Positions 1 through 64,000 of a stretch of DNA of 64,000 nucleotides are shown one piece after another. The stretch covers positions 20,394,745 to 20,458,744 of the forward strand of contig CM075102.1 of NCBI GenBank assembly GCA_037576195.1, written 5' to 3'. Below the pieces are notes generated by a model, which made no database searches, had not been told where the DNA came from, and worked only from the letters and a program-made list of their open reading frames with translations. The translations under genes were made by a program, and so were the position numbers. The DNA is from Phytoseiulus persimilis (lineage: Eukaryota > Arthropoda > Arachnida > Mesostigmata > Phytoseiidae). The stretch's first letter is position 1. Every line of letters starts with the position of its first letter.

Positions 1-2167
1 ACGAAGACGCGAGCAAATCGTCACGCTTGGCTGGAAATTCCCCTCTCGCGCTGGCTGCGGAACCTCAACGGAGTCAAAATGTTTCCGCCAGGAAACAGAA
101 CGGAAAATTGTTGACGAGCGGCTGCGCTCACCAAAACGGAGATATCCCGCGTCAGTTGGCCCTCAGCGGTCTCATGGGCATCTAAAACCGGTTGAGGGCC
201 TCTGACCGTAGCTGATTCACTTTCAAGCCTACATATATGCCGGAGGCCGTATTGCCCTTTCGCCTCTTTCCTGCAATCACGGGCGGCATGTTCGATTCCT
301 AAACGAAATCGCCGCTGGTTCCAGAAGCCGAGGCCAAACCTGGAGTTTCCAATCCTGTGATGAATCCTCCTATACTCCCGCAAGTTCGAAGTACTTACGT
401 TGTTCGATCCCGAATGATTTCGCAGCGCTGCGTTGTCCATCGAGAGTACGAGCCCTGGATCCGAAATCCGTTTCCTGAAACACTGCTGACCTGTGCACGG
501 GAGACACATCCGATGGGGGACCCCCCCAGCGCACATCCCATCACACCCATGGTTGCCACGAAGACTCAAACAAGACTTCGGTTCTGATCTGAGCAAATCA
601 GGCTTTTTTTTCGGTTTGACGGCACTTGGTGTACGATGCATTCATCGAGTTGTATGCTTTTTGTATCGTTCCCATTCATCGGTTTTCCACAGATTTATGG
701 AGTGACCCGTGCTTCGAGGATACGCGGATCAGTCCCCCGCCCCGTCGAACAATAAATGGAAGCATCTCGAGCATTGAATGTGTAGCTGACCATCAGGAAC
801 TGGAGCCGGTCGTTGGCCGAGAGAATCACGAATCCGAGTTCAATGAGCTCGCTGCAGAAGCAATTGAAAAAGCGGGGAACACATCCAATGCGGACGGTTT
901 CCGATGTAAGATTGAAGTCTTCCCGCACAATCGTCCGTCTCTCCACAGTTATGGCCGCAGTCGCTCGATCAGTCGCGCTGATCGCGAAAAGGAATCCGAC
1001 CGCACTTTCTTTTGTTTGCTCGGTTCCGATTGAGGGAAGCGCCGGGAGAGGCAGCGAAAACATCAGAAAAGGAAAACGATCGCAGGGAGGGGAGCAAAGA
1101 GGACAGAGACGAAATCTTGCGGAAAAGCGAGATCCGAGATCGGAGAGAGTGACCTGCGACGGAGCAACGAACATTTGTACATATCGATTAGGAGGCGGAC
1201 CGATGGATTGCGAAACAGAGAATTAGTGAGGCAATGGATGGCGGTCTGACTGACTGAGGGACGAAAGTTTCCAGATAATCAATAGAAAAGAATCTGTTAA
1301 TGACTTTGCGCTGCAATTAATCAACGAGAAGCGGGCAGGGTTCCCTCTTACAGCTCGTCCGGCGGCTCCGAACCAGCAGTGCTCGAAGATTCAGGAACGT
1401 CCGCAGTTTCCCGGAATGCGACCAGCGAAAACTTACCAAATTGCGCCCAGGTTGCAAACTATAGATTTCCTTTCTGCGCTATCCTGGATATGATCATCGG
1501 AGCGACGGAGATGCCGAAACATCAGAACGCGCGGCTGTGATTCCGGAGATTGGGGAACTGTTGAGAACTTTCGGAATCAGCTGCTGATGGCGGTAGCGCT
1601 ACTGTTCAGGGTGATTAGTTTGCATTACCCTCCTTGATGTCTCTCAAGCTCCGAGACAAACTCCCAGAATCATGAATATCTGCCGTGGATGTAGCTTTTA
1701 ATGCTGCGCGGTATAAGGTGGGAGTTTTGTTCCCCTCCATCGTCCCTCAGCACCGTCTCCTTGTCTCAGATCAGATGGAACCGAATACAAGCTGACGTCA
1801 AATCGGGAATCTTTCCCTCGTATCTGATGAACTCTGGTTGTCTACTCTTTCAGGCCCAGGGCTGGTGTCGGGGTTTGTGGTTCCGCAAATCAGAGTATTA
1901 GCACTCGGGAGCGCCGCATCCAAAGAGCGAACCCCGAATGAGAATTTTGCGTTTATTGTCCCACACGGCCTCTCGTTCAGTTCGTCGTTCATCTTCCATA
2001 ACATTCCCATTGATTTCGAGAACTTTTTATTCGTATCAGGTCGCCTTTCCTTGATCCGGCCCCCGGAAGGTGGGAGGGAATTTCGAGTGACGTTTTCTAC
2101 AGGTGGCTCATCGGCTTGATCATTGATTAACGAGATCAGACTTTCGGTAACGCATGACTCGCAACAG

Positions 2168-2182
2168 CCCCCCCCCCCCCCC
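2168..2182 (+). repeat. poly(C) run, 15 bases
   Basis: Uninterrupted C15 on the plus strand, downstream of SCYL2. Confidence 0.95.
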
Positions 2183-5100
2183 TCTCCTTCCGCCTCAATG
2201 AGTTCAGTGACATCCTATCTCCAACAGATCCGGGCATTTATTATTGCTTCCAAGCGTCAATTACATGAGTAATGGAACCATGAACGAATCAATCAAACAT
2301 TCGATGAGTGGAGATGCCTCTCAGCGCTCGGGTTCGGTCTCTATTTACCAAGTGCGACACCCGGGTCTCTATGTTATTTGAACCGCCGTTCGGGTCTCTA
2401 TGCTTTGCCGACTTGGATCGCGCGTTTGTTCCCGAGGCGCTCTAACGACTCTCGTGGTTTCTCTTTTTCACTTCGTAGACCCTTCGCTGATGTCTTTATC
2501 GATTCGTTTGCTGCATGCAATAGTTTCCTCTCTCGAAGAAATGGCTGAATTGCTCTTTCGGTATCACCAATGATATCGCCCCGTCCCCGGAGCTGTGCGA
2601 CCTGTTTCCTGGCCCGTAAGTACTGGCAGAAAAACTGTAGTTCTGCTGTGTCTCAACATCGTTCGATGGATTAAGTCATAAATTCAAAGAATAGATAGAC
2701 AGATCGGTGGATTACATCATTGCTGTGGTTCGAGATGAGATCAACGGTATCACGCGAGGAGCTCAGGAAACTGGCCGGTAAAATCGGAAAACGGAGCACT
2801 CCAGTTGCACGAGGAATGTCGGGTGTGACGCTGTGGTGCCATGTGGGAGAGTACACAGTTTGGTGGCAAGTTATGCGTGGAAATTGAGTACGGTGGAAAT
2901 TTTCTTGAGCTTCCTGCTTTAACGACAGTGTTTCGCGACGTGTGGTATCAAATAATTTCCCGATGCTGCGTGAATGAATCAATCGAAGGAAGTTTACCGG
3001 ATTAACGATATCTTTGAACAAGTCTATCCGATCGCATCCGAGGCCCAAGTAGGTTCTTGAACCGTCCCTGACGGCGAAGTGCCTCCGGGGGTCCGTCGCC
3101 TGAGCCGAAAATCGAATTCCGGAGCAGCCGTCGAAACCGACGATCAGAGATACTGTCATCGAATATTTACTTGAGATGGTAATTGTTTGTTGGCTTGTTT
3201 GATGTCCGTTAGATTCAACTATCGCGGAGATATTCTGTATGTTCAAATAGGTGCAGAGACAGATCACCAGAATGACTCAGGGTGCAGCTACGTGTGTTTA
3301 CCGTAACGACCTACTGACTAACTGATCGTGAGAACGGTCGTTCATCGTTTTTTCGAACTGATGCCAATTAGGTGTTCCGAGTAGGAACGGCCGGCCGCCG
3401 CGGGCTCGGTCGGAAATGAGTAAATCGGTCTTTGACTTCTATGTTTATTATTGTTGTTGATATTCCTCTAAACTTATTCAATCTTGTCCCCATTCAGCTG
3501 GGAAGACGAATCAACTCGTGCCAGGCAACTTTCCCGACGATTCTGAAGCCGTGGCCAATCATGGTTCTGAAGCCAGGACACGAGCCTGGCGATTAGCGGA
3601 CTGAACCGCTCCCGATCCTCCGCGTTTCTTCATCTATATTTCAAGAAAGATTTCTAGCGAAGTGGGAGCGCCCTCCCCAACGGGTGGTTCAACTGGAGTC
3701 TCGCCGGAAACAGGAGACTCGGTACACTCCGTTCGACGACGGAATTTCCGTTGTGTATATCGCGCCACGAGATCGGCTAAGGCTTGGTACTGATGGTGGG
3801 GTAGTCGGGCCCGAAGCGCGAGTTTCAACAGGAGATCCCGCGTTTCAGGAGTTCGCAACTTCAACCTGGTCAGCTCTCTATAACAGAGCGGCAGTCGAAA
3901 CCAATCCCGAGTAGGCAGGTGCTCCTCACGCCCCGTAGAAGCGGAGCCTTTCAATGCGTCTTGCACGTTTGTTTTTTGCGCGCTTTCCAATGTTACACAA
4001 TCTCTTCGGGGTCACGTTCGCTTGCCGTACCTCTCGTAAAGCCCGGATAGTCGTTTGGGCACAACTATCGTTGGATGGACTCGGTTCCGGTGCCGAACGA
4101 TTGATCTCCCTGGAACGGTGAAAGGAACGAGTCCTCGTATGATCGAGACCGCCCCTTCATCGCCTCACTGGCGAGTCGCGCTCTCGTGCCATGATCCAAA
4201 GCGGTCACGGACAACGGGCGACGGGTTTCTCTGTCGAGAGAGGGAGAGATGGAGGAGCGAAAAGTTCACTTTAGCTCTTACTTGGAGATCAGAGAGACGC
4301 AACGTTCGGCGGTCGGTGATAGGTTTGCTGATTACCTGGAACTCCTTTCACTTTTGTTTCTCAAGGTACTTCGAAGTGGTCGTCGTCCACAGCCGGGTTC
4401 GATTCGGCCTAGTGTCGGGAGGAGACTTGAGTGTTGAACATCTAACGAAATCGGCGAAGATTCTTTCGGAAAAAGAGTGTCTTCAACCATTGGTCCGCAT
4501 CGGAGCGTGGCTTTATTCGGGCATTCCCCGCTCCGTTTTCTTCATTGTCTTCCTCGTTGAGGACAACTCAATGTCTGAACGTGGGGTTAAAGATGGAGGA
4601 ATATGACACTTCGGAGGGTGCGAATACAAGCGAACGCTTGAATCGTGTTCCGTGCCGATGAGCGGCTGCTGTACGGCAATGAATGCTACGGAGCGCTTCG
4701 CGCACTTCCCTCGTGTCTGTGTGTTCGGTCTGAAGTCATGGTGCAGTGTTCCATGATGAGTCGAATGAGAGAGATTGGTCTGTCGGTGGGCAGAGATTGC
4801 TTGAAAGAGAGTCCATCGCGAAGGAAAAGGTCACCAGGTTCAAGTGACGAAATGAGGTGTTCTCCAAGACTATGGGGATCCTTCGGGAGTAGGTGGATGT
4901 GTGATAGCGCCTTCGTGGATGTGTTGTACAGACAAATGTATTTGGATCGATAGCGGTCGTCTCGGATGCACTTGCAAAGGTCGGTAGTTCGGTGGTGTGT
5001 AAGTTCGTGTTACTCGGTTCCCAATGGGTTTTGTTCGGGGTCTGGCACTGACTCCGCATAATTGTCAATCTAGAAGAGCTAGCAATAGTTATGGTATCGT

Positions 5101-7360
5101 TGAATAGTTCATGGTCTATCATTGTTTCCACATTAGTGTAGAAGTAGTAGATGTAGTATGAGTAGAGCTACAGAGAAGAGCTGAAATCCTACGTCTCGAA
5201 TATCATGATCGGCACCACTCGCGAATCGTGGCGATCGCGGGTGGTGAGGCCTACAGAATATCGGTAGTGATGGGTCGGGTTGAACCCGAATGATTTCACT
5301 CAGGTAAGAGTTTACATCCGTTGAATGGTTACATTCGGACAGTTCAGGCAAGCGCGGAGATCGCGGGGTCGTACAATAGTGTCACGTTGGGATGTCGTTG
5401 TCAGGACAGTTCTGTTGAAGAGGATGTTATCGCGGAGCTCATTCTACTGAGCTATTCCTCAAGCTGGATCATCCGACCCGGCGAGCGCGCTTGCTGAGAG
5501 GTTGCGATATCGGGTGAGGGTCAGAGGTGAAAACCTGTCGGGTCGGTCGCTTTGAAAAGCTCTTACAGAGTGAGTCTCAGGAGAGCACTGCTGAGGCTTC
5601 GTGGAAGCACCGCAGTGATTTCGTACAGGTCCTGTAGATACCCTGGAACGCAAGGAACTCTGTTCCGGAGTCTGCGGACTCGTACGATTGTGGATATAGA
5701 AGTAATAGTCATCTGGTCGAAGTAATGGTTGAATACAGAGGACGATGCTAGGGAGCAGCGGTTAGGAGCTGTGCGGAGCATCCAGGACGTGACGTCCCCC
5801 GCAGGTCGGTCAGGTGTTCCAGTGTGATCCCGCTTCTGTTCTCTGACGATGCTCATCGACTTCAGGATTACGATACGGTATGAGTATATTGTGGTATCCA
5901 TATCAGAAGTAGAAGACTTGACGAAGTTGTTCCGTCGTCGATGTTGTTCTAGTTATATCAACTCTGTTTCGGTTTGTTCCTTCACAAAATGGCTGAATGG
6001 AGTCTCTATGCGACGTAGAATCGTATTCTTTGTAGGTATTTCTCTGTGATAACAAGCTCACACACACACAGTGTAAATATTTTTCAAGTCAAAGAAAGTT
6101 CTCCACGGCTGCCGTTGTTGTTCTGCGCAGCTTTCTCAGACAATCTCGAGTTGAACGACCGCGGTTCCTTTGCTTGGTACCACGGTTGTTGTCATGGAGC
6201 TTCTCGCGAAGCTTGAAATGCGCTCGCAATCGAAGCATCGCCCTCATGATCAGAACTCATGTTCATCGAGCCGAGACTCTGCTCATCTACAGGTCAACTG
6301 GCGTTATGAGAAATCCTGGTGACAGGTTTCGACGATTCCCACACGGGATCTAGACTTCTGGTCCTTGTTTGTGAAACGCTTCCTTTCCACTAAATTCACT
6401 CCGACTTCGGGTTGAGAGGCGCTGACCGATTCGTGATCCTCACAGGTTAGCCCTCTCGTTCCCTAGAAATCGATAACGTTCGACCAACTCCAAGCTCGCT
6501 TCTCGAGCCAGGAACTGTTCTTCAAGCTCCAAAGGCTCTTGGACGATTCTTAGCTGGCGGAATGACGTGGAAGAACGGGAGCGTCAAGGAAATGAGGCCG
6601 AGCTAGGATTACATCCCGAGAAGGGACGAACTCTGTATACGAGTCGGTCTTGCATCATCCGAAGAGGTGGTTCGAAACCACCGAATGAGCGATAGTTTGT
6701 TCGTGGCCGGCGGAACAAGATGCTCCAACACTTTCTGGCTGCTGGAAGGCTGCTGCTGCTGCGGTCGGATCGAACGCGTTCGTGCGATCTGCGGTCTGGC
6801 AGGGTGACTTTCAAATGGGCTTCATATTCTTTCCCTCTCGAGTCTTGCTGCTCGTGGTACTGTTTCGAAGGGTATTTTAGTTTTTCTCGTAAGGGTGGTA
6901 CTTCTGGCGGAAGTGTGCAACTTGCGATGCACGGCTCAAGGCTGCTCCATCGGCGCTGTTCGATGACGCAGTTACAGCAAAGACCTCAGGGCTGGTCCAG
7001 GACCGATGTGGAGCAGCCGAAGCGATGACTTGGTCGAGATGGCTTCCATTGCACGGGCAGGAAATGTTGTTCTTGCGAAGGTGTGTCGGGTCGACATTCA
7101 CATGGGGATGTTTGGTAGTGTTCCACGCTGTGTTGGCGGAAATGTATGTAGTGTTTCAATGTCTGTTCACTGTGTCCTTGATTCTTGTGTTTGCGTGTAT
7201 GCATCAGTGTATCATTCCGTCCTCTCAAATCGTGTCGCTGTGCTGGTGCTGCACAACCCCGCAAAGTGTTGTACATCTAGTTGAATATTGATACACCTTT
7301 CCTTCGATCCCACCGCCCACCGACGGCTTCTCTCTGTCTCTGGTCTCCCTCTGTACTCCG

Positions 7361-7366
<6 letters not shown>

Positions 7367-7392
<26 letters not shown>
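7367..7392 (+). repeat. (TC)n microsatellite
   Basis: About twelve TC units. It creates an ER-repeat in a minus-strand frame, which should not be read as protein. Confidence 0.9.
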
Positions 7393-8187
7393 CCTCTCTG
7401 TCTCGCATAGGCTTGCGAAACGTTTCATGGCTGAAGAATCGACACTAAGGCCGAGATGGCTGTTTGATTCGAATCCGTTATCACGGAGCAAGCACCTCAG
7501 ACAATCACGCTCATTGGGGAGTTTTGCTGAGCTTTCGGCAAAGAATCTGCGATAGCAAGATGATTCTCTCCGAGGTGTGAATCGGTCCCGGGATATTCGG
7601 GGATCGGCTGCAGAGGAATCAGGGTTCGGTCGGGGTCCGTTTGAATTAGGACTTGAGCTGTTATGAGTACAAAAGAGTTCCGAGGCGGACTCGGAAGTTA
7701 TCGTGGGTTCGTTGCGTGACACTTTGTTGATTCAGTCGCTAAAGTTGCTCAAGAAGACATACATACATACATGTTAGTAGTCTCTATGCTGATAGGAAAT
7801 AAGCTCCCTCAGCAGGGACTGAATGAGTTACTAGCGGGCGTGCGGGTCCGCAGAGAGGGAATAGGGACGGTTAGGCGAGTAAGCAGCGAACGGAAAAGGA
7901 TATGATGTGGTCTCCGGGGAAAGCCCGGGAGGTTGATATGTCCATTCTTGGATATGTTCCATTCATGATCCCTGTTCTTCTTCCTGCTCGTCGTCGTCGT
8001 CATCATCATCATTCATGGCAGAACCTCCATGGAGGCTGCCCGCCGGCTGGCTCTGATGTTGGTGGCTCGTTCTGGATCCATCTCTAGACCGATTGGTGCC
8101 CTCAGAGGTTTTCGTCCCATGTAGGTAATTAGTTCTCTTGTCTACATGCATAGGAGGTGCTGCTTTGGGAAGTGCAGCAGACGACAA

Positions 8188-8223
8188 ATGAACCAACGAA
8201 CGGACGAATGAACGAACGAACGA
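8188..8223 (+). repeat. Imperfect (CGAA)n tetranucleotide tract
   Basis: ACGAACGAACGA with variant units (ATGA, ACGG) on the left side. Confidence 0.75.
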
Positions 8224-11200
8224 TGGGACGATCATAATGAGTGGAGGAATCAGCCTTAACAAACATGTCGAAGCATGCTGACATGTGTGGATAACATTGT
8301 TAGGAAACCGGTGTTTCAACAACCGCTGTTCGCTTCTCCCTTTCTTCGCTCGGCGGCGGTGATCAATGTGGGCAACGAGGTCCAATTGCACAACCTCGTC
8401 ATCAACATCACTGTCGACCGTCATCCTCCAGTCGTCATCCGACTGTTCGTCTCGTTTCCAGAAATCATTTGTAACGTGACTCTGGATAGTTTGTTTCATC
8501 ATTCGGCTTGTTATCAGAATTATTACTATTGATCGAACACCCGACGAGTCGAGATCGGGATTGGTCAGTGTGGAAAGTTCGAAACAAATTCAGAGACTCT
8601 TCCGATCCCTCGCTCTGCGCGTGTGTGTATTTCCTCCCCTAATCTATCTCGGAGAGCTGAAGTGCTTTCTTGTCATCCTGCCATGGCGGTCGGTAAGCAA
8701 TTTTAGAGTATTCACAGGTGTTCATTGCGCTGAATGTACAAAGAGAGTGCGATGGATCGCAATGATGCAGGAATAACTTTTAATCTCCGAGCTGATGGGG
8801 ACGAGCGCTCGCACCCATTGAGCAGCATAGCTAAAAGAACTTCTCTCCGGCTCGGTTAGCAATGAGACGTCATCGAGGATCGACTGATTGCTTCGAGGAG
8901 AAATTTATACTGTGTTTTTCTTCGTTCGGTTACCCTGTTTTGCCAGAAGACGGACTCTGACGAAATCACACGGAACGTCAGAGTGACGCTGCTCTAAGAG
9001 GAGACGCTTCCTATGTCTTACGCTCGATGAGGCTGAGTTCGGTCGCCGGTGAGTCATGCTTGGCTTTGTGGCAGATCGGTTAAGCTCCGACCTGGACTCG
9101 AGCGGATGATGACGCGACATGTTTGCTCCGAATGCTCTTCGTTTCCGCTGGCATTCTCGTGTCTACACATAGCATAGCGTTCGTCGTGCAGACGGGTCGG
9201 GTCTTGAACGCACTGAAATTTAGAACTCGGGGACCCAGGGTTCCGACCCGCTGCGCTCAAACACAAGATGACAGCCACTATCACACTACGTAAACATCTA
9301 CGGAAACTCAAGCTAAACGACACGGCTCCCGTGTCTTTGTGTGTTAGTTATTTCATCTGAGACGCGCTTACTCTCAATTCCTACACAGTATCACTCGAAG
9401 TTTCGACAACGCACTGCTCTATCGTCGGATGTTCCTCTAACCGGAACGCATCGTCAGCGACTGCGGCATCCTCGTCCGAGAGCGATGCTTGTAGTCCACG
9501 ACTTGCTTGAGATTTCCAGGGATGAGTTCAGTCGCCCTTTGCCGGCTCCGCCTCTGTCCCATCTACAGCTTGACGTCGTGTAGAGTTTTCTTCCGAATGC
9601 GCGGTTTCTATTCGTACTGTTTTGAGAGGCAACTTGAGACTGCTTGTAGAATCGGGATGATGATAGTTGTTCATGTTGTTGTAGTTGTGGCCGTTGTCGC
9701 GATCGACGACAGCACTGAGGAGGGAAGGTGGTCCCTCTAGTTCTGTCTCCCTGATTGTCGAGTTGCCTGGAGTGAAGATAAGGCACACACTCAGAATGCT
9801 CGAGGCGAATCGGTGGAAAGTTGAGGAAAAAAATGAAAATAAAACAGTCGCCAATGCTCTACTTCACCCTGACAACCCCGTCTCCACCGCCTCTTTTTCC
9901 TCCCTTCTGAGAAAGAGACGTGTCTGTTGAGTTCGAACCTCGAGTCCCGATGTCGTCGTTTGCTTGCCGTCTGTTTGCTCGTCGCCCGTTCGTGGGTCAG
10001 AGCCGAAGGGAGAGGAAAATGGCGCTCGAAGGCGAGCACATCGTGTCTCGTCGACTGCTGGGTCTATCTGCTTCTCAACAGCTACACGAACGGCTCCGAC
10101 TTTAATCCTTCCCTCGGAGTTCCCTTTTGAGCTGCATAGTATTTGTGGAGAAATCGAGCTCCGACCCGCCCCGTGTTCGAAGCCTAAGGCAACTGGCAAA
10201 AGTTTGCGTTACTCACCCTTAAGTTTGATAACAACGATCCCTTCGTTTTCGGGTGCGGTTTTCTCGCTGCGGATCTTCCCTTCGCGGGTGACGGATGAAT
10301 GGCTGTCGTCAACCTGACTAGGTTTTCTCGCTCGCGGATCGGTTGAGTGCGCCGTAGAAGAAAGTAGTTCATAGGTCGACCGGCTTCCCTCCGTGGTTGT
10401 ACGCAGCGCAACCGTGGAGGAATTCCGCCGTTGCGTTCAGCGGGAACTTGATCATTGGTCTTAGCTGTGTTGCCGTTGAGCTAATGTTTGCCTGTCAGAC
10501 ACGATGTCCCAGGTGCGCTGGACCGTTATCAGACCGGTTATCGAAGGAGCGTCAGAGCTCAGAGAAAATGCTACTCGTGAACCATTGTTCGGTGTCGGAA
10601 GGTTTTAGGGTGGGTCGCTGGAGTTTTGCCGGAATTTCGATTGAGCTGCATAGAAACCTTTGTAGAAATACGCGGACGACTCGGAGCGAGGCTCGAGTCT
10701 TGTCCAGGTGGGATCGAAGCCGAGAGGTAGAAGGGAGCAGAGTGATTTTTCAGAAGGAGAATGTCCACGAGATCGAGGTCCACAATCGGGCTCGATGAAA
10801 CCTCCGGTGAGCTGTCCGATTCTTCGCGAAAAATGCAACCTCGGTTATTTTCACTTAGACAGCACTTGGATAGCTTCAGTCGTAGCTGTCGTCGCGATCG
10901 TGGAACAAGTTGTCAAGGAGCAAGGCATCCAGTGGAATGCAAGAAGCTGGCGCAGCACCGGAGCTTTGCAAGCCTAGGATGCAACTCCGTTCCTCTCGTG
11001 GTTCTTCTGCTTACTTCCGCTTGCTACTGGCGCCGAATAGAATTATTTGCCAGAGAAGAGTGAGGACACTCCAGAACCCACTTGTTGTAGGAACGATGAT
11101 GCTTGGTTGGGTAGTCCGGTTCCGCAGACAGCGGCGGCCGAGTAGCGTCTCATGTTGGCTCGACTGAAACAGAACGATCAGACGTTATTCCCTGTTCTCC

Positions 11201-11940
11201 AGACTCATTACAGCCGCCTCCTATTCGGAGTGCTTGCTCCGAATTCTGACGAGAAATCGTTCGAGACCATCAATTACGATTCCGTTGCAGGATCCAAGTA
11301 CGTCTCGAGCTAGCGGATCATCGTAACACGTTCCGAGCGGAGCCGGTTCGTTATGAGTGAAGCCTGGATATTAAGGCAATTTTTCGAAATTATTCCAACA
11401 ATAGCCCGGGATTGATTCATTGCGATGGGGGCATTATTTAGAAAAAATGCCTAAACTCCCAGGCTCTAGTTATGAGAGAAGAATGGGAACGGAGTTCGTG
11501 TTTCCTTCTTCGTCGATTGAATCCGAGATTCGCCTCGATCGGCCTCGTTCTGGCCTGTCTTGTGTGTTGGAGTAGGTCCCGAGCACCCATCTTGATCCAG
11601 CTGACGCTGGTATCCCGTTTCCCGTGCTCGTAGTTTCTATCGACAGCTCCGCTCACTTCCCGAACACCTCGGATTCCCTCCACTCTGCGTCCAGTAGAAC
11701 CCGAAGTGAGCAAAGGCCCGACTTTTGTCATGAGAGCGATGAGGGTCCGAGAAAAACGCCTCGCTGAACACGTTGGTCAGCAAGAAGTGAGGTTGTTGAT
11801 TGCGGTGAACGCCTCGCTGCCTGCTTCCTAGTCTAGCTCAGTCGTCAGTCACCTGCAGTCAGTCAAGTCAGCGGCTGAGCAGCCACCTGTACTCGGCTGG
11901 TTGTTTCGTGGATCGGTCAGCCAACTGGTAGGAAGGGAGT

Positions 11941-11952
11941 CCCCCCCCCCCC
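11941..11952 (+). repeat. poly(C) run, 12 bases
   Basis: Uninterrupted C12 on the plus strand. Confidence 0.95.
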
Positions 11953-14900
11953 GCGAGGGAGAGGTGAGCTCGAGCGGAACTCCCCCCACAGTCGACCAAA
12001 CACCGGGGAGGGTGCTAGGAGAAGGGAAACCAGACGCATTCGAGTGGACGCCGGAGTCGAGACCTGACGGCGGGGGAGAATCGGGGACCCGGATCGGGCG
12101 AGGAACGAAGAACGGGAATCGGCGTTCCCGGGAACCGCGCGAAGGAGAAAGTTCACAACAGCCGGAGCACAAACTGTTCGCTTGTATAACGAGACTGAAT
12201 GAGTAATAAGCGCGACAAGCCGGAGAGGGAGAGAGCTGACACCGAATGAAAAAGCAATCGGAGGGACACGTAACGAGCATGGCAAGCAACACCGGGGGCG
12301 GCGGCACACAGACCCCCGAGAAAAACCGCTAGCTGCCAGAGGCTGTCGTTTCGAAGAAAGAAAAGCGACGATCGAGACGAGGACAAGCCATTGTATCGGA
12401 GCTCTGGAGAGATACAGTGAAAGAACGAATCCAATGGAAACGAGACGTGGCGAAGACGATAAAGAACAACGCACGCTCGCTCACTCACTAACGGAGTCAG
12501 TCAGACTCACGCAACCCGGGGGAGCGAGATAACTCCAAGAACAGACCCGGGGAAATAGGAGCTCTGTTGTAGATATTCGGTCCACGTCGACGATTATGAC
12601 TCTCATCCCACGTTTGATGGACACATACATGCCGGCGGTCCGACCGACGGCAAGGCGCGCGGAGAAACAGACATAGAGGCAGTGAAGAGACTCGAAGAAC
12701 ACAGCCGACAGACGAATACAGCGGAAAAAAAAACGATGCTTTGTTCCACTCGAATCATCTATGTACTCCGTTTCGATCCTGGTATCCGAAGATCCATTCA
12801 TGTGTAGAGCTCCCCCACGCGAGCCGACCATCCATCCTGAACGACGAAAAAATCTGGAGCAGCAAAAATGTCTACGTTTTTGTTCGAATGCTCTTCTCAT
12901 GCGTTCGTTAGACAAGCAACAACATCTCTTGTCCCGAGACGATGGGTTTCGTCTGAGCATTTCCAATCATGGGTGCATTTCCTCTTCGTAGCCCTCCTTC
13001 GTGAATAAGTCTGCCCATGTTGGATCGGAGGGACTCTCCTCAATGCGCCGCCATATGGTTGACTTAGCGACGTGGTCCTTATTCGGTGAATGTAGGAATG
13101 GGAGCGTTTCCGTTGTCGATGCTAACGGGACAGTGGGATATGCTTGCGAAACCAGTGTCCATTGATTGATTCATTCGGAATACCTTCGTATAGCTTATGT
13201 CAAGCCGAGCGAAGGCTTCTTGTGCTTTTATACGCTCTTGGAGCAGCAGCGAGGAAGAGGTGGGAGAATGCAGTGTTGCCCCGGCTTGCCGCCGTCTCAG
13301 CCACCACCATCGTCTCTAACGTTAATAGACATCCTGTAGGGAGACGACGTAGCAGAGGAGGTCGCTGCCGCGGTAAGCTGATCGTTTCGGGTTCTAGCCT
13401 GAGTGATAGAGAGGAACAAACGATTTATCCTGCTCTGCGTGTGGCCGCCTCGCCATCACCTTGAGGTTGAGCCACCCTGGCGCAACGGTCTCCAGATTCC
13501 GACGCGTCTGCATCCCGCGAGCTCACATTCAACACCTCGATAGGTTTTCGGAACGGTAGGCTGAGATCCACCCATGCGATCTGTTCCTAAGCGCTCGAAG
13601 TCCTCGGGGAGCAGCGGCAACAGGAATGAAACTCGTTGGATGTGCATCAGAGAGTATCATTGCTGCGCCATGGCCCGCAGCGCTAGATGCGATCACCGGT
13701 TGCGCGAGCGAAATCGCACCCCGGTCGATGCCGAACTCGTTGTCAAATTGTGGGAAGCGCAGCTGCGAAACCTCAAGAATCGCTTTTCGACTCCCTCGAC
13801 CCGAGTTTGCGTTCTGGAGCTACAACTGTTTTCTCCTTCGTTATCAGCACAATCCGAAATAGCCGCCGCGCGGAAAACGGAAATGTCGCACGCTCTCAGT
13901 CAATCGGAACAGCTGTACATAGTGTATATCCGCGAACAGGTGCAGCAGCCACAGCATCCGCGGCGTAATTGAATGCGAGCGATAGATAGGTTACAGGGGC
14001 GAAACGTCGCCGATGGGAAGCTCGCGACATTTTTCACACAAAACCATCCGACCGGAAGATCGGGCCCGTCCCCCGCCTGCCTCCTCGTCTACCTGCGCGC
14101 CTTGAAGCCTGATCCATCGGCCGGGTCCAGGTAGCTAGCTCACTAGATGGCTCACTGGGCGACGGCGGCAGCGCAGTTGAAAAACGATGTTTCCCTGACA
14201 GTTCCAGCGCCACCGTCGCGCCGCCGCCAACAAACCGTTTCACGAAGAGCCGCCCTCAATGCCCAGGTGTTGCTCTCGCCGAGGTCGACTTACACTCCTT
14301 CTCCCTCGGCCCCTAGCGAGCATCAACGGCAACATCGAGATGTTCCAACATATTTATTACGACGCCAGAGCAGGAAATCTAAAACAGCCGAATGGTTGGT
14401 TCCTCACACGAATTTCCAGTTTCGAAGATCAAAAGAGCCAGCGACGGGAAGTCTTACGGCCGGAACTCTCGACCGTCGGGCCAGGTGCCACGGAGGAAAG
14501 CAACAGCTCAGGTAAAAATGCCTGTATCGTGTGTTACGATTGCATGCATCGTCGGGCAAGACGCGCTTACGGGCCAGGGATCGGGAGCAAACGAGGAAGG
14601 CAACGTTGTTCTTCTTGCCGGCTGGGTTCATCAGACACGAAACCGACCGAGGGAAAATGACGGCAGTAAAAGGCTTGAATGTCGCCACCATCACCACCAC
14701 CGTTTCTTTCGCTGCGACCGGGGCGGCTAGCGTGCTTTCATAAACCTCACGCCAAGTACCAACGAGCACAATTCCGTATGCAGAGAAACCGGCGACGACA
14801 ATCGCCCAGCCTCCCGCGAGCGGGGGCGAGGAATTCCCGTCCGAGCTAACCCGTGCTTTCCTCGCGCAGATTTGAGCTCCTCACTATTAGAGTCTCGAGG

Positions 14901-17900
14901 GTGAGTTTCTGAAAATCCGGACGTATGACCCTCTTCCATGAGTCGCGCCCGAACGTTGGGTTCTCAGCGGAGCCCTGTCGATTCCGGGACGAAAGTTTCC
15001 GGGAAACGAATCTGTGCCGTCAAGAAATTTGTTCCCCCCATGTTTTCTGACTCCGCTAGAGTTTCGCCCCGCATGCGATAGCGAGTCGTCGGCAACGGTC
15101 TCCAAACTATTCCTTCATCGCTCTCTAGTGGAGCTCTTTCACGAATCGCACGCGCTACCATCTTTCGTTCTCGTAATCTACGTGGCGTCCGTGAAGTCGG
15201 CTTGTTCCGAAGGCCATACGGATCGAGGGGAAAGGCACGGGGGCTCGTACAATTGAAACGTTACACCAGGGGAAGCTGTAGGAGCGGGTGCAGCACCGTG
15301 GAACATGTTGTAGGACGCACGTAGATTCAACTCTCGCTCTCTGGCTGCTGGTCTGACTGCTCGCTCACTCGCTTGCCCTGAGGTGAATAGGAAACAAGCA
15401 GAAGCAGCGACGGAGGCTCGTCCGCCTCCCGGCCGACCGAGTTCCCCATCGTTCGTTCTCCTGTTATCCCTCCCATCATACGGGAGGAACTCCACCACTT
15501 CAGGCACGAGGGGAGAAGAAGACGGAGCGCCGTGTCCGGAGCAGAAGATAGGAGCGAGCAAAGAAAGGAACTCTGTGTTGAGAAACGTTTGGCCTCTCGT
15601 CCGTCTGTTCCATGGATGAGAAGAGGCTCAAGTGCGACCGTCCCGCTTTGTTGAGTGCGCACAAAGGTAAGGATAATAAAGATAACAATAACAACTTCAT
15701 GCGTGAAATAATAATGGAAACTGTGGAGGCGGGTGTATAGTCACATCAGAGCGAAGATGAACTCGCTGACGGTGGATCACGCAATTATGGAAACGCTCGA
15801 ATTCAAAAGGCCGTTCCGGAACCGATACGCGTGCAGCTGACATGTCTTCGTCTTCAAGCCGAACTAACAACGGAAAGCTGTTCCTCGACCGCTATTCTGA
15901 TCGGGAAATCAGCGACTGGGCGAGCAGGAACGGGCTCCGATGTTAATCGGTGCACATCCGAAAGAGCACTATCGCGCCTCACAGATCAGAAATGTCGACG
16001 ATCGTTTTTGGATTCCATGCTCGATAGCTCGAGTGCACAGGATTGAAAAAAGTCGGCCGCGCGTGACCTTCGCGCCATCGAGCAGAATGAAAGGAATCCG
16101 GCGATTCGCTTCGTTTGCTTTTCCAAGGTTCGAAAGCGAGCCAGAAGCTGAACACCTGCTGTCGGGACCGCAATCGTGGGAACCCCCAGCAGGGCAGGGA
16201 GCTGAACCTGAGCCAAGTCTCGAGCTGACGGAGTTCATGTGGGCTGATTCCCTCATGACATGGGCGAGGCCGCGAAGAGACGTCGAACGAAAAAGATTCA
16301 CCGAGGTGGGACATGGATATCGTCTGAGTGAAATGAGAGAGACCACGCTTGGTTGGTTCTTGCCTCGCTATTGACTCCATCCATTCCTTGAAGTCATCTA
16401 TTTCTTGCTAGGAGAGATCCGACCCGCAGGATGTGAATTATGAAGCTGTTGGCTGCCAACCACTCGGCCCCCGTTATTCTCGACCATCGACGATGATAGA
16501 CATGTTCTAAACAACCAACCGAGCGATGTGGAAAGCCCTCGACCATCGAACTTTCTCGGACAACCAAGCGACCGACCGATCGACATGTGCCCCCAGTTCT
16601 CCGAAGACTGTTCCAGACATCCGAAGAACTGCAAGATTGTTGAGTTTTCACAGACCTCAATGTAGGGAGAGGAACCACACTAACTACTCTTCTCTCTCCT
16701 CGAACACTCGCGCAAACACATGTTGAATACAGAGTCCGACGCTGAATACAAAACTGCACAGCCGGGAAGCTCCAATTCAGCGCGCCCAACGACTTTCGAT
16801 CGATTTCTCCGAGTTGAAAAGTCAGCTCCCACCGGAATTTAGGGATCCTTCGTACATCGTTGTGCTCTCACCTCGTTCTCGATGATGATACGTTGTATTC
16901 CGTTTTCCCAGACACGAGCATTCAATGTATACATAGAACTGAGTAAACGAACGACGATGATCACAGCACTGCCCACCGACAAAGGAGTTGATCCCTTACG
17001 ATAAAAAATCCAGAGCACGATCAGCTGGTTCGAAACCCTGCTCTGGATGTGCCGCCGGGGGGAAACTCAAGCCGCGAGCGCAGCCGGGCACCCGCATGCT
17101 CCTGGCTGGCTGGCCGGCCGCCACCGGTCGCGGCGGTGGCTGCTTGAGTTCTGTTTCTCCCTTCAAGGAGCGGCACGGTACGGCACGGAGGCAGCCATGA
17201 TGACGTCTGGTGGCGCCCCCGGAGTCCTTCCCTCGCAGTGTCCTCCTCCCCCTCTCTCACTCTCCTCTTCATCCTCTTCCCGCCCCCTGCCGGTCACCTT
17301 TTCCTTATCCACAGCCCCTTTCTTATTCTTCGTCGTTTTTCTGCCCCTTCTCGCATCGCAATACACCTCGCCGTCCGCCTACCCGTTTAGGCGAGTGTGC
17401 GAAAGGGGTATACTCTCCACCTTGAGTCCGAAGCGAGCGAGACATAGGAAACTCGGCGCCGAACCTCTGCAGTTTCACCGGAGATACCTGGCCCCATCTC
17501 ACGTGGGCCACCACTAGGGGGCGTTGATCGTGCCAGTCACTGAACGCCCCTCAGAAAGACTTCGAGTCAAGGATTTCGAAACGATGACAACGCTCCCGAC
17601 AAGTGATACGCTTTGAAGCTTCGGAGCTTTCCCTCCGATGTCTATGCGCAGGATTCGGGATTCACTGTTCCAGCTCTCCCGTCCATAAGCCTTCCTCCTA
17701 ATTTCTCTTCGATGACGGAGCTGGTCGGGAGCGAAGCCGAGTGGTCAGAAAATGCTGGTACCAGGCAAATACGTATCAGTAACTCAAATCATAGGTCGTG
17801 GTCAGAATCCGGGGAGAGGTCAGAGACGAGGCCAAGAGAACCGCGATCGGAATAAAGGAACTGACCCGCAAACAACAGCGTCGGAAAATCTCTAATCGAG

Positions 17901-20900
17901 GAACGCACGCGTTCTGTCGCTTCAAAAGCTCCCTCATGCAACCTCAAGAAGTTTCATCTTTGCTCTCATCGAGAACGAAAAATCATCCTGCCCAAGACGC
18001 GCGTGATTGAAACTGACTCCTCCTTCCACACGTTCACGGAAAGTTCGCTGAGGTTTCCCCTCCTCGGTTTCCCCTTGAGGCGTCATGGTCGAGTTCGAGA
18101 GCCGATGCGAGATGCAGCTCACACGATCTGGCTTTTCTGTTCAGCAGCCCCCGAGGAGAGGGAATCGCGCGCTTCTGCGTACTTGCATGCCGACCGTTTT
18201 ATCCGGAGGAGGATCCCGTTGGGTACGAGCTCGATTCGGATAAAGTCATAGAAACCCGAGCTTTGTTCACCGAGCCAGAGTTTCTGTCTCAGTGCGGAAG
18301 ACAGGAATTCCAATGTTGGTACTCTGATGAGGAGTGAAAGCGTCCCTCGACGTTCTGCTCTCTTGAGAACAGAGTTTCCGATCGTCGAGCTCAGCCACAT
18401 CGACGTTGCTTCAACGAAATGCGTTCCTGACGCGGTCGTGAATAAAATGCAGCCACGCGGCCGCAAGCGAGAACGGAACAAGAGAGGTGGAGCGAACTAA
18501 TTCGAGTCGAGATAGGGAACGGGCGAGCGCCCAGGGGCGTGAACTGACACAGTCAGCTGGCCTTGAACTCGGCTTCCATCTCTTGTACTCCGGCTCTAAT
18601 CCTAATACGTTCAATCAGCCCACGTTCCGTTCTTGCCGACGACGACTTCTCCCGAGTCGGTCTTCTGATGGGCCCACGTCGTGCACGGGGCCTTCCTCAT
18701 CAGTTGGCCATAGAACCTTCTCCCGCCCTCGCTCGAATTCAGCTCAGCCGCAAACGACGAAGCTTTCATGCAGCTCAGTTGACTGCATTAAACCGCTTCT
18801 CCCCCACCGGTATCGAGGAGGTTCCGGACAGCGCGACTGTTTCCAACGCTGCGCCTCCAGTTCCCGGGAGGAGAATGTTGCGAAAAGAACGGCTTCAGCG
18901 AGGAACAAACGCGGCCATCTCGCTCAGACAGATCGCGGACCTCGCCCTGGGGGGATCGTTCGGAAGATTCCAAGGCGACGCTGCGAGAGAAAGCGCGCGC
19001 CCTTCGGTCAACACACTCACCTGGAATTGAAGAAATCTGCACCGAGGCCCGTTGAATTATTGGATGTGGATGTAGGGGATTGAAACTTTGGCGACGAGAA
19101 GAAATTCGAAAAACGCGAATCCTGTTGGTGCATCCCCACTGACGAATGCCTTCGGACTGGCACACCTGCGGGTTGGTTTTTCGACAGTCAACATCCGCTT
19201 GTGGAATTGAGATAACGCGTAGGAAAATTCGGGAAATCTTCCAGCCTCAAAGCGAGGGGATGGAATGAGCATCTTGAGCGGTTTACCGGATGATGTGTAG
19301 CCGAGAGGCGACCCCGTACATGGAGAGCACGGGGCCACTAGTATACGTGGGGGCTGGATCGTGTTGTCCGAGTGGCGCCTACCGGGGAGCGTAGCTTGTA
19401 CACGCAGGAGGTTCGAGTCCGGTGAGGATGAGGCTGAGGATGAAAAATATTCTCTTTCAGTTCCTCTCCTTCGCTCTGAGCATCAAGCCGAGTTGAAGCG
19501 GTGTCTCTGTCCGCTGGTTCAGAGCTCGCGTCGAATGTTACGCCAGTTAGCTTAGGAACGAGAACGGCTCGAAGTTCCGAGTCCGGTGTCTGGACGTGGC
19601 GTCCTCAGTTTCCCGCCCGAGGAGCTCAATGAGCCGCGTTGAATCTTTCTGAACCCTCGAGATACTAACTGTCGGAGCGCGAAGCGACTGGGCGAACAGA
19701 GCAAATCTTTTGATCCTTCGGCGATGTGTGCTCCAAGTCGTCAGGTGTGCCTCGACGAGAACAAGAGGAGGAGTACCACCGGGAAATAGGGACACCGGAA
19801 GGACCCGGAACAATGGTGCTCGTACTCCCCCGGAGCCGCCAGGAAACATTACTATGGCCACCTGAAGACATCTTTCCCTTTCCGGCGAGAAATATTGGAT
19901 CGGAGACACGGGAAAATCATCTCGCCAAGGATTCATCGTAGAGATATTGGGGAGCAAACAAAAAAGATTGGAGGCGACCGCCGCTTGCATTTCACTCGGG
20001 ATTCACTTCCCACGTGCTCAATTAGTCGCAGTCTCTCGCTCGCCCTCAGGCGGGCTGTTTTCTCTTGAATATGGTCCCGCATATCCTGAACAGCCGCTGT
20101 ATGCGGCAGCACGGCGCGCGCACAGAAACGATCCCGACGGGATGCAACAATCGTCGTTGCGATGATGGGAGTCCTAGCAACCGTAACGATAGCGATAATG
20201 AAATCGACGCTGGCTGCGGGGCGGGCATGGGCCGCGGCAAGAACAAGAATTGAAGCAACAAAACCGTTCCCCTGGAGTGCATTCCTCTCACCTTCGAGGG
20301 TACGGGCCCGCTACTAACAGTATCAACGTGCCTCGGATCGCGGATCCGCGTATGGATGTATCGACGCGCTGGGAGGCCAAGCAAGTTCGAGGAAAAGCAG
20401 CATCGAGCACAGAGTATCGGATGTGGGAGCGACAATAAAGACCGCCCGTGGAATGAGAATAAGCTCCACTCGTAACGAGGTCGACACTAACTCGTTTCCC
20501 GAGTAGTAACAAAGAGGCGACCGAAAAGACGAGTCGGGTCAACCGATCTCGAGAAAAGAGACCGCATTGACAAAACCGATCGAACTCGGGTGCTATGCAT
20601 GCCCGGGGCACTCTCGTAAATGTCCCAGAGGGCACGCCTTCCGGGATGAACGGCTGCGCTCATGGCATCGACTCGATGCGAACCAGCGGAGTCCTCGCCA
20701 AAGACAGGCTGGAGATGGGTGGTAAGCGTTTGAGAGTAATCGGGACACATGCTTACCTGAACTACATGTCCTTCTGACGACGTCATCCATGGAAATCGAA
20801 GTACGCCTGGACTCGAGGCGCAACGACGGCGGACGATGAGGGTATCCAGTCGGCTGCTCGATCGCGCTGAATTGCATCGGTTGAGTGTGCACTGGAACTC

Positions 20901-21160
20901 TGCGGACGTATCGAGAGAATCAAGAGACGTGAACGGAACTCTGGTTTGAATTCAAACGGAAGGATCCGACGACGGAAATCGTTCGATCGCGATCGATCAG
21001 TGATCGACTCGCTCAATCATTCATCCTCCCTATCGACCATACACGTGTTCCTCAACCAAACCAATCGTCTACACTATAAGCGGCTTCAACGGACGCTCCA
21101 TAGATCAATCATCCCATCATTCATATGTCTTATGGAGAAGGTGATTCGTTATTTATTCAA

Positions 21161-21180
21161 TCGATCGATCGATCGATCAT
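21161..21180 (+). repeat. (TCGA)n tetranucleotide tract
   Basis: TCGATCGATCGATCGA, self-complementary, in a stretch where GATC and ATCA motifs recur between about 20,980 and 21,340. Confidence 0.75.
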
Positions 21181-22742
21181 CCTTCGGAATCCGTGATCAA
21201 TCGATCGAGCATATTTTCGAAAAAAACTGGCTCGACAGCGCCGTTCGATGGGAGGATGATCGACCTATTGCTGGGCCAGTGCGGGAATCAGTCTCCCTAT
21301 GGGGTGATCAAATCCGTTGATTGATCGCTGATTGATCTTTGTGTTCTATCTACCGCGTTGTATCTCAGACAGTGCGCGAAATACTGAGGCAAGGCAGAAT
21401 CATAGAAGCGTTCTGAGTAATTTTGGTGCAATAATCGATTGTCGGCAAAGTGGCAGAGTCTGGAGTGATATCGTGTAATCTGTGTGTTCTCGGGAGCATG
21501 CACTGAGAACGGCGCCAAGTTCGACTAACAAACAATCCCCTCACGTACGGTACCCAGGTAGCGTTTGACGCGCGCTCTACGTAACCGTACGTGGTGGAGA
21601 ACTCTCTAAAGCGGACGACAGCTGCGGCACCTCGATCTCGTGGGCATCGAAGCTCCCTCAGTTGCCGTGACGGATGGAATCATCGTCCCTCGTTCGATAT
21701 CCGTCTCTAATCATAATCGGAATCATTGTCATCATTGCTACTATGATATTTCATCCTTCGCCAAGGTCTTCGATGGGGTTTGCAATCAGTGGGTTGTCAT
21801 TCAAGAGGTGAAATAAGCGAAGCATCCTCGACGGTTCTACGTTGGGATATGGACCGGATATCTCCTACTGGAACTTCGAGGTAGGAAGGTCTCAAGTTCC
21901 TCCAGAATCAGAATTTGTTGCGTTTGCCATAACACTGGGAATCCCAATGGAGTCGGAACAGTCCTCAAGGCATAATTCGGGTCCAACGTCAAAGCTCAAA
22001 ATCGAAGCAGATCAACGAAGCAGTCAGTCAATCAACCAGTGGGTCGCATGAAAAGTGGACGGATCGATGCGCCGGTCCATCGCTCAATCAGCCTATCAAT
22101 GATGTTGAGTAGCGTGGAGTGATGGATCGAGACGGGTTTCAAGGAAGTTACGAACCTCTCCGCAGTGTCCGATTTCTTCTCGTTCGCTCTGTCGTCCACC
22201 GTCGTCGCGCTTGAATCCCCAATGAATTATTTCTTATCATTCTATCCAACTGATTGAGTTCTTACGATCTGCTTTCATTTCACTACACGTGTATTTGGAA
22301 AATGGAAAGCTGCATTTGACTTTTCCTTTGTCTGAATTTATGCTCTAGTTCAACTCCCGCGGGATAATTAGGTTACATGGAATGTTTCAGTATGAAAGCA
22401 ATGGAAACTACCGCGCAAGAGGAATTCGAACCCCGAGAGCTCCAAACTGAGACGGAGCGTTCAGAGAAAGTTAGGAGTCATTGGTTCATCGTCCGGACTG
22501 TGGGGAACGACCACAAACGATAAATCCTTGGAGATTCAGAGAGCTCTGACCAACATTGCGGTTGAGCCTTGCGGCGAGAAGTATCACAATCTGACGCAAA
22601 ATGTTGACTGTGGTGTAGATAATACGTTCCACTACCAGGACAGATCAGTCATCAACTAAATCGGTATTCCGCCCGGAACAAGAGAAGCTAACGCTTGTGG
22701 CCCAGCAACATGGAACTGTTTAGCGATATTCCGAATGCTTGA

Positions 22743-22748
22743 TTTATT
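22743..22748 (-). terminator. AATAAA polyadenylation signal of SCYL2 (candidate)
   Basis: AATAAA on the minus strand, 31 bases after the TAA of exon 11. This position would suit a very short 3' untranslated region. It supports the model in which the gene ends at exon 11, or an isoform ending by intronic polyadenylation. Confidence 0.5.
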
Positions 22749-22779
22749 CTAGGGTATTTTTGGCGGGGCCTCTGAATAC

Positions 22780-22890
22780 TTACAGTTCTGCTGTGGATTG
22801 AAGGGAAAGTTTTTCCAACTTAAGTTTGTTTCTTTGACTTTTTGACACCACGTCAAGCATTTCTTGGCAGAGCTCAGTCAGCTCTTGGAA
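22780..22890 (-). CDS. SCYL2: SCYL2 coding exon 11 (terminal or alternative)
   Basis: FQELTELCQEMLDVV then KSQRNKLKLEKL matches human FNSFISVIKEMLNRLESEHKTKLEQL. The acceptor attcttgcag is strong. Reading on gives a TAA at 22782-22780, so the protein can end here with ...QSTAEL at residue 632. A consensus donor CT|GTAAGT (exon end 22784, phase 2) overlaps that stop, so splicing to an unseen downstream exon is equally possible. Confidence 0.85.
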   Translation of the reverse strand, partial: FQELTELCQEMLDVVSKSQRNKLKLEKLSLQSTAEL

Positions 22891-25800
22891 CTGCAAGAAT
22901 CAGAGAAAGAAAATTCATGAGTTCCAACCGATGCATGGCTTGCGATTTTCATGGTTCGTTCATACGTAAGAACGCACGTGGCGCAGAAATCGGCGGGCCT
23001 TGACAATATCTATGCAAAATGGCTCGACCTGTATGACAATGACTCCGGATTGCACTGGTCCGAACGTCCTCGCCGTCTCGCTCTAAGGGGCGCACATGCA
23101 TTCAGAAACTATTTCCGTTACGGGAGATTCCGAACTTCGTCGAGCCATCTCTGCTCGCGGAGGATATTCATATTCAAAAGTCGGATTGCGGTTTCCGAGC
23201 TGGACATCGGTTGCGGTCGGACGCTGTGATAGGCACATCGAATCCAGGGACTGAGGTTTTCAAAAGCGTATTCGAGGAAACGCAGATGACTGACGGAGGA
23301 ACGTTGAGCTCGACACCCCGTGTGAGAAGACTTGGAATTCTGTTGCCAATTGATTTTCCTCTAAATGGTGAAACGGTGTTCGCGAGAACTCCTGGTCCTG
23401 TTCGATTCCCGCGAAAGCGTGTTGTACCGCTCAAATTTCGGGATGCTGTTGTTGCAAATGAGTTCGGGAACATTTGTTTCCCCGACCATCCCCAGCCTCG
23501 TGTGTGCGGCCCTAGCACATGGCAGCCTATCGATTTTTCCTTCCAAGGAACTCACCTGTTCCAACTTAAGCGCTGGACTCACTGCAACGGGGATGAGAGT
23601 TGGCAGAACCTTTGTTGCAAGGAGGTTCACCGTGAGTCCGTAGCGCTTATCTGCCATCATCCGCTTGTAGATCCCTGCAAAGTGCAAACTCATGTGAATA
23701 TTCCACTTTCGTACGACCTCTGCCAAGCGGCACGAGCCCGTTCTCAGCAAACAGCTCCCGGCACGAAACTGGTTCCAAAAGTGCATATCTCTGGTGGTCT
23801 CCATGCGAGGAACAAACGAATACGAAGATTCATCCGTGAGTAAGGTTCATCTTTGCATCAGAGGCATTGCGCGCTACGTCGAAACGCAGCTATTCCAGGA
23901 TCAGCCGGGAGAGCGGAGGCTACTTACGGACGACCGGCATCAGTATCGTCGGATCCTGAACTTTCGCTTTTTCCAACATGGGCAGAACTTGATCTAAAGT
24001 GTCAGTTTTTTCCAGTTTGTCCATAACTTGTTCGATGCACGTTAGCGCGTTCGCCTGCACCTGCGACGACATACTGTGAAGAGGCTGAAATCGGTTGCAA
24101 AGGATGGAGTTACATCAGTCCCCGCCGGTTTTTATTTGCGGAACGTGCTCTATTCACTTATACTGCCAACGCGCGGAATTTTTCCTCACGTGACGGCGAG
24201 CCTCCGTGGGGGGCGAGCTCAGTTTTTTATTTGAAAGTACAACTGCCGGCCTGGCCATGGTCGGGATATTTCTGATTCAGAGGTAATGGATCACAATATT
24301 CGCAGCGGAATTCTCACGGAATCCGGGCTCCGCGACGACCAACTCATTCACCGGAAATATTCGAGCGGAGTCTCCTCAGGACACTTAGGGGCCTTGAGCA
24401 CCAAACGTCGTCTCTTTCTTGACGTTCCCTCCCCGTGAGTGGACGCATTCCTCGGACAGGAAGCAAAGTCGGAACGGAGGACCTCAGCGCCGAGCCAAAG
24501 CCAAGTCTTAGTCCACGTTGCCAACTTCGGCCGTCCCCATGGGTTCAACAGAGCAAACTGAGGCTGTTGGGCCATCCTAAATCCTCAACATTCCGTAGAG
24601 GTTTGGGAAGTTGTTCTCAAGTGCTCGGTTTGGCAGCCAAAGTCTCGCTGCCTACTCCGTCCTCCCGTATTTGCACGTTCATGTTTCGGGAAATTGAGGC
24701 GGGATCGCCCGTGGCTCAATTGAGAAAGGATGCCGGGTCGAGTCGGAAATCGATTGTTTCTCAATTTACACTTCTTGAGATAACTTCGCGATTGCCCACC
24801 TCCCTCTCACCGCGATTATGTGTGAGACGCCGTAAAGAAGTGAACCGGCGATGTTTTCCCACCAAAAAGCACGCCAGCAAAGCCAAGGGAAGTTGGAGAG
24901 CATCAATAATCGAGGAACAGCACGCCCCTGGAAATCGTGCGATATAACGGAACGCCTTCGGGTCCGAGGAACGAGCAGAGCGTTAGGCCCTCTGATCGAT
25001 CCGATTTCCAATAGCTAATTGGTTGCGTTTCTGGTAAATAACGGCGCATTTCCCCAACGTTCTCCTCTTCCAAACTCAGCCAGCCCCCGGTTCGCCATCT
25101 GTAGCCACACTGAGCCATCGATTGGAACGACTGAAAGACCGCACAGCGGTTACGAACCACGGAAACTTCGATGCCCGAGGTTCGAGACGAGCATCGAGGT
25201 TCTTCTTTTTGCCCGTCCACACAAAGGGAACAGAAAAGCTCTCACAGCCTAATTGGATTGGATACACCCTAGATTCCAACCCCCCCCCCCCCCCCCCCCC
25301 ACAGCACCTGTCTTATGGTGGTGAAATATTTGAGAGGATTCTGCGACGGACAACTTTTGAGAACTCACCTTTTGCCCCGAGTTGGCCTCGAACACAGAGC
25401 GGGTTCGGGGAAGAACCATCTTGCGGACGGCGTTTTCGTCGAGGTATTCGGCGACATGAGCGGCAGCGCGTATCGAAGCGCATTGGATTTGCGGTGCCGT
25501 TGACTCAAAGGAATTGTACACCATTGGAAGAACGTCAGACTTGATGTCCGCTTTTGGGGTTTTAGCCATGAGAATATCTATGTTTTCAAGCAGAGTGACA
25601 GTTGCCTGGAAAGATTTGCAGTCGAAATTAGCCAGATCAGCTTGAGAAGAACCTCCTCTTTCGTCATTTCCCCCGCCTCCGAATCGGTTCCCACTGGGCG
25701 AGCGCGACGAGCCGAAATCGAAAGCAGGTTTTTCCCTGGAGATCAGCAGAACGGAAGAACATATTCGGCCATATAATTCTCGAGCTCGCCGTTCTCTCGC

Positions 25801-28800
25801 ACAACCAGCGCCTACTTTTTATCGCTGACTTGAAACAGCGTTATCCGTACTCCGTTGACAGGAAACCGACGGCACGGAACAAGGATTGGGACATATCATC
25901 TCTATTCTACGAAATACCGCGTGCAGGGGACGCAGGCCGAAAACACACCCATGAGCCCTCAGAACGGACGTGGAGCTACTGCCTCGTTTCCCGAAAACGG
26001 TCGAATGAGAACCGGATCTTGGGATGGAAAATTCCGTCGTAAGAGAGAATCAGGAAGACCAGGAGAGACAGAGAAAGGGCAAGATCGAAAATAGGTTCCG
26101 AGGCGAAGGAGTTCCGAAGAAAATCGAGCAAGGGACGGACGAATGTATGGCAATGATGTCTGAGATATGCGCATATTTGCTTCTTTTTCTGTGCAACGCG
26201 AAGAATTGGGCCTGCCTCTGGCTAAGCTGCCAGTAGCAGGCTGTTGCTCGGAGCATGATGACGAACATATGGAGATTTCAGAAGACGGCCAACGACCATT
26301 TCTTTTTTCTCTCATAGATTCACCCTTCTCCGTGGTCGCTGTTTCCGTAAGTCTCATGCCCCAGTCCCTCTCTCTCTTAGTGAGCCCTCGTCTCTGACGT
26401 TCCCTCAACTGCAAAACCCTTCAACCCCCCCTCCCCCCCCCCCCTGATTCCAGATGAACTTTCCGAATTAAGATTCGAATCTATCGTCTGATCTAAGGCT
26501 CCTCAATCGGCCTTGGTTTGATCCCTCAACCTTAGTTCACAAAATGTCGGTTCACAGCTCGCCTTGAGCTCTGAAAAGCCACAACGCTCACCTGGACAGA
26601 CTTGGGCATTCCAAAGACGCTCCTGAAGACGGGCAATATGATGGTTTGGTACTCGTCGGAAGACGAGTTCCCAATCATGTAGAGAAGGGGTTGCAGAGCC
26701 GCTGCCAGTACTTCTGGTGACTGCAGTTCGGCTTGCAACGAGGGCAATATATGCTGCCACCATAGTTTCTGCAACAAAGAAAAAGACCTGAGACCAACCA
26801 CCTCTCGCACGGAGGAATGCGAAACGTACAAAAACTTGTGGTAATATACGGATGAACTAAAGCGCTCCGTTCACTCATTTTCGGCACCCATATTTACACG
26901 GTACGCCGCATGCCAAAGGAAGAGTCGCCAGCGCACGAGCGGCAGGCGAAAATAATTTTGAGATGCATTCATTCCAACTCCCCAGGGAATTAGCCGACAC
27001 CGAAAGCCGATCCCAGGTAAAACGATCCCGAGCAAACCTTCTCGGATACTGTTCATGGATAGTTTCCTCCAATGCCATAGAACAGAGCCATCTACGTTCA
27101 CGAGACTCCTCGAGGCATCAGCTTTCTCTCCGAAGCGGTGAATGTGATGTCAGGAATGACTCTTGTGAGAGAGTCTCTCAAAAGCGGTGAGCACCCGGTT
27201 CCTTCCCCTCTACATGCGCCGCCGCGACCGGAGTTCCGCGCACCGGAGAAGCTCGGGATTTCGTTGCGTACGAAAGCGAGGACCGGAATCGCGAGGTGTT
27301 CGGGCGGCCGCGCTCCGTCAAGTGGCTAAAGTGATTATATTGATGGAACGACTCCGCGATAACTGATCACTTGCGTATGAAAGCGCTCGCGAGCCACGCT
27401 CTCCTGATGGATTCCGACAACGCTCCTTTGGAAAGCCCGCGCATCGGGAAGCGACTCGCACCGAAAAGTTTCAGAGATACAGCTATAAACTCTGCACTCG
27501 TGGCTCCGGTGACAAGTCCTGGTAAAGGTCTGAGGAGGAAGCTGTGGCGGCCCTCCCCGCGAACAACCGTTTTTCGGGGAGTTTCGAGCAACTCGCGGCT
27601 CTCGGGCTGATCGAGCCGGGCCGCGGCTGTCAGTTTCGTCGTTTGACTCGGAGGTTCAACCGAGACTCATGAGCGATATTATAAATGAAAAAAAAAGAAG
27701 CTCCGCTCCTCTTTCCGAGCTGTTGAGCTTCGACCCACCTTTGGGATGGCGGGCAAGGTTTGTTTGAGATTGTGGTAATAGTGGGTCTTGTGGGTGGAGT
27801 CCTTCATCTGGATCACGTCAAGGTATTGGAGCGCGTGGACACCTGGATCCATGAAATATTTAATCTGCAAAGTGAAATTCTCTGTGAGCGGGAAATACGA
27901 TTTCGCGCTGCCGGGAGCAGAAGAGTGCTTTGCTAGAAAAGTTGCTACACGATAAGCCACAGAGCGTTCCCGCTCAGAGGCCAAAGAGCTACGACGTAAC
28001 GGAGACGAAGTGCTTGTCGAACGAAGCCTGGGAAAACGAGCGAGGGTTGATGGAGAAGAGGCTTCAACATTGAAACGGGCTGTCGGATACGAAACACTTA
28101 CGATGGAAAAGTTCTGTGAGTTTGGTCTCCGCTTGGCGTCCATGTTGAGTAGACCCTGGAGGGGCTCCTGTAGATGATGCGGTATTTTCTCCAGGAGCGA
28201 CAGGAGGTTCGTGTTCATCTGAAACCACCGAGGAATGGTTACAAGTGGTCTGAAACATTAGCTCATCGGACTCATCAAGAACTCCATCCATTCGACGCGA
28301 GTCCGGTTTAGCAAGTAGGGCACCATTTCCTCCGACTCCATGGAGAAAAAAAAACGAAAAACGAAAGTACGGCACCAAGCGGCGCACGCTCTGCCCTCAC
28401 TGGCCTCGTGACTCCAACTCCAGGACCTTGTCCAGAAGGGCAGAAAATCGACCACAATCTCGCTGGACGCCAGGGATGTCAGGTGCATCGTTTCGGGAAG
28501 TCGTTGTGCGAATCCATCAGGGGAAATGGCGGCGCTGGACACATGGATGCACAACGAACAGCTCTAATATTCTTGCGAACGAACTGATGCGTTAATCGTC
28601 AGACGATCAATCGAGATCATCGTTGATGACCGGGCGAATGGATGAACGAGTGTTGTCCTCAGCTGGTTGCAGGGACGCTGACATGCTCGACGATTCGCTC
28701 CGCCGAGCACACGGTGTAATCTCGTTTACAAAATTCATACGTACGCTCTGGAGCAGGAAGATTCGTTCGTTCGATTGCGCCGAGTTGCGAACGGATTGCA

Positions 28801-31800
28801 AGCGAGCTGCCCCATTGTCAGCGGATCGTGTGTGAGTGCCACTTGCGATCCACCGACCACTCTATCGTGCAAGAGTACGCTAGCATAGCGAGGACCAGAA
28901 TCGTCGACGCTTATCGGACGTTGACAGCCGTCGGTGAGCACCCCCAGGAGAGCAGATGTTAAAGAGCTCGTTTCTCCTTTACTCCGCCGCCGCCGTCGTC
29001 GTCGTCGTCTAGTTGGCCCCTGCGTCGTCCCATCGGTCGTCTCAAGCCGATCCTCGTGTTTTTTTTTTTCTCTTCCCAAAGACGCCGGAAGGAGCTGCAC
29101 TTATGAAGTGGTCCCTAGCTGGTGGGACGATAACTCGCTACATATGTTCGCTCCGATTTCTCGTCTACTCGATGCCTCTTTCTCGTTCCATGATTCCTCG
29201 ATTCGAGCACAACCGGACGTAAAACATCTAATCGGGTGAGCAGTGGCTCATGTCAGAGCGAGCAGAGCTTGGCGAGGAGGCAGAGGCTACTCACGCCATC
29301 GCCGATGGTGTGCAGGAATTCGTGTGTATCGCTCGAGCACTCAAGGTCGGATCACGGCGGCCCGGTTTGGCATTTGAATTGTTTGACAGAGAAACGGCCC
29401 TCCGCGCAGCGTTCGCCGCTAGCATGTGTACTTCGGCATTGATCTCACGAAGTCTATTCGCTGCGGAACGCTCTCAAGAGATGGATGAGCGTTCGATGTC
29501 TCCCCAACGAAACGTCGAGCCCGACACGATGTAGCATCATTCGTGTACTACCTGATTCGTAGCACCGACATTTCGTGCACTTGAGAGCGAGCGAGTCGCC
29601 TGAGCGGAGACGGCGAACTCGTTCCAGGATCGGGGCTCGCATTTCTCGAAGTATCTCACTGTGTTTCCAACAACGAAGCTGTTTTCAGTTCCTCTGAGAT
29701 CAGTTCTTGGGAACTTGAGGTCAGTGTACATCCGATATGGTCGGACCTTCAGTCGAAATATCGACAACAGCGGTGGGAGAGATGACTTCGAATCCCTTGC
29801 ATAACCTCAAACAGCTGCATCGAGAATCCAATCATTTAGGAGATCTGAGCATTCATCAACAGGTTGAAAGACTACGTCAGGGAATGAAAGAGTTGAATCC
29901 ACAGGATGCTGGCGCTGCGATGGCTCAGCGGTGAAAGGGCAGAGTTTGGAGCAGAGGTTTCGACCCGCGTTCTGCACGGTATCTCATCTGAGAGTGGTCA
30001 ATCGATGAAAGTCCTGAATCTACACGAGATATACAAACTACATGCGTACCTCTTCGATTCGTTGGGTGTAGACAGAGATGGACAGCTGGCTTTCGAGCAG
30101 TGAGTGGCCCTGGTTGAAGAGGGCGGTGATTAGGAGACCCAACGAAAACATGTCACTCTGAGGGGAACACGACGCGGTTGCGTGTACTTCGGGCGGCGTG
30201 TAGTCGAGATCGGGTTGACCCATCTTGGGAAGCTTTGATGTGAAACCTTGGCAGCCGATCGGGTTCTGTTGATTCGAAAACACAGCTCGGGTTAAACGTT
30301 TGATCCGGACGGAACCGCCACCCTCCGGCCCGAGGGAGCGTAGGGACTCAAGTGATGAGAAAGCTTCCGGTACTCGCGGTTGTGGAGCTTGACCATCAAT
30401 CGGGCTCAGTGCATGCTTGGAAGTTCTCCTCGCGGGAACAAACTCTCACCATGGGGTCCGTCTCGTTGCATTTTTCGCTAAATTCCATCCCGGCGAGCTT
30501 CCATGTTCCTTTCTTGTTGACAATCACCGAGGAAGGGCAAACGTTCCGATGGATGATTTTGCAATTATAGTGAAGGAATAGGAGCGCCTCGGTCAATTGG
30601 AGCAGACCGTACTTGTACTCAATATCGAGAAACTCATACTCCCGGGTCTCTTGGGCCACCGTCTGAGGGAGACGGTCTTCGAGGCAGCTGAGTATGTTCG
30701 CCAGGCTGCCCATAACCGGTTCGGTTGCGAACGCCAACGAGTCGCTGTAAATAGATCAATTGAGCTTAGTGCATGGCTTCCCCGAGAAGAGTGAGTCGTC
30801 CAACAGAAGAGCGTCTGTCTCGCTTTTTTTTCCGCTTAAAATCGATCCCGGAACGCGCAGCGACGATGCAGAGCGGTCGTGAATTTCCGAGCGATCCGGA
30901 AAACCCAGCTAAAGGTTTCGCGAGCGATGCACCATACCAACATGGAAAAGTGGCGCAGAAGAGCATCGGAGATCGCCTGGGAGCCGTTTTAGCATTTTTT
31001 CGCCCGCCGACATCTCTCCACGTCAGGCTCTCCGCTATCGGACGTGTGCACGCAAAGTTTTTGTGACTCTGCTCTCCCATATCGGAGCATTTGCTTCGTG
31101 AGCAAGGCCTGTGTCAGACAGAACAGCTCTGTTCCCTGCACGCGAGCGGCTGTGTATACAACAGTATATTGCTCCTCTTGATTGGTCTCGCGCATCGTTC
31201 GGACCTTTGGGAATCGGGCGAGGGGGCACCGGAGGGACCGAGGAAGCCTTGGAACCAAGGAATGGGGCCCGGGAATGACTTGCACTCGTATGGGGAAAAA
31301 GACAGCGAGCTCGTCAGAAAGGCTGTCGAGGCGGCGTGGCGCGCGAGCCTCTTGATGCGCATCGAGGAAAGGCTTGAGACACGAACTCCTCGGCTGCCGT
31401 GAGCCATACACGAGGGAGAATTCAATACGATCAGTCTCAAGATGCTGCGACGGTCAGACGGATTGGTGACAGAGAGAAGCTTCGGGGGCATTTCTGAGGG
31501 AGGAGCCGAGCGGGCCCCCAGATAGCCATGATGGATTGGTACATCCGGCCCACCAACCAGATACCACCGAAAGGGACTAAAAGCTGTCAGGATCGGGGAG
31601 AGGGCAGAGGGGAAAGCCCCATCTAGCTAGAAAACCGCCGAGAGCAACGGACCCGGGCAGGTTTGTACGCAGTCATAATCCTGCAGCACCGTCCCACCGA
31701 AGCTTCGTTGTCCCGGCGTCCCACTGATGAGCGCACAACGAAACTGGGAACCGTTGTAGGCCGTGTGGAGCAATCCGGTTCGTTGTCCAAACGGCAAACA

Positions 31801-34800
31801 AAGCCACGGGGTTTCAGATGAAACACAGCGGCCGGGAAACAATCACAGCCCAAGCCGCCCTTCTCGGCGCGCCCCCTGACTGGCGGGACGATGTCTTCAA
31901 AAATGCTGCAATGCCGCAGGCGTCGATAGGTTCACAGCAACGTAGAGCAGTTGCGAATCGGACGAGGTTTCGCTGATGAAGACGAAACAATTCCGGGCGA
32001 GAACGGCGACAGCGGGCTCAGCGCCTACCGCAAGAAACTTCAACTTGAGGAGTTCCGTCTCGAGTGCGAGACAACCGAGAGCACCCGCAGCCGAGGGAGC
32101 GAAACCGGACTCAAACAGACGAACGGCGCGGCGCTCGAATTGTTGCTTCGATCCTCGCTGCTCGAGCGCCGAAGCCGTACGTTTGGAAACGTTTGACAAT
32201 CTCGACATTTGAAGTCGAGTTCAATGGGGCGTGAAGGGCCACGCGCGTCCTCTTTCCGATCGAGCAGCCCTGTCTTCTCTGACATCGGATGGCCAGATCG
32301 TCCGTTACACACCTTTGCACGCGCTGAATCTACTCCACCTCGAGTCCCTCGGACACTGCTCTATTGGACTCTTTGTCGTAGTGAGATTTTGCCCGAGCAC
32401 GGATGGTCGCGAAATTTACGACGATCCGAACCGGTCACTCCACTCGCACGCGGCCGTCGCGACAAATGTGTCAAAAGATTCCTCGAGCTCGAAGCCGCAT
32501 CGGAGAGAAGCCAAACCCTGATCTCGATCGAATCGAATCAGGGAGAACACTCGGACCTGGCAAGACTAAGTGATTTCTGAGCGGGGAACATCGGGGGAGG
32601 GGAAAGCAAAACATGGAGGAATGGTCTGGAATACATCAGCACGCGTAGCTGACTTACAAAGTGTTCTGATACTTTGCGATGGAAAATCCAACTGCCGCCT
32701 GTCGACTCTGCGATCCTAAACTCGACTCACCTCGATTCCTCAATGGGATGCAGCACCGACAGGAGTTTCGGATGTTTATAGCGATCCAACTGGCGCACTC
32801 CGAATCGGAGGATTTCGGTGATGGTTTCCTTGCGTTTTGGCTTGTGGAGTTTCTCGGCAACTTTCTTCTCGAAGAAAAAGATCGAAGCATCCTGAAACAA
32901 GAAAAAGCCTTCAGGAGTGGTTTGGGGTCTTGGAGAGCAAGCAAAGCTTCAGTTCATGTTGTTGAGCAAATATTTGAGATCGGCTGAACGAATCGGGATG
33001 AGCCCACACGCGTTCAGCAGTGCTTCTCATCAATATGATCGCGGTTCGCTCCCTTCTGACATTTGACTCAACGAAAGTTCCAGCCTATGCCCTAGCCGAA
33101 AGCCGAAGTATTCCTCTCACTCATCCCCCCCCCCCCTCTTTCCCCGGGGACGTGCCTCTCTCAATGCAAGCCAAAAAGAAAAGCGACATCCGAAAACCGA
33201 TCGTACCCATCTTGAGAGCTCGAAAAACAAACCCACACCGGAGCCGATACGATTTCTGAGACGCGCGATGTGAGGTTTTGGTATGTGGGAATCGATCATA
33301 TTCCGATTACCCTAGTTATGTTCGGAACTATTCATCGATACCGAGACTCGACAGAGAAGACTTCCAGAGGGATGGCGCAGGTCTCGAGTCGATTGAATGA
33401 ATGGCATAAGCACCGTCGCTCCGTCTCACGGGGCTCGCTCCGAGTGTGGACCCGGCTTGGAGCTCGTCCTAGCGAAAGACCCACAGGCGACACTTGAGGA
33501 AGACACCGTTTGCTAAACTCTACTCTTAAAAACGAGGCCTAGGGTCACAGCTGGGCGCTGTCATTTGTGCACACGTTCACTTGCAGCCTGCGCCGCAGCA
33601 AGTCAGCCCGAGCGGGAGCTCTCCGTGAGCTGATGTTTGCCGGCTAGCTCTGAAGAAGAACCTCGCTTAACATGCGATGCGTTCCATGCGGAAGACGACC
33701 AAATCTCTCAGAGCGTGGGAATGGTGGGAAGTTCCGTAACGGTGAGAAACATGGAAGCCGTTCATTACAGTCTGCCGGGAGACTCGTTCCGTTTGTTTCA
33801 TTTCCATCCCGGTTCGGTGATAAACTGCATGAACGTCAACGGGCGGAATGAATATCGATTTGATGAGAACCACTCCTGCCACGGCACGGATGTGATTGTC
33901 CGTGCCCATCGGACGCAGTAGAAATAGCTCATTCTACCATGATCTCATCCGATGCGGCTTCGCTGCATGCATTATGATCCTGTGCGATTTCCGGGAACCA
34001 ATCTGCGGGAATGTTCCCATCACGACAGCAGATGAGCCACGACAGGTAATCGTTCGAAACATACTCCGACGAGATTCGGGTTCGCGAGTGCTCGGGTAGT
34101 CCGTGTGACGCTGTCCTGAGCATGGATCCCGAATACGATGACAGTGATCCAGAGAAGGACACTGAACGTGTTCGCTGCTCGTCCGAGGTGCTATTGGAGT
34201 TGCCGTCACCGTCGTAATAGTTTCCGTATGCTTCACGACGTGCTCGTCAATCGTTCCAGGATCGGGGCGCCAGGATCGATAGAGACGAGGAGTTTTTGTG
34301 TCTTGGCTGGATTTAGAGGAGGTCTTAGATGCTGCGGCGGCGGCTCGAGCGGAGGCGACGGCGGCCTCTTTGCAGGTGGTCCCTCCGATAACAACGTTGT
34401 CTCTTCTGTTGCTCTCCACGCCATTATCTGCTTAGTGGCGTCCTCGGGGGGAACAGACCAATGGCACGGAAGGGACTGACGTATATTAAGGGCAGTGAGT
34501 CGCTGCCTCAGCGTAGCCGGTTCGCCTTCCCTTGCCCTGTTTCGCATCGGCAGCCGAAGTGTGGCGTTCCCGCTCGCTGGCGCGTCAGCCGAAGCTCCTT
34601 TGCCCGTGCTCGCGGATCCCCTTGTCAAGCCCGGGGATAGTTCACAACTCCGACGCAGTTGCCTTCCCTTGCCTCTAACTCATTCAGTGCGTCCCCCGCA
34701 AACCGGGTGGGTCATTCGTTCCACATCGCGACAATTCCCAACCGCTCATCTGTAACGCAGCAGAAATTCTCTGATGCAGAACTGGGAACGACATCGAATG

Positions 34801-37800
34801 AACTCAAAGCTCAGCCCCAGAGGAAACTGTTGTAGCTGTGCGTGCCTCCCTGCATGCCCGTGCGTCGCCAGCCGACCGGAGCTCTGACTGCAACAAGATA
34901 AGGAGGACAACGTGACCTCCCACGTTTTTTTCTCCCGTTTGTTGCTTTGGGCACCATCGGCCTTCGGGGTCTTCAATGGTCTTCAGATGGCCCAAAGGCG
35001 AATCGAGGAGCGCTTTCTGAAAGAGTAGTAGGCCTCGAGGAGGACGACTCCAGATAAGTTCTTGTGAGATTGTCAAAATGTAAAGTCCCGCTGATGTCAG
35101 GGAGTCGGGGGAAAGGATCCGCTCGAGGGGAACAAGACACCATAGCAGACCCGAGCTCTCGGTGAAACCCAAGAAGTGACCGAGAAGCTCCCATCCTTCT
35201 TCTGTACGGCTCACGGTGCCCTTCGAAATGGAATACAACCAAACTTGATTCCGTTTCCTTCCCTCCGTAATGACGTTCCTCGCGATCCAGTTCTCAGCCG
35301 CAGAAAGTTTTCCACGGTGAATGAGCGCGGAAACTTTTGATCCCGTCCGCAAGAGTGTCTCATCCAGAATAAATTGTGCCCTCTCCGATCCCATGCTGCT
35401 TAGTGACGAGGTGCAGGATCCAACGACCCTCGCACGAGTGAGCATTGGACGCGTGATGGGACGAAGGATTTGTTTGTTGGTTCGCTGTACGATTCAGAAG
35501 AAGAATCGCGCGTCTCGGTCAATGCAGGGAACTGTTGAGCTGCTTTTTGCCGATTTTCCAAACAGAAGACTCTGGTTGAGAGGCTCCGGAGTGTGTTCCT
35601 CTCGAACTTCACCTTGAAACGATCCGAGGAACAGAGGAAGCCGCCTACTGGAGCGGAGCGCTCTATCGAGCTTAATGTTGCACTCTTCCCCGGAGCCTTC
35701 GGCCGACTTTCGAAACCGTCTGAGCGTTCCCGCGGGATATTCGTGCAATATTCATAAAGTTCTCGCTTCGAAACAAGAACCCAGACGCTGTCTACGAATA
35801 TCTGAGCTAATCCCGCGCCCGACGAGGAAGAATGAGGACATGAAGCCGTATCACACATGGAAGCTTCCTGCGATCCGGATTTCTCTCTGTCTCTGTTGGG
35901 AATGAGCCTTGCCGAAAGCCGATGTGGAAACAGTCGTTGATGAGAGCCTCCGTTCCCAATCGATCGACCGATAATTCCGGTCGAGCCCCGGCAACATGGC
36001 TACCGAAGACGTTCACGAGAAAATCCCAAGTTTCTCCTCCTCTACAGGACGTGGGACGTCCGCGATGATTTTCCCAACCCTGTTCACGTGTTACGGATCC
36101 TGGAACACACCAGCGTTCGCAACAAGCTAAGAATGCTCCGTGTTTCACGCAGAACTCTGTAAGTTCGTCCGAGAATGGTCTCGTGGCTCGATTCGACGGA
36201 ATCCCCAAAATCGTCGAGATATGTGACCCAGTTCGAGCGATACAGCCTCGTTCAATATCCACGTTGGAGAGAATCTGAGCGACGATGTGCTTGATATACC
36301 TTCTCCACTCATATTGCCCTCGATCAGAACAACGTGGTTGGAACGGAATCAGCTTTATTCGTCACATGATGTCCCTGGAGCGGTGGGCCCGTAGGCTCCT
36401 CCGGCATATTCATTGAAGACTTCTCTGTTTTGTCCGTGTTCCGAGGGCGCGTAAATTCAACAGATCTTCGAAGGGAAGGCGCTGTGGCCATTGCGAAATG
36501 AACGCGTCCGATGTTCCCACAGGTTCGCTCTATATATTCCGTTTTGGCGCTGGAAACGCAAATTGTGTGGATCTTCGTGATAAGAAACTTCTCCCTACTG
36601 CGGGGCTTCCGCTCGCTTCTTGCTGGCGCGGAAACCGCTTTTCAAGTTGTATAATAGTGTCACGGGGCAACAGAGGTTAGGATGCGAAAATAAAATGTCA
36701 CATGAAGCATTTGCCCTCATTCGGCTCAGTAGATGCCGAACAGAGACTCTCTCAACTCTGGTCTGTTGGTGCGCTGAGGAAACTAGGAACAAATCACTGA
36801 TGGTTCGGTAAACAGAGCCGGTGGTCGCATCGTTAGCGAAAGAAGCTGCAGCAAGCGAGCGGCGTGCATATGTTCGTCAGTGTTGCTGCACGCATTGAGT
36901 AAACTATGGACCACCACTGTGAGTGTTGGCACGCTCCATTCAAGCGGTTGGGCCTTTCCGTTCCGCTGCGGTGAGGCAGCGTGACGACTCGGCTCCGAAC
37001 ACTCTCGTCATAGCTCCTAATCTGTCGCTGAATCTCAACGTTCGTTCCTCCGGTGGTTTCCAGTCACGTGGTCGCCGAATTTTCGCGTGAATCGCTTCCC
37101 TCACAGCTCACGCCGCAATAAGATGGGCTTCCGCGAAGGTGCGCTAACGCATCGATCTTCGTAAACCGAGCTCGAGCGGACCAGTCAACGTTTTTCCGGA
37201 AACGACTCCCAGCGCTCTAATTGGCCCCGGATTTTCCTTTCGAACGACAACGTTTCGGAAACACAACGAAGTTTGGAACTATCGCCCATCGCGCTTTCTC
37301 CTCCACGAAGCGCCCGGGAAGCTTTCAGCTGTTGGGAAAACCGTACGTCGGTCGAGTGATTCACCGATGTGAAACTTTTGAAAATCGGGGGAATCGTCAA
37401 AGAGGGCCCTTGGCGGAAGAGCCGGGTCCGAATATTGAGAGCCTCTCAGGACAACAGAGTCACTGAAAGCCAAGAGCGCAGGAGAGTGAAGGGCTGGGAT
37501 CGGGGCAAGCTTGGGATCTCGTCATTGAAGCTAACATCTGGCGGCCTTGTGAGGCCAATTACATCAAGGGGAACTCGAGTAACTCGAGTCTAGCCTGAGC
37601 CACTCCACGCGAACTCTCCGGAAGTTTCTACTTCCCTCTCTCTCTCTCTCTTCGTGTCCTGAGTTTCTTCAATCCTCATCAGGTATATTCTTCACGCTCT
37701 CTCGTTCTTGACCACTTAGAGACTTATTTGGGAGGTGGAAATACGATTGTGTTCTCTCGTATACACATACAACTCTTCCCTCTCGACGGGTGAGCTATAT

Positions 37801-40800
37801 CACAGATCCTCTTCTTCTCAGGTCGTAGAGGTCGAATCGACGTGACAGTTGAGGTCCTGATGAGGGTTATCCGGTCAAGTCGAGCCACTGAAGTTCTTGA
37901 TCCTGTTCCGACATTCGTGGAGTATCACTCCAGTTGTCTTTCACGAGATCGAAGTTGTCCTCCACGGTCAAGTTTGGCTTCATGTTTTTTTCGGCCTCTC
38001 TCGCCGTACGGTTGAATCGATTCCTCGTGGCGTCGCGCCACTCTCGATAATCATGTATGAGTGTGCATGTTTTCCGTATGTCGGAAAATTCGATACGCCC
38101 CTCTTCTGCTCAGTTTCCGTTCAACTCTCCTAGCTCATTCCAAGTGGATCTCCTTCTCGTGAGTTCTTCGCTCGCCATTGTAACGGGCTGTTTTCCGTAA
38201 CAGGCAATGATGATGTTCTCGATTCCCTAGTTCTATTAACTGACCGGCGATTCCGATTGTAGTCAGGTCAAGTCAGGGCTATGTACGTGGTGGACGCCTT
38301 CCACAGGATACTTTAATTATCCTGTCTCCAGAGACCAGTGACGTCGAGGCAAGCTTCAGTGACTCAACTCTGGTTTTAGCCTATCCCTCCGAAGCTCTCC
38401 TCGCTTTCGTTACATTCTCTCGATATCCTTCCTCGACTCATGGTGATAACAGCAATACGTTCCGGGGCATCGGGGAACAGGCGGCAGTTTTTGTATCATG
38501 CAAGTGCTGCTGCCAAAGGTGACCTCGACGACGCTATCAAGCACCAGGTGTGGACCTCTCCCTCCGGAGCAGCTGGGAGGTTGCGAGCCCGCTATATCGT
38601 TCTCCTGCAGCAGAAGCAACAACAGCGACAGTTGGAGGTATTGTGAAGGACCTCTTTGTCGGTTTCATACCTTGGATCCCACCCGACGCGATACAGAAAG
38701 CTCTCTATTACTCTCTTCCGCTCGTTTTCGTCTGGACTTCGAATCGCAATATCCTCGTGCTGTAACATCTGCTCAATTTATCCGCCCTCCCGTTGTTTAC
38801 TGCTCCCCTCTTCCACGGTGGCCCTCGGGGTCGATAGGTCCGTGATGAGCAGGAAACCAGAGAACATCCCCCACCGATCGATCCCCGATGCCATGTTCCC
38901 CGCGCCACGTGAAATCGAGGCAGACTCCGGGAGATGAAAGGAGAGGGATGCTGATTGAGCTCAACAGCGGAACCTCTCGAACAGGTTCGATGACGCTCTG
39001 CACGAGGTCTGAGCGTGCATTGAGCGAACGGGGTTCTCGAGGGAAAGGGAAAGGATTCCAATTAGTTCTTAATTTCCGCTTTCGTCCTAGAGTACAGAGA
39101 GCAGAATAAGGGGCAGGAGGACAACAAGGGGGAAGAGGCGACGTTGGAACGCTTCGACTGCCCGCAGACCAACCAAACGACGGAACGACTGGAGGGAGGG
39201 AGAGAGAACCAACACAACTCGCTTGTCCTTCTTCCTGCTGGGTCGTGACTTCCATGCCGATCGAGTCCCGCAGCGGGTGCGAACACGACTTCCACTCTCT
39301 CAATACCTCCATCACCTACTCTTGCTTTTTCGCGCACCTTCACTTCCTCCTCCGACGATTCCTCTTTGGTTTGCGCCACTTGCCACTCGTTCCCGTCGAA
39401 CTACCGCCTCCGGAATCGGAATCACAGCCTGAAGCGGTCGCAACGTTGAAGGTGCTGGACCGGAAGCTGAGCTCCTAAAGGAGACCGAAAAGATTCACCA
39501 AATTCACCGGAATGCTCCCGAGAATTCCAGGAACTCCCACTGCCAATTGTCGAAGAATGCTTCCCAAAATCGAGAGAAATCGCCGCTTGAGGGGGGTTCA
39601 GCTGTGGATATCTATTTGACCACTTTCGCCGTCCGCATCTGTCATCCTGTGCCAGAGGATGCGGATCCTCACGGCGGAAGAGCTACCACCCCTGCCCACA
39701 GGGAACTTTCGACGCTCAGACTCACATCACTGCTCGCCTACGAGGCCCGGACGGCGTGCTCGCGATTCCGTGACTCGAAACCTATAGATTCATTATCTCT
39801 TCCATTTTTCACCGGCGAATAGGAAGCCACCCCGAAATACAGAGCCCTTGGGGTGTTGGAAGAAGCTCAAGGAATCAGTTTTCCGTCCGGGTTTATCCGT
39901 GGAGGGTGCGGATCAGGTTCCACGAATCGAGGCTCAGGAACGGAATTTCAGGGATGAAATTTGCAGAATCGGCTGCTCTTTCAGGAGCTTTATTTCTAGC
40001 TCCGAAACAGTGGAATTTGACGTGGCTTTCAAGGCTTCCTCGGGGCTTGTGTTTAGAATAGACGTCTGGCTCCATCATCCATTTTGAGCCGTCAGAGAGC
40101 AGACGCAGCAACGGTTTCCGGTATTCTTCGAAGATCTTGTTGCGCACTCGTCACTCCCTCAAATGGAATGAAGCTATTTTCGGAGCGACCCGGGTGCCTC
40201 TCTAGGAGGAATCTCTTACTGATCATTTTCGAAGCCTTTGAAGATGACTTCAGGCGACTGGAATACCCGCAAGAGTGGAGGGTGGACAATCCACGACGAC
40301 AACCGCCTTGTGTCGTTGGACCCAAATGTTTGTTAGATTCCAGATCCGTAATCCTAGCTCCGCTCCCCTCCGACAGAGCAGTCCATCTCAAGTCTTATGA
40401 GCCCTCAAGTTTCGTTCAGCTGGTCGGAGCACCCAGGACAGCCGTGTTCCACTTCAGGAACGAACAGAGGCATTCATCTACTCGCGGCCCGCGGCTGGGA
40501 TTCCGGAATCACGATTCAGCATGGGGGTTGGTCACGCGACGACTTCTTTACCACCAAGCGGTGCAAGGCGGAAGACCGAGCCTGGCTCCCAACGATTCCA
40601 CTCAAAGTCAGTTCTGGACGGGAAGTGGCTGAGCTGAGTACCCCTCGTGTAGGTCCGACCTCTTGGTGTGGTTTAACGAGGAATTCCATTAAGATGATGC
40701 TGGACGTTCTCTTCTGCTCGTCCAAACGACAGAACAGCGCCAACGACAGAGCAGCCGCTCGATGTCTGCGAAGCACGTTGATGATCTTTCGCACTTCCTC

Positions 40801-43658
40801 CACGAGTGATGTTGCCTTCCAGGCATACTCATCGTCGAGGGAGGTCTCCATGAGTGGGAGACCTGGCGAAAAACTTGAATCTAGGAACCGGCTTTGTGAG
40901 CCCCGATAGAACGAAGGAATGATCCGGTTGGGAGGAATTTCGTGCCCGTATTGGGAACCTCGAAGAGCTTCAGCGTCGAACCGCCTTTTTCGTAACCTCC
41001 ATCAGATTCTGAGCGAAAGTTTCCCGATGGATGGTGCCCTGCGAAATCCGTTCCAGAAGCGGGGGAGCATGTCAGACTTCAGAAACTCCAAAACGTCGAG
41101 TTCTATGGTTATCGGGAGCTCATGTGGATCTATCGTTTCATCGACCTGTATAATTGCGAGAAATAATTTGTTCCAAAAACTCTCGAACCCTATTCAGCCC
41201 ACACCAGAGTCCACTGAAGGAAGTTCCACGGAAACTTTGCGTTCTGGGAGTTGTGAAGCGCAACGATTGCGCCATTCACAAATGGCGCTGATGAGATGGA
41301 TATTTGATCTGGTTGGCACACTCTCCCTACAGAAGGGAAGCAGTTTTTCGAGAATTGAGACCTGTGTGACGGTATTCAAGTTTCTAAATGGGCCAGGAGC
41401 GACAGATCGACCTCTCTCGCAGCAATCGTGGGACGCGTTCTCCTCGAGCCCAGAGGACTCTATTGTAATAACGATTATGTAATATTACTCCCCCCCCCCC
41501 CCCCCCGCTCTGAGGAATAGGCTGTCCATGATTGAATGGCATTCAATGAGATTTCTGCCACCCACAGATCATGTGAGTTCATCGCCTGGAATTCGCGGCC
41601 GCCGTCGATTGTTCTGCCAAACCATACACAGCTTTCGGAATCCGATTTGTCACCACTGCTCAAATCTTTCGAGTTCTCCAAGGGCTACATCACATTGCCG
41701 AGGCCTGGCTTTCCAACTCTATCCCGTGATGCAGCCTTCGGCGGCTCAACCCTCCCTAGGTTTATTTCTGTCGATGCAAGGTCAGAGCAGCGAGAAATAG
41801 AACACACTAATCCTCGACATCAATTATCCCACCGGGAAACCTCCGAGTTTCTGCTCCACTCCTTTGACCTCTTCCCGTCGCCTCGCTTATAACACGACCT
41901 TGGATCCCATCCTGAATCGTTGGCTCTTCGAAAAACTGCACGAGCTCCGCGTCCACACTTAGAGCGAAGTTTTCCGAGGCGAGCCATCAGGGGCGCAGTG
42001 CTTGTGTAATCATCCGGACTATGTTGAGAGGGGAGCGCAATAGACACCGTCGCTTTTCAAGCCAAGTGTGGCTGACTTTGGAATAGATACCTCAGGTGAG
42101 GAGGTCTCAGTTGGAAGAAATGAGTTTTCCGTGTTTTCGAAAGACCTTGTAGGCAGGCTTGCCTCACCGGACCCGTTTTTCAGAGAGAAATTGAAGTCGC
42201 AATGAAATAAGATTTGTGACAGCTGCGGCCCGTTCGCTCCTGGAGCAGAGGAATAGCAGCTCCCGTGAACGAAGAGAGCGGACCGAATCATTCGGTGCCC
42301 TCCGCGTTTTTTTGGTGCTCGCGGATTTATCAGCCCCCCCCCCCCCCCCTCTCCAACATATTCCGATAATGGTGAAGACCAACAGCTTCCGCGTCCAGCT
42401 CGCAATTTCCACGACCTCCGGGTGAACTCACTGTTCTGAGAACTTCTTTTCCCTGTACGAATCAAGTTCCAGAAACTTTTTTTGGAGTCCGTGGAGCATC
42501 TTTAGCGATATCTATCTGAAATGGCCAGTCGTTCGAACCTCATGGTCCCATGGTAAGGTTCCATGGACTCGAAATGAGCCAACCAAGAGCCTCGAGTCAA
42601 AGTGTCACCACGAGCCAGGCCATCGCCGGTCTCACAGGCGACGGGTGGGCTCGAACTGTCGATGTCCAATAATGTTGCATTCCGAAGGGTATTACCGGTT
42701 TAGCGTTGGACACTCGTTGCCCTGGGTCCGTTGGCTGCGACCATCAGTTCCCGCCGTGTGTTCAGCGCGCGAGCTTCTGTTGCTGTTACCACGTCGGCAA
42801 CCAAGGCTCTCCGCCCCATCTCTTCAGAGTCCACCCACTTCCCTCTCCCCCCAACCGAAGCGTCTCAGACCGGCAGGCGTCAAGTCTCTAAACGGCGTCC
42901 GACCCAGACCAGCCGGCCACAGAAAACGGAGCGCCGTCCAAGTCTACTTGTTGCTGTTCACCTATGCTAAAGAGCGAGCTGGGCTGATTCGCTCGGTCTG
43001 GTCGTCGACATTCAAGTTGGGCCTCGTCCGGTGGTACCCGCCGGCCGATATGGGCCTTTGACATCCACTCGACCGAACCAGCTCATCCGCGAGAGCATTT
43101 ACGAGCCCATTCAGAGCCCGTGTCCCGACCCGTGGCGTCGTTGGCGTTTGTTTCGTGGAGGCGTCCCGCGGAACGAGCGGAGGTCTTGTTGACAGTAGTC
43201 CGTGCAATGCGAGACGATTCACTTGTATCCGTTCAACGTCCTCATGTTCCGGAGGAGCTGCTGCTCCACCGCGCGGCGGCCTAATTAGCTCCAGCTACCG
43301 TCTTGCCCACGGACCGCCCAGCTGACTGCACGCGCGTCTACGGAGTCAGTTCGCACTCATCCGGAACAGCTCCCTTCCGCGATGCTCGCCAGCCGACCAA
43401 CCAAGCCTTGTCAACAAACGACCCAACACATTGCAAACTTCAGCCCGTATTCCTCGCGAAGCAATCCTCTAATTAGTAGCTGACCTGGATGATCTTCATG
43501 AGGCGAGACTTCTGACCCAACTGGGCGAATTACCAGCTGCGCAGATCGGCGCATCGTGGTCGCAGTTTCATGTTTCCCTCGGGTCGGCACTCATGAGTGT
43601 CGAATAGCTCGGCTTTCACTTCTCCCCACGTTGGCCTCTCTCCCGATGAACTCCCCTC

Positions 43659-43714
<56 letters not shown>

Positions 43715-46700
43715 CGATTGAATATTTTCGAATCCTTCCCTCTTCTCCGCCATTCCCCGTCACAGGCTGTAGTTCTATCTCCGTTATGAGGAGGAACATG
43801 TGCGAATGGGGAGGGAAGAGTGAGATTCGCGAAAAACGAGAGTAGTGGAATTATTCAGGGGACTTCGCAGTTTCATTCCAGTAGTTCGACGGTCTCGTCG
43901 TTTACACTCGCCCGGGAGGCTAGTCGAATGACACACGGGGAAATTCAACTTCACATGAGAAAATCGTGACGCTTTTAGGCGAGAACTCGTTCAGGGCCGA
44001 GGCAATGAGATCGGAGATGAGTCTTCCAAAGCTCCGAGTCGGTAGACCCGCACCGGCTCAGCTTTTCGTCCTTTTCTCGCTATTCTGAGCATGAATGCAA
44101 GATTTCTTACTAGACCTCGCAGCAGTCCCGGCTCACGGTTGAGGATTAGCAAGAAGCGCGGAGCCATACGACTGGATAACCGCAAAAAACGCAAGACTAG
44201 CGGTTTGCGGGCGCGCCGATTTTTTGTTTTTCGTCCGCACATGGGAAAGCGGAGCCTCCGAATTTTTCCTTCGTAAGCTGTGGACCATTGAGTAACGGAT
44301 CCCCAGCTTCAGGATAACGTGATCGCTATCGAGATATGCTTTCTGCAATTCACGATGGAAGCTCCACGAAGAGGCTGAGCTTCGAGATGACCCTTCCGAT
44401 TCTTGACGACACGTAGTCGCGAAAAGTTCTCCTGCATTCTAATTGGCTTCACGCGGACTCCAGACGGCGCGTCGCTTGGGGTTCGATGCGGGGTAAGAAC
44501 CGGTGTCAGCGGACGTCTGCCGCTGGCCACCTTCAAACCTAGTGGTCTCGGTTTCCCGTAAATACCCTCCATCCCCTCTCCCATTCGTCCGCAGAGACAA
44601 CTCGCGGTCAACTGGTTTCGTGACTGACTTATTGGACGCATTTCAACAATCAACGCTGAAGCGACTTCCGTTATTCCATGAGGAATTTTCGTACTCGACC
44701 TCCCGAGATTTCTAGAAGATGCCGACCTCTCCTGCTGGGCCGACCTCGATTGAAAACCAGCAAACGGAAGAGCCAAAACGGCGCGTCCGAGAGACGTCCT
44801 GAAACGTGCTCTCGGGCGGATTCGACTCCATTCAAACTGAATTCATCGCTAAAACTCGCTGGAGTTTGTTACAAGAGTGAAACCACCTCAATCAGCCATT
44901 CTCGGAACTCTCCAACGAAAGTATGATGTGGATTCGATGGAGTCTTCAAGAAGGTCAGGCCTCAAAAGACATATTTTCCCTATCAAGGTGGCTTGAAGAA
45001 TCCATTCTGCTAGAACGTATTCAAAGGAGCCTTCAGAGGCTCCGTTGAGTTCCGCTCATTCCATCCTGCCAATAACCTGCCATCATTGGACAGAGATCAA
45101 GTGAAATCAATGAGCTCTATGTAAAGATCTATATATATAAAAATCCAGGGTCTGTTTGTTTGTTTGTTTGTTTGTTTGTTTGTTTGTTTGTTTGTCCTCA
45201 ATAGGCTCCTCCGGTATTGATCGGATCGACTTGGAACAAACTGCATAATGTAGGGCGACTCACCGGGAAGGACATAGGCCACCCACTCCTCCCCCCTCCC
45301 CCTCCCCTCCTTCCCCCCTCGCGATTTACCCCAACTTTGACCCCCTCCATACTGTCACCCGCATCCAAATTCTGACGATAAGGTGCACCGCCCCGTTATG
45401 ACGCCAGCCAGACTCATCCCATTGTCATCGGATATCCTTCCCCACCTCCTCTCCTATACATCTATATATATAAAAATCCAGGGTCTGTTTGTTTGTTTGT
45501 TTGTTTGTTTGTTTGTTTGTTTGTTTGTCCTCAATAGGCTCCTCCGGTATTGATCGGATCGACTTGGAACAAACTGCATAATGTAGGGCGACTCACCGGG
45601 AAGGACATAGGCCACCCACTCCTCCCCCCTCCCCCTCCCCTCCTTCCCCCCTCGCGATTTACCCCAACTTTGACCCCCTCCATACTGTCACCCGCATCCA
45701 AATTCTGACGATAAGGTGCACCGCCCCGTTATGACGCCAGCCAGACTCATCCCATTGTCATCGGATATCCTTCCCCACCTCCTCTCCTATACATCTATCA
45801 TAAAAATCTATCATAAAAATTCCTGGAGGGGTGATTTCGAGACCAATAAGGCCATTACTTCCCAACTCTGGAGGGGTGATTCCGAGACCAATCTGGCCAT
45901 TAGTTTCCAACTCTGGAGGGGTAAATACGAGACCAATCTGGCCTTTAGTTTCTAACTCTGGAGGGCTGATTGCGAGACCAATCTGGACATTACTTTCCAA
46001 CTTTGGAGGGGTGATTCCGAGACCAATCTGGCCATTACTTTCCAACTCTGGAGGGGTGATTCCGGGACCAATCTGGCCATTACTTTCCAACTCTGGAGGG
46101 ATGATTCCGGTGCCAATTTGACCATTAGTTTTCAACTCTGGAGGGGTGATTCCGGTATCAATCTGGCCATTACTTTCCAACTCTGGAGGGGTGATTCCGG
46201 TGCCAATTTGACCATTAGTTTTCAACTCTGGAGGGGTGTTTCCGGTATCAATCTGGCCATTACTTTCCAACTCTGGAGGGGTGATTCCGGTGCCAATTTG
46301 ACCATTAGTTTTCAACTCTGGAGGGGTGATTCCGAGACCAATCTGGCCATTACTTTCCAACTCTGGAGGGGTGATTCCGAGACCAATCTGGACATTACTT
46401 TCCAACTCTGTAGGGGTGATTCCGGAACCTATCTGGCCATCACTTTCCAACTCTGGAGGGGTGATTCCGAGACCAATCTGGCCATTACTTTCCAACTCTG
46501 GAGGGGTGATTCTCAGACCAATCTGGCCATTACTTCCCAACTCTGGAGGGGTGATTCTGAGACCAATCTGAGCATTACTTCCCAACTCTGGAGGGGTGAT
46601 TCTGGGAGCAATCTGACCATTAGTTTCCAACTCTGGAGGAGTGATTCCGAGACCAATCTGACCATTACTTTCCAACTCTGGAGGGGTGATTCTGAGACCA

Positions 46701-49700
46701 ATCTGAGCATTACTTTCCAACTCTGTAGGGGTGATTCCGGAACCTATCTGGCCATCACTTTCCAACTCTGGAGGGGTGATTCCGAGACCAATCTGGCCAT
46801 TACTTTCCAACTCTGGAGGGGTGATTTCGGGACCAATCTGACCATTACTTCCCAACTCTAGAAGGGTGATTCCGGGACCAATCTGAGCATTACTTCCCAA
46901 CTCTGTAGGGGTGATTCTGGGAGCAATCTGACCATTAGTTTCCAACTCTGGAGGAGTGATTCCGAGACCAATCTGAGCATTACTTTCCAACTCTGTAGGG
47001 GTGATTCTGGGAGCAATCTGACCATTAGTTTCCAACTCTGGAGGGATGATTCTGAGACCAATCTGAGCATTACTTTACAACTCTGTAGGGGTGATTCCGG
47101 AACCTATCTGGCCATCACTTTCCAACTCTGGAGGGGTGATTCCGAGACCAATCTGGCCATTACTTTCCAACTCTGGAGGGGTGATTTCGGGACCAATCTG
47201 ACCATTACTTCCCAACTCTAGAAGGGTGATTCCGGGACCAATCTGAGCATTACTTCCCAACTCTGTAGGGGTGATTCTGGGAGCAATCTGACCATTAGTT
47301 TCCAACTCTGGAGGAGTGATTCCGAGACCAATCTGAGCATTACTTTCCAACTCTGTAGGGGTGATTCTGGGAGCAATCTGACCATTAGTTTCCAACTCTG
47401 GAGGGGTGATTCTGAGACCAATCTGAGCATTACTTTCCAACTCTGTAGGGGTGATTCTGGGAGCAATCTGACCATTAGTTTCCAACTCTGGAGGAGTGAT
47501 TCCGAGACCAATCTGAGCATTACTTCCCAACTCTGTAGGGGTGATTCTGGGAGCAATCTGACCATTAGTTTCCAACTCTGGAGGGGAGATTCTGAGACCA
47601 ATCTGAGCATTACTTTCCAACTCTGTAGGGGTGATTCCGGAACCTATCTGGCCATCACTTTCCAACTCTGGAGGGGTGATTCCGAGACCAATCTGGCCAT
47701 TACTTTCCAACTCTGGAGGGGTGATTCTCAGACCAATCTGACCATTAGTTTCCAACTCTGGAGGAGTGATTCCGAGACCAATCTGAGCATTACTTTCCAA
47801 CTCTGTAGGGGTGATTCCGGGTTCAATCTGAGGATTACTTTCCAACTCTGGAGGATTGATTCCGGGACCAATCTGAGCATCTTTTTCCAACTCTGGAGGG
47901 GCGATTCCGGGATCAATCTGAGCATCTTTCTCCAACTCTGGAGGGGCGATTCCGGGACCAATCTGAGCATCATTTTCCAACTCTGGAGGGGTGATCTCGA
48001 GACAAATCTAACTATACTTTTCAAAACCAGGGGGGTGATTCCGGGACCAATCTGACCATGCTTCTCCGAATATGAAGGGGTGATTACGACACCAATCTGA
48101 CCATACTTCTCAAAACCATGATGCTGACCAAGTGAAGAGAAAGGAAAGTGCCTCGATTCCAGGTCAGAATCCTATCGAGAATCGGTGGCCACTCCCGAAG
48201 GTCTCATGACACTACATTTAAGGCAATGTGTGTCTGTCAGCAGTAGACTCCCGAAGCAAGGGACGGGTCGGCCAGCGTAGTCGGCCGAAGGCCGGCTAGT
48301 CTATCATAAAAATCTATCATAAAAATTCCTGGAGGGGTGATTTCGAGACCAATAAGGCCATTACTTCCCAACTCTGGAGGGGTGATTCCGAGACCAATCT
48401 GGCCATTAGTTTCCAACTCTGGAGGGGTAAATACGAGACCAATCTGGCCTTTAGTTTCTAACTCTGGAGGGCTGATTGCGAGACCAATCTGGACATTACT
48501 TTCCAACTTTGGAGGGGTGATTCCGAGACCAATCTGGCCATTACTTTCCAACTCTGGAGGGGTGATTCCGGGACCAATCTGGCCATTACTTTCCAACTCT
48601 GGAGGGATGATTCCGGTGCCAATTTGACCATTAGTTTTCAACTCTGGAGGGGTGATTCCGGTATCAATCTGGCCATTACTTTCCAACTCTGGAGGGGTGA
48701 TTCCGGTGCCAATTTGACCATTAGTTTTCAACTCTGGAGGGGTGTTTCCGGTATCAATCTGGCCATTACTTTCCAACTCTGGAGGGGTGATTCCGGTGCC
48801 AATTTGACCATTAGTTTTCAACTCTGGAGGGGTGATTCCGAGACCAATCTGGCCATTACTTTCCAACTCTGGAGGGGTGATTCCGAGACCAATCTGGACA
48901 TTACTTTCCAACTCTGTAGGGGTGATTCCGGAACCTATCTGGCCATCACTTTCCAACTCTGGAGGGGTGATTCCGAGACCAATCTGGCCATTACTTTCCA
49001 ACTCTGGAGGGGTGATTCTCAGACCAATCTGGCCATTACTTCCCAACTCTGGAGGGGTGATTCTGAGACCAATCTGAGCATTACTTCCCAACTCTGGAGG
49101 GGTGATTCTGGGAGCAATCTGACCATTAGTTTCCAACTCTGGAGGAGTGATTCCGAGACCAATCTGACCATTACTTTCCAACTCTGGAGGGGTGATTCTG
49201 AGACCAATCTGAGCATTACTTTCCAACTCTGTAGGGGTGATTCCGGAACCTATCTGGCCATCACTTTCCAACTCTGGAGGGGTGATTCCGAGACCAATCT
49301 GGCCATTACTTTCCAACTCTGGAGGGGTGATTTCGGGACCAATCTGACCATTACTTCCCAACTCTAGAAGGGTGATTCCGGGACCAATCTGAGCATTACT
49401 TCCCAACTCTGTAGGGGTGATTCTGGGAGCAATCTGACCATTAGTTTCCAACTCTGGAGGAGTGATTCCGAGACCAATCTGAGCATTACTTTCCAACTCT
49501 GTAGGGGTGATTCTGGGAGCAATCTGACCATTAGTTTCCAACTCTGGAGGGATGATTCTGAGACCAATCTGAGCATTACTTTACAACTCTGTAGGGGTGA
49601 TTCCGGAACCTATCTGGCCATCACTTTCCAACTCTGGAGGGGTGATTCCGAGACCAATCTGGCCATTACTTTCCAACTCTGGAGGGGTGATTTCGGGACC

Positions 49701-51373
49701 AATCTGACCATTACTTCCCAACTCTAGAAGGGTGATTCCGGGACCAATCTGAGCATTACTTCCCAACTCTGTAGGGGTGATTCTGGGAGCAATCTGACCA
49801 TTAGTTTCCAACTCTGGAGGAGTGATTCCGAGACCAATCTGAGCATTACTTTCCAACTCTGTAGGGGTGATTCTGGGAGCAATCTGACCATTAGTTTCCA
49901 ACTCTGGAGGGGTGATTCTGAGACCAATCTGAGCATTACTTTCCAACTCTGTAGGGGTGATTCTGGGAGCAATCTGACCATTAGTTTCCAACTCTGGAGG
50001 AGTGATTCCGAGACCAATCTGAGCATTACTTCCCAACTCTGTAGGGGTGATTCTGGGAGCAATCTGACCATTAGTTTCCAACTCTGGAGGGGAGATTCTG
50101 AGACCAATCTGAGCATTACTTTCCAACTCTGTAGGGGTGATTCCGGAACCTATCTGGCCATCACTTTCCAACTCTGGAGGGGTGATTCCGAGACCAATCT
50201 GGCCATTACTTTCCAACTCTGGAGGGGTGATTCTCAGACCAATCTGACCATTAGTTTCCAACTCTGGAGGAGTGATTCCGAGACCAATCTGAGCATTACT
50301 TTCCAACTCTGTAGGGGTGATTCCGGGTTCAATCTGAGGATTACTTTCCAACTCTGGAGGATTGATTCCGGGACCAATCTGAGCATCTTTTTCCAACTCT
50401 GGAGGGGCGATTCCGGGATCAATCTGAGCATCTTTCTCCAACTCTGGAGGGGCGATTCCGGGACCAATCTGAGCATCATTTTCCAACTCTGGAGGGGTGA
50501 TCTCGAGACAAATCTAACTATACTTTTCAAAACCAGGGGGGTGATTCCGGGACCAATCTGACCATGCTTCTCCGAATATGAAGGGGTGATTACGACACCA
50601 ATCTGACCATACTTCTCAAAACCATGATGCTGACCAAGTGAAGAGAAAGGAAAGTGCCTCGATTCCAGGTCAGAATCCTATCGAGAATCGGTGGCCACTC
50701 CCGAAGGTCTCATGACACTACATTTAAGGCAATGTGTGTCTGTCAGCAGTAGACTCCCGAAGCAAGGGACGGGTCGGCCAGCGTAGTCGGCCGAAGGCCG
50801 GCTAGTGTTCTATAATTGTGCAAGATCCCGTTCGCGTTCATCAAGGCTATGCTCCTTTGAAACTCCTTCGATGGAGTATTCATACAGGCCCACAAGCCTA
50901 AAACGGATCCGTTGTTATCGAAATGGGTTGCTACTCGCGGCTTTTTTTCTTTCGAGAGCTTTTGTCAAAGGGAGAATCCGAGATATTAAAGTGGAGCTCT
51001 AAGTAATGTATCCGAGGAATGACGGCCGGCAAGTGGGATGATTTTCGTCGAATGTTTCCGAAGTCGATCCACTGACGAGGGATAGATCATAAAGTCACTG
51101 GAGACGAAGGGGGCATTGCCCTCATAGTTGAGCGTCAAGGGCCTCCAACTCCTGGAAGATCACTTCAGATGCTTGTCTCAAAGTTTTTACCTTGTTATCG
51201 GGTTTCCGCTTGGCGTCATAGATCTTCCACACAAACTCCGGACCTGCGGAGCCGACCAGGCGTCCAATCTCGAACTGCTGACTGATGGGATTCTGTTCAA
51301 TGGGGGAGGGAGGGCCCTGCTTAAACTTCGGCAGTCCTCCGCCACCGCCTGGATTCACCAACTCTGCGATCAT
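22780..51373 (-). CDS. SCYL2: SCYL2-like pseudokinase (whole gene, 11 coding exons)
   Basis: Eleven exons joined on the minus strand (51373-51191, 32891-32731, 30744-30450, 30265-30050, 28218-28102, 27864-27739, 26768-26592, 25605-25369, 24084-23928, 23674-23556, 22890-22780) encode 632 residues. Residues about 29-320 form a kinase-like domain and about 325-630 HEAT-like helical repeats, the order seen in SCYL2/CVAK104. The catalytic HRD is HRN (residues 180-182) and DFG is replaced by MEF (201-203), so it should be a pseudokinase, as expected for the family. Known family role: binds clathrin and AP2 and acts in trafficking between trans-Golgi, endosomes and plasma membrane. The model stops before the roughly 300-residue C-terminal tail of vertebrate SCYL2. 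All junctions are GT-AG and frame-consistent. The extreme N terminus and the 3' end are the uncertain parts; identity of the middle is secure. Confidence 0.93.
22891..23555 (-). other. SCYL2 intron 10
   Basis: 665 bases between exons 10 and 11; donor gtgagt, acceptor tcttgcag. A 92-codon plus-strand frame (22951-23229) has no recognised match. Confidence 0.7.
23556..23674 (-). CDS. SCYL2: SCYL2 coding exon 10 (HEAT-like repeats)
   Basis: Residues 557-596. The split codon CGG is completed at the junction, then IYKRMMADKRYGLTVNLLAT and KVLPTLIPVAVSPALKLEQ match human GIYKCTFTHKKLG and KVLPHLIPLSIENNLNLNQ. Acceptor ctttgcag, donor GAACAG|gtgagt, phase 0. The 210-codon plus-strand frame at 23211-23843 over this exon is an antisense shadow. 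Confidence 0.94.
23928..24084 (-). CDS. SCYL2: SCYL2 coding exon 9 (HEAT-like repeats)
   Basis: Residues 505-556 plus one base. SSQVQANALTCIEQVMDKLE, then LDQVLPMLEKAKVQDPTIL correspond to the human segment VRVNSLVCLGKILEYLDKW. Acceptor gatttcag, donor GTCGTCC|gtaagt, phase 1. Confidence 0.94.
24085..25368 (-). other. SCYL2 intron 8
   Basis: 1,284 bases. Contains the longest homopolymer of the window (21 C at 25280-25300), fewer than 70 bases inside the donor. A 170-codon plus-strand frame (24435-24947) shows no recognisable domain. Confidence 0.65.
25280..25300 (+). repeat. poly(C) run, 21 bases
   Basis: Uninterrupted C21 on the plus strand in SCYL2 intron 8; the transcript would carry G21 close to the donor of exon 8. 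Confidence 0.95.
25369..25605 (-). CDS. SCYL2: SCYL2 coding exon 8 (HEAT-like repeats)
   Basis: Residues 426-504. ATVTLLENIDILMAKTPKAD, then IKSDVLPMVYNSFES, IQCASIRAAAHVAEYLDENA and VLPRTRSVFEA align along the family's core repeats (human KTPPDEIKNSVLPMVYRALE). Acceptor ctttccag, donor CAAAAG|gtgagt, phase 0. A run of 21 C lies in the following intron. Confidence 0.96.
25606..26591 (-). other. SCYL2 intron 7
   Basis: 986 bases. A C-rich tract broken by one T lies at about 26425-26444. Nothing else recognised. Confidence 0.7.
26592..26768 (-). CDS. SCYL2: SCYL2 coding exon 7 (HEAT-like repeats)
   Basis: Residues 367-425. WWQHILPSLQAEL and ALQPLLYMIGNSSSDEYQTI followed by ILPVFRSVF are helical repeat pairs matching the human segment with RILPCLTSEF and ILPELGPVF. 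Acceptor gttgcag after a T-rich tract, donor GTCCAG|gtgagc, phase 0. Confidence 0.95.
26769..27738 (-). other. SCYL2 intron 6
   Basis: 970 bases with donor gtgggt and a pyrimidine-rich acceptor. Nothing recognised inside. Confidence 0.7.
27739..27864 (-). CDS. SCYL2: SCYL2 coding exon 6 (link to HEAT repeats)
   Basis: Residues 325-366. IKYFMDPGVHALQYLDVIQM matches the segment of SCYL2 where the kinase domain passes into the helical repeats. It ends NLKQTLPAIPK. Acceptor ctttgcag, donor CCAAAG|gtgggt, phase 0. Confidence 0.95.
28102..28218 (-). CDS. SCYL2: SCYL2 coding exon 5 (end of kinase-like domain)
   Basis: Residues 286-324. LLSLLEKIPHHLQEPLQGLL followed by MDAKRRPNSQNF is the helix H-I region with the RP arginine typical of kinase C-lobes. 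Acceptor ggtttcag, donor TCCATC|gtaagt, phase 0. Confidence 0.95.
28219..30049 (-). other. SCYL2 intron 4
   Basis: 1,831 bases. Contains a short CCG/CGT trinucleotide tract near 28984-29010. A plus-strand frame at 29737-29934 (65 codons with an ATG) has a helical composition, but nothing supports it as a gene. Confidence 0.65.
28984..29010 (+). repeat. (CCG/CGT)n trinucleotide tract
   Basis: CGCCGCCGCC followed by GTC repeats in SCYL2 intron 4. Confidence 0.75.
30050..30265 (-). CDS. SCYL2: SCYL2 coding exon 4 (kinase C-lobe)
   Basis: Residues 214-285. Contains DLDYTPPEVH (the APE-loop counterpart) and SPQSDMFSLGLLITALFNQG, the helix F region with its conserved aspartate, as in human SCYL2 (SDMYSLG). 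Acceptor tcaacag, donor GAAGAG|gtacgc, phase 0. The 184-base intron before it is the shortest in the gene. Confidence 0.96.
30450..30744 (-). CDS. SCYL2: SCYL2 coding exon 3 (degenerate catalytic loop)
   Basis: Residues 115-213. SDSLAFATEPVMGSLANIL is the signature hinge of the SCYL family. YKYGLLQLTEALLFLH is helix E. Then IIHRNVCPSSVIVNKKG is the catalytic loop, with N in place of the HRD aspartate, and WKLAGMEF has MEF in place of DFG. Both losses argue against phosphotransfer. Acceptor tttacag, donor CCCATG|gtgaga; 295 bases plus the two carried over keep the frame, ending phase 0. Confidence 0.96.
30745..32730 (-). other. SCYL2 intron 2
   Basis: 1,986 bases, donor gtgagt, acceptor tttacag. 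No repeat or nested gene recognised; open frames on both strands are short and overlap one another. Confidence 0.7.
32731..32891 (-). CDS. SCYL2: SCYL2 coding exon 2
   Basis: Residues 62-114 plus two bases. Begins DASIFFFEKK, the beta-3 strand where a kinase carries its ATP-binding lysine (K70 or K71 here). It continues through KRKETITEILRFGVRQL and HPKLLSVLHPIEES, the alphaC and beta-4 region of SCYL2. Acceptor: pyrimidine-rich tract ending tttcag; donor TCGAG|gtgagt, phase 2. The intron before it is 18.3 kb and contains the Helitron. Confidence 0.95.
33125..33136 (+). repeat. poly(C) run, 12 bases
   Basis: Uninterrupted C12 on the plus strand, in SCYL2 intron 1 about 230 bases before exon 2. 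Confidence 0.95.
41490..41506 (+). repeat. poly(C) run, 17 bases
   Basis: Uninterrupted C17 on the plus strand in SCYL2 intron 1. Confidence 0.95.
42334..42349 (+). repeat. poly(C) run, 16 bases
   Basis: Uninterrupted C16 on the plus strand in SCYL2 intron 1, within 850 bases of the C17 run. Confidence 0.95.
43656..43707 (+). repeat. (TC)n microsatellite
   Basis: About 25 TC units with one interruption, in SCYL2 intron 1. It yields an artificial SLSL frame. Confidence 0.9.
45128..45460 (+). repeat. 333-bp Helitron 5'-end unit, copy 1
   Basis: Begins TCTATATATATAAAAATCC, then GTTT repeats (about 45153-45194), then a pyrimidine-rich stretch, ending ...CTATACA. It has no hairpin or CTRR of its own, so it is a 5' fragment. 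Apparently identical to the next 333 bases, including the length of the GTTT run. Confidence 0.9.
45461..45793 (+). repeat. 333-bp Helitron 5'-end unit, copy 2
   Basis: Direct tandem copy of 45128-45460; I found no difference by eye. It ends in A at 45793, immediately followed by the TC of the first 2,506-bp unit, so the A|TC boundary is repeated at each join. Confidence 0.9.
45825..48118 (+). repeat. 45-bp minisatellite array in Helitron unit 1
   Basis: About 51 head-to-tail copies of a 45-base unit (core GGAGGGGTGATTCCGAGACC, then a variable CAATCTGG segment and TTTCCAACTCT). The last three copies are degenerate. A higher-order repeat of eight units is visible: 46741-47040 matches 47101-47400 at a 360-base offset. 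On the minus strand one frame reads as a 15-residue repeat (GITPPELESNGQIGL). Several frames on both strands stay open because 45 is a multiple of three, so this is not evidence of coding. Confidence 0.95.
48280..48296 (+). other. Helitron 3' hairpin (unit 1)
   Basis: Same 7-bp stem and GAA loop as in unit 2, ending in CTAG at 48296-48299. The TC of unit 2 begins at the next base, so this is an internal terminator that was not used, or was bypassed, when the dimer formed. Confidence 0.8.
48331..50624 (+). repeat. 45-bp minisatellite array in Helitron unit 2
   Basis: The same array as in unit 1, shifted by 2,506 bases, with the same order of variant units as far as I compared. Two arrays with the same order of variants mean the whole 2,506-bp block was copied as one piece, not expanded separately. 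Confidence 0.95.
50786..50802 (+). other. Helitron 3' hairpin (unit 2)
   Basis: GTCGGCC-GAA-GGCCGGC: a 7-bp stem (one G-T wobble) with a 3-base loop. The last C of the stem is the C of CTAG. Helitrons usually have a GC-rich hairpin about ten bases before CTRR, so a hairpin touching the terminus is tighter than usual. Confidence 0.8.
50806..51190 (-). other. SCYL2 intron 1, part between Helitron and exon 1
   Basis: Short unique sequence between the Helitron's 3' end and the exon 1 donor. The Helitron lies less than 400 bases inside the 5' end of the intron. Nothing else seen. Confidence 0.7.
51191..51373 (-). CDS. SCYL2: SCYL2 coding exon 1 (N terminus, start of kinase-like domain)
   Basis: Residues 1-61. 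The conserved block NPISQQFEIGRLVGSAGP followed by FVWKIYDAKRK matches the first strands of the SCYL2 pseudokinase. The donor is AACAAG|gtaaaa, phase 0. I chose the ATG at 51373 because it leaves about 29 residues before NPIS, the usual distance. Those residues (glycine- and proline-rich) do not resemble the family's usual amphipathic start. The frame stays open upstream to a TAA near 51,528, and a possible acceptor (CCCCAG) sits just before 51389. A different upstream first exon is therefore possible. An out-of-frame ATG at 51419 precedes the chosen start. Confidence 0.8.
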
Positions 51374-54300
51374 CGAGCGCCGCCGGCCCCTGGGGCTCGG
51401 GTTGGGAGACAAACCGCATGTCGACGACCGCCTTCCCCCGGGGGCCTCGTCTGGCCCCCCGACTTGCAACACATTTGAAGAGTTTCCCGGAGCGAGTGTG
51501 GCACGGGGGAATATACTGCTCGTTATGGTTTAGGTCGATCCGAAAGTTCGCGGGTGCTGCGCGAGCGTGGGACGCAGGACCACGACGCGCTTACGAACTT
51601 CCGACAACGGAACTTCTGCGGCTTGCGGGGAATACGGCCACGTCAAGAATCGCCAACGCAATCGGACAAGAAGACAAAGATGAGAAGCTCTCCGCGGCAC
51701 GATCGCCCGGGACACTTTCCAGCATAACCTGAAAAGAGACAGGTTCGAGTTTAGCGGCGTGCTCTTTTTTCCATAACACGATTAGAGCCATGAAAATTGG
51801 AAGCCAGCATCCGGACGTTTTTCCTTCCTCGCCGCCGCGTGAGAGATTCGAGTTCGAGCTCTACAATCAAAACGATTCAGGAATGTATGAGAGCAAGTTT
51901 CACGGCGGGATCTGCTTAACAGCTATGGGAGACGGCGCCTGCCCCAAATTAAATATTGAGAGTCTATTCCCGACCCGTATACAACAGCGGCAATCGCGAG
52001 CTTTACTTGAATTGCGAGGAGTCTCTCAGCCTGATTGATGGAATCTTGATCAGTGTAAGTGCTGAGCGGACGTTAGCTGGTCGAGTTTTGCCCGGGAGGA
52101 CTCGGGCACTGGTTACCTGAGCTGCTCTTCGGTCAGCCCATTGATCCGCTAGTCGAACTTTCTGAGCTGTTTACCTGAGATTCTACGTGGTGCAACCTCC
52201 TAGGGTCGCGCCTAAGATGTCGAGGAGAGAAGCAACACTTCACGCGGTCAGATGGACTTCAACAAGCAGCAGTCTTATGGGCTCGACGGGGACGCGATCG
52301 CATTCGGGCACAGCAACATTGTTACAAAACGCACCCCCAAGGCCAGCAGAGTTTCTTTGGAGCTGATGCACTCACGGTAATAGACAGGACCGTTCCAGCG
52401 ACGACGTCTTATTGTGCATTGAATAGAGGACATTGGATATGCGGTCGTCGCCGCTGCCGCATCTGTCGTTTTTGTTACGTGGGCTCATCTTCCTGTTCTC
52501 AGGTGAATGCATTTGAGCTGGACAGCTTGGCCGTCCTCCCGTTTTTTTGCGCGTCGTCCGCTCGCCTGGCATGTATTTGTGAACGCCGTTTCGAAACAAC
52601 CTTCTCCTCCATACATCGTCTCGCAGCCTCCTCTTCTGACCGGCCTTCATTTCTCCCATGTCCTTGCTCGGGTCTGTCTGAGAGAGCCAGGATCCCGATT
52701 TGGATCCCTCCTCGAGCTACCCTTCTCGAGTCCTCGTTGGACATTCGGATGCGTTTCCTGTGATTTCATACCGGAATCGCGCACTGGAGGTGCTTCGAGA
52801 AGCTCCTGAGGTACCTCGCGAGGTTGAGAGGTTCTGTATTTGCTCAAAAGTTGCCTCTCCGTTCCCCGCACGGATTCGTCAAAGCTCTGCTCGTGCCCCC
52901 CTTCCACAGCACTCTCCGGAAGGTCCAGAAGACTCATGAAGCCTTCTACCCGGATCTCTCGTTTCCCACTCGGTTTGCTACACTGTCCAAGAAGGATCTG
53001 CGGTCCGGAAGCGGAGGCGGCGTGGTAGCAGCCTCTCCATCAGCAATGACCATCTTTCATGTCGGATGATCGAGAATGAAAAAAACCCTCTGTCGTACCA
53101 GCTCAGCCACCGACTGAAGCATTCCGACTCCGAGAACAAGAGGTAGACGAAAAAGCGCTGCCGTTCCGAGATAGAGAGAATTCTCCCCTCCATCTTCCTC
53201 GTTCCTCATGACGTGCTTCCTTCCTCTTAGTCTACGTTGGCTCCTTCTACGTTGGGTTTATTTGCTCTTGCTTCCGTGCTCGCTTGCATACAAAGCTAGC
53301 CACTTTTTCACCTATATGCTCATATACATATTTATATGTTTTGCGTAGAAGTTGCTCTCGACGAGGAGTTTCCCCCGCGTCGGATAAGATATTCATGTCT
53401 GACAAACTCTGTCGAACACGCGAGCATGGCCTGAGCCGAAGCTCTGTTATTCGTTGGACACTCTATTTCGCTCCTGAAGAGTTTCGCGATTCGTGGACTC
53501 GAGAATCAGCGTTATGTTCGCTCTGCTCGACACATTCCGACAATGGGTTCCGTGTTCCACCGCAACAGGCCGCAATCGGTGTTGTGTCGGCGCTTTCTGT
53601 GACAAATTTCTCCCAGGAGTTCATCAATAACATTGAGCAACCGATTGGTTCCCTATGAGCCTCCTGTCATGAGGACGGAAGAGGAGGAAGGCGAGTCGAA
53701 AGGAAGGGATTTCACCAACCCGGTGTTGAGTAGACCCTGGATTCGGGGAAAGCAAGCCGCTTCGCGTCTCACATCTGAGGGGGTGATCGAGGCGGATGTT
53801 CGCCGCCCCTGCGGCCCACCCTCCTAATTCGACCCAGGGCTCAGATGTGATGCCGCTGTCGCTGACTTCGCCGTCGACCAATAAAGGGATACTCTTCTAC
53901 ACACGCCATTCAACACCGATGACCACGTAATTGGAAGGATTCTGATGTTATCGATAACCAATATATCAGTCACCAAGCATCCCCGCGCCCGTATGAACCC
54001 CTCAACACACCCAATGTCCATCAAGGCACTCACCGAGCCAACTGGCCGAGTTGCCGCTCCAAACGAGGGAACCACTTGCGCAAGCCCGCGTCTTCTTTTA
54101 TAGTAGGGCCCCTGTCCAACTAATTCGACAAGGTATCAGCGGCCATGAAAGCCCTCTAGGATACCAGCTGGTGGAGTTCTGTCCCTCCCACGTCCGTCCC
54201 TCATTCCTCTTCACGTTCCGTCGGTTGAACCAAGAGTCGCTCCGCGGGACCCGTCTGCGTTAGCTCAATGCGACGCTCTGATTGACGGTTGTCGATTGGA

Positions 54301-57300
54301 TCCTCGGTGATCCTTTCATGAGGTGCTAGTCCAGCATTGGGACCAGCACGCGGACGACAACCTTCCCGGCTGAATGAAGTGGTGGATATTCGCTCCGTCG
54401 CCAATGTCTGACGCAGAATCGCTCAGGAGCTCGGGCTGTTGCTTCAGCCGGGTGGGATTCGTGATTGAGCGTGAGGCGGCGCCTCGAGAAACGCAACGAG
54501 CGGAAGAGTTGTGAGCGGGACTGGGATCGATTCTGTTATCGCCTCCCTTGTTTTCTCTGTGAGCAGGCGCTGTTTCCGAACGAGGTGCTCTGAGGATCCG
54601 ATCACGACGACCTCTGCTGCACATAGACGCCGTCCCCGGAGGTCACATCGTCCTTATGGAGATTGGGTCGTGGAACGGTTATTCCGAACGAGCGGAAGCT
54701 ATGAAAACCTGCTGATTCGGGAACGAGCGATCGCGTTCCCCTTTCTCATTCAAGAGTTAAAATCCATTGAATGGCGATCAAAATAGGCCGGAGATGGCTT
54801 TCGAGGAGTTGATGACATCGACCGTTCTATTGTCATCGTTTCCCTACGCCCCTTAAGTCGCTTCCGGCGTGTGATGACCTGCTGGAAGTAATCCAGCCTG
54901 GCCGAGGTTCGGGAGTGCGTTGCTCAATATCACGCTCCACTTCGACGAAACAGGGCGATCGGAGATTTGAGAGCTCGAAGAGTCTCGGTCAAACCGAATT
55001 TCGGAAGAGAAGTACAAAGCGTCCCAATTCTGCAAACAGCCGAACCCTGGTTTCGATTCTTCATCTTTTGGCGGTTTAGCCCCACTGACATCGGCCGTTA
55101 ATGCTGGCACTCTGGATGAGGAGAGAATCGACCAGAGCCGAACTCTTTTTTCCGCGGATAAGTCGAACCAAATTCGCAAACAGGCATAGTTAGCAGTCCG
55201 AGCTTTCAGAGAAGGTCGCGGTTCCTGATCGGAAAGTAGGCTCGCTCACGGCCTCAGATAACTCCAGGAACGGTTGCGATTGTCCTGTGGAGTCCGACTC
55301 CGAGTTTCGAACCTCCGCGACGATTCGAGCCGTTTCTTCCCAAGAAACTGATCCACCTTCGGAATAAAGGAGAGCAATAAAGTCACTTCGAGTTAAGGCC
55401 TTCCATCGGGTCTGTGACCGACGGGTCTCGGCGGTTTGATTCGATGACGGACTCGCTTCCGGAAGACGCTTCATGGGAGCTCCGAGGTTCCGATAATACT
55501 CTCGGGAAGCCACAGCCGAGTTCAGCTCTGCATCTGTAGTGATCAGCGGGCCCGAGACTCCCGGCGTCCCCACACCTCTCAATCGCTTGTCACAGAGCTG
55601 TGGGTAGCAACGACCAGGCTCGTCAGAGTCTATGCGTGTTCGCATCGTACTCGATGGACTGGTTAGATGCTTGTTGACTTTGTGGAGAGAAAAAAAAGGA
55701 AGAAAAACTGCTTTGCCTTGATGGCGGAATAGGCTCTCGTTGCCGGGAGCTAGTCGTCAGGGGAAGCATCACCGATCACGGCTAAAGCGAGCGAACGAGC
55801 CAGTGAACGAAGAGAGACGGGACTCCTCATTTATCGTCGGAAAATAGTTTCTCGGAATAGGAACGCACAGGGCTCTGCCTTCCACGCCTCCTATACACCT
55901 GCTTCCTTTATCGTCAGTCATCTTTCCGTTTCCTTCCACTTCCTTCTTCATAACAACTTCTGCTCCGATGTGAGGGAAATAATCGAACCAGTGGTTATTC
56001 TTGCCTCTATAGAGTGCGTTTTATAGACGCTGCAGCGTCGTTCTTCTGGAAGAGCGCGACACCGGGCCTGAGCAACGCTGCAGCGAGAAATGACGGAACT
56101 TTTAGGAACTGACGATCTTATCGTTCCTGCTGCGCGTCCAAACTGTTTTCGGTACATCAATATTCATGCTCGTCGGACTCATTGTATGGACTGGAGCCGA
56201 TCACAATTGGAGACCGTCGCCCCGAACTCGGGTCAATTCTTACGAAAGAGAGCGTACGACCCAAAGTCCACTGCTGGCCGTCGAGTCTCAGCGAAACTCG
56301 GGACTCCGCGGCCATTGCATATTACTCGGGGGTCACTAACGAACCAGCGGAATCAAAGTCTGACTTCAGGGTGTGTTCGGACCAGTGGGAGCCCACCCGC
56401 GGAAGAACGGACAGAGGGCTCAGGAGTATGGCGCCCAGAAGGAAGAATGGCTTCCCGGCTGGCTTCATGACACCTAAACTTCTCGTTAAGCCGCTGCCTT
56501 AAGCCAAAGCATAGTTGGAGCCAGACCCTATTTGAGTCTGTTCTCCGCAAAGCGGCGGAGGCGGCGGGGCTCAGCCAGGCCGAGTTGAATGCAATTAGGA
56601 AAAGTTATTCCGTCATGTACGCGCCCCGATGCACTTTTCCGAAACAGAGACCGCCGCCGAAGTCGGTTGAGGAAGCGGGAACGCAATGGCGGGAAACATA
56701 AGCGGAGATGAGAATTCAAATCGAGAACGAGGTGCCAAAAAGGTATTGGAGCCCAGAAGATTGGGGAGATATGGAGTAACGGGAGTAAGTCGAATCAGTG
56801 CGGCAGAAAATCCAGGATTTATTGCGAGGTGCCTCGACCCGAGCGCTCTCCCCCGAATCCTCCAGACAGAGATCAAAAACTAAACTCGGATTCAAACGGG
56901 CCTCCTGATCAGGTGTGACCCATCATCTCCTTGAGTAGAGTTCCTGATCCTCTAGGAAAGTTTCTCACTGGATCGTAACGGCTGATCAAGTGCGGTTCCT
57001 CGAGTGCGAAATCAGGGGCTGCGTATCGAACGAGATTCCAATTTCCAGAGGTCTTGGCATGTTGGCTGGAGTTTTAAATAACTCCATCGATGCCAGAGCC
57101 TGCACGCTCAGGAACCGTTAACTAGTCATCAATCCATTGATGAATTAGTGAATTGAGCAGCTGCGCCACGAGAATTGATGAAGTCAGGCATCAGAGTGCG
57201 TTTTGCCGAATTACAACTGCCTCGACGAAGACGGCGAAAAATGATGCTGGGAGAGCTTCCAAGGTTTCCGCGGAAGTGGGCCGACTCGAATCAGCGATAT

Positions 57301-60300
57301 TGATTCTTGTGGCGCTCAAGTGACCTCGAGTGCTAACCTGGATCTCTCCGATCGTCATCGATCGAAAGAGGAATCAGAGGTTGCTGATCCTATCCTCATG
57401 GAGGCTGGTCGCTCTCCGGTCACCGGAGCACTTTTCGTAACGGACAAAAGTACACAGCCCGCACATATCGATGATGGGAGATCTCGTTCTTTCTTCCCGT
57501 CGTCTCGCTCTGAGCCGTTCGGAAAAGATATTCGTCGGGGAATCGTGCCCCGTAGTAATCTGAGTGTCGAGCTTCTTAATGCGTCACTCCCACGCAACGG
57601 AGCACCAGGTTTCCTCCTTCACTGCGGCAATGAACTTGACACTTCTGACACGTGAGGCGATTAGGAAGTTCGAGTCGGTTGTGAATTATGAGCAAGATCT
57701 GCTCCTCCAAGCGCTCCCGGTCGCGACTCTCTGGAGTCGGCTTGAGTATCCGTTGTCGAATCTGACCTTCGATCTCCGCCTCGCCTCGCTCAGTGTCGAT
57801 ACAATGGTCGTAGAAAAGCACAAACGCGAGGAATTCACTCGGAGAGAAGCTTCCGCGGAAGGAGGAACCACGGAAATCACTGGCGAACACTCCCAGAATC
57901 AGCGGAGGAGTGTTTTCGGTTCCCGGAATAACCAGATTACTTTTGCCGCAGATATTCGCGTGGCTAATGTTGGCATTGCTTGTGCGGGAAGTTCTTGCGT
58001 TTGGCACTGTTGATGTATGTGGCTCCAACCCGCACATCAAGCTTGCGACACAATCGGTCATGCAGGAGCCACAGCACGGTCACAGAGAACAACGAAGTCA
58101 TTCAGGAGCTCCTCAACGTCGTCGAACGACGCCCCTGTCATTCCTCGCCATGCACTTCCGGAGTGGATTTACATCACTTTCGATCCTTCGAATCCTCCCG
58201 AACTTTTAGCTCTGGTCCTCGGCTAGATACGACCCTCATTCGAACCGCTCGAAACTACCGCGGTCCTGGAACGTTTCGAGAACAGAAGATGAACGACCGC
58301 CCGCACATGTTTCCGTGCGCTCCACATTCTCCCAGGTTCTGTCGATTCTCTCCAGTTCAGCCCGCCGAACGAGTTTCCCCGCTTCAGAATCGCTGGTACG
58401 AGAACAGCGGGTGTTCTCGTCGAGTTAGACCCCGTAGTCGGGAGAAAGGACCCTTCCCACTTCCACGTCGATGGGATGATTGGATTACCTTCATAGAAAA
58501 TCAGGGTCGAGATGGGGGGAGAGTTGAGCTGTCCTTGCGAGCGTTTCTTTGACCGGACGGGCTGCGACATCCTCGTGTTCTCATCGAACTGAGTCGCTCC
58601 TCCAAAGTCTCAACTGGGACAGTCGAGATGCTCGTTCCCACTCTCTCGGAGAACTCCAACTAAGATTCCGTTGATTCCCCTGAATTGGGACGCGAAGTGA
58701 AGATCCTCGTCTCCGGCCGCTTCGCTCCAACTTGCTCGGACGAACTGTCACTCACTCAGCCAATTCAATAAGTCATCCTCTTCTCGCTCCTGTTCATCTT
58801 CATCCTTTCACCGGATGCTGGTCTCGTCCTCGAGGTCCTCTCTGATCCCGGAACCTTTTTCAGCCGTTTTTTCCCAGCCGGAGCGGAGTGAGGGCTTTCG
58901 CTGTATCGTTCTCCCCTCGTCGTTTCAAACGATTCGAGCCGCGACCGCCAACCAACGGCTGAGGCTCTCGAGGCCACTTTCGGGAAACCCGTTTGCCGAA
59001 GCCCGATTCAGGTGGGGAGTCCGTCTCTCGACTCCTCCGACCGCCCCGTTAACCAAAACTGTGAACAATGACGCTCGTGAGTCTTTCTCGGTTGGCTCCG
59101 CGAACAGCTGATGTATTTACAGCGTCTTATTAGATCAAGTTCGCAGTTGTATCGCGGAGGCGGGCGGCGTATGGCTCTCAGGAGAGACATCGAAGAGAGC
59201 CCAGAAACTACGACATCACGTTCCACTACGCGCGGGAAGTACAGAGGGAACGAAGTGACAAACAATGCGCCAACATTACCGATCCGACACAATGTTTCTC
59301 AAGAAATTCATTTCTTCTTTCCTTCAGGTGTGGTCCCAATGAGGGCTCTCTCGTACGTGAAACGAATCCGCTGAGGGATTCAACGACGAGGGTATTACGA
59401 GGGAAAACACTACGTGTTCCTGTTTGTTCACTCCTTCCGTCGTCTCTTCGCTTGGCGAACTAACCCGCTCTCTGATTATGCCATGCGCTGCTCACTCGAC
59501 TAAGTTGGTCGGAGATTGCATCTTGTCATTGAAGCACCTTTCTTTTCTTCGTTTGGGGGGTCTCTAACCTTTCCTGGAAGTTCCAGCCCGTGCCCCCCTG
59601 TCCAAAGAGGGTATGCTAGCCCGACACCATTCCCCCCATGACGAATGTGTGGCTTTTGCCGTTTATTTTCATCGTCGTGGACGAAGACAACGCCCGACAG
59701 TATTGTTCTAAACATGAACAGGCTTTGAGGCCCCACCGAAATCCCAGCAGAGGATCGCGACAGGTTCTCGGGAACTCACCCTGGAGGGACGCAGGGGAGA
59801 AAAATCTCGGCTGATCGGATCCTCGCCCCCCTCCGGCGTTGGAATGGAAATCAGCAATGAACATGGGAGTTCAGCAGCTGTGCAGGACATATGCACGATT
59901 ACGGCGCGGGGGAAATGCGATAGAAAAACGCGTGAAAGAGAGAAAAAAGAAATACGGCGACCACCTCCCGTCGTGCGGCTCGAGAAGCCTGACCCGAACT
60001 TAAAAACTCGACGAATACGAAGACATACCGCGGACGAAACGGAGGCGGATGACGACGACGACGAAACCAAACTGTTCGAGACCCCGTAACCGAGGAGCTG
60101 TGATAAAAACAAACTTGTGTTCGCCACGTATTTTTTCGCTCTTCTGCGGACATCCGTGCGGCGGGGCTCGAGAAGTGTTATCCACTGTCCTCATTCATCT
60201 CAAACGGGGCCGGGAACATTTCAAGTCGGGGCTCATGACATTGAATGCTCGCGATCTCCTCGTATTACGAGTCGAGGATCTAGTCGGCCGTCTGGCGAAA

Positions 60301-63300
60301 TCCTGCTAACGTGTTCCCGGTGAGGGAAGCTATGGAATTTGAACGCTCCGCTCTGTAGCGTTCCGACGGTCAGGTGCCGTCCACTTACGCCGATTCGCTT
60401 CCTCCATCAGAAAGCTCCCCCGAGAGTTGACAATCCTCTCGACGGTATGCACGAATCGAAGAGATTATCCCTAATGGATGTGAGGGGAGTTTTCCTCTGC
60501 TCCAAAACAGTGATTTAACCTCATGAGTCCCCTGCATGGACTTGGCTGAGAGCAGCCGGGAAGTAACCTGGTGACGTCGGCGCTCCTCGCTGCGGCTCAG
60601 CTGGCAAGAATGCGAAATATGGCGTACCAGACAGGGGGAAGCTTGTCGAAAACATTGGACGCATCGAAACCCATATGAGGCGCTATTTAGTGAAATATCG
60701 CCTCTGAGATAGTACGCAGCCCGCTGGAGGGAACCCATTCCGGTGCAGATTTTTCTTCCGCCAAAAGCTGAGCCATCGCGAGCTCAGAGGGCCACGCAAC
60801 TAGCGCATTTGTCACCTTTCATTGAGTTCTACTGCAGGAAGTTTTTTCTTCATAAAGAAACGAAGAACACGCTCCGACTGTTGCTCCTCATGACCCGGTG
60901 ATATTTCCTCGTATCCGTGCTACTCGCGCGGCGCCCCCGGAGCCGCTTCCGCGGTTATTTATGCGCGTCGATCGTTTGACATCTATTGGCGACTCCGACC
61001 TCCTGACGGCGCATATCGAGTAACATTTTCATCTCCTTCCAAAGGATATCAGAGAATTTAGTCAGCGTTCACATGTGCGCATGGTGCCGAATTTTCCCAG
61101 TTTCGTGGAACCCCATGCCGGAATCACACCTCTAAAAGGGTCAGCTGAGAACACTGCCGCACGATTGCGTTTCCTGAGGACGGAGCTTCGTCAGCTACCG
61201 TACTTCGGCCGCTTGGGCGAATCGGATGCCCGATAACGCTTCATTCGCTCGGCATATTCCTCCGTCATCTCCTAGTTCGAAATTCGCGGCTCGAAGATCA
61301 TCGTCTGACTGACGACTCGTGGGTTTTCCTCGCGCAAAAGAGCATCGCTGGCCAACCCTCGACCGCCAGCCCACAAATGAGGTCGAGTTCCACGTCACCT
61401 GTCTCGAGCTATGGGAGACCAGGCTCACCTGGGTCGGTCGGTCGGCAGCTGCAGTTGACACTCGGGCTCGCCAAAATGTCATGATGTGAACGAAAGAGGA
61501 AGATGGCTCGGGCTGTCCCGTTTATTTTTTCCCAACGAGTCTAAACTCCCTCCGTGCCCGTGTCGTTCCTTTCTGCTGCGTTGATCCTCCTTCCGTTCGT
61601 TCGTCCGTCCATCCATCCGTCCGTCCCGGACACCTGCTCTCACCCTGGCGGGGCGCGGAAACAATTTTAACCAAATCATCTGCCAGTCCAAAAGTTAGCA
61701 GCACTCACTCCAAACGTCCACCAGCCTGCAGTTGAGCGAAAATGGTCGCTCTCATTTTTTTTGTTCTGTTCCAGACAGCGACTTCCGATAGAGCGGTCTC
61801 CCACTTCGCCACTGTTAATGGTGATGATAATCAAGACGGATGGACGATTTGCGGACGACGTCGTCGAACCTGCCTCTTGCCTAGTCTGCCTCTCAGCTCC
61901 CTGATCTGTTTTCTCCTGGGCGACTACCGACTCAACGAGGGAACAGAATATGAGGACGCTTCGGCGCGCGGTGCCGAAAACGAGAAATACCGTCTTCTTC
62001 CACATTTTAGCAGTTCTAATACGGGAAGCAGCCTTCGGGTCGTCACTCTGTGTTCCGAATGGCCCTGGCCACATCCTGAGCCTGAATGTTCCTCCTCCGC
62101 GCCTGACGTCGAGAATTCAGTGGTCGAATTCGGTGGGCCAAGACGAGATACATGGGAATTTGAGAAAACACCTCATTCCGATGTATGTCTATACCTGGCT
62201 TCGATGTAAGAAGGGCTCCTGGTTCGAATGCAACCCACCAGGAGCCGCTAGCTATCGTGGTTCCCGAGATGATCGGAATTTCATCGGAAAATATCGATCA
62301 GGGTAGTCCGTTTGGGCACCTACTGGCCTCTCAGACCGCTGATAGCCGAGGCCAACTGACCTGCGGTTGCTCTCCTCGGGCTCTAATTCCATGATTCTAC
62401 ACGTGCCGCTTCCCGGGGAAAATGATATGTGACCGGGATCAAAAGATACTCTAACCACATTGAAATGGTGATCAATGAAACAGACCGTAGACGGGAGACA
62501 CTAGTGTCGATTACCGAATGTATGACCAATGTTCGCTGGGCGCAGGGCTGGGAGCCGCTAAGCCCCGTGGATTCCATCGAGGATGCGGCGAGGCTCAAGC
62601 CTCTAATACCCTCAATATCCTCCTTGTTTCCAGCGGGTTTTCCGCATTGGTGTGTCCCTTGATCACGAAACGTCGCTGATGCTCGGCTCTATTCACTGAG
62701 ACGGCGAAAATGCTCCATTGGCATTGGAGGCTTGCTTATTGGGATACGTATGATTAACGAGACGCCTCTGCAAGCACAGGCGGGCGCACTCATGTAAACA
62801 AACCTGGTGGTATCGAACCAGCCGTCTAAACGACCGCCCGTGCGGTTCGAACAAGAAGTGTACATATCCAAGCAACATTGACGGATTCTCCCAGAAATAA
62901 CGAATAGAGAGCGTTCTTTCCGGTGAGGTCAAAACGTGAGCCGAAATCACTCATCTCGTCCCTGTGGTGTTTTGCACCCTTCGCAAGGGAGTGTTCTATG
63001 CATATACTATTAGCTGAGCACGCAGTTGTCAGCGGTTGCAACGTGCCAGAATCGGCCTTCGGGGCTTCAGAGAACGTGATCAGGAGAATAATACGAAGGC
63101 ATTCGCGCAAAATCGATTGGAGGGCTTCACCGTTCTCCGTCCCTCGTCGTCTCCTCCGACCTGCTGTCGTAACCCCCGCTTGGCTCTTCGAAATGCGGCA
63201 ATGAGCATTAACGGCACCGATTGATTAACCTTTCGTCGTCGGACTGAAACCCTATTTGAATGCTGCGAAATAGGCGAGGTGAGTGGAGGTACGAGAATGG

Positions 63301-64000
63301 ATCACTCCGGCATTCTGTCATTTTCGTCGATCGTTCGCAAAAAAACAACATTCGAGCGACCGTGTCACCGTCAACGATCCGCTTCTTCTGAGTTGCCAGA
63401 GGTGAATTACAACGGTCTCGGATTCCAATCTTCCATGGAGCCCAGATCAAACGGGCAGAATGCCTCCAAGGTTCTCTCATATCTTGACATGGTCTGCCGT
63501 CGAAGCATAGAACAAATTACCCGAGCGGCGAAATGTTCCATCGGATTCCAAGGGAAAACTGCTCAGCCTGAACGGGGTTCGAATGCACTCGGTTTTCCCG
63601 GAAGGCTCTATGACTCGAGACCTCCCGAAGTAGAAATCACGATTCCTCGCTGCTTTCCCAGAGAAACACACGCAATGTTCTGTCTTCAAAGAAGCGAGCC
63701 GGATGCTTCCGGGAGAATAAGTCCGACCGAGAGATCGATGTGACTGACTTTGAAGACTCTTGTGACAAACCCGCTCTCCATTGATCACATCATTGTGGAC
63801 GCAGGAACACGATGCAGCGTCGCAGGCTCGTTGTTGGGAATAGATCCTCGGAGCAGCGGCAAAAGCCGAATCTCGGGAACGGGATGCGCGCTGAAAACTC
63901 CATTTCAATGCTTCCCAACGAACACAAGAGGCTGAGTCTGCCTCCATTTGGCACAGATACCAGTGGTACTCTTATAGTACTCGCTGTGCGCCGCTCCGAA
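51374..64000. other. Region upstream of SCYL2 without a recognisable gene
   Basis: No family match on either strand. Neighbouring minus-strand frames at 55645-55190 and 55179-54853 and both strands at 57320-58061 are open over longer stretches, but I cannot name them. A (CGTC/CATC)n tract lies near 61593. The SCYL2 promoter and any 5' untranslated exon should lie here or further right; I could not place them. Confidence 0.55.
61593..61626 (+). repeat. Imperfect (CGTC/CATC)n tetranucleotide tract
   Basis: CGTTCGTTCGTCCGTCCATC and further related units, upstream of SCYL2. Confidence 0.75.

What the first reader, a model, noticed from the sequence alone, without database searches (positions are those of the whole stretch)
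45794..50805. Head-to-tail Helitron dimer: 3' CTAG joined directly to 5' TC
Two 2,506-base units abut so that the CTAG of the first (48296-48299) is followed at once by the TC of the second (48300), with no A or T between. A second independent insertion would need an A|T target, and none exists at the join. The structure is what read-through past the 3' terminator, or integration of a concatemeric or circular intermediate, would leave in rolling-circle transposition. The near-zero divergence suggests it is young. Unequal crossing-over is the main alternative mechanism.
Basis: partly seen in the sequence, partly recalled or inferred. Interest (0 to 1): 0.8.

Follow-up and report, generated by a model that had tools for sequence, protein, structure and literature searches.

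The report
Helitron inserted inside its own twin
A jumping gene of the Helitron kind appears to have copied itself into an identical copy of itself, at a spot inside the element that looks like its preferred landing site, which gives the back-to-back pair without any unusual mechanism; such joins were already known in bats and maize.

Summary
The two 2,506-bp units are real, abut as CTAG|TC and are identical. They are not whole elements. Elsewhere in this genome the family has a further ~333-bp 5' module (B) joined to the 2,506-bp module (C). In the window B is duplicated too: A|B1 B2 C1 C2|T. One event explains all of it: a complete B2+C1 element (45461-48299, 2,839 bp) inserted between A45460 and T48300, the internal B|C joint of an identical element B1...C2. 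Scored with a motif from 66 host flanks, that joint ranks first of 399 A|T sites in the element. So the claim that no A|T target exists is wrong: the T is the first base of the older copy. Four other fully read loci have the B B C C order with diverged copies; at two of them subfamily markers pair B1 with C2 and B2 with C1, as nesting predicts. Read-through, concatemers and unequal exchange do not give B B C C in one step, although a near-identical C C C array elsewhere shows that pure tandem copies also occur. CTAG|TC joins and self-insertion are already published (PMC2267711, PMC5148889).

The parts
45127..45127 (+). Host A at the left edge of the outer element
   Evidence: sequence
45128..45460 (+). 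B1: 5' module of the outer element (TCTATATATATAAAAATCC..., TTTG microsatellite, ends TATACA)
   Evidence: identical to B2; 54 B matches listed genome-wide, the two of the window included (a lower bound)
45461..48299 (+). Inner complete element B2+C1, 2,839 bp, TC...CTAG, inserted between A45460 and T48300
   Evidence: structure shared with single B+C elements elsewhere; A left and T right
45461..45793 (+). B2: 5' module of the inner element
45794..48299 (+).
45823..48108 (+). 45-bp minisatellite of C1, 50.8 copies
48278..48298 (+). Terminal palindrome of C1 (9-bp stem, 3-base loop) that overlaps CTAG
   Evidence: z-score of the 64-base fold only -1.13
48300..50805 (+).
48329..50614 (+). 45-bp minisatellite of C2, 50.8 copies
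50784..50804 (+). Terminal palindrome of C2
   Evidence: same sequence as 48278-48298
50806..50806 (+). Host T at the right edge; its flank fits the family's target motif (3 of 6,304 A|T sites in the rest of the window score as high)

Best explanation
This is a non-autonomous Helitron (5' module B about 333 bp, then module C with a second, internal 5'-end-like sequence, a 45-bp minisatellite and a CTAG end) that received a copy of itself. A copy made from the B start to its CTAG inserted at the A|T of the B|C joint of an identical element, giving A|B1-[B2-C1]-C2|T. Shown: the B B C C order, exact identity, correct A and T at the joints, the rank of the joint as a target, and the same architecture with diverged copies elsewhere. 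Inferred: that the window pair arose by insertion and not by two exact duplications; that the donor was the same element (or its sister or allele), since no other identical C copy is listed in the assembly; and that an autonomous Rep/helicase Helitron such as the one at C3:251325-245363 supplies the enzyme.
For: B is duplicated as well as C, each exactly at element boundaries. The undisturbed joint (20 bp of B end + 31 bp of C start) occurs exactly in 7 other stretches of those held and in the window's inner copy. Five B B C C loci were read in full (window, C2:50988221, C2:51247500, C3:24331700, C1:9607470); in all five the base left of each B is A and the base right of each CTAG is T. In the four others inner and outer differ: B1 v B2 match at 324/334, 316/331, 321/332 and 320/326 aligned bases, and the 3' ends (191 bp) at 180/191, 185/191, 171/188 and 182/191, so those are not duplications. 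At two of them markers at the joint can be paired. C2:51247500: outer B1 (ACTACCT) with outer C2 (AAATACC), inner B2 (ACCCCCT) with inner C1 (AAATATC). C1:9607470: outer B1 (TATACA) with outer C2 (CATAAAAATC), inner B2 (TGTACA) with inner C1 (CATGAAAATC). These are the pairings of uninterrupted elements. A B|B joint lies directly upstream (within 6 kb, no other listed junction between) of 16 of 37 CTAG|C joints but 3 of 34 CTAG|B joints, Fisher p=0.0012. A motif from 66 unique host flanks ranks the B|C joint first of 399 A|T sites in the pre-insertion element, the second 13-mer of C second and B+4 third. Joins are seen at all three: C+13 at 4 places; B+4 at 3 exact places, at two of which the inner copy's start is held and is preceded by TCTA, the outer element's first four bases. 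Closest other C copy is 97%.
Against: The window copies are identical, so no marker can show at this locus which B belongs to which C. A different locus (C2:20266874) has C C C of 2,151 bp with 0-4 differences, so pure tandem multiplication of C also happens. 16 of 38 B|B joints have no CTAG|5'-end joint within 6 kb downstream and 4 have CTAG|B first; these need further steps. Junction rows inside one array are not independent, so the Fisher value is optimistic. The pairing test rests on few uninterrupted reference joints (two for ACTACCT). TCTA left of a copy can occur by chance in AT-rich flanks. The motif is partly AT-richness.
Confidence: 0.82

Rival explanations
1. Read-through past the first CTAG, or integration of a concatemer or multimeric circle, laid down two copies at once.
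For: Perfect CTAG|TC joint and identity; near-identical C C C array at C2:20266874; tandem arrays in a bat and the silkworm are thought to arise by bypass of a termination signal (PMC4067079, section 15).
Against: A concatemer of the whole element gives B C B C, one of C alone gives B C C; the window is B B C C. The four diverged B B C C loci cannot be concatemers of one element.
Confidence: 0.07
2. Unequal crossing-over or replication slippage duplicated B and C separately.
For: Needs no transposase; large duplications occur in another array of the family, a 9.5-kb repeat at C1:9607470 with nine consecutive 500-base blocks without a mismatch.
Against: Needs two independent events, both ending exactly at element termini, with 1 base of shared sequence at the C joint; same order with diverged copies at four loci.
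Confidence: 0.07
3. Assembly error duplicated a single element.
For: Exact copies and no reads to check.
Against: An assembler would be expected to duplicate a contiguous block, not nest one element in another (inference); the same order is present at other loci with distinguishable copies.
Confidence: 0.04

Closest known systems
Adjacent maize Helitrons No.1/No.2 at r1 (Du et al. 2008, PMC2267711; passages seen)
   Same: CTAG joined to TC with a G/T joint; the paper offers canonical insertion at the A|T made by host A and the T of the older 5' end as one of two models
   Different: The two maize elements differ in content; the order of insertion stayed open; no second 5' module in the passages seen
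Self-inserted FoHelis with several 5' termini (Chellapan et al. 2016, PMC5148889; passages and section 16 seen)
   Same: Self-insertion, and transposition from the leftmost 5' end to the first 3' end giving elements with two 5' termini
   Different: Fungal non-canonical Helitrons; duplicated 5' parts typically under 200 bp; no target motif tied to the element's own 5' end in what I saw
Nested maize helitrons with multiple termini (Dong et al. 2011, PMC3288121; passages seen)
   Same: Nested insertion as the source of multi-terminus elements
   Different: The worked example has three 3' termini; not exact head-to-tail twins
Tandem Helitrons of Myotis lucifugus (Pritham and Feschotte; not seen, as cited in PMC2267711)
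   Same: Perfect head-to-tail joints without an A between
   Different: Interpreted there as tandem repeats and not as insertions

Membership tests
Helitron (canonical) | 5' TC and 3' CTRR | tested here: met
   TC at 45461, 45794 and 48300; CTAG ending at 48299 and 50805; 57 of 59 3' ends in the stretches held (found with up to 3 substitutions) are CTAG
Helitron (canonical) | Insertion between A and T without target duplication | tested here: met
   Of 37 exact B starts, 10 follow CTAG, 10 follow another B, and 16 of the other 17 follow A; 57 of 57 CTAG ends are followed by T. Absence of a target duplication was judged by eye on the window's flanks only
Helitron (canonical) | Palindrome about 10-12 bases upstream of the 3' end | tested here: not met
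   A 9-bp stem is present but overlaps CTAG and is not set back; z-score -1.13; distance criterion from passages of PMC4067079 and PMC5148889
Helitron (canonical) | Autonomous partner with Rep and PIF1-type helicase and the same ends | tested here: met
   C3 open frame of 1,680 codons as translated: Helitron_like_N 1.2e-60, PIF1 1e-62, Pif1_2B 1.2e-17; its element ends with the same GGCCGAAGGCCGGCTAG and starts TCATAAAAAT. That it moves this family is inferred
Helentron / HINE | T-T insertion, subterminal inverted repeats, endonuclease domain in the partner | tested here: not met
   A|T insertion; no endonuclease family among the 5 Pfam matches; subterminal inverted repeats were not searched for
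Rolling-circle concatemer | Whole units repeat in order (B C B C) | tested here: not met
   Order is B B C C

The most novel reading that the evidence does not exclude
The element carries its own best landing site: its 5' ends resemble the family's target motif (T, five bases, ATAAA), and the internal one at the B|C joint beats every other A|T site in it. Self-insertion there would be a built-in route that makes head-to-tail twins, elements with several 5' ends, and clusters (21 of the first 100 listed 3' ends abut a family 5' end; a few of these sit in the same array). Tandem Helitron arrays read as rolling-circle read-through elsewhere might then partly be chains of ordinary insertions.
Probability: 0.4. 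Interest if true: 0.55.

Novelty: new member of a known kind. Interest (0 to 1): 0.38.

Why it matters
Head-to-tail joints and tandem arrays have been cited as support for rolling-circle transposition of Helitrons (PMC5876387, passage). Here the same joint follows from an ordinary A|T insertion, and a family with a two-part 5' region lets the two models be told apart by module order and by subfamily markers. The genome lists 16 candidate loci for that test, of which five were read in full here.

Tried and rejected
Rejected: the idea that the 2,506-bp unit is the full element (genome copies show B+C); the idea that the ends are those of a Helentron with a T-T target (no endonuclease match in the partner; left base A); concatemer as the general mechanism (diverged copies in four nested loci). 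An early pattern for the B|C joint was badly chosen: it missed the form with two 13-mers and its counts are not used. Two further loci with the B B C C order were read only in part (C4:12930700, C3:239800) and their B1/B2 alignments were poor and not used. Folding of the 5' ends gave nothing. The value 1/C(399,3) is post hoc and is not used as evidence. The species was not identified. With the fuzzy end patterns (2-3 substitutions) the rest of the window holds no other copy of the family ends; ARAGORN with its bacterial setting finds no tRNA.

Limits: the host motif rests on the first 100 listed of 425 3' ends (coordinate order); 21 with family 5' ends were set aside and 13 repeats of a flank were dropped, leaving 66. 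The tool states that match counts of its DNA search are lower bounds.

Full report
What is there. The two units of the finding are exact: 45794-48299 and 48300-50805, 2,506 bp each, no mismatch, joined CTAG|TC. Directly upstream lie two exact 333-bp copies, 45128-45460 and 45461-45793. The first starts after A45127; the second copy of the big unit ends before T50806. Calling the 333-bp piece B and the 2,506-bp piece C, the window reads A|B1 B2 C1 C2|T.

What the element is. The genome search listed 61 matching stretches for C, 40 for its unique 3' 191 bp and 54 for B; the tool calls such counts lower bounds. The 60 loci cut out merge into 36 stretches; later fetches added to them. In these the ordinary form is B followed by C. 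Of 37 exact B starts 10 follow CTAG, 10 follow another B, and 16 of the other 17 follow A; 57 of 59 3' ends are CTAG, and 57 of 57 of these are followed by T. The start of C (TCTATCATAAAAAT...) therefore sits inside the element and looks like a second 5' end. In the window the six open frames of 220 codons or more all lie in this element and mostly in its minisatellite, so no transposase is seen. An open Rep/helicase frame (1,680 codons; Helitron_like_N, PIF1, Pif1_2B) lies in a Helitron at C3:251325-245363 (-), which starts TC, ends with the same 17 bases and stands in an array with members of this family. That it mobilises the family is inference.

Why nested insertion. B B C C follows in one step if a whole B C element enters the B|C joint of another: B1-[B2-C1]-C2. 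The target is then A45460|T48300, a proper A|T site, and the right-hand joint must read CTAG|TC because the T is the first base of the older copy's C. Four other fully read loci have the same order with distinguishable copies: C2:50988221, C2:51247500, C3:24331700 and C1:9607470. At C2:50988221 the two C are 88% identical over the best 2.4-kb alignment.

Pairing of modules. Markers flank the joint. In uninterrupted elements ACTACCT goes with AAATACC (2 joints), ACCC-type with AAATATC (5 joints in 4 stretches, two of them copies in one array) and TGTACA with CATGAAAATC, while TATACA of the ACCTCCT type goes with CATAAAAATC. At C2:51247500 and at C1:9607470 outer pairs with outer and inner with inner. 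At the other nested loci the markers do not discriminate.

Genome-wide, B|B joints occur 38 times and CTAG|B 34 times (both up to 1 mismatch) and CTAG|C 37 times (exact 16-mer); reversed controls are 0 in each. A B|B joint is the nearest upstream junction within 6 kb for 16 of 37 CTAG|C but 3 of 34 CTAG|B (Fisher p=0.0012), as nesting predicts; rows within one array are not independent. Seen from the B|B side, the first CTAG|5'-end joint within 6 kb is CTAG|C for 18, CTAG|B for 4 and none for 16 of 38. The last group fits elements copied from the leftmost B to the first CTAG, a route proposed for fungal Helitrons (PMC5148889 section 16), but this was not tested here.

Target motif. Of 425 3' ends found with up to 1 mismatch, 100 are listed: 79 have other flanks, 21 abut the family's own 5' ends (10 C, 10 B, 1 four bases inside B). 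The 66 unique other flanks show T, then about five freer bases, then ATAAA. Scored with this motif, the C start exceeds all 6,304 A|T sites of the rest of the window (45000-51000 left out); 25 sites reach the B start. Within the pre-insertion element the B|C joint ranks 1 of 399, the second 13-mer of C ranks 2, B+4 ranks 3 and the B start itself 6. Joins are found at each: the window and others at the first; four upstream joins at C+13; three exact joins at B+4, two of which have the inner start in hand and show TCTA left of it. Part of this motif is AT-richness, but the B start, with more A+T than the C start, scores lower.

Against. Tandem multiplication without an extra B also happens: C2:20266874 has three C of 2,151 bp with 0-4 differences (the first only partly read, 1,691 bp). 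The window's copies are identical, so the pairing test cannot be made on the window itself. The absence of another identical C copy among the listed matches (best other 97%) suggests that the donor was the element itself, a sister or an allele; this is inference.

Comparison. Du et al. 2008 (PMC2267711, passages) describe CTAG|TC neighbours in maize and name insertion at the A|T formed by host A and the older element's T as one of two models; they cite the bat case as tandem repeats. Dong et al. 2011 (PMC3288121, passages) and Chellapan et al. 2016 (PMC5148889, passages and section 16) describe nested or self-inserted Helitrons with several termini. Hence the kind is known. I did not see the own-5'-end-as-target point in the listings of the eight answered paper searches or in the passages read; the library holds only open-licence papers, and one bat paper that I asked for is not held.

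Noticed in passing
C3:239800-255200 (L061, L062): A chain of different Helitrons joined CTAG|T or CTGG|TC, including a Rep/helicase element of 5,963 bp between non-autonomous ones.
   Followed up: partly
C1:9624813, 9625313, 9625813: Three CTAG|C joints at exact 500-base spacing, which suggests a short tandem array of a small unit.
   Followed up: no
C1:9607470-9624079: A 9.5-kb repeat within a Helitron array, with nine consecutive 500-base blocks without a mismatch.
   Followed up: partly
C2:6236736-6607297: Twelve 3' ends with the same 17-base flank, and one with a single difference, on both strands: probably copies of one insertion spread by segmental duplication.
   Followed up: no
window 45758-50486: The 45-bp minisatellite region keeps open frames of up to 434 codons on the minus strand and 247 on the plus strand, as expected for a repeat unit divisible by three without stops; coding was not tested.
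   Followed up: no
window 48278-48298: The terminal palindrome overlaps the CTAG and is not set back by about 11 bases as in canonical Helitrons.
   Followed up: partly
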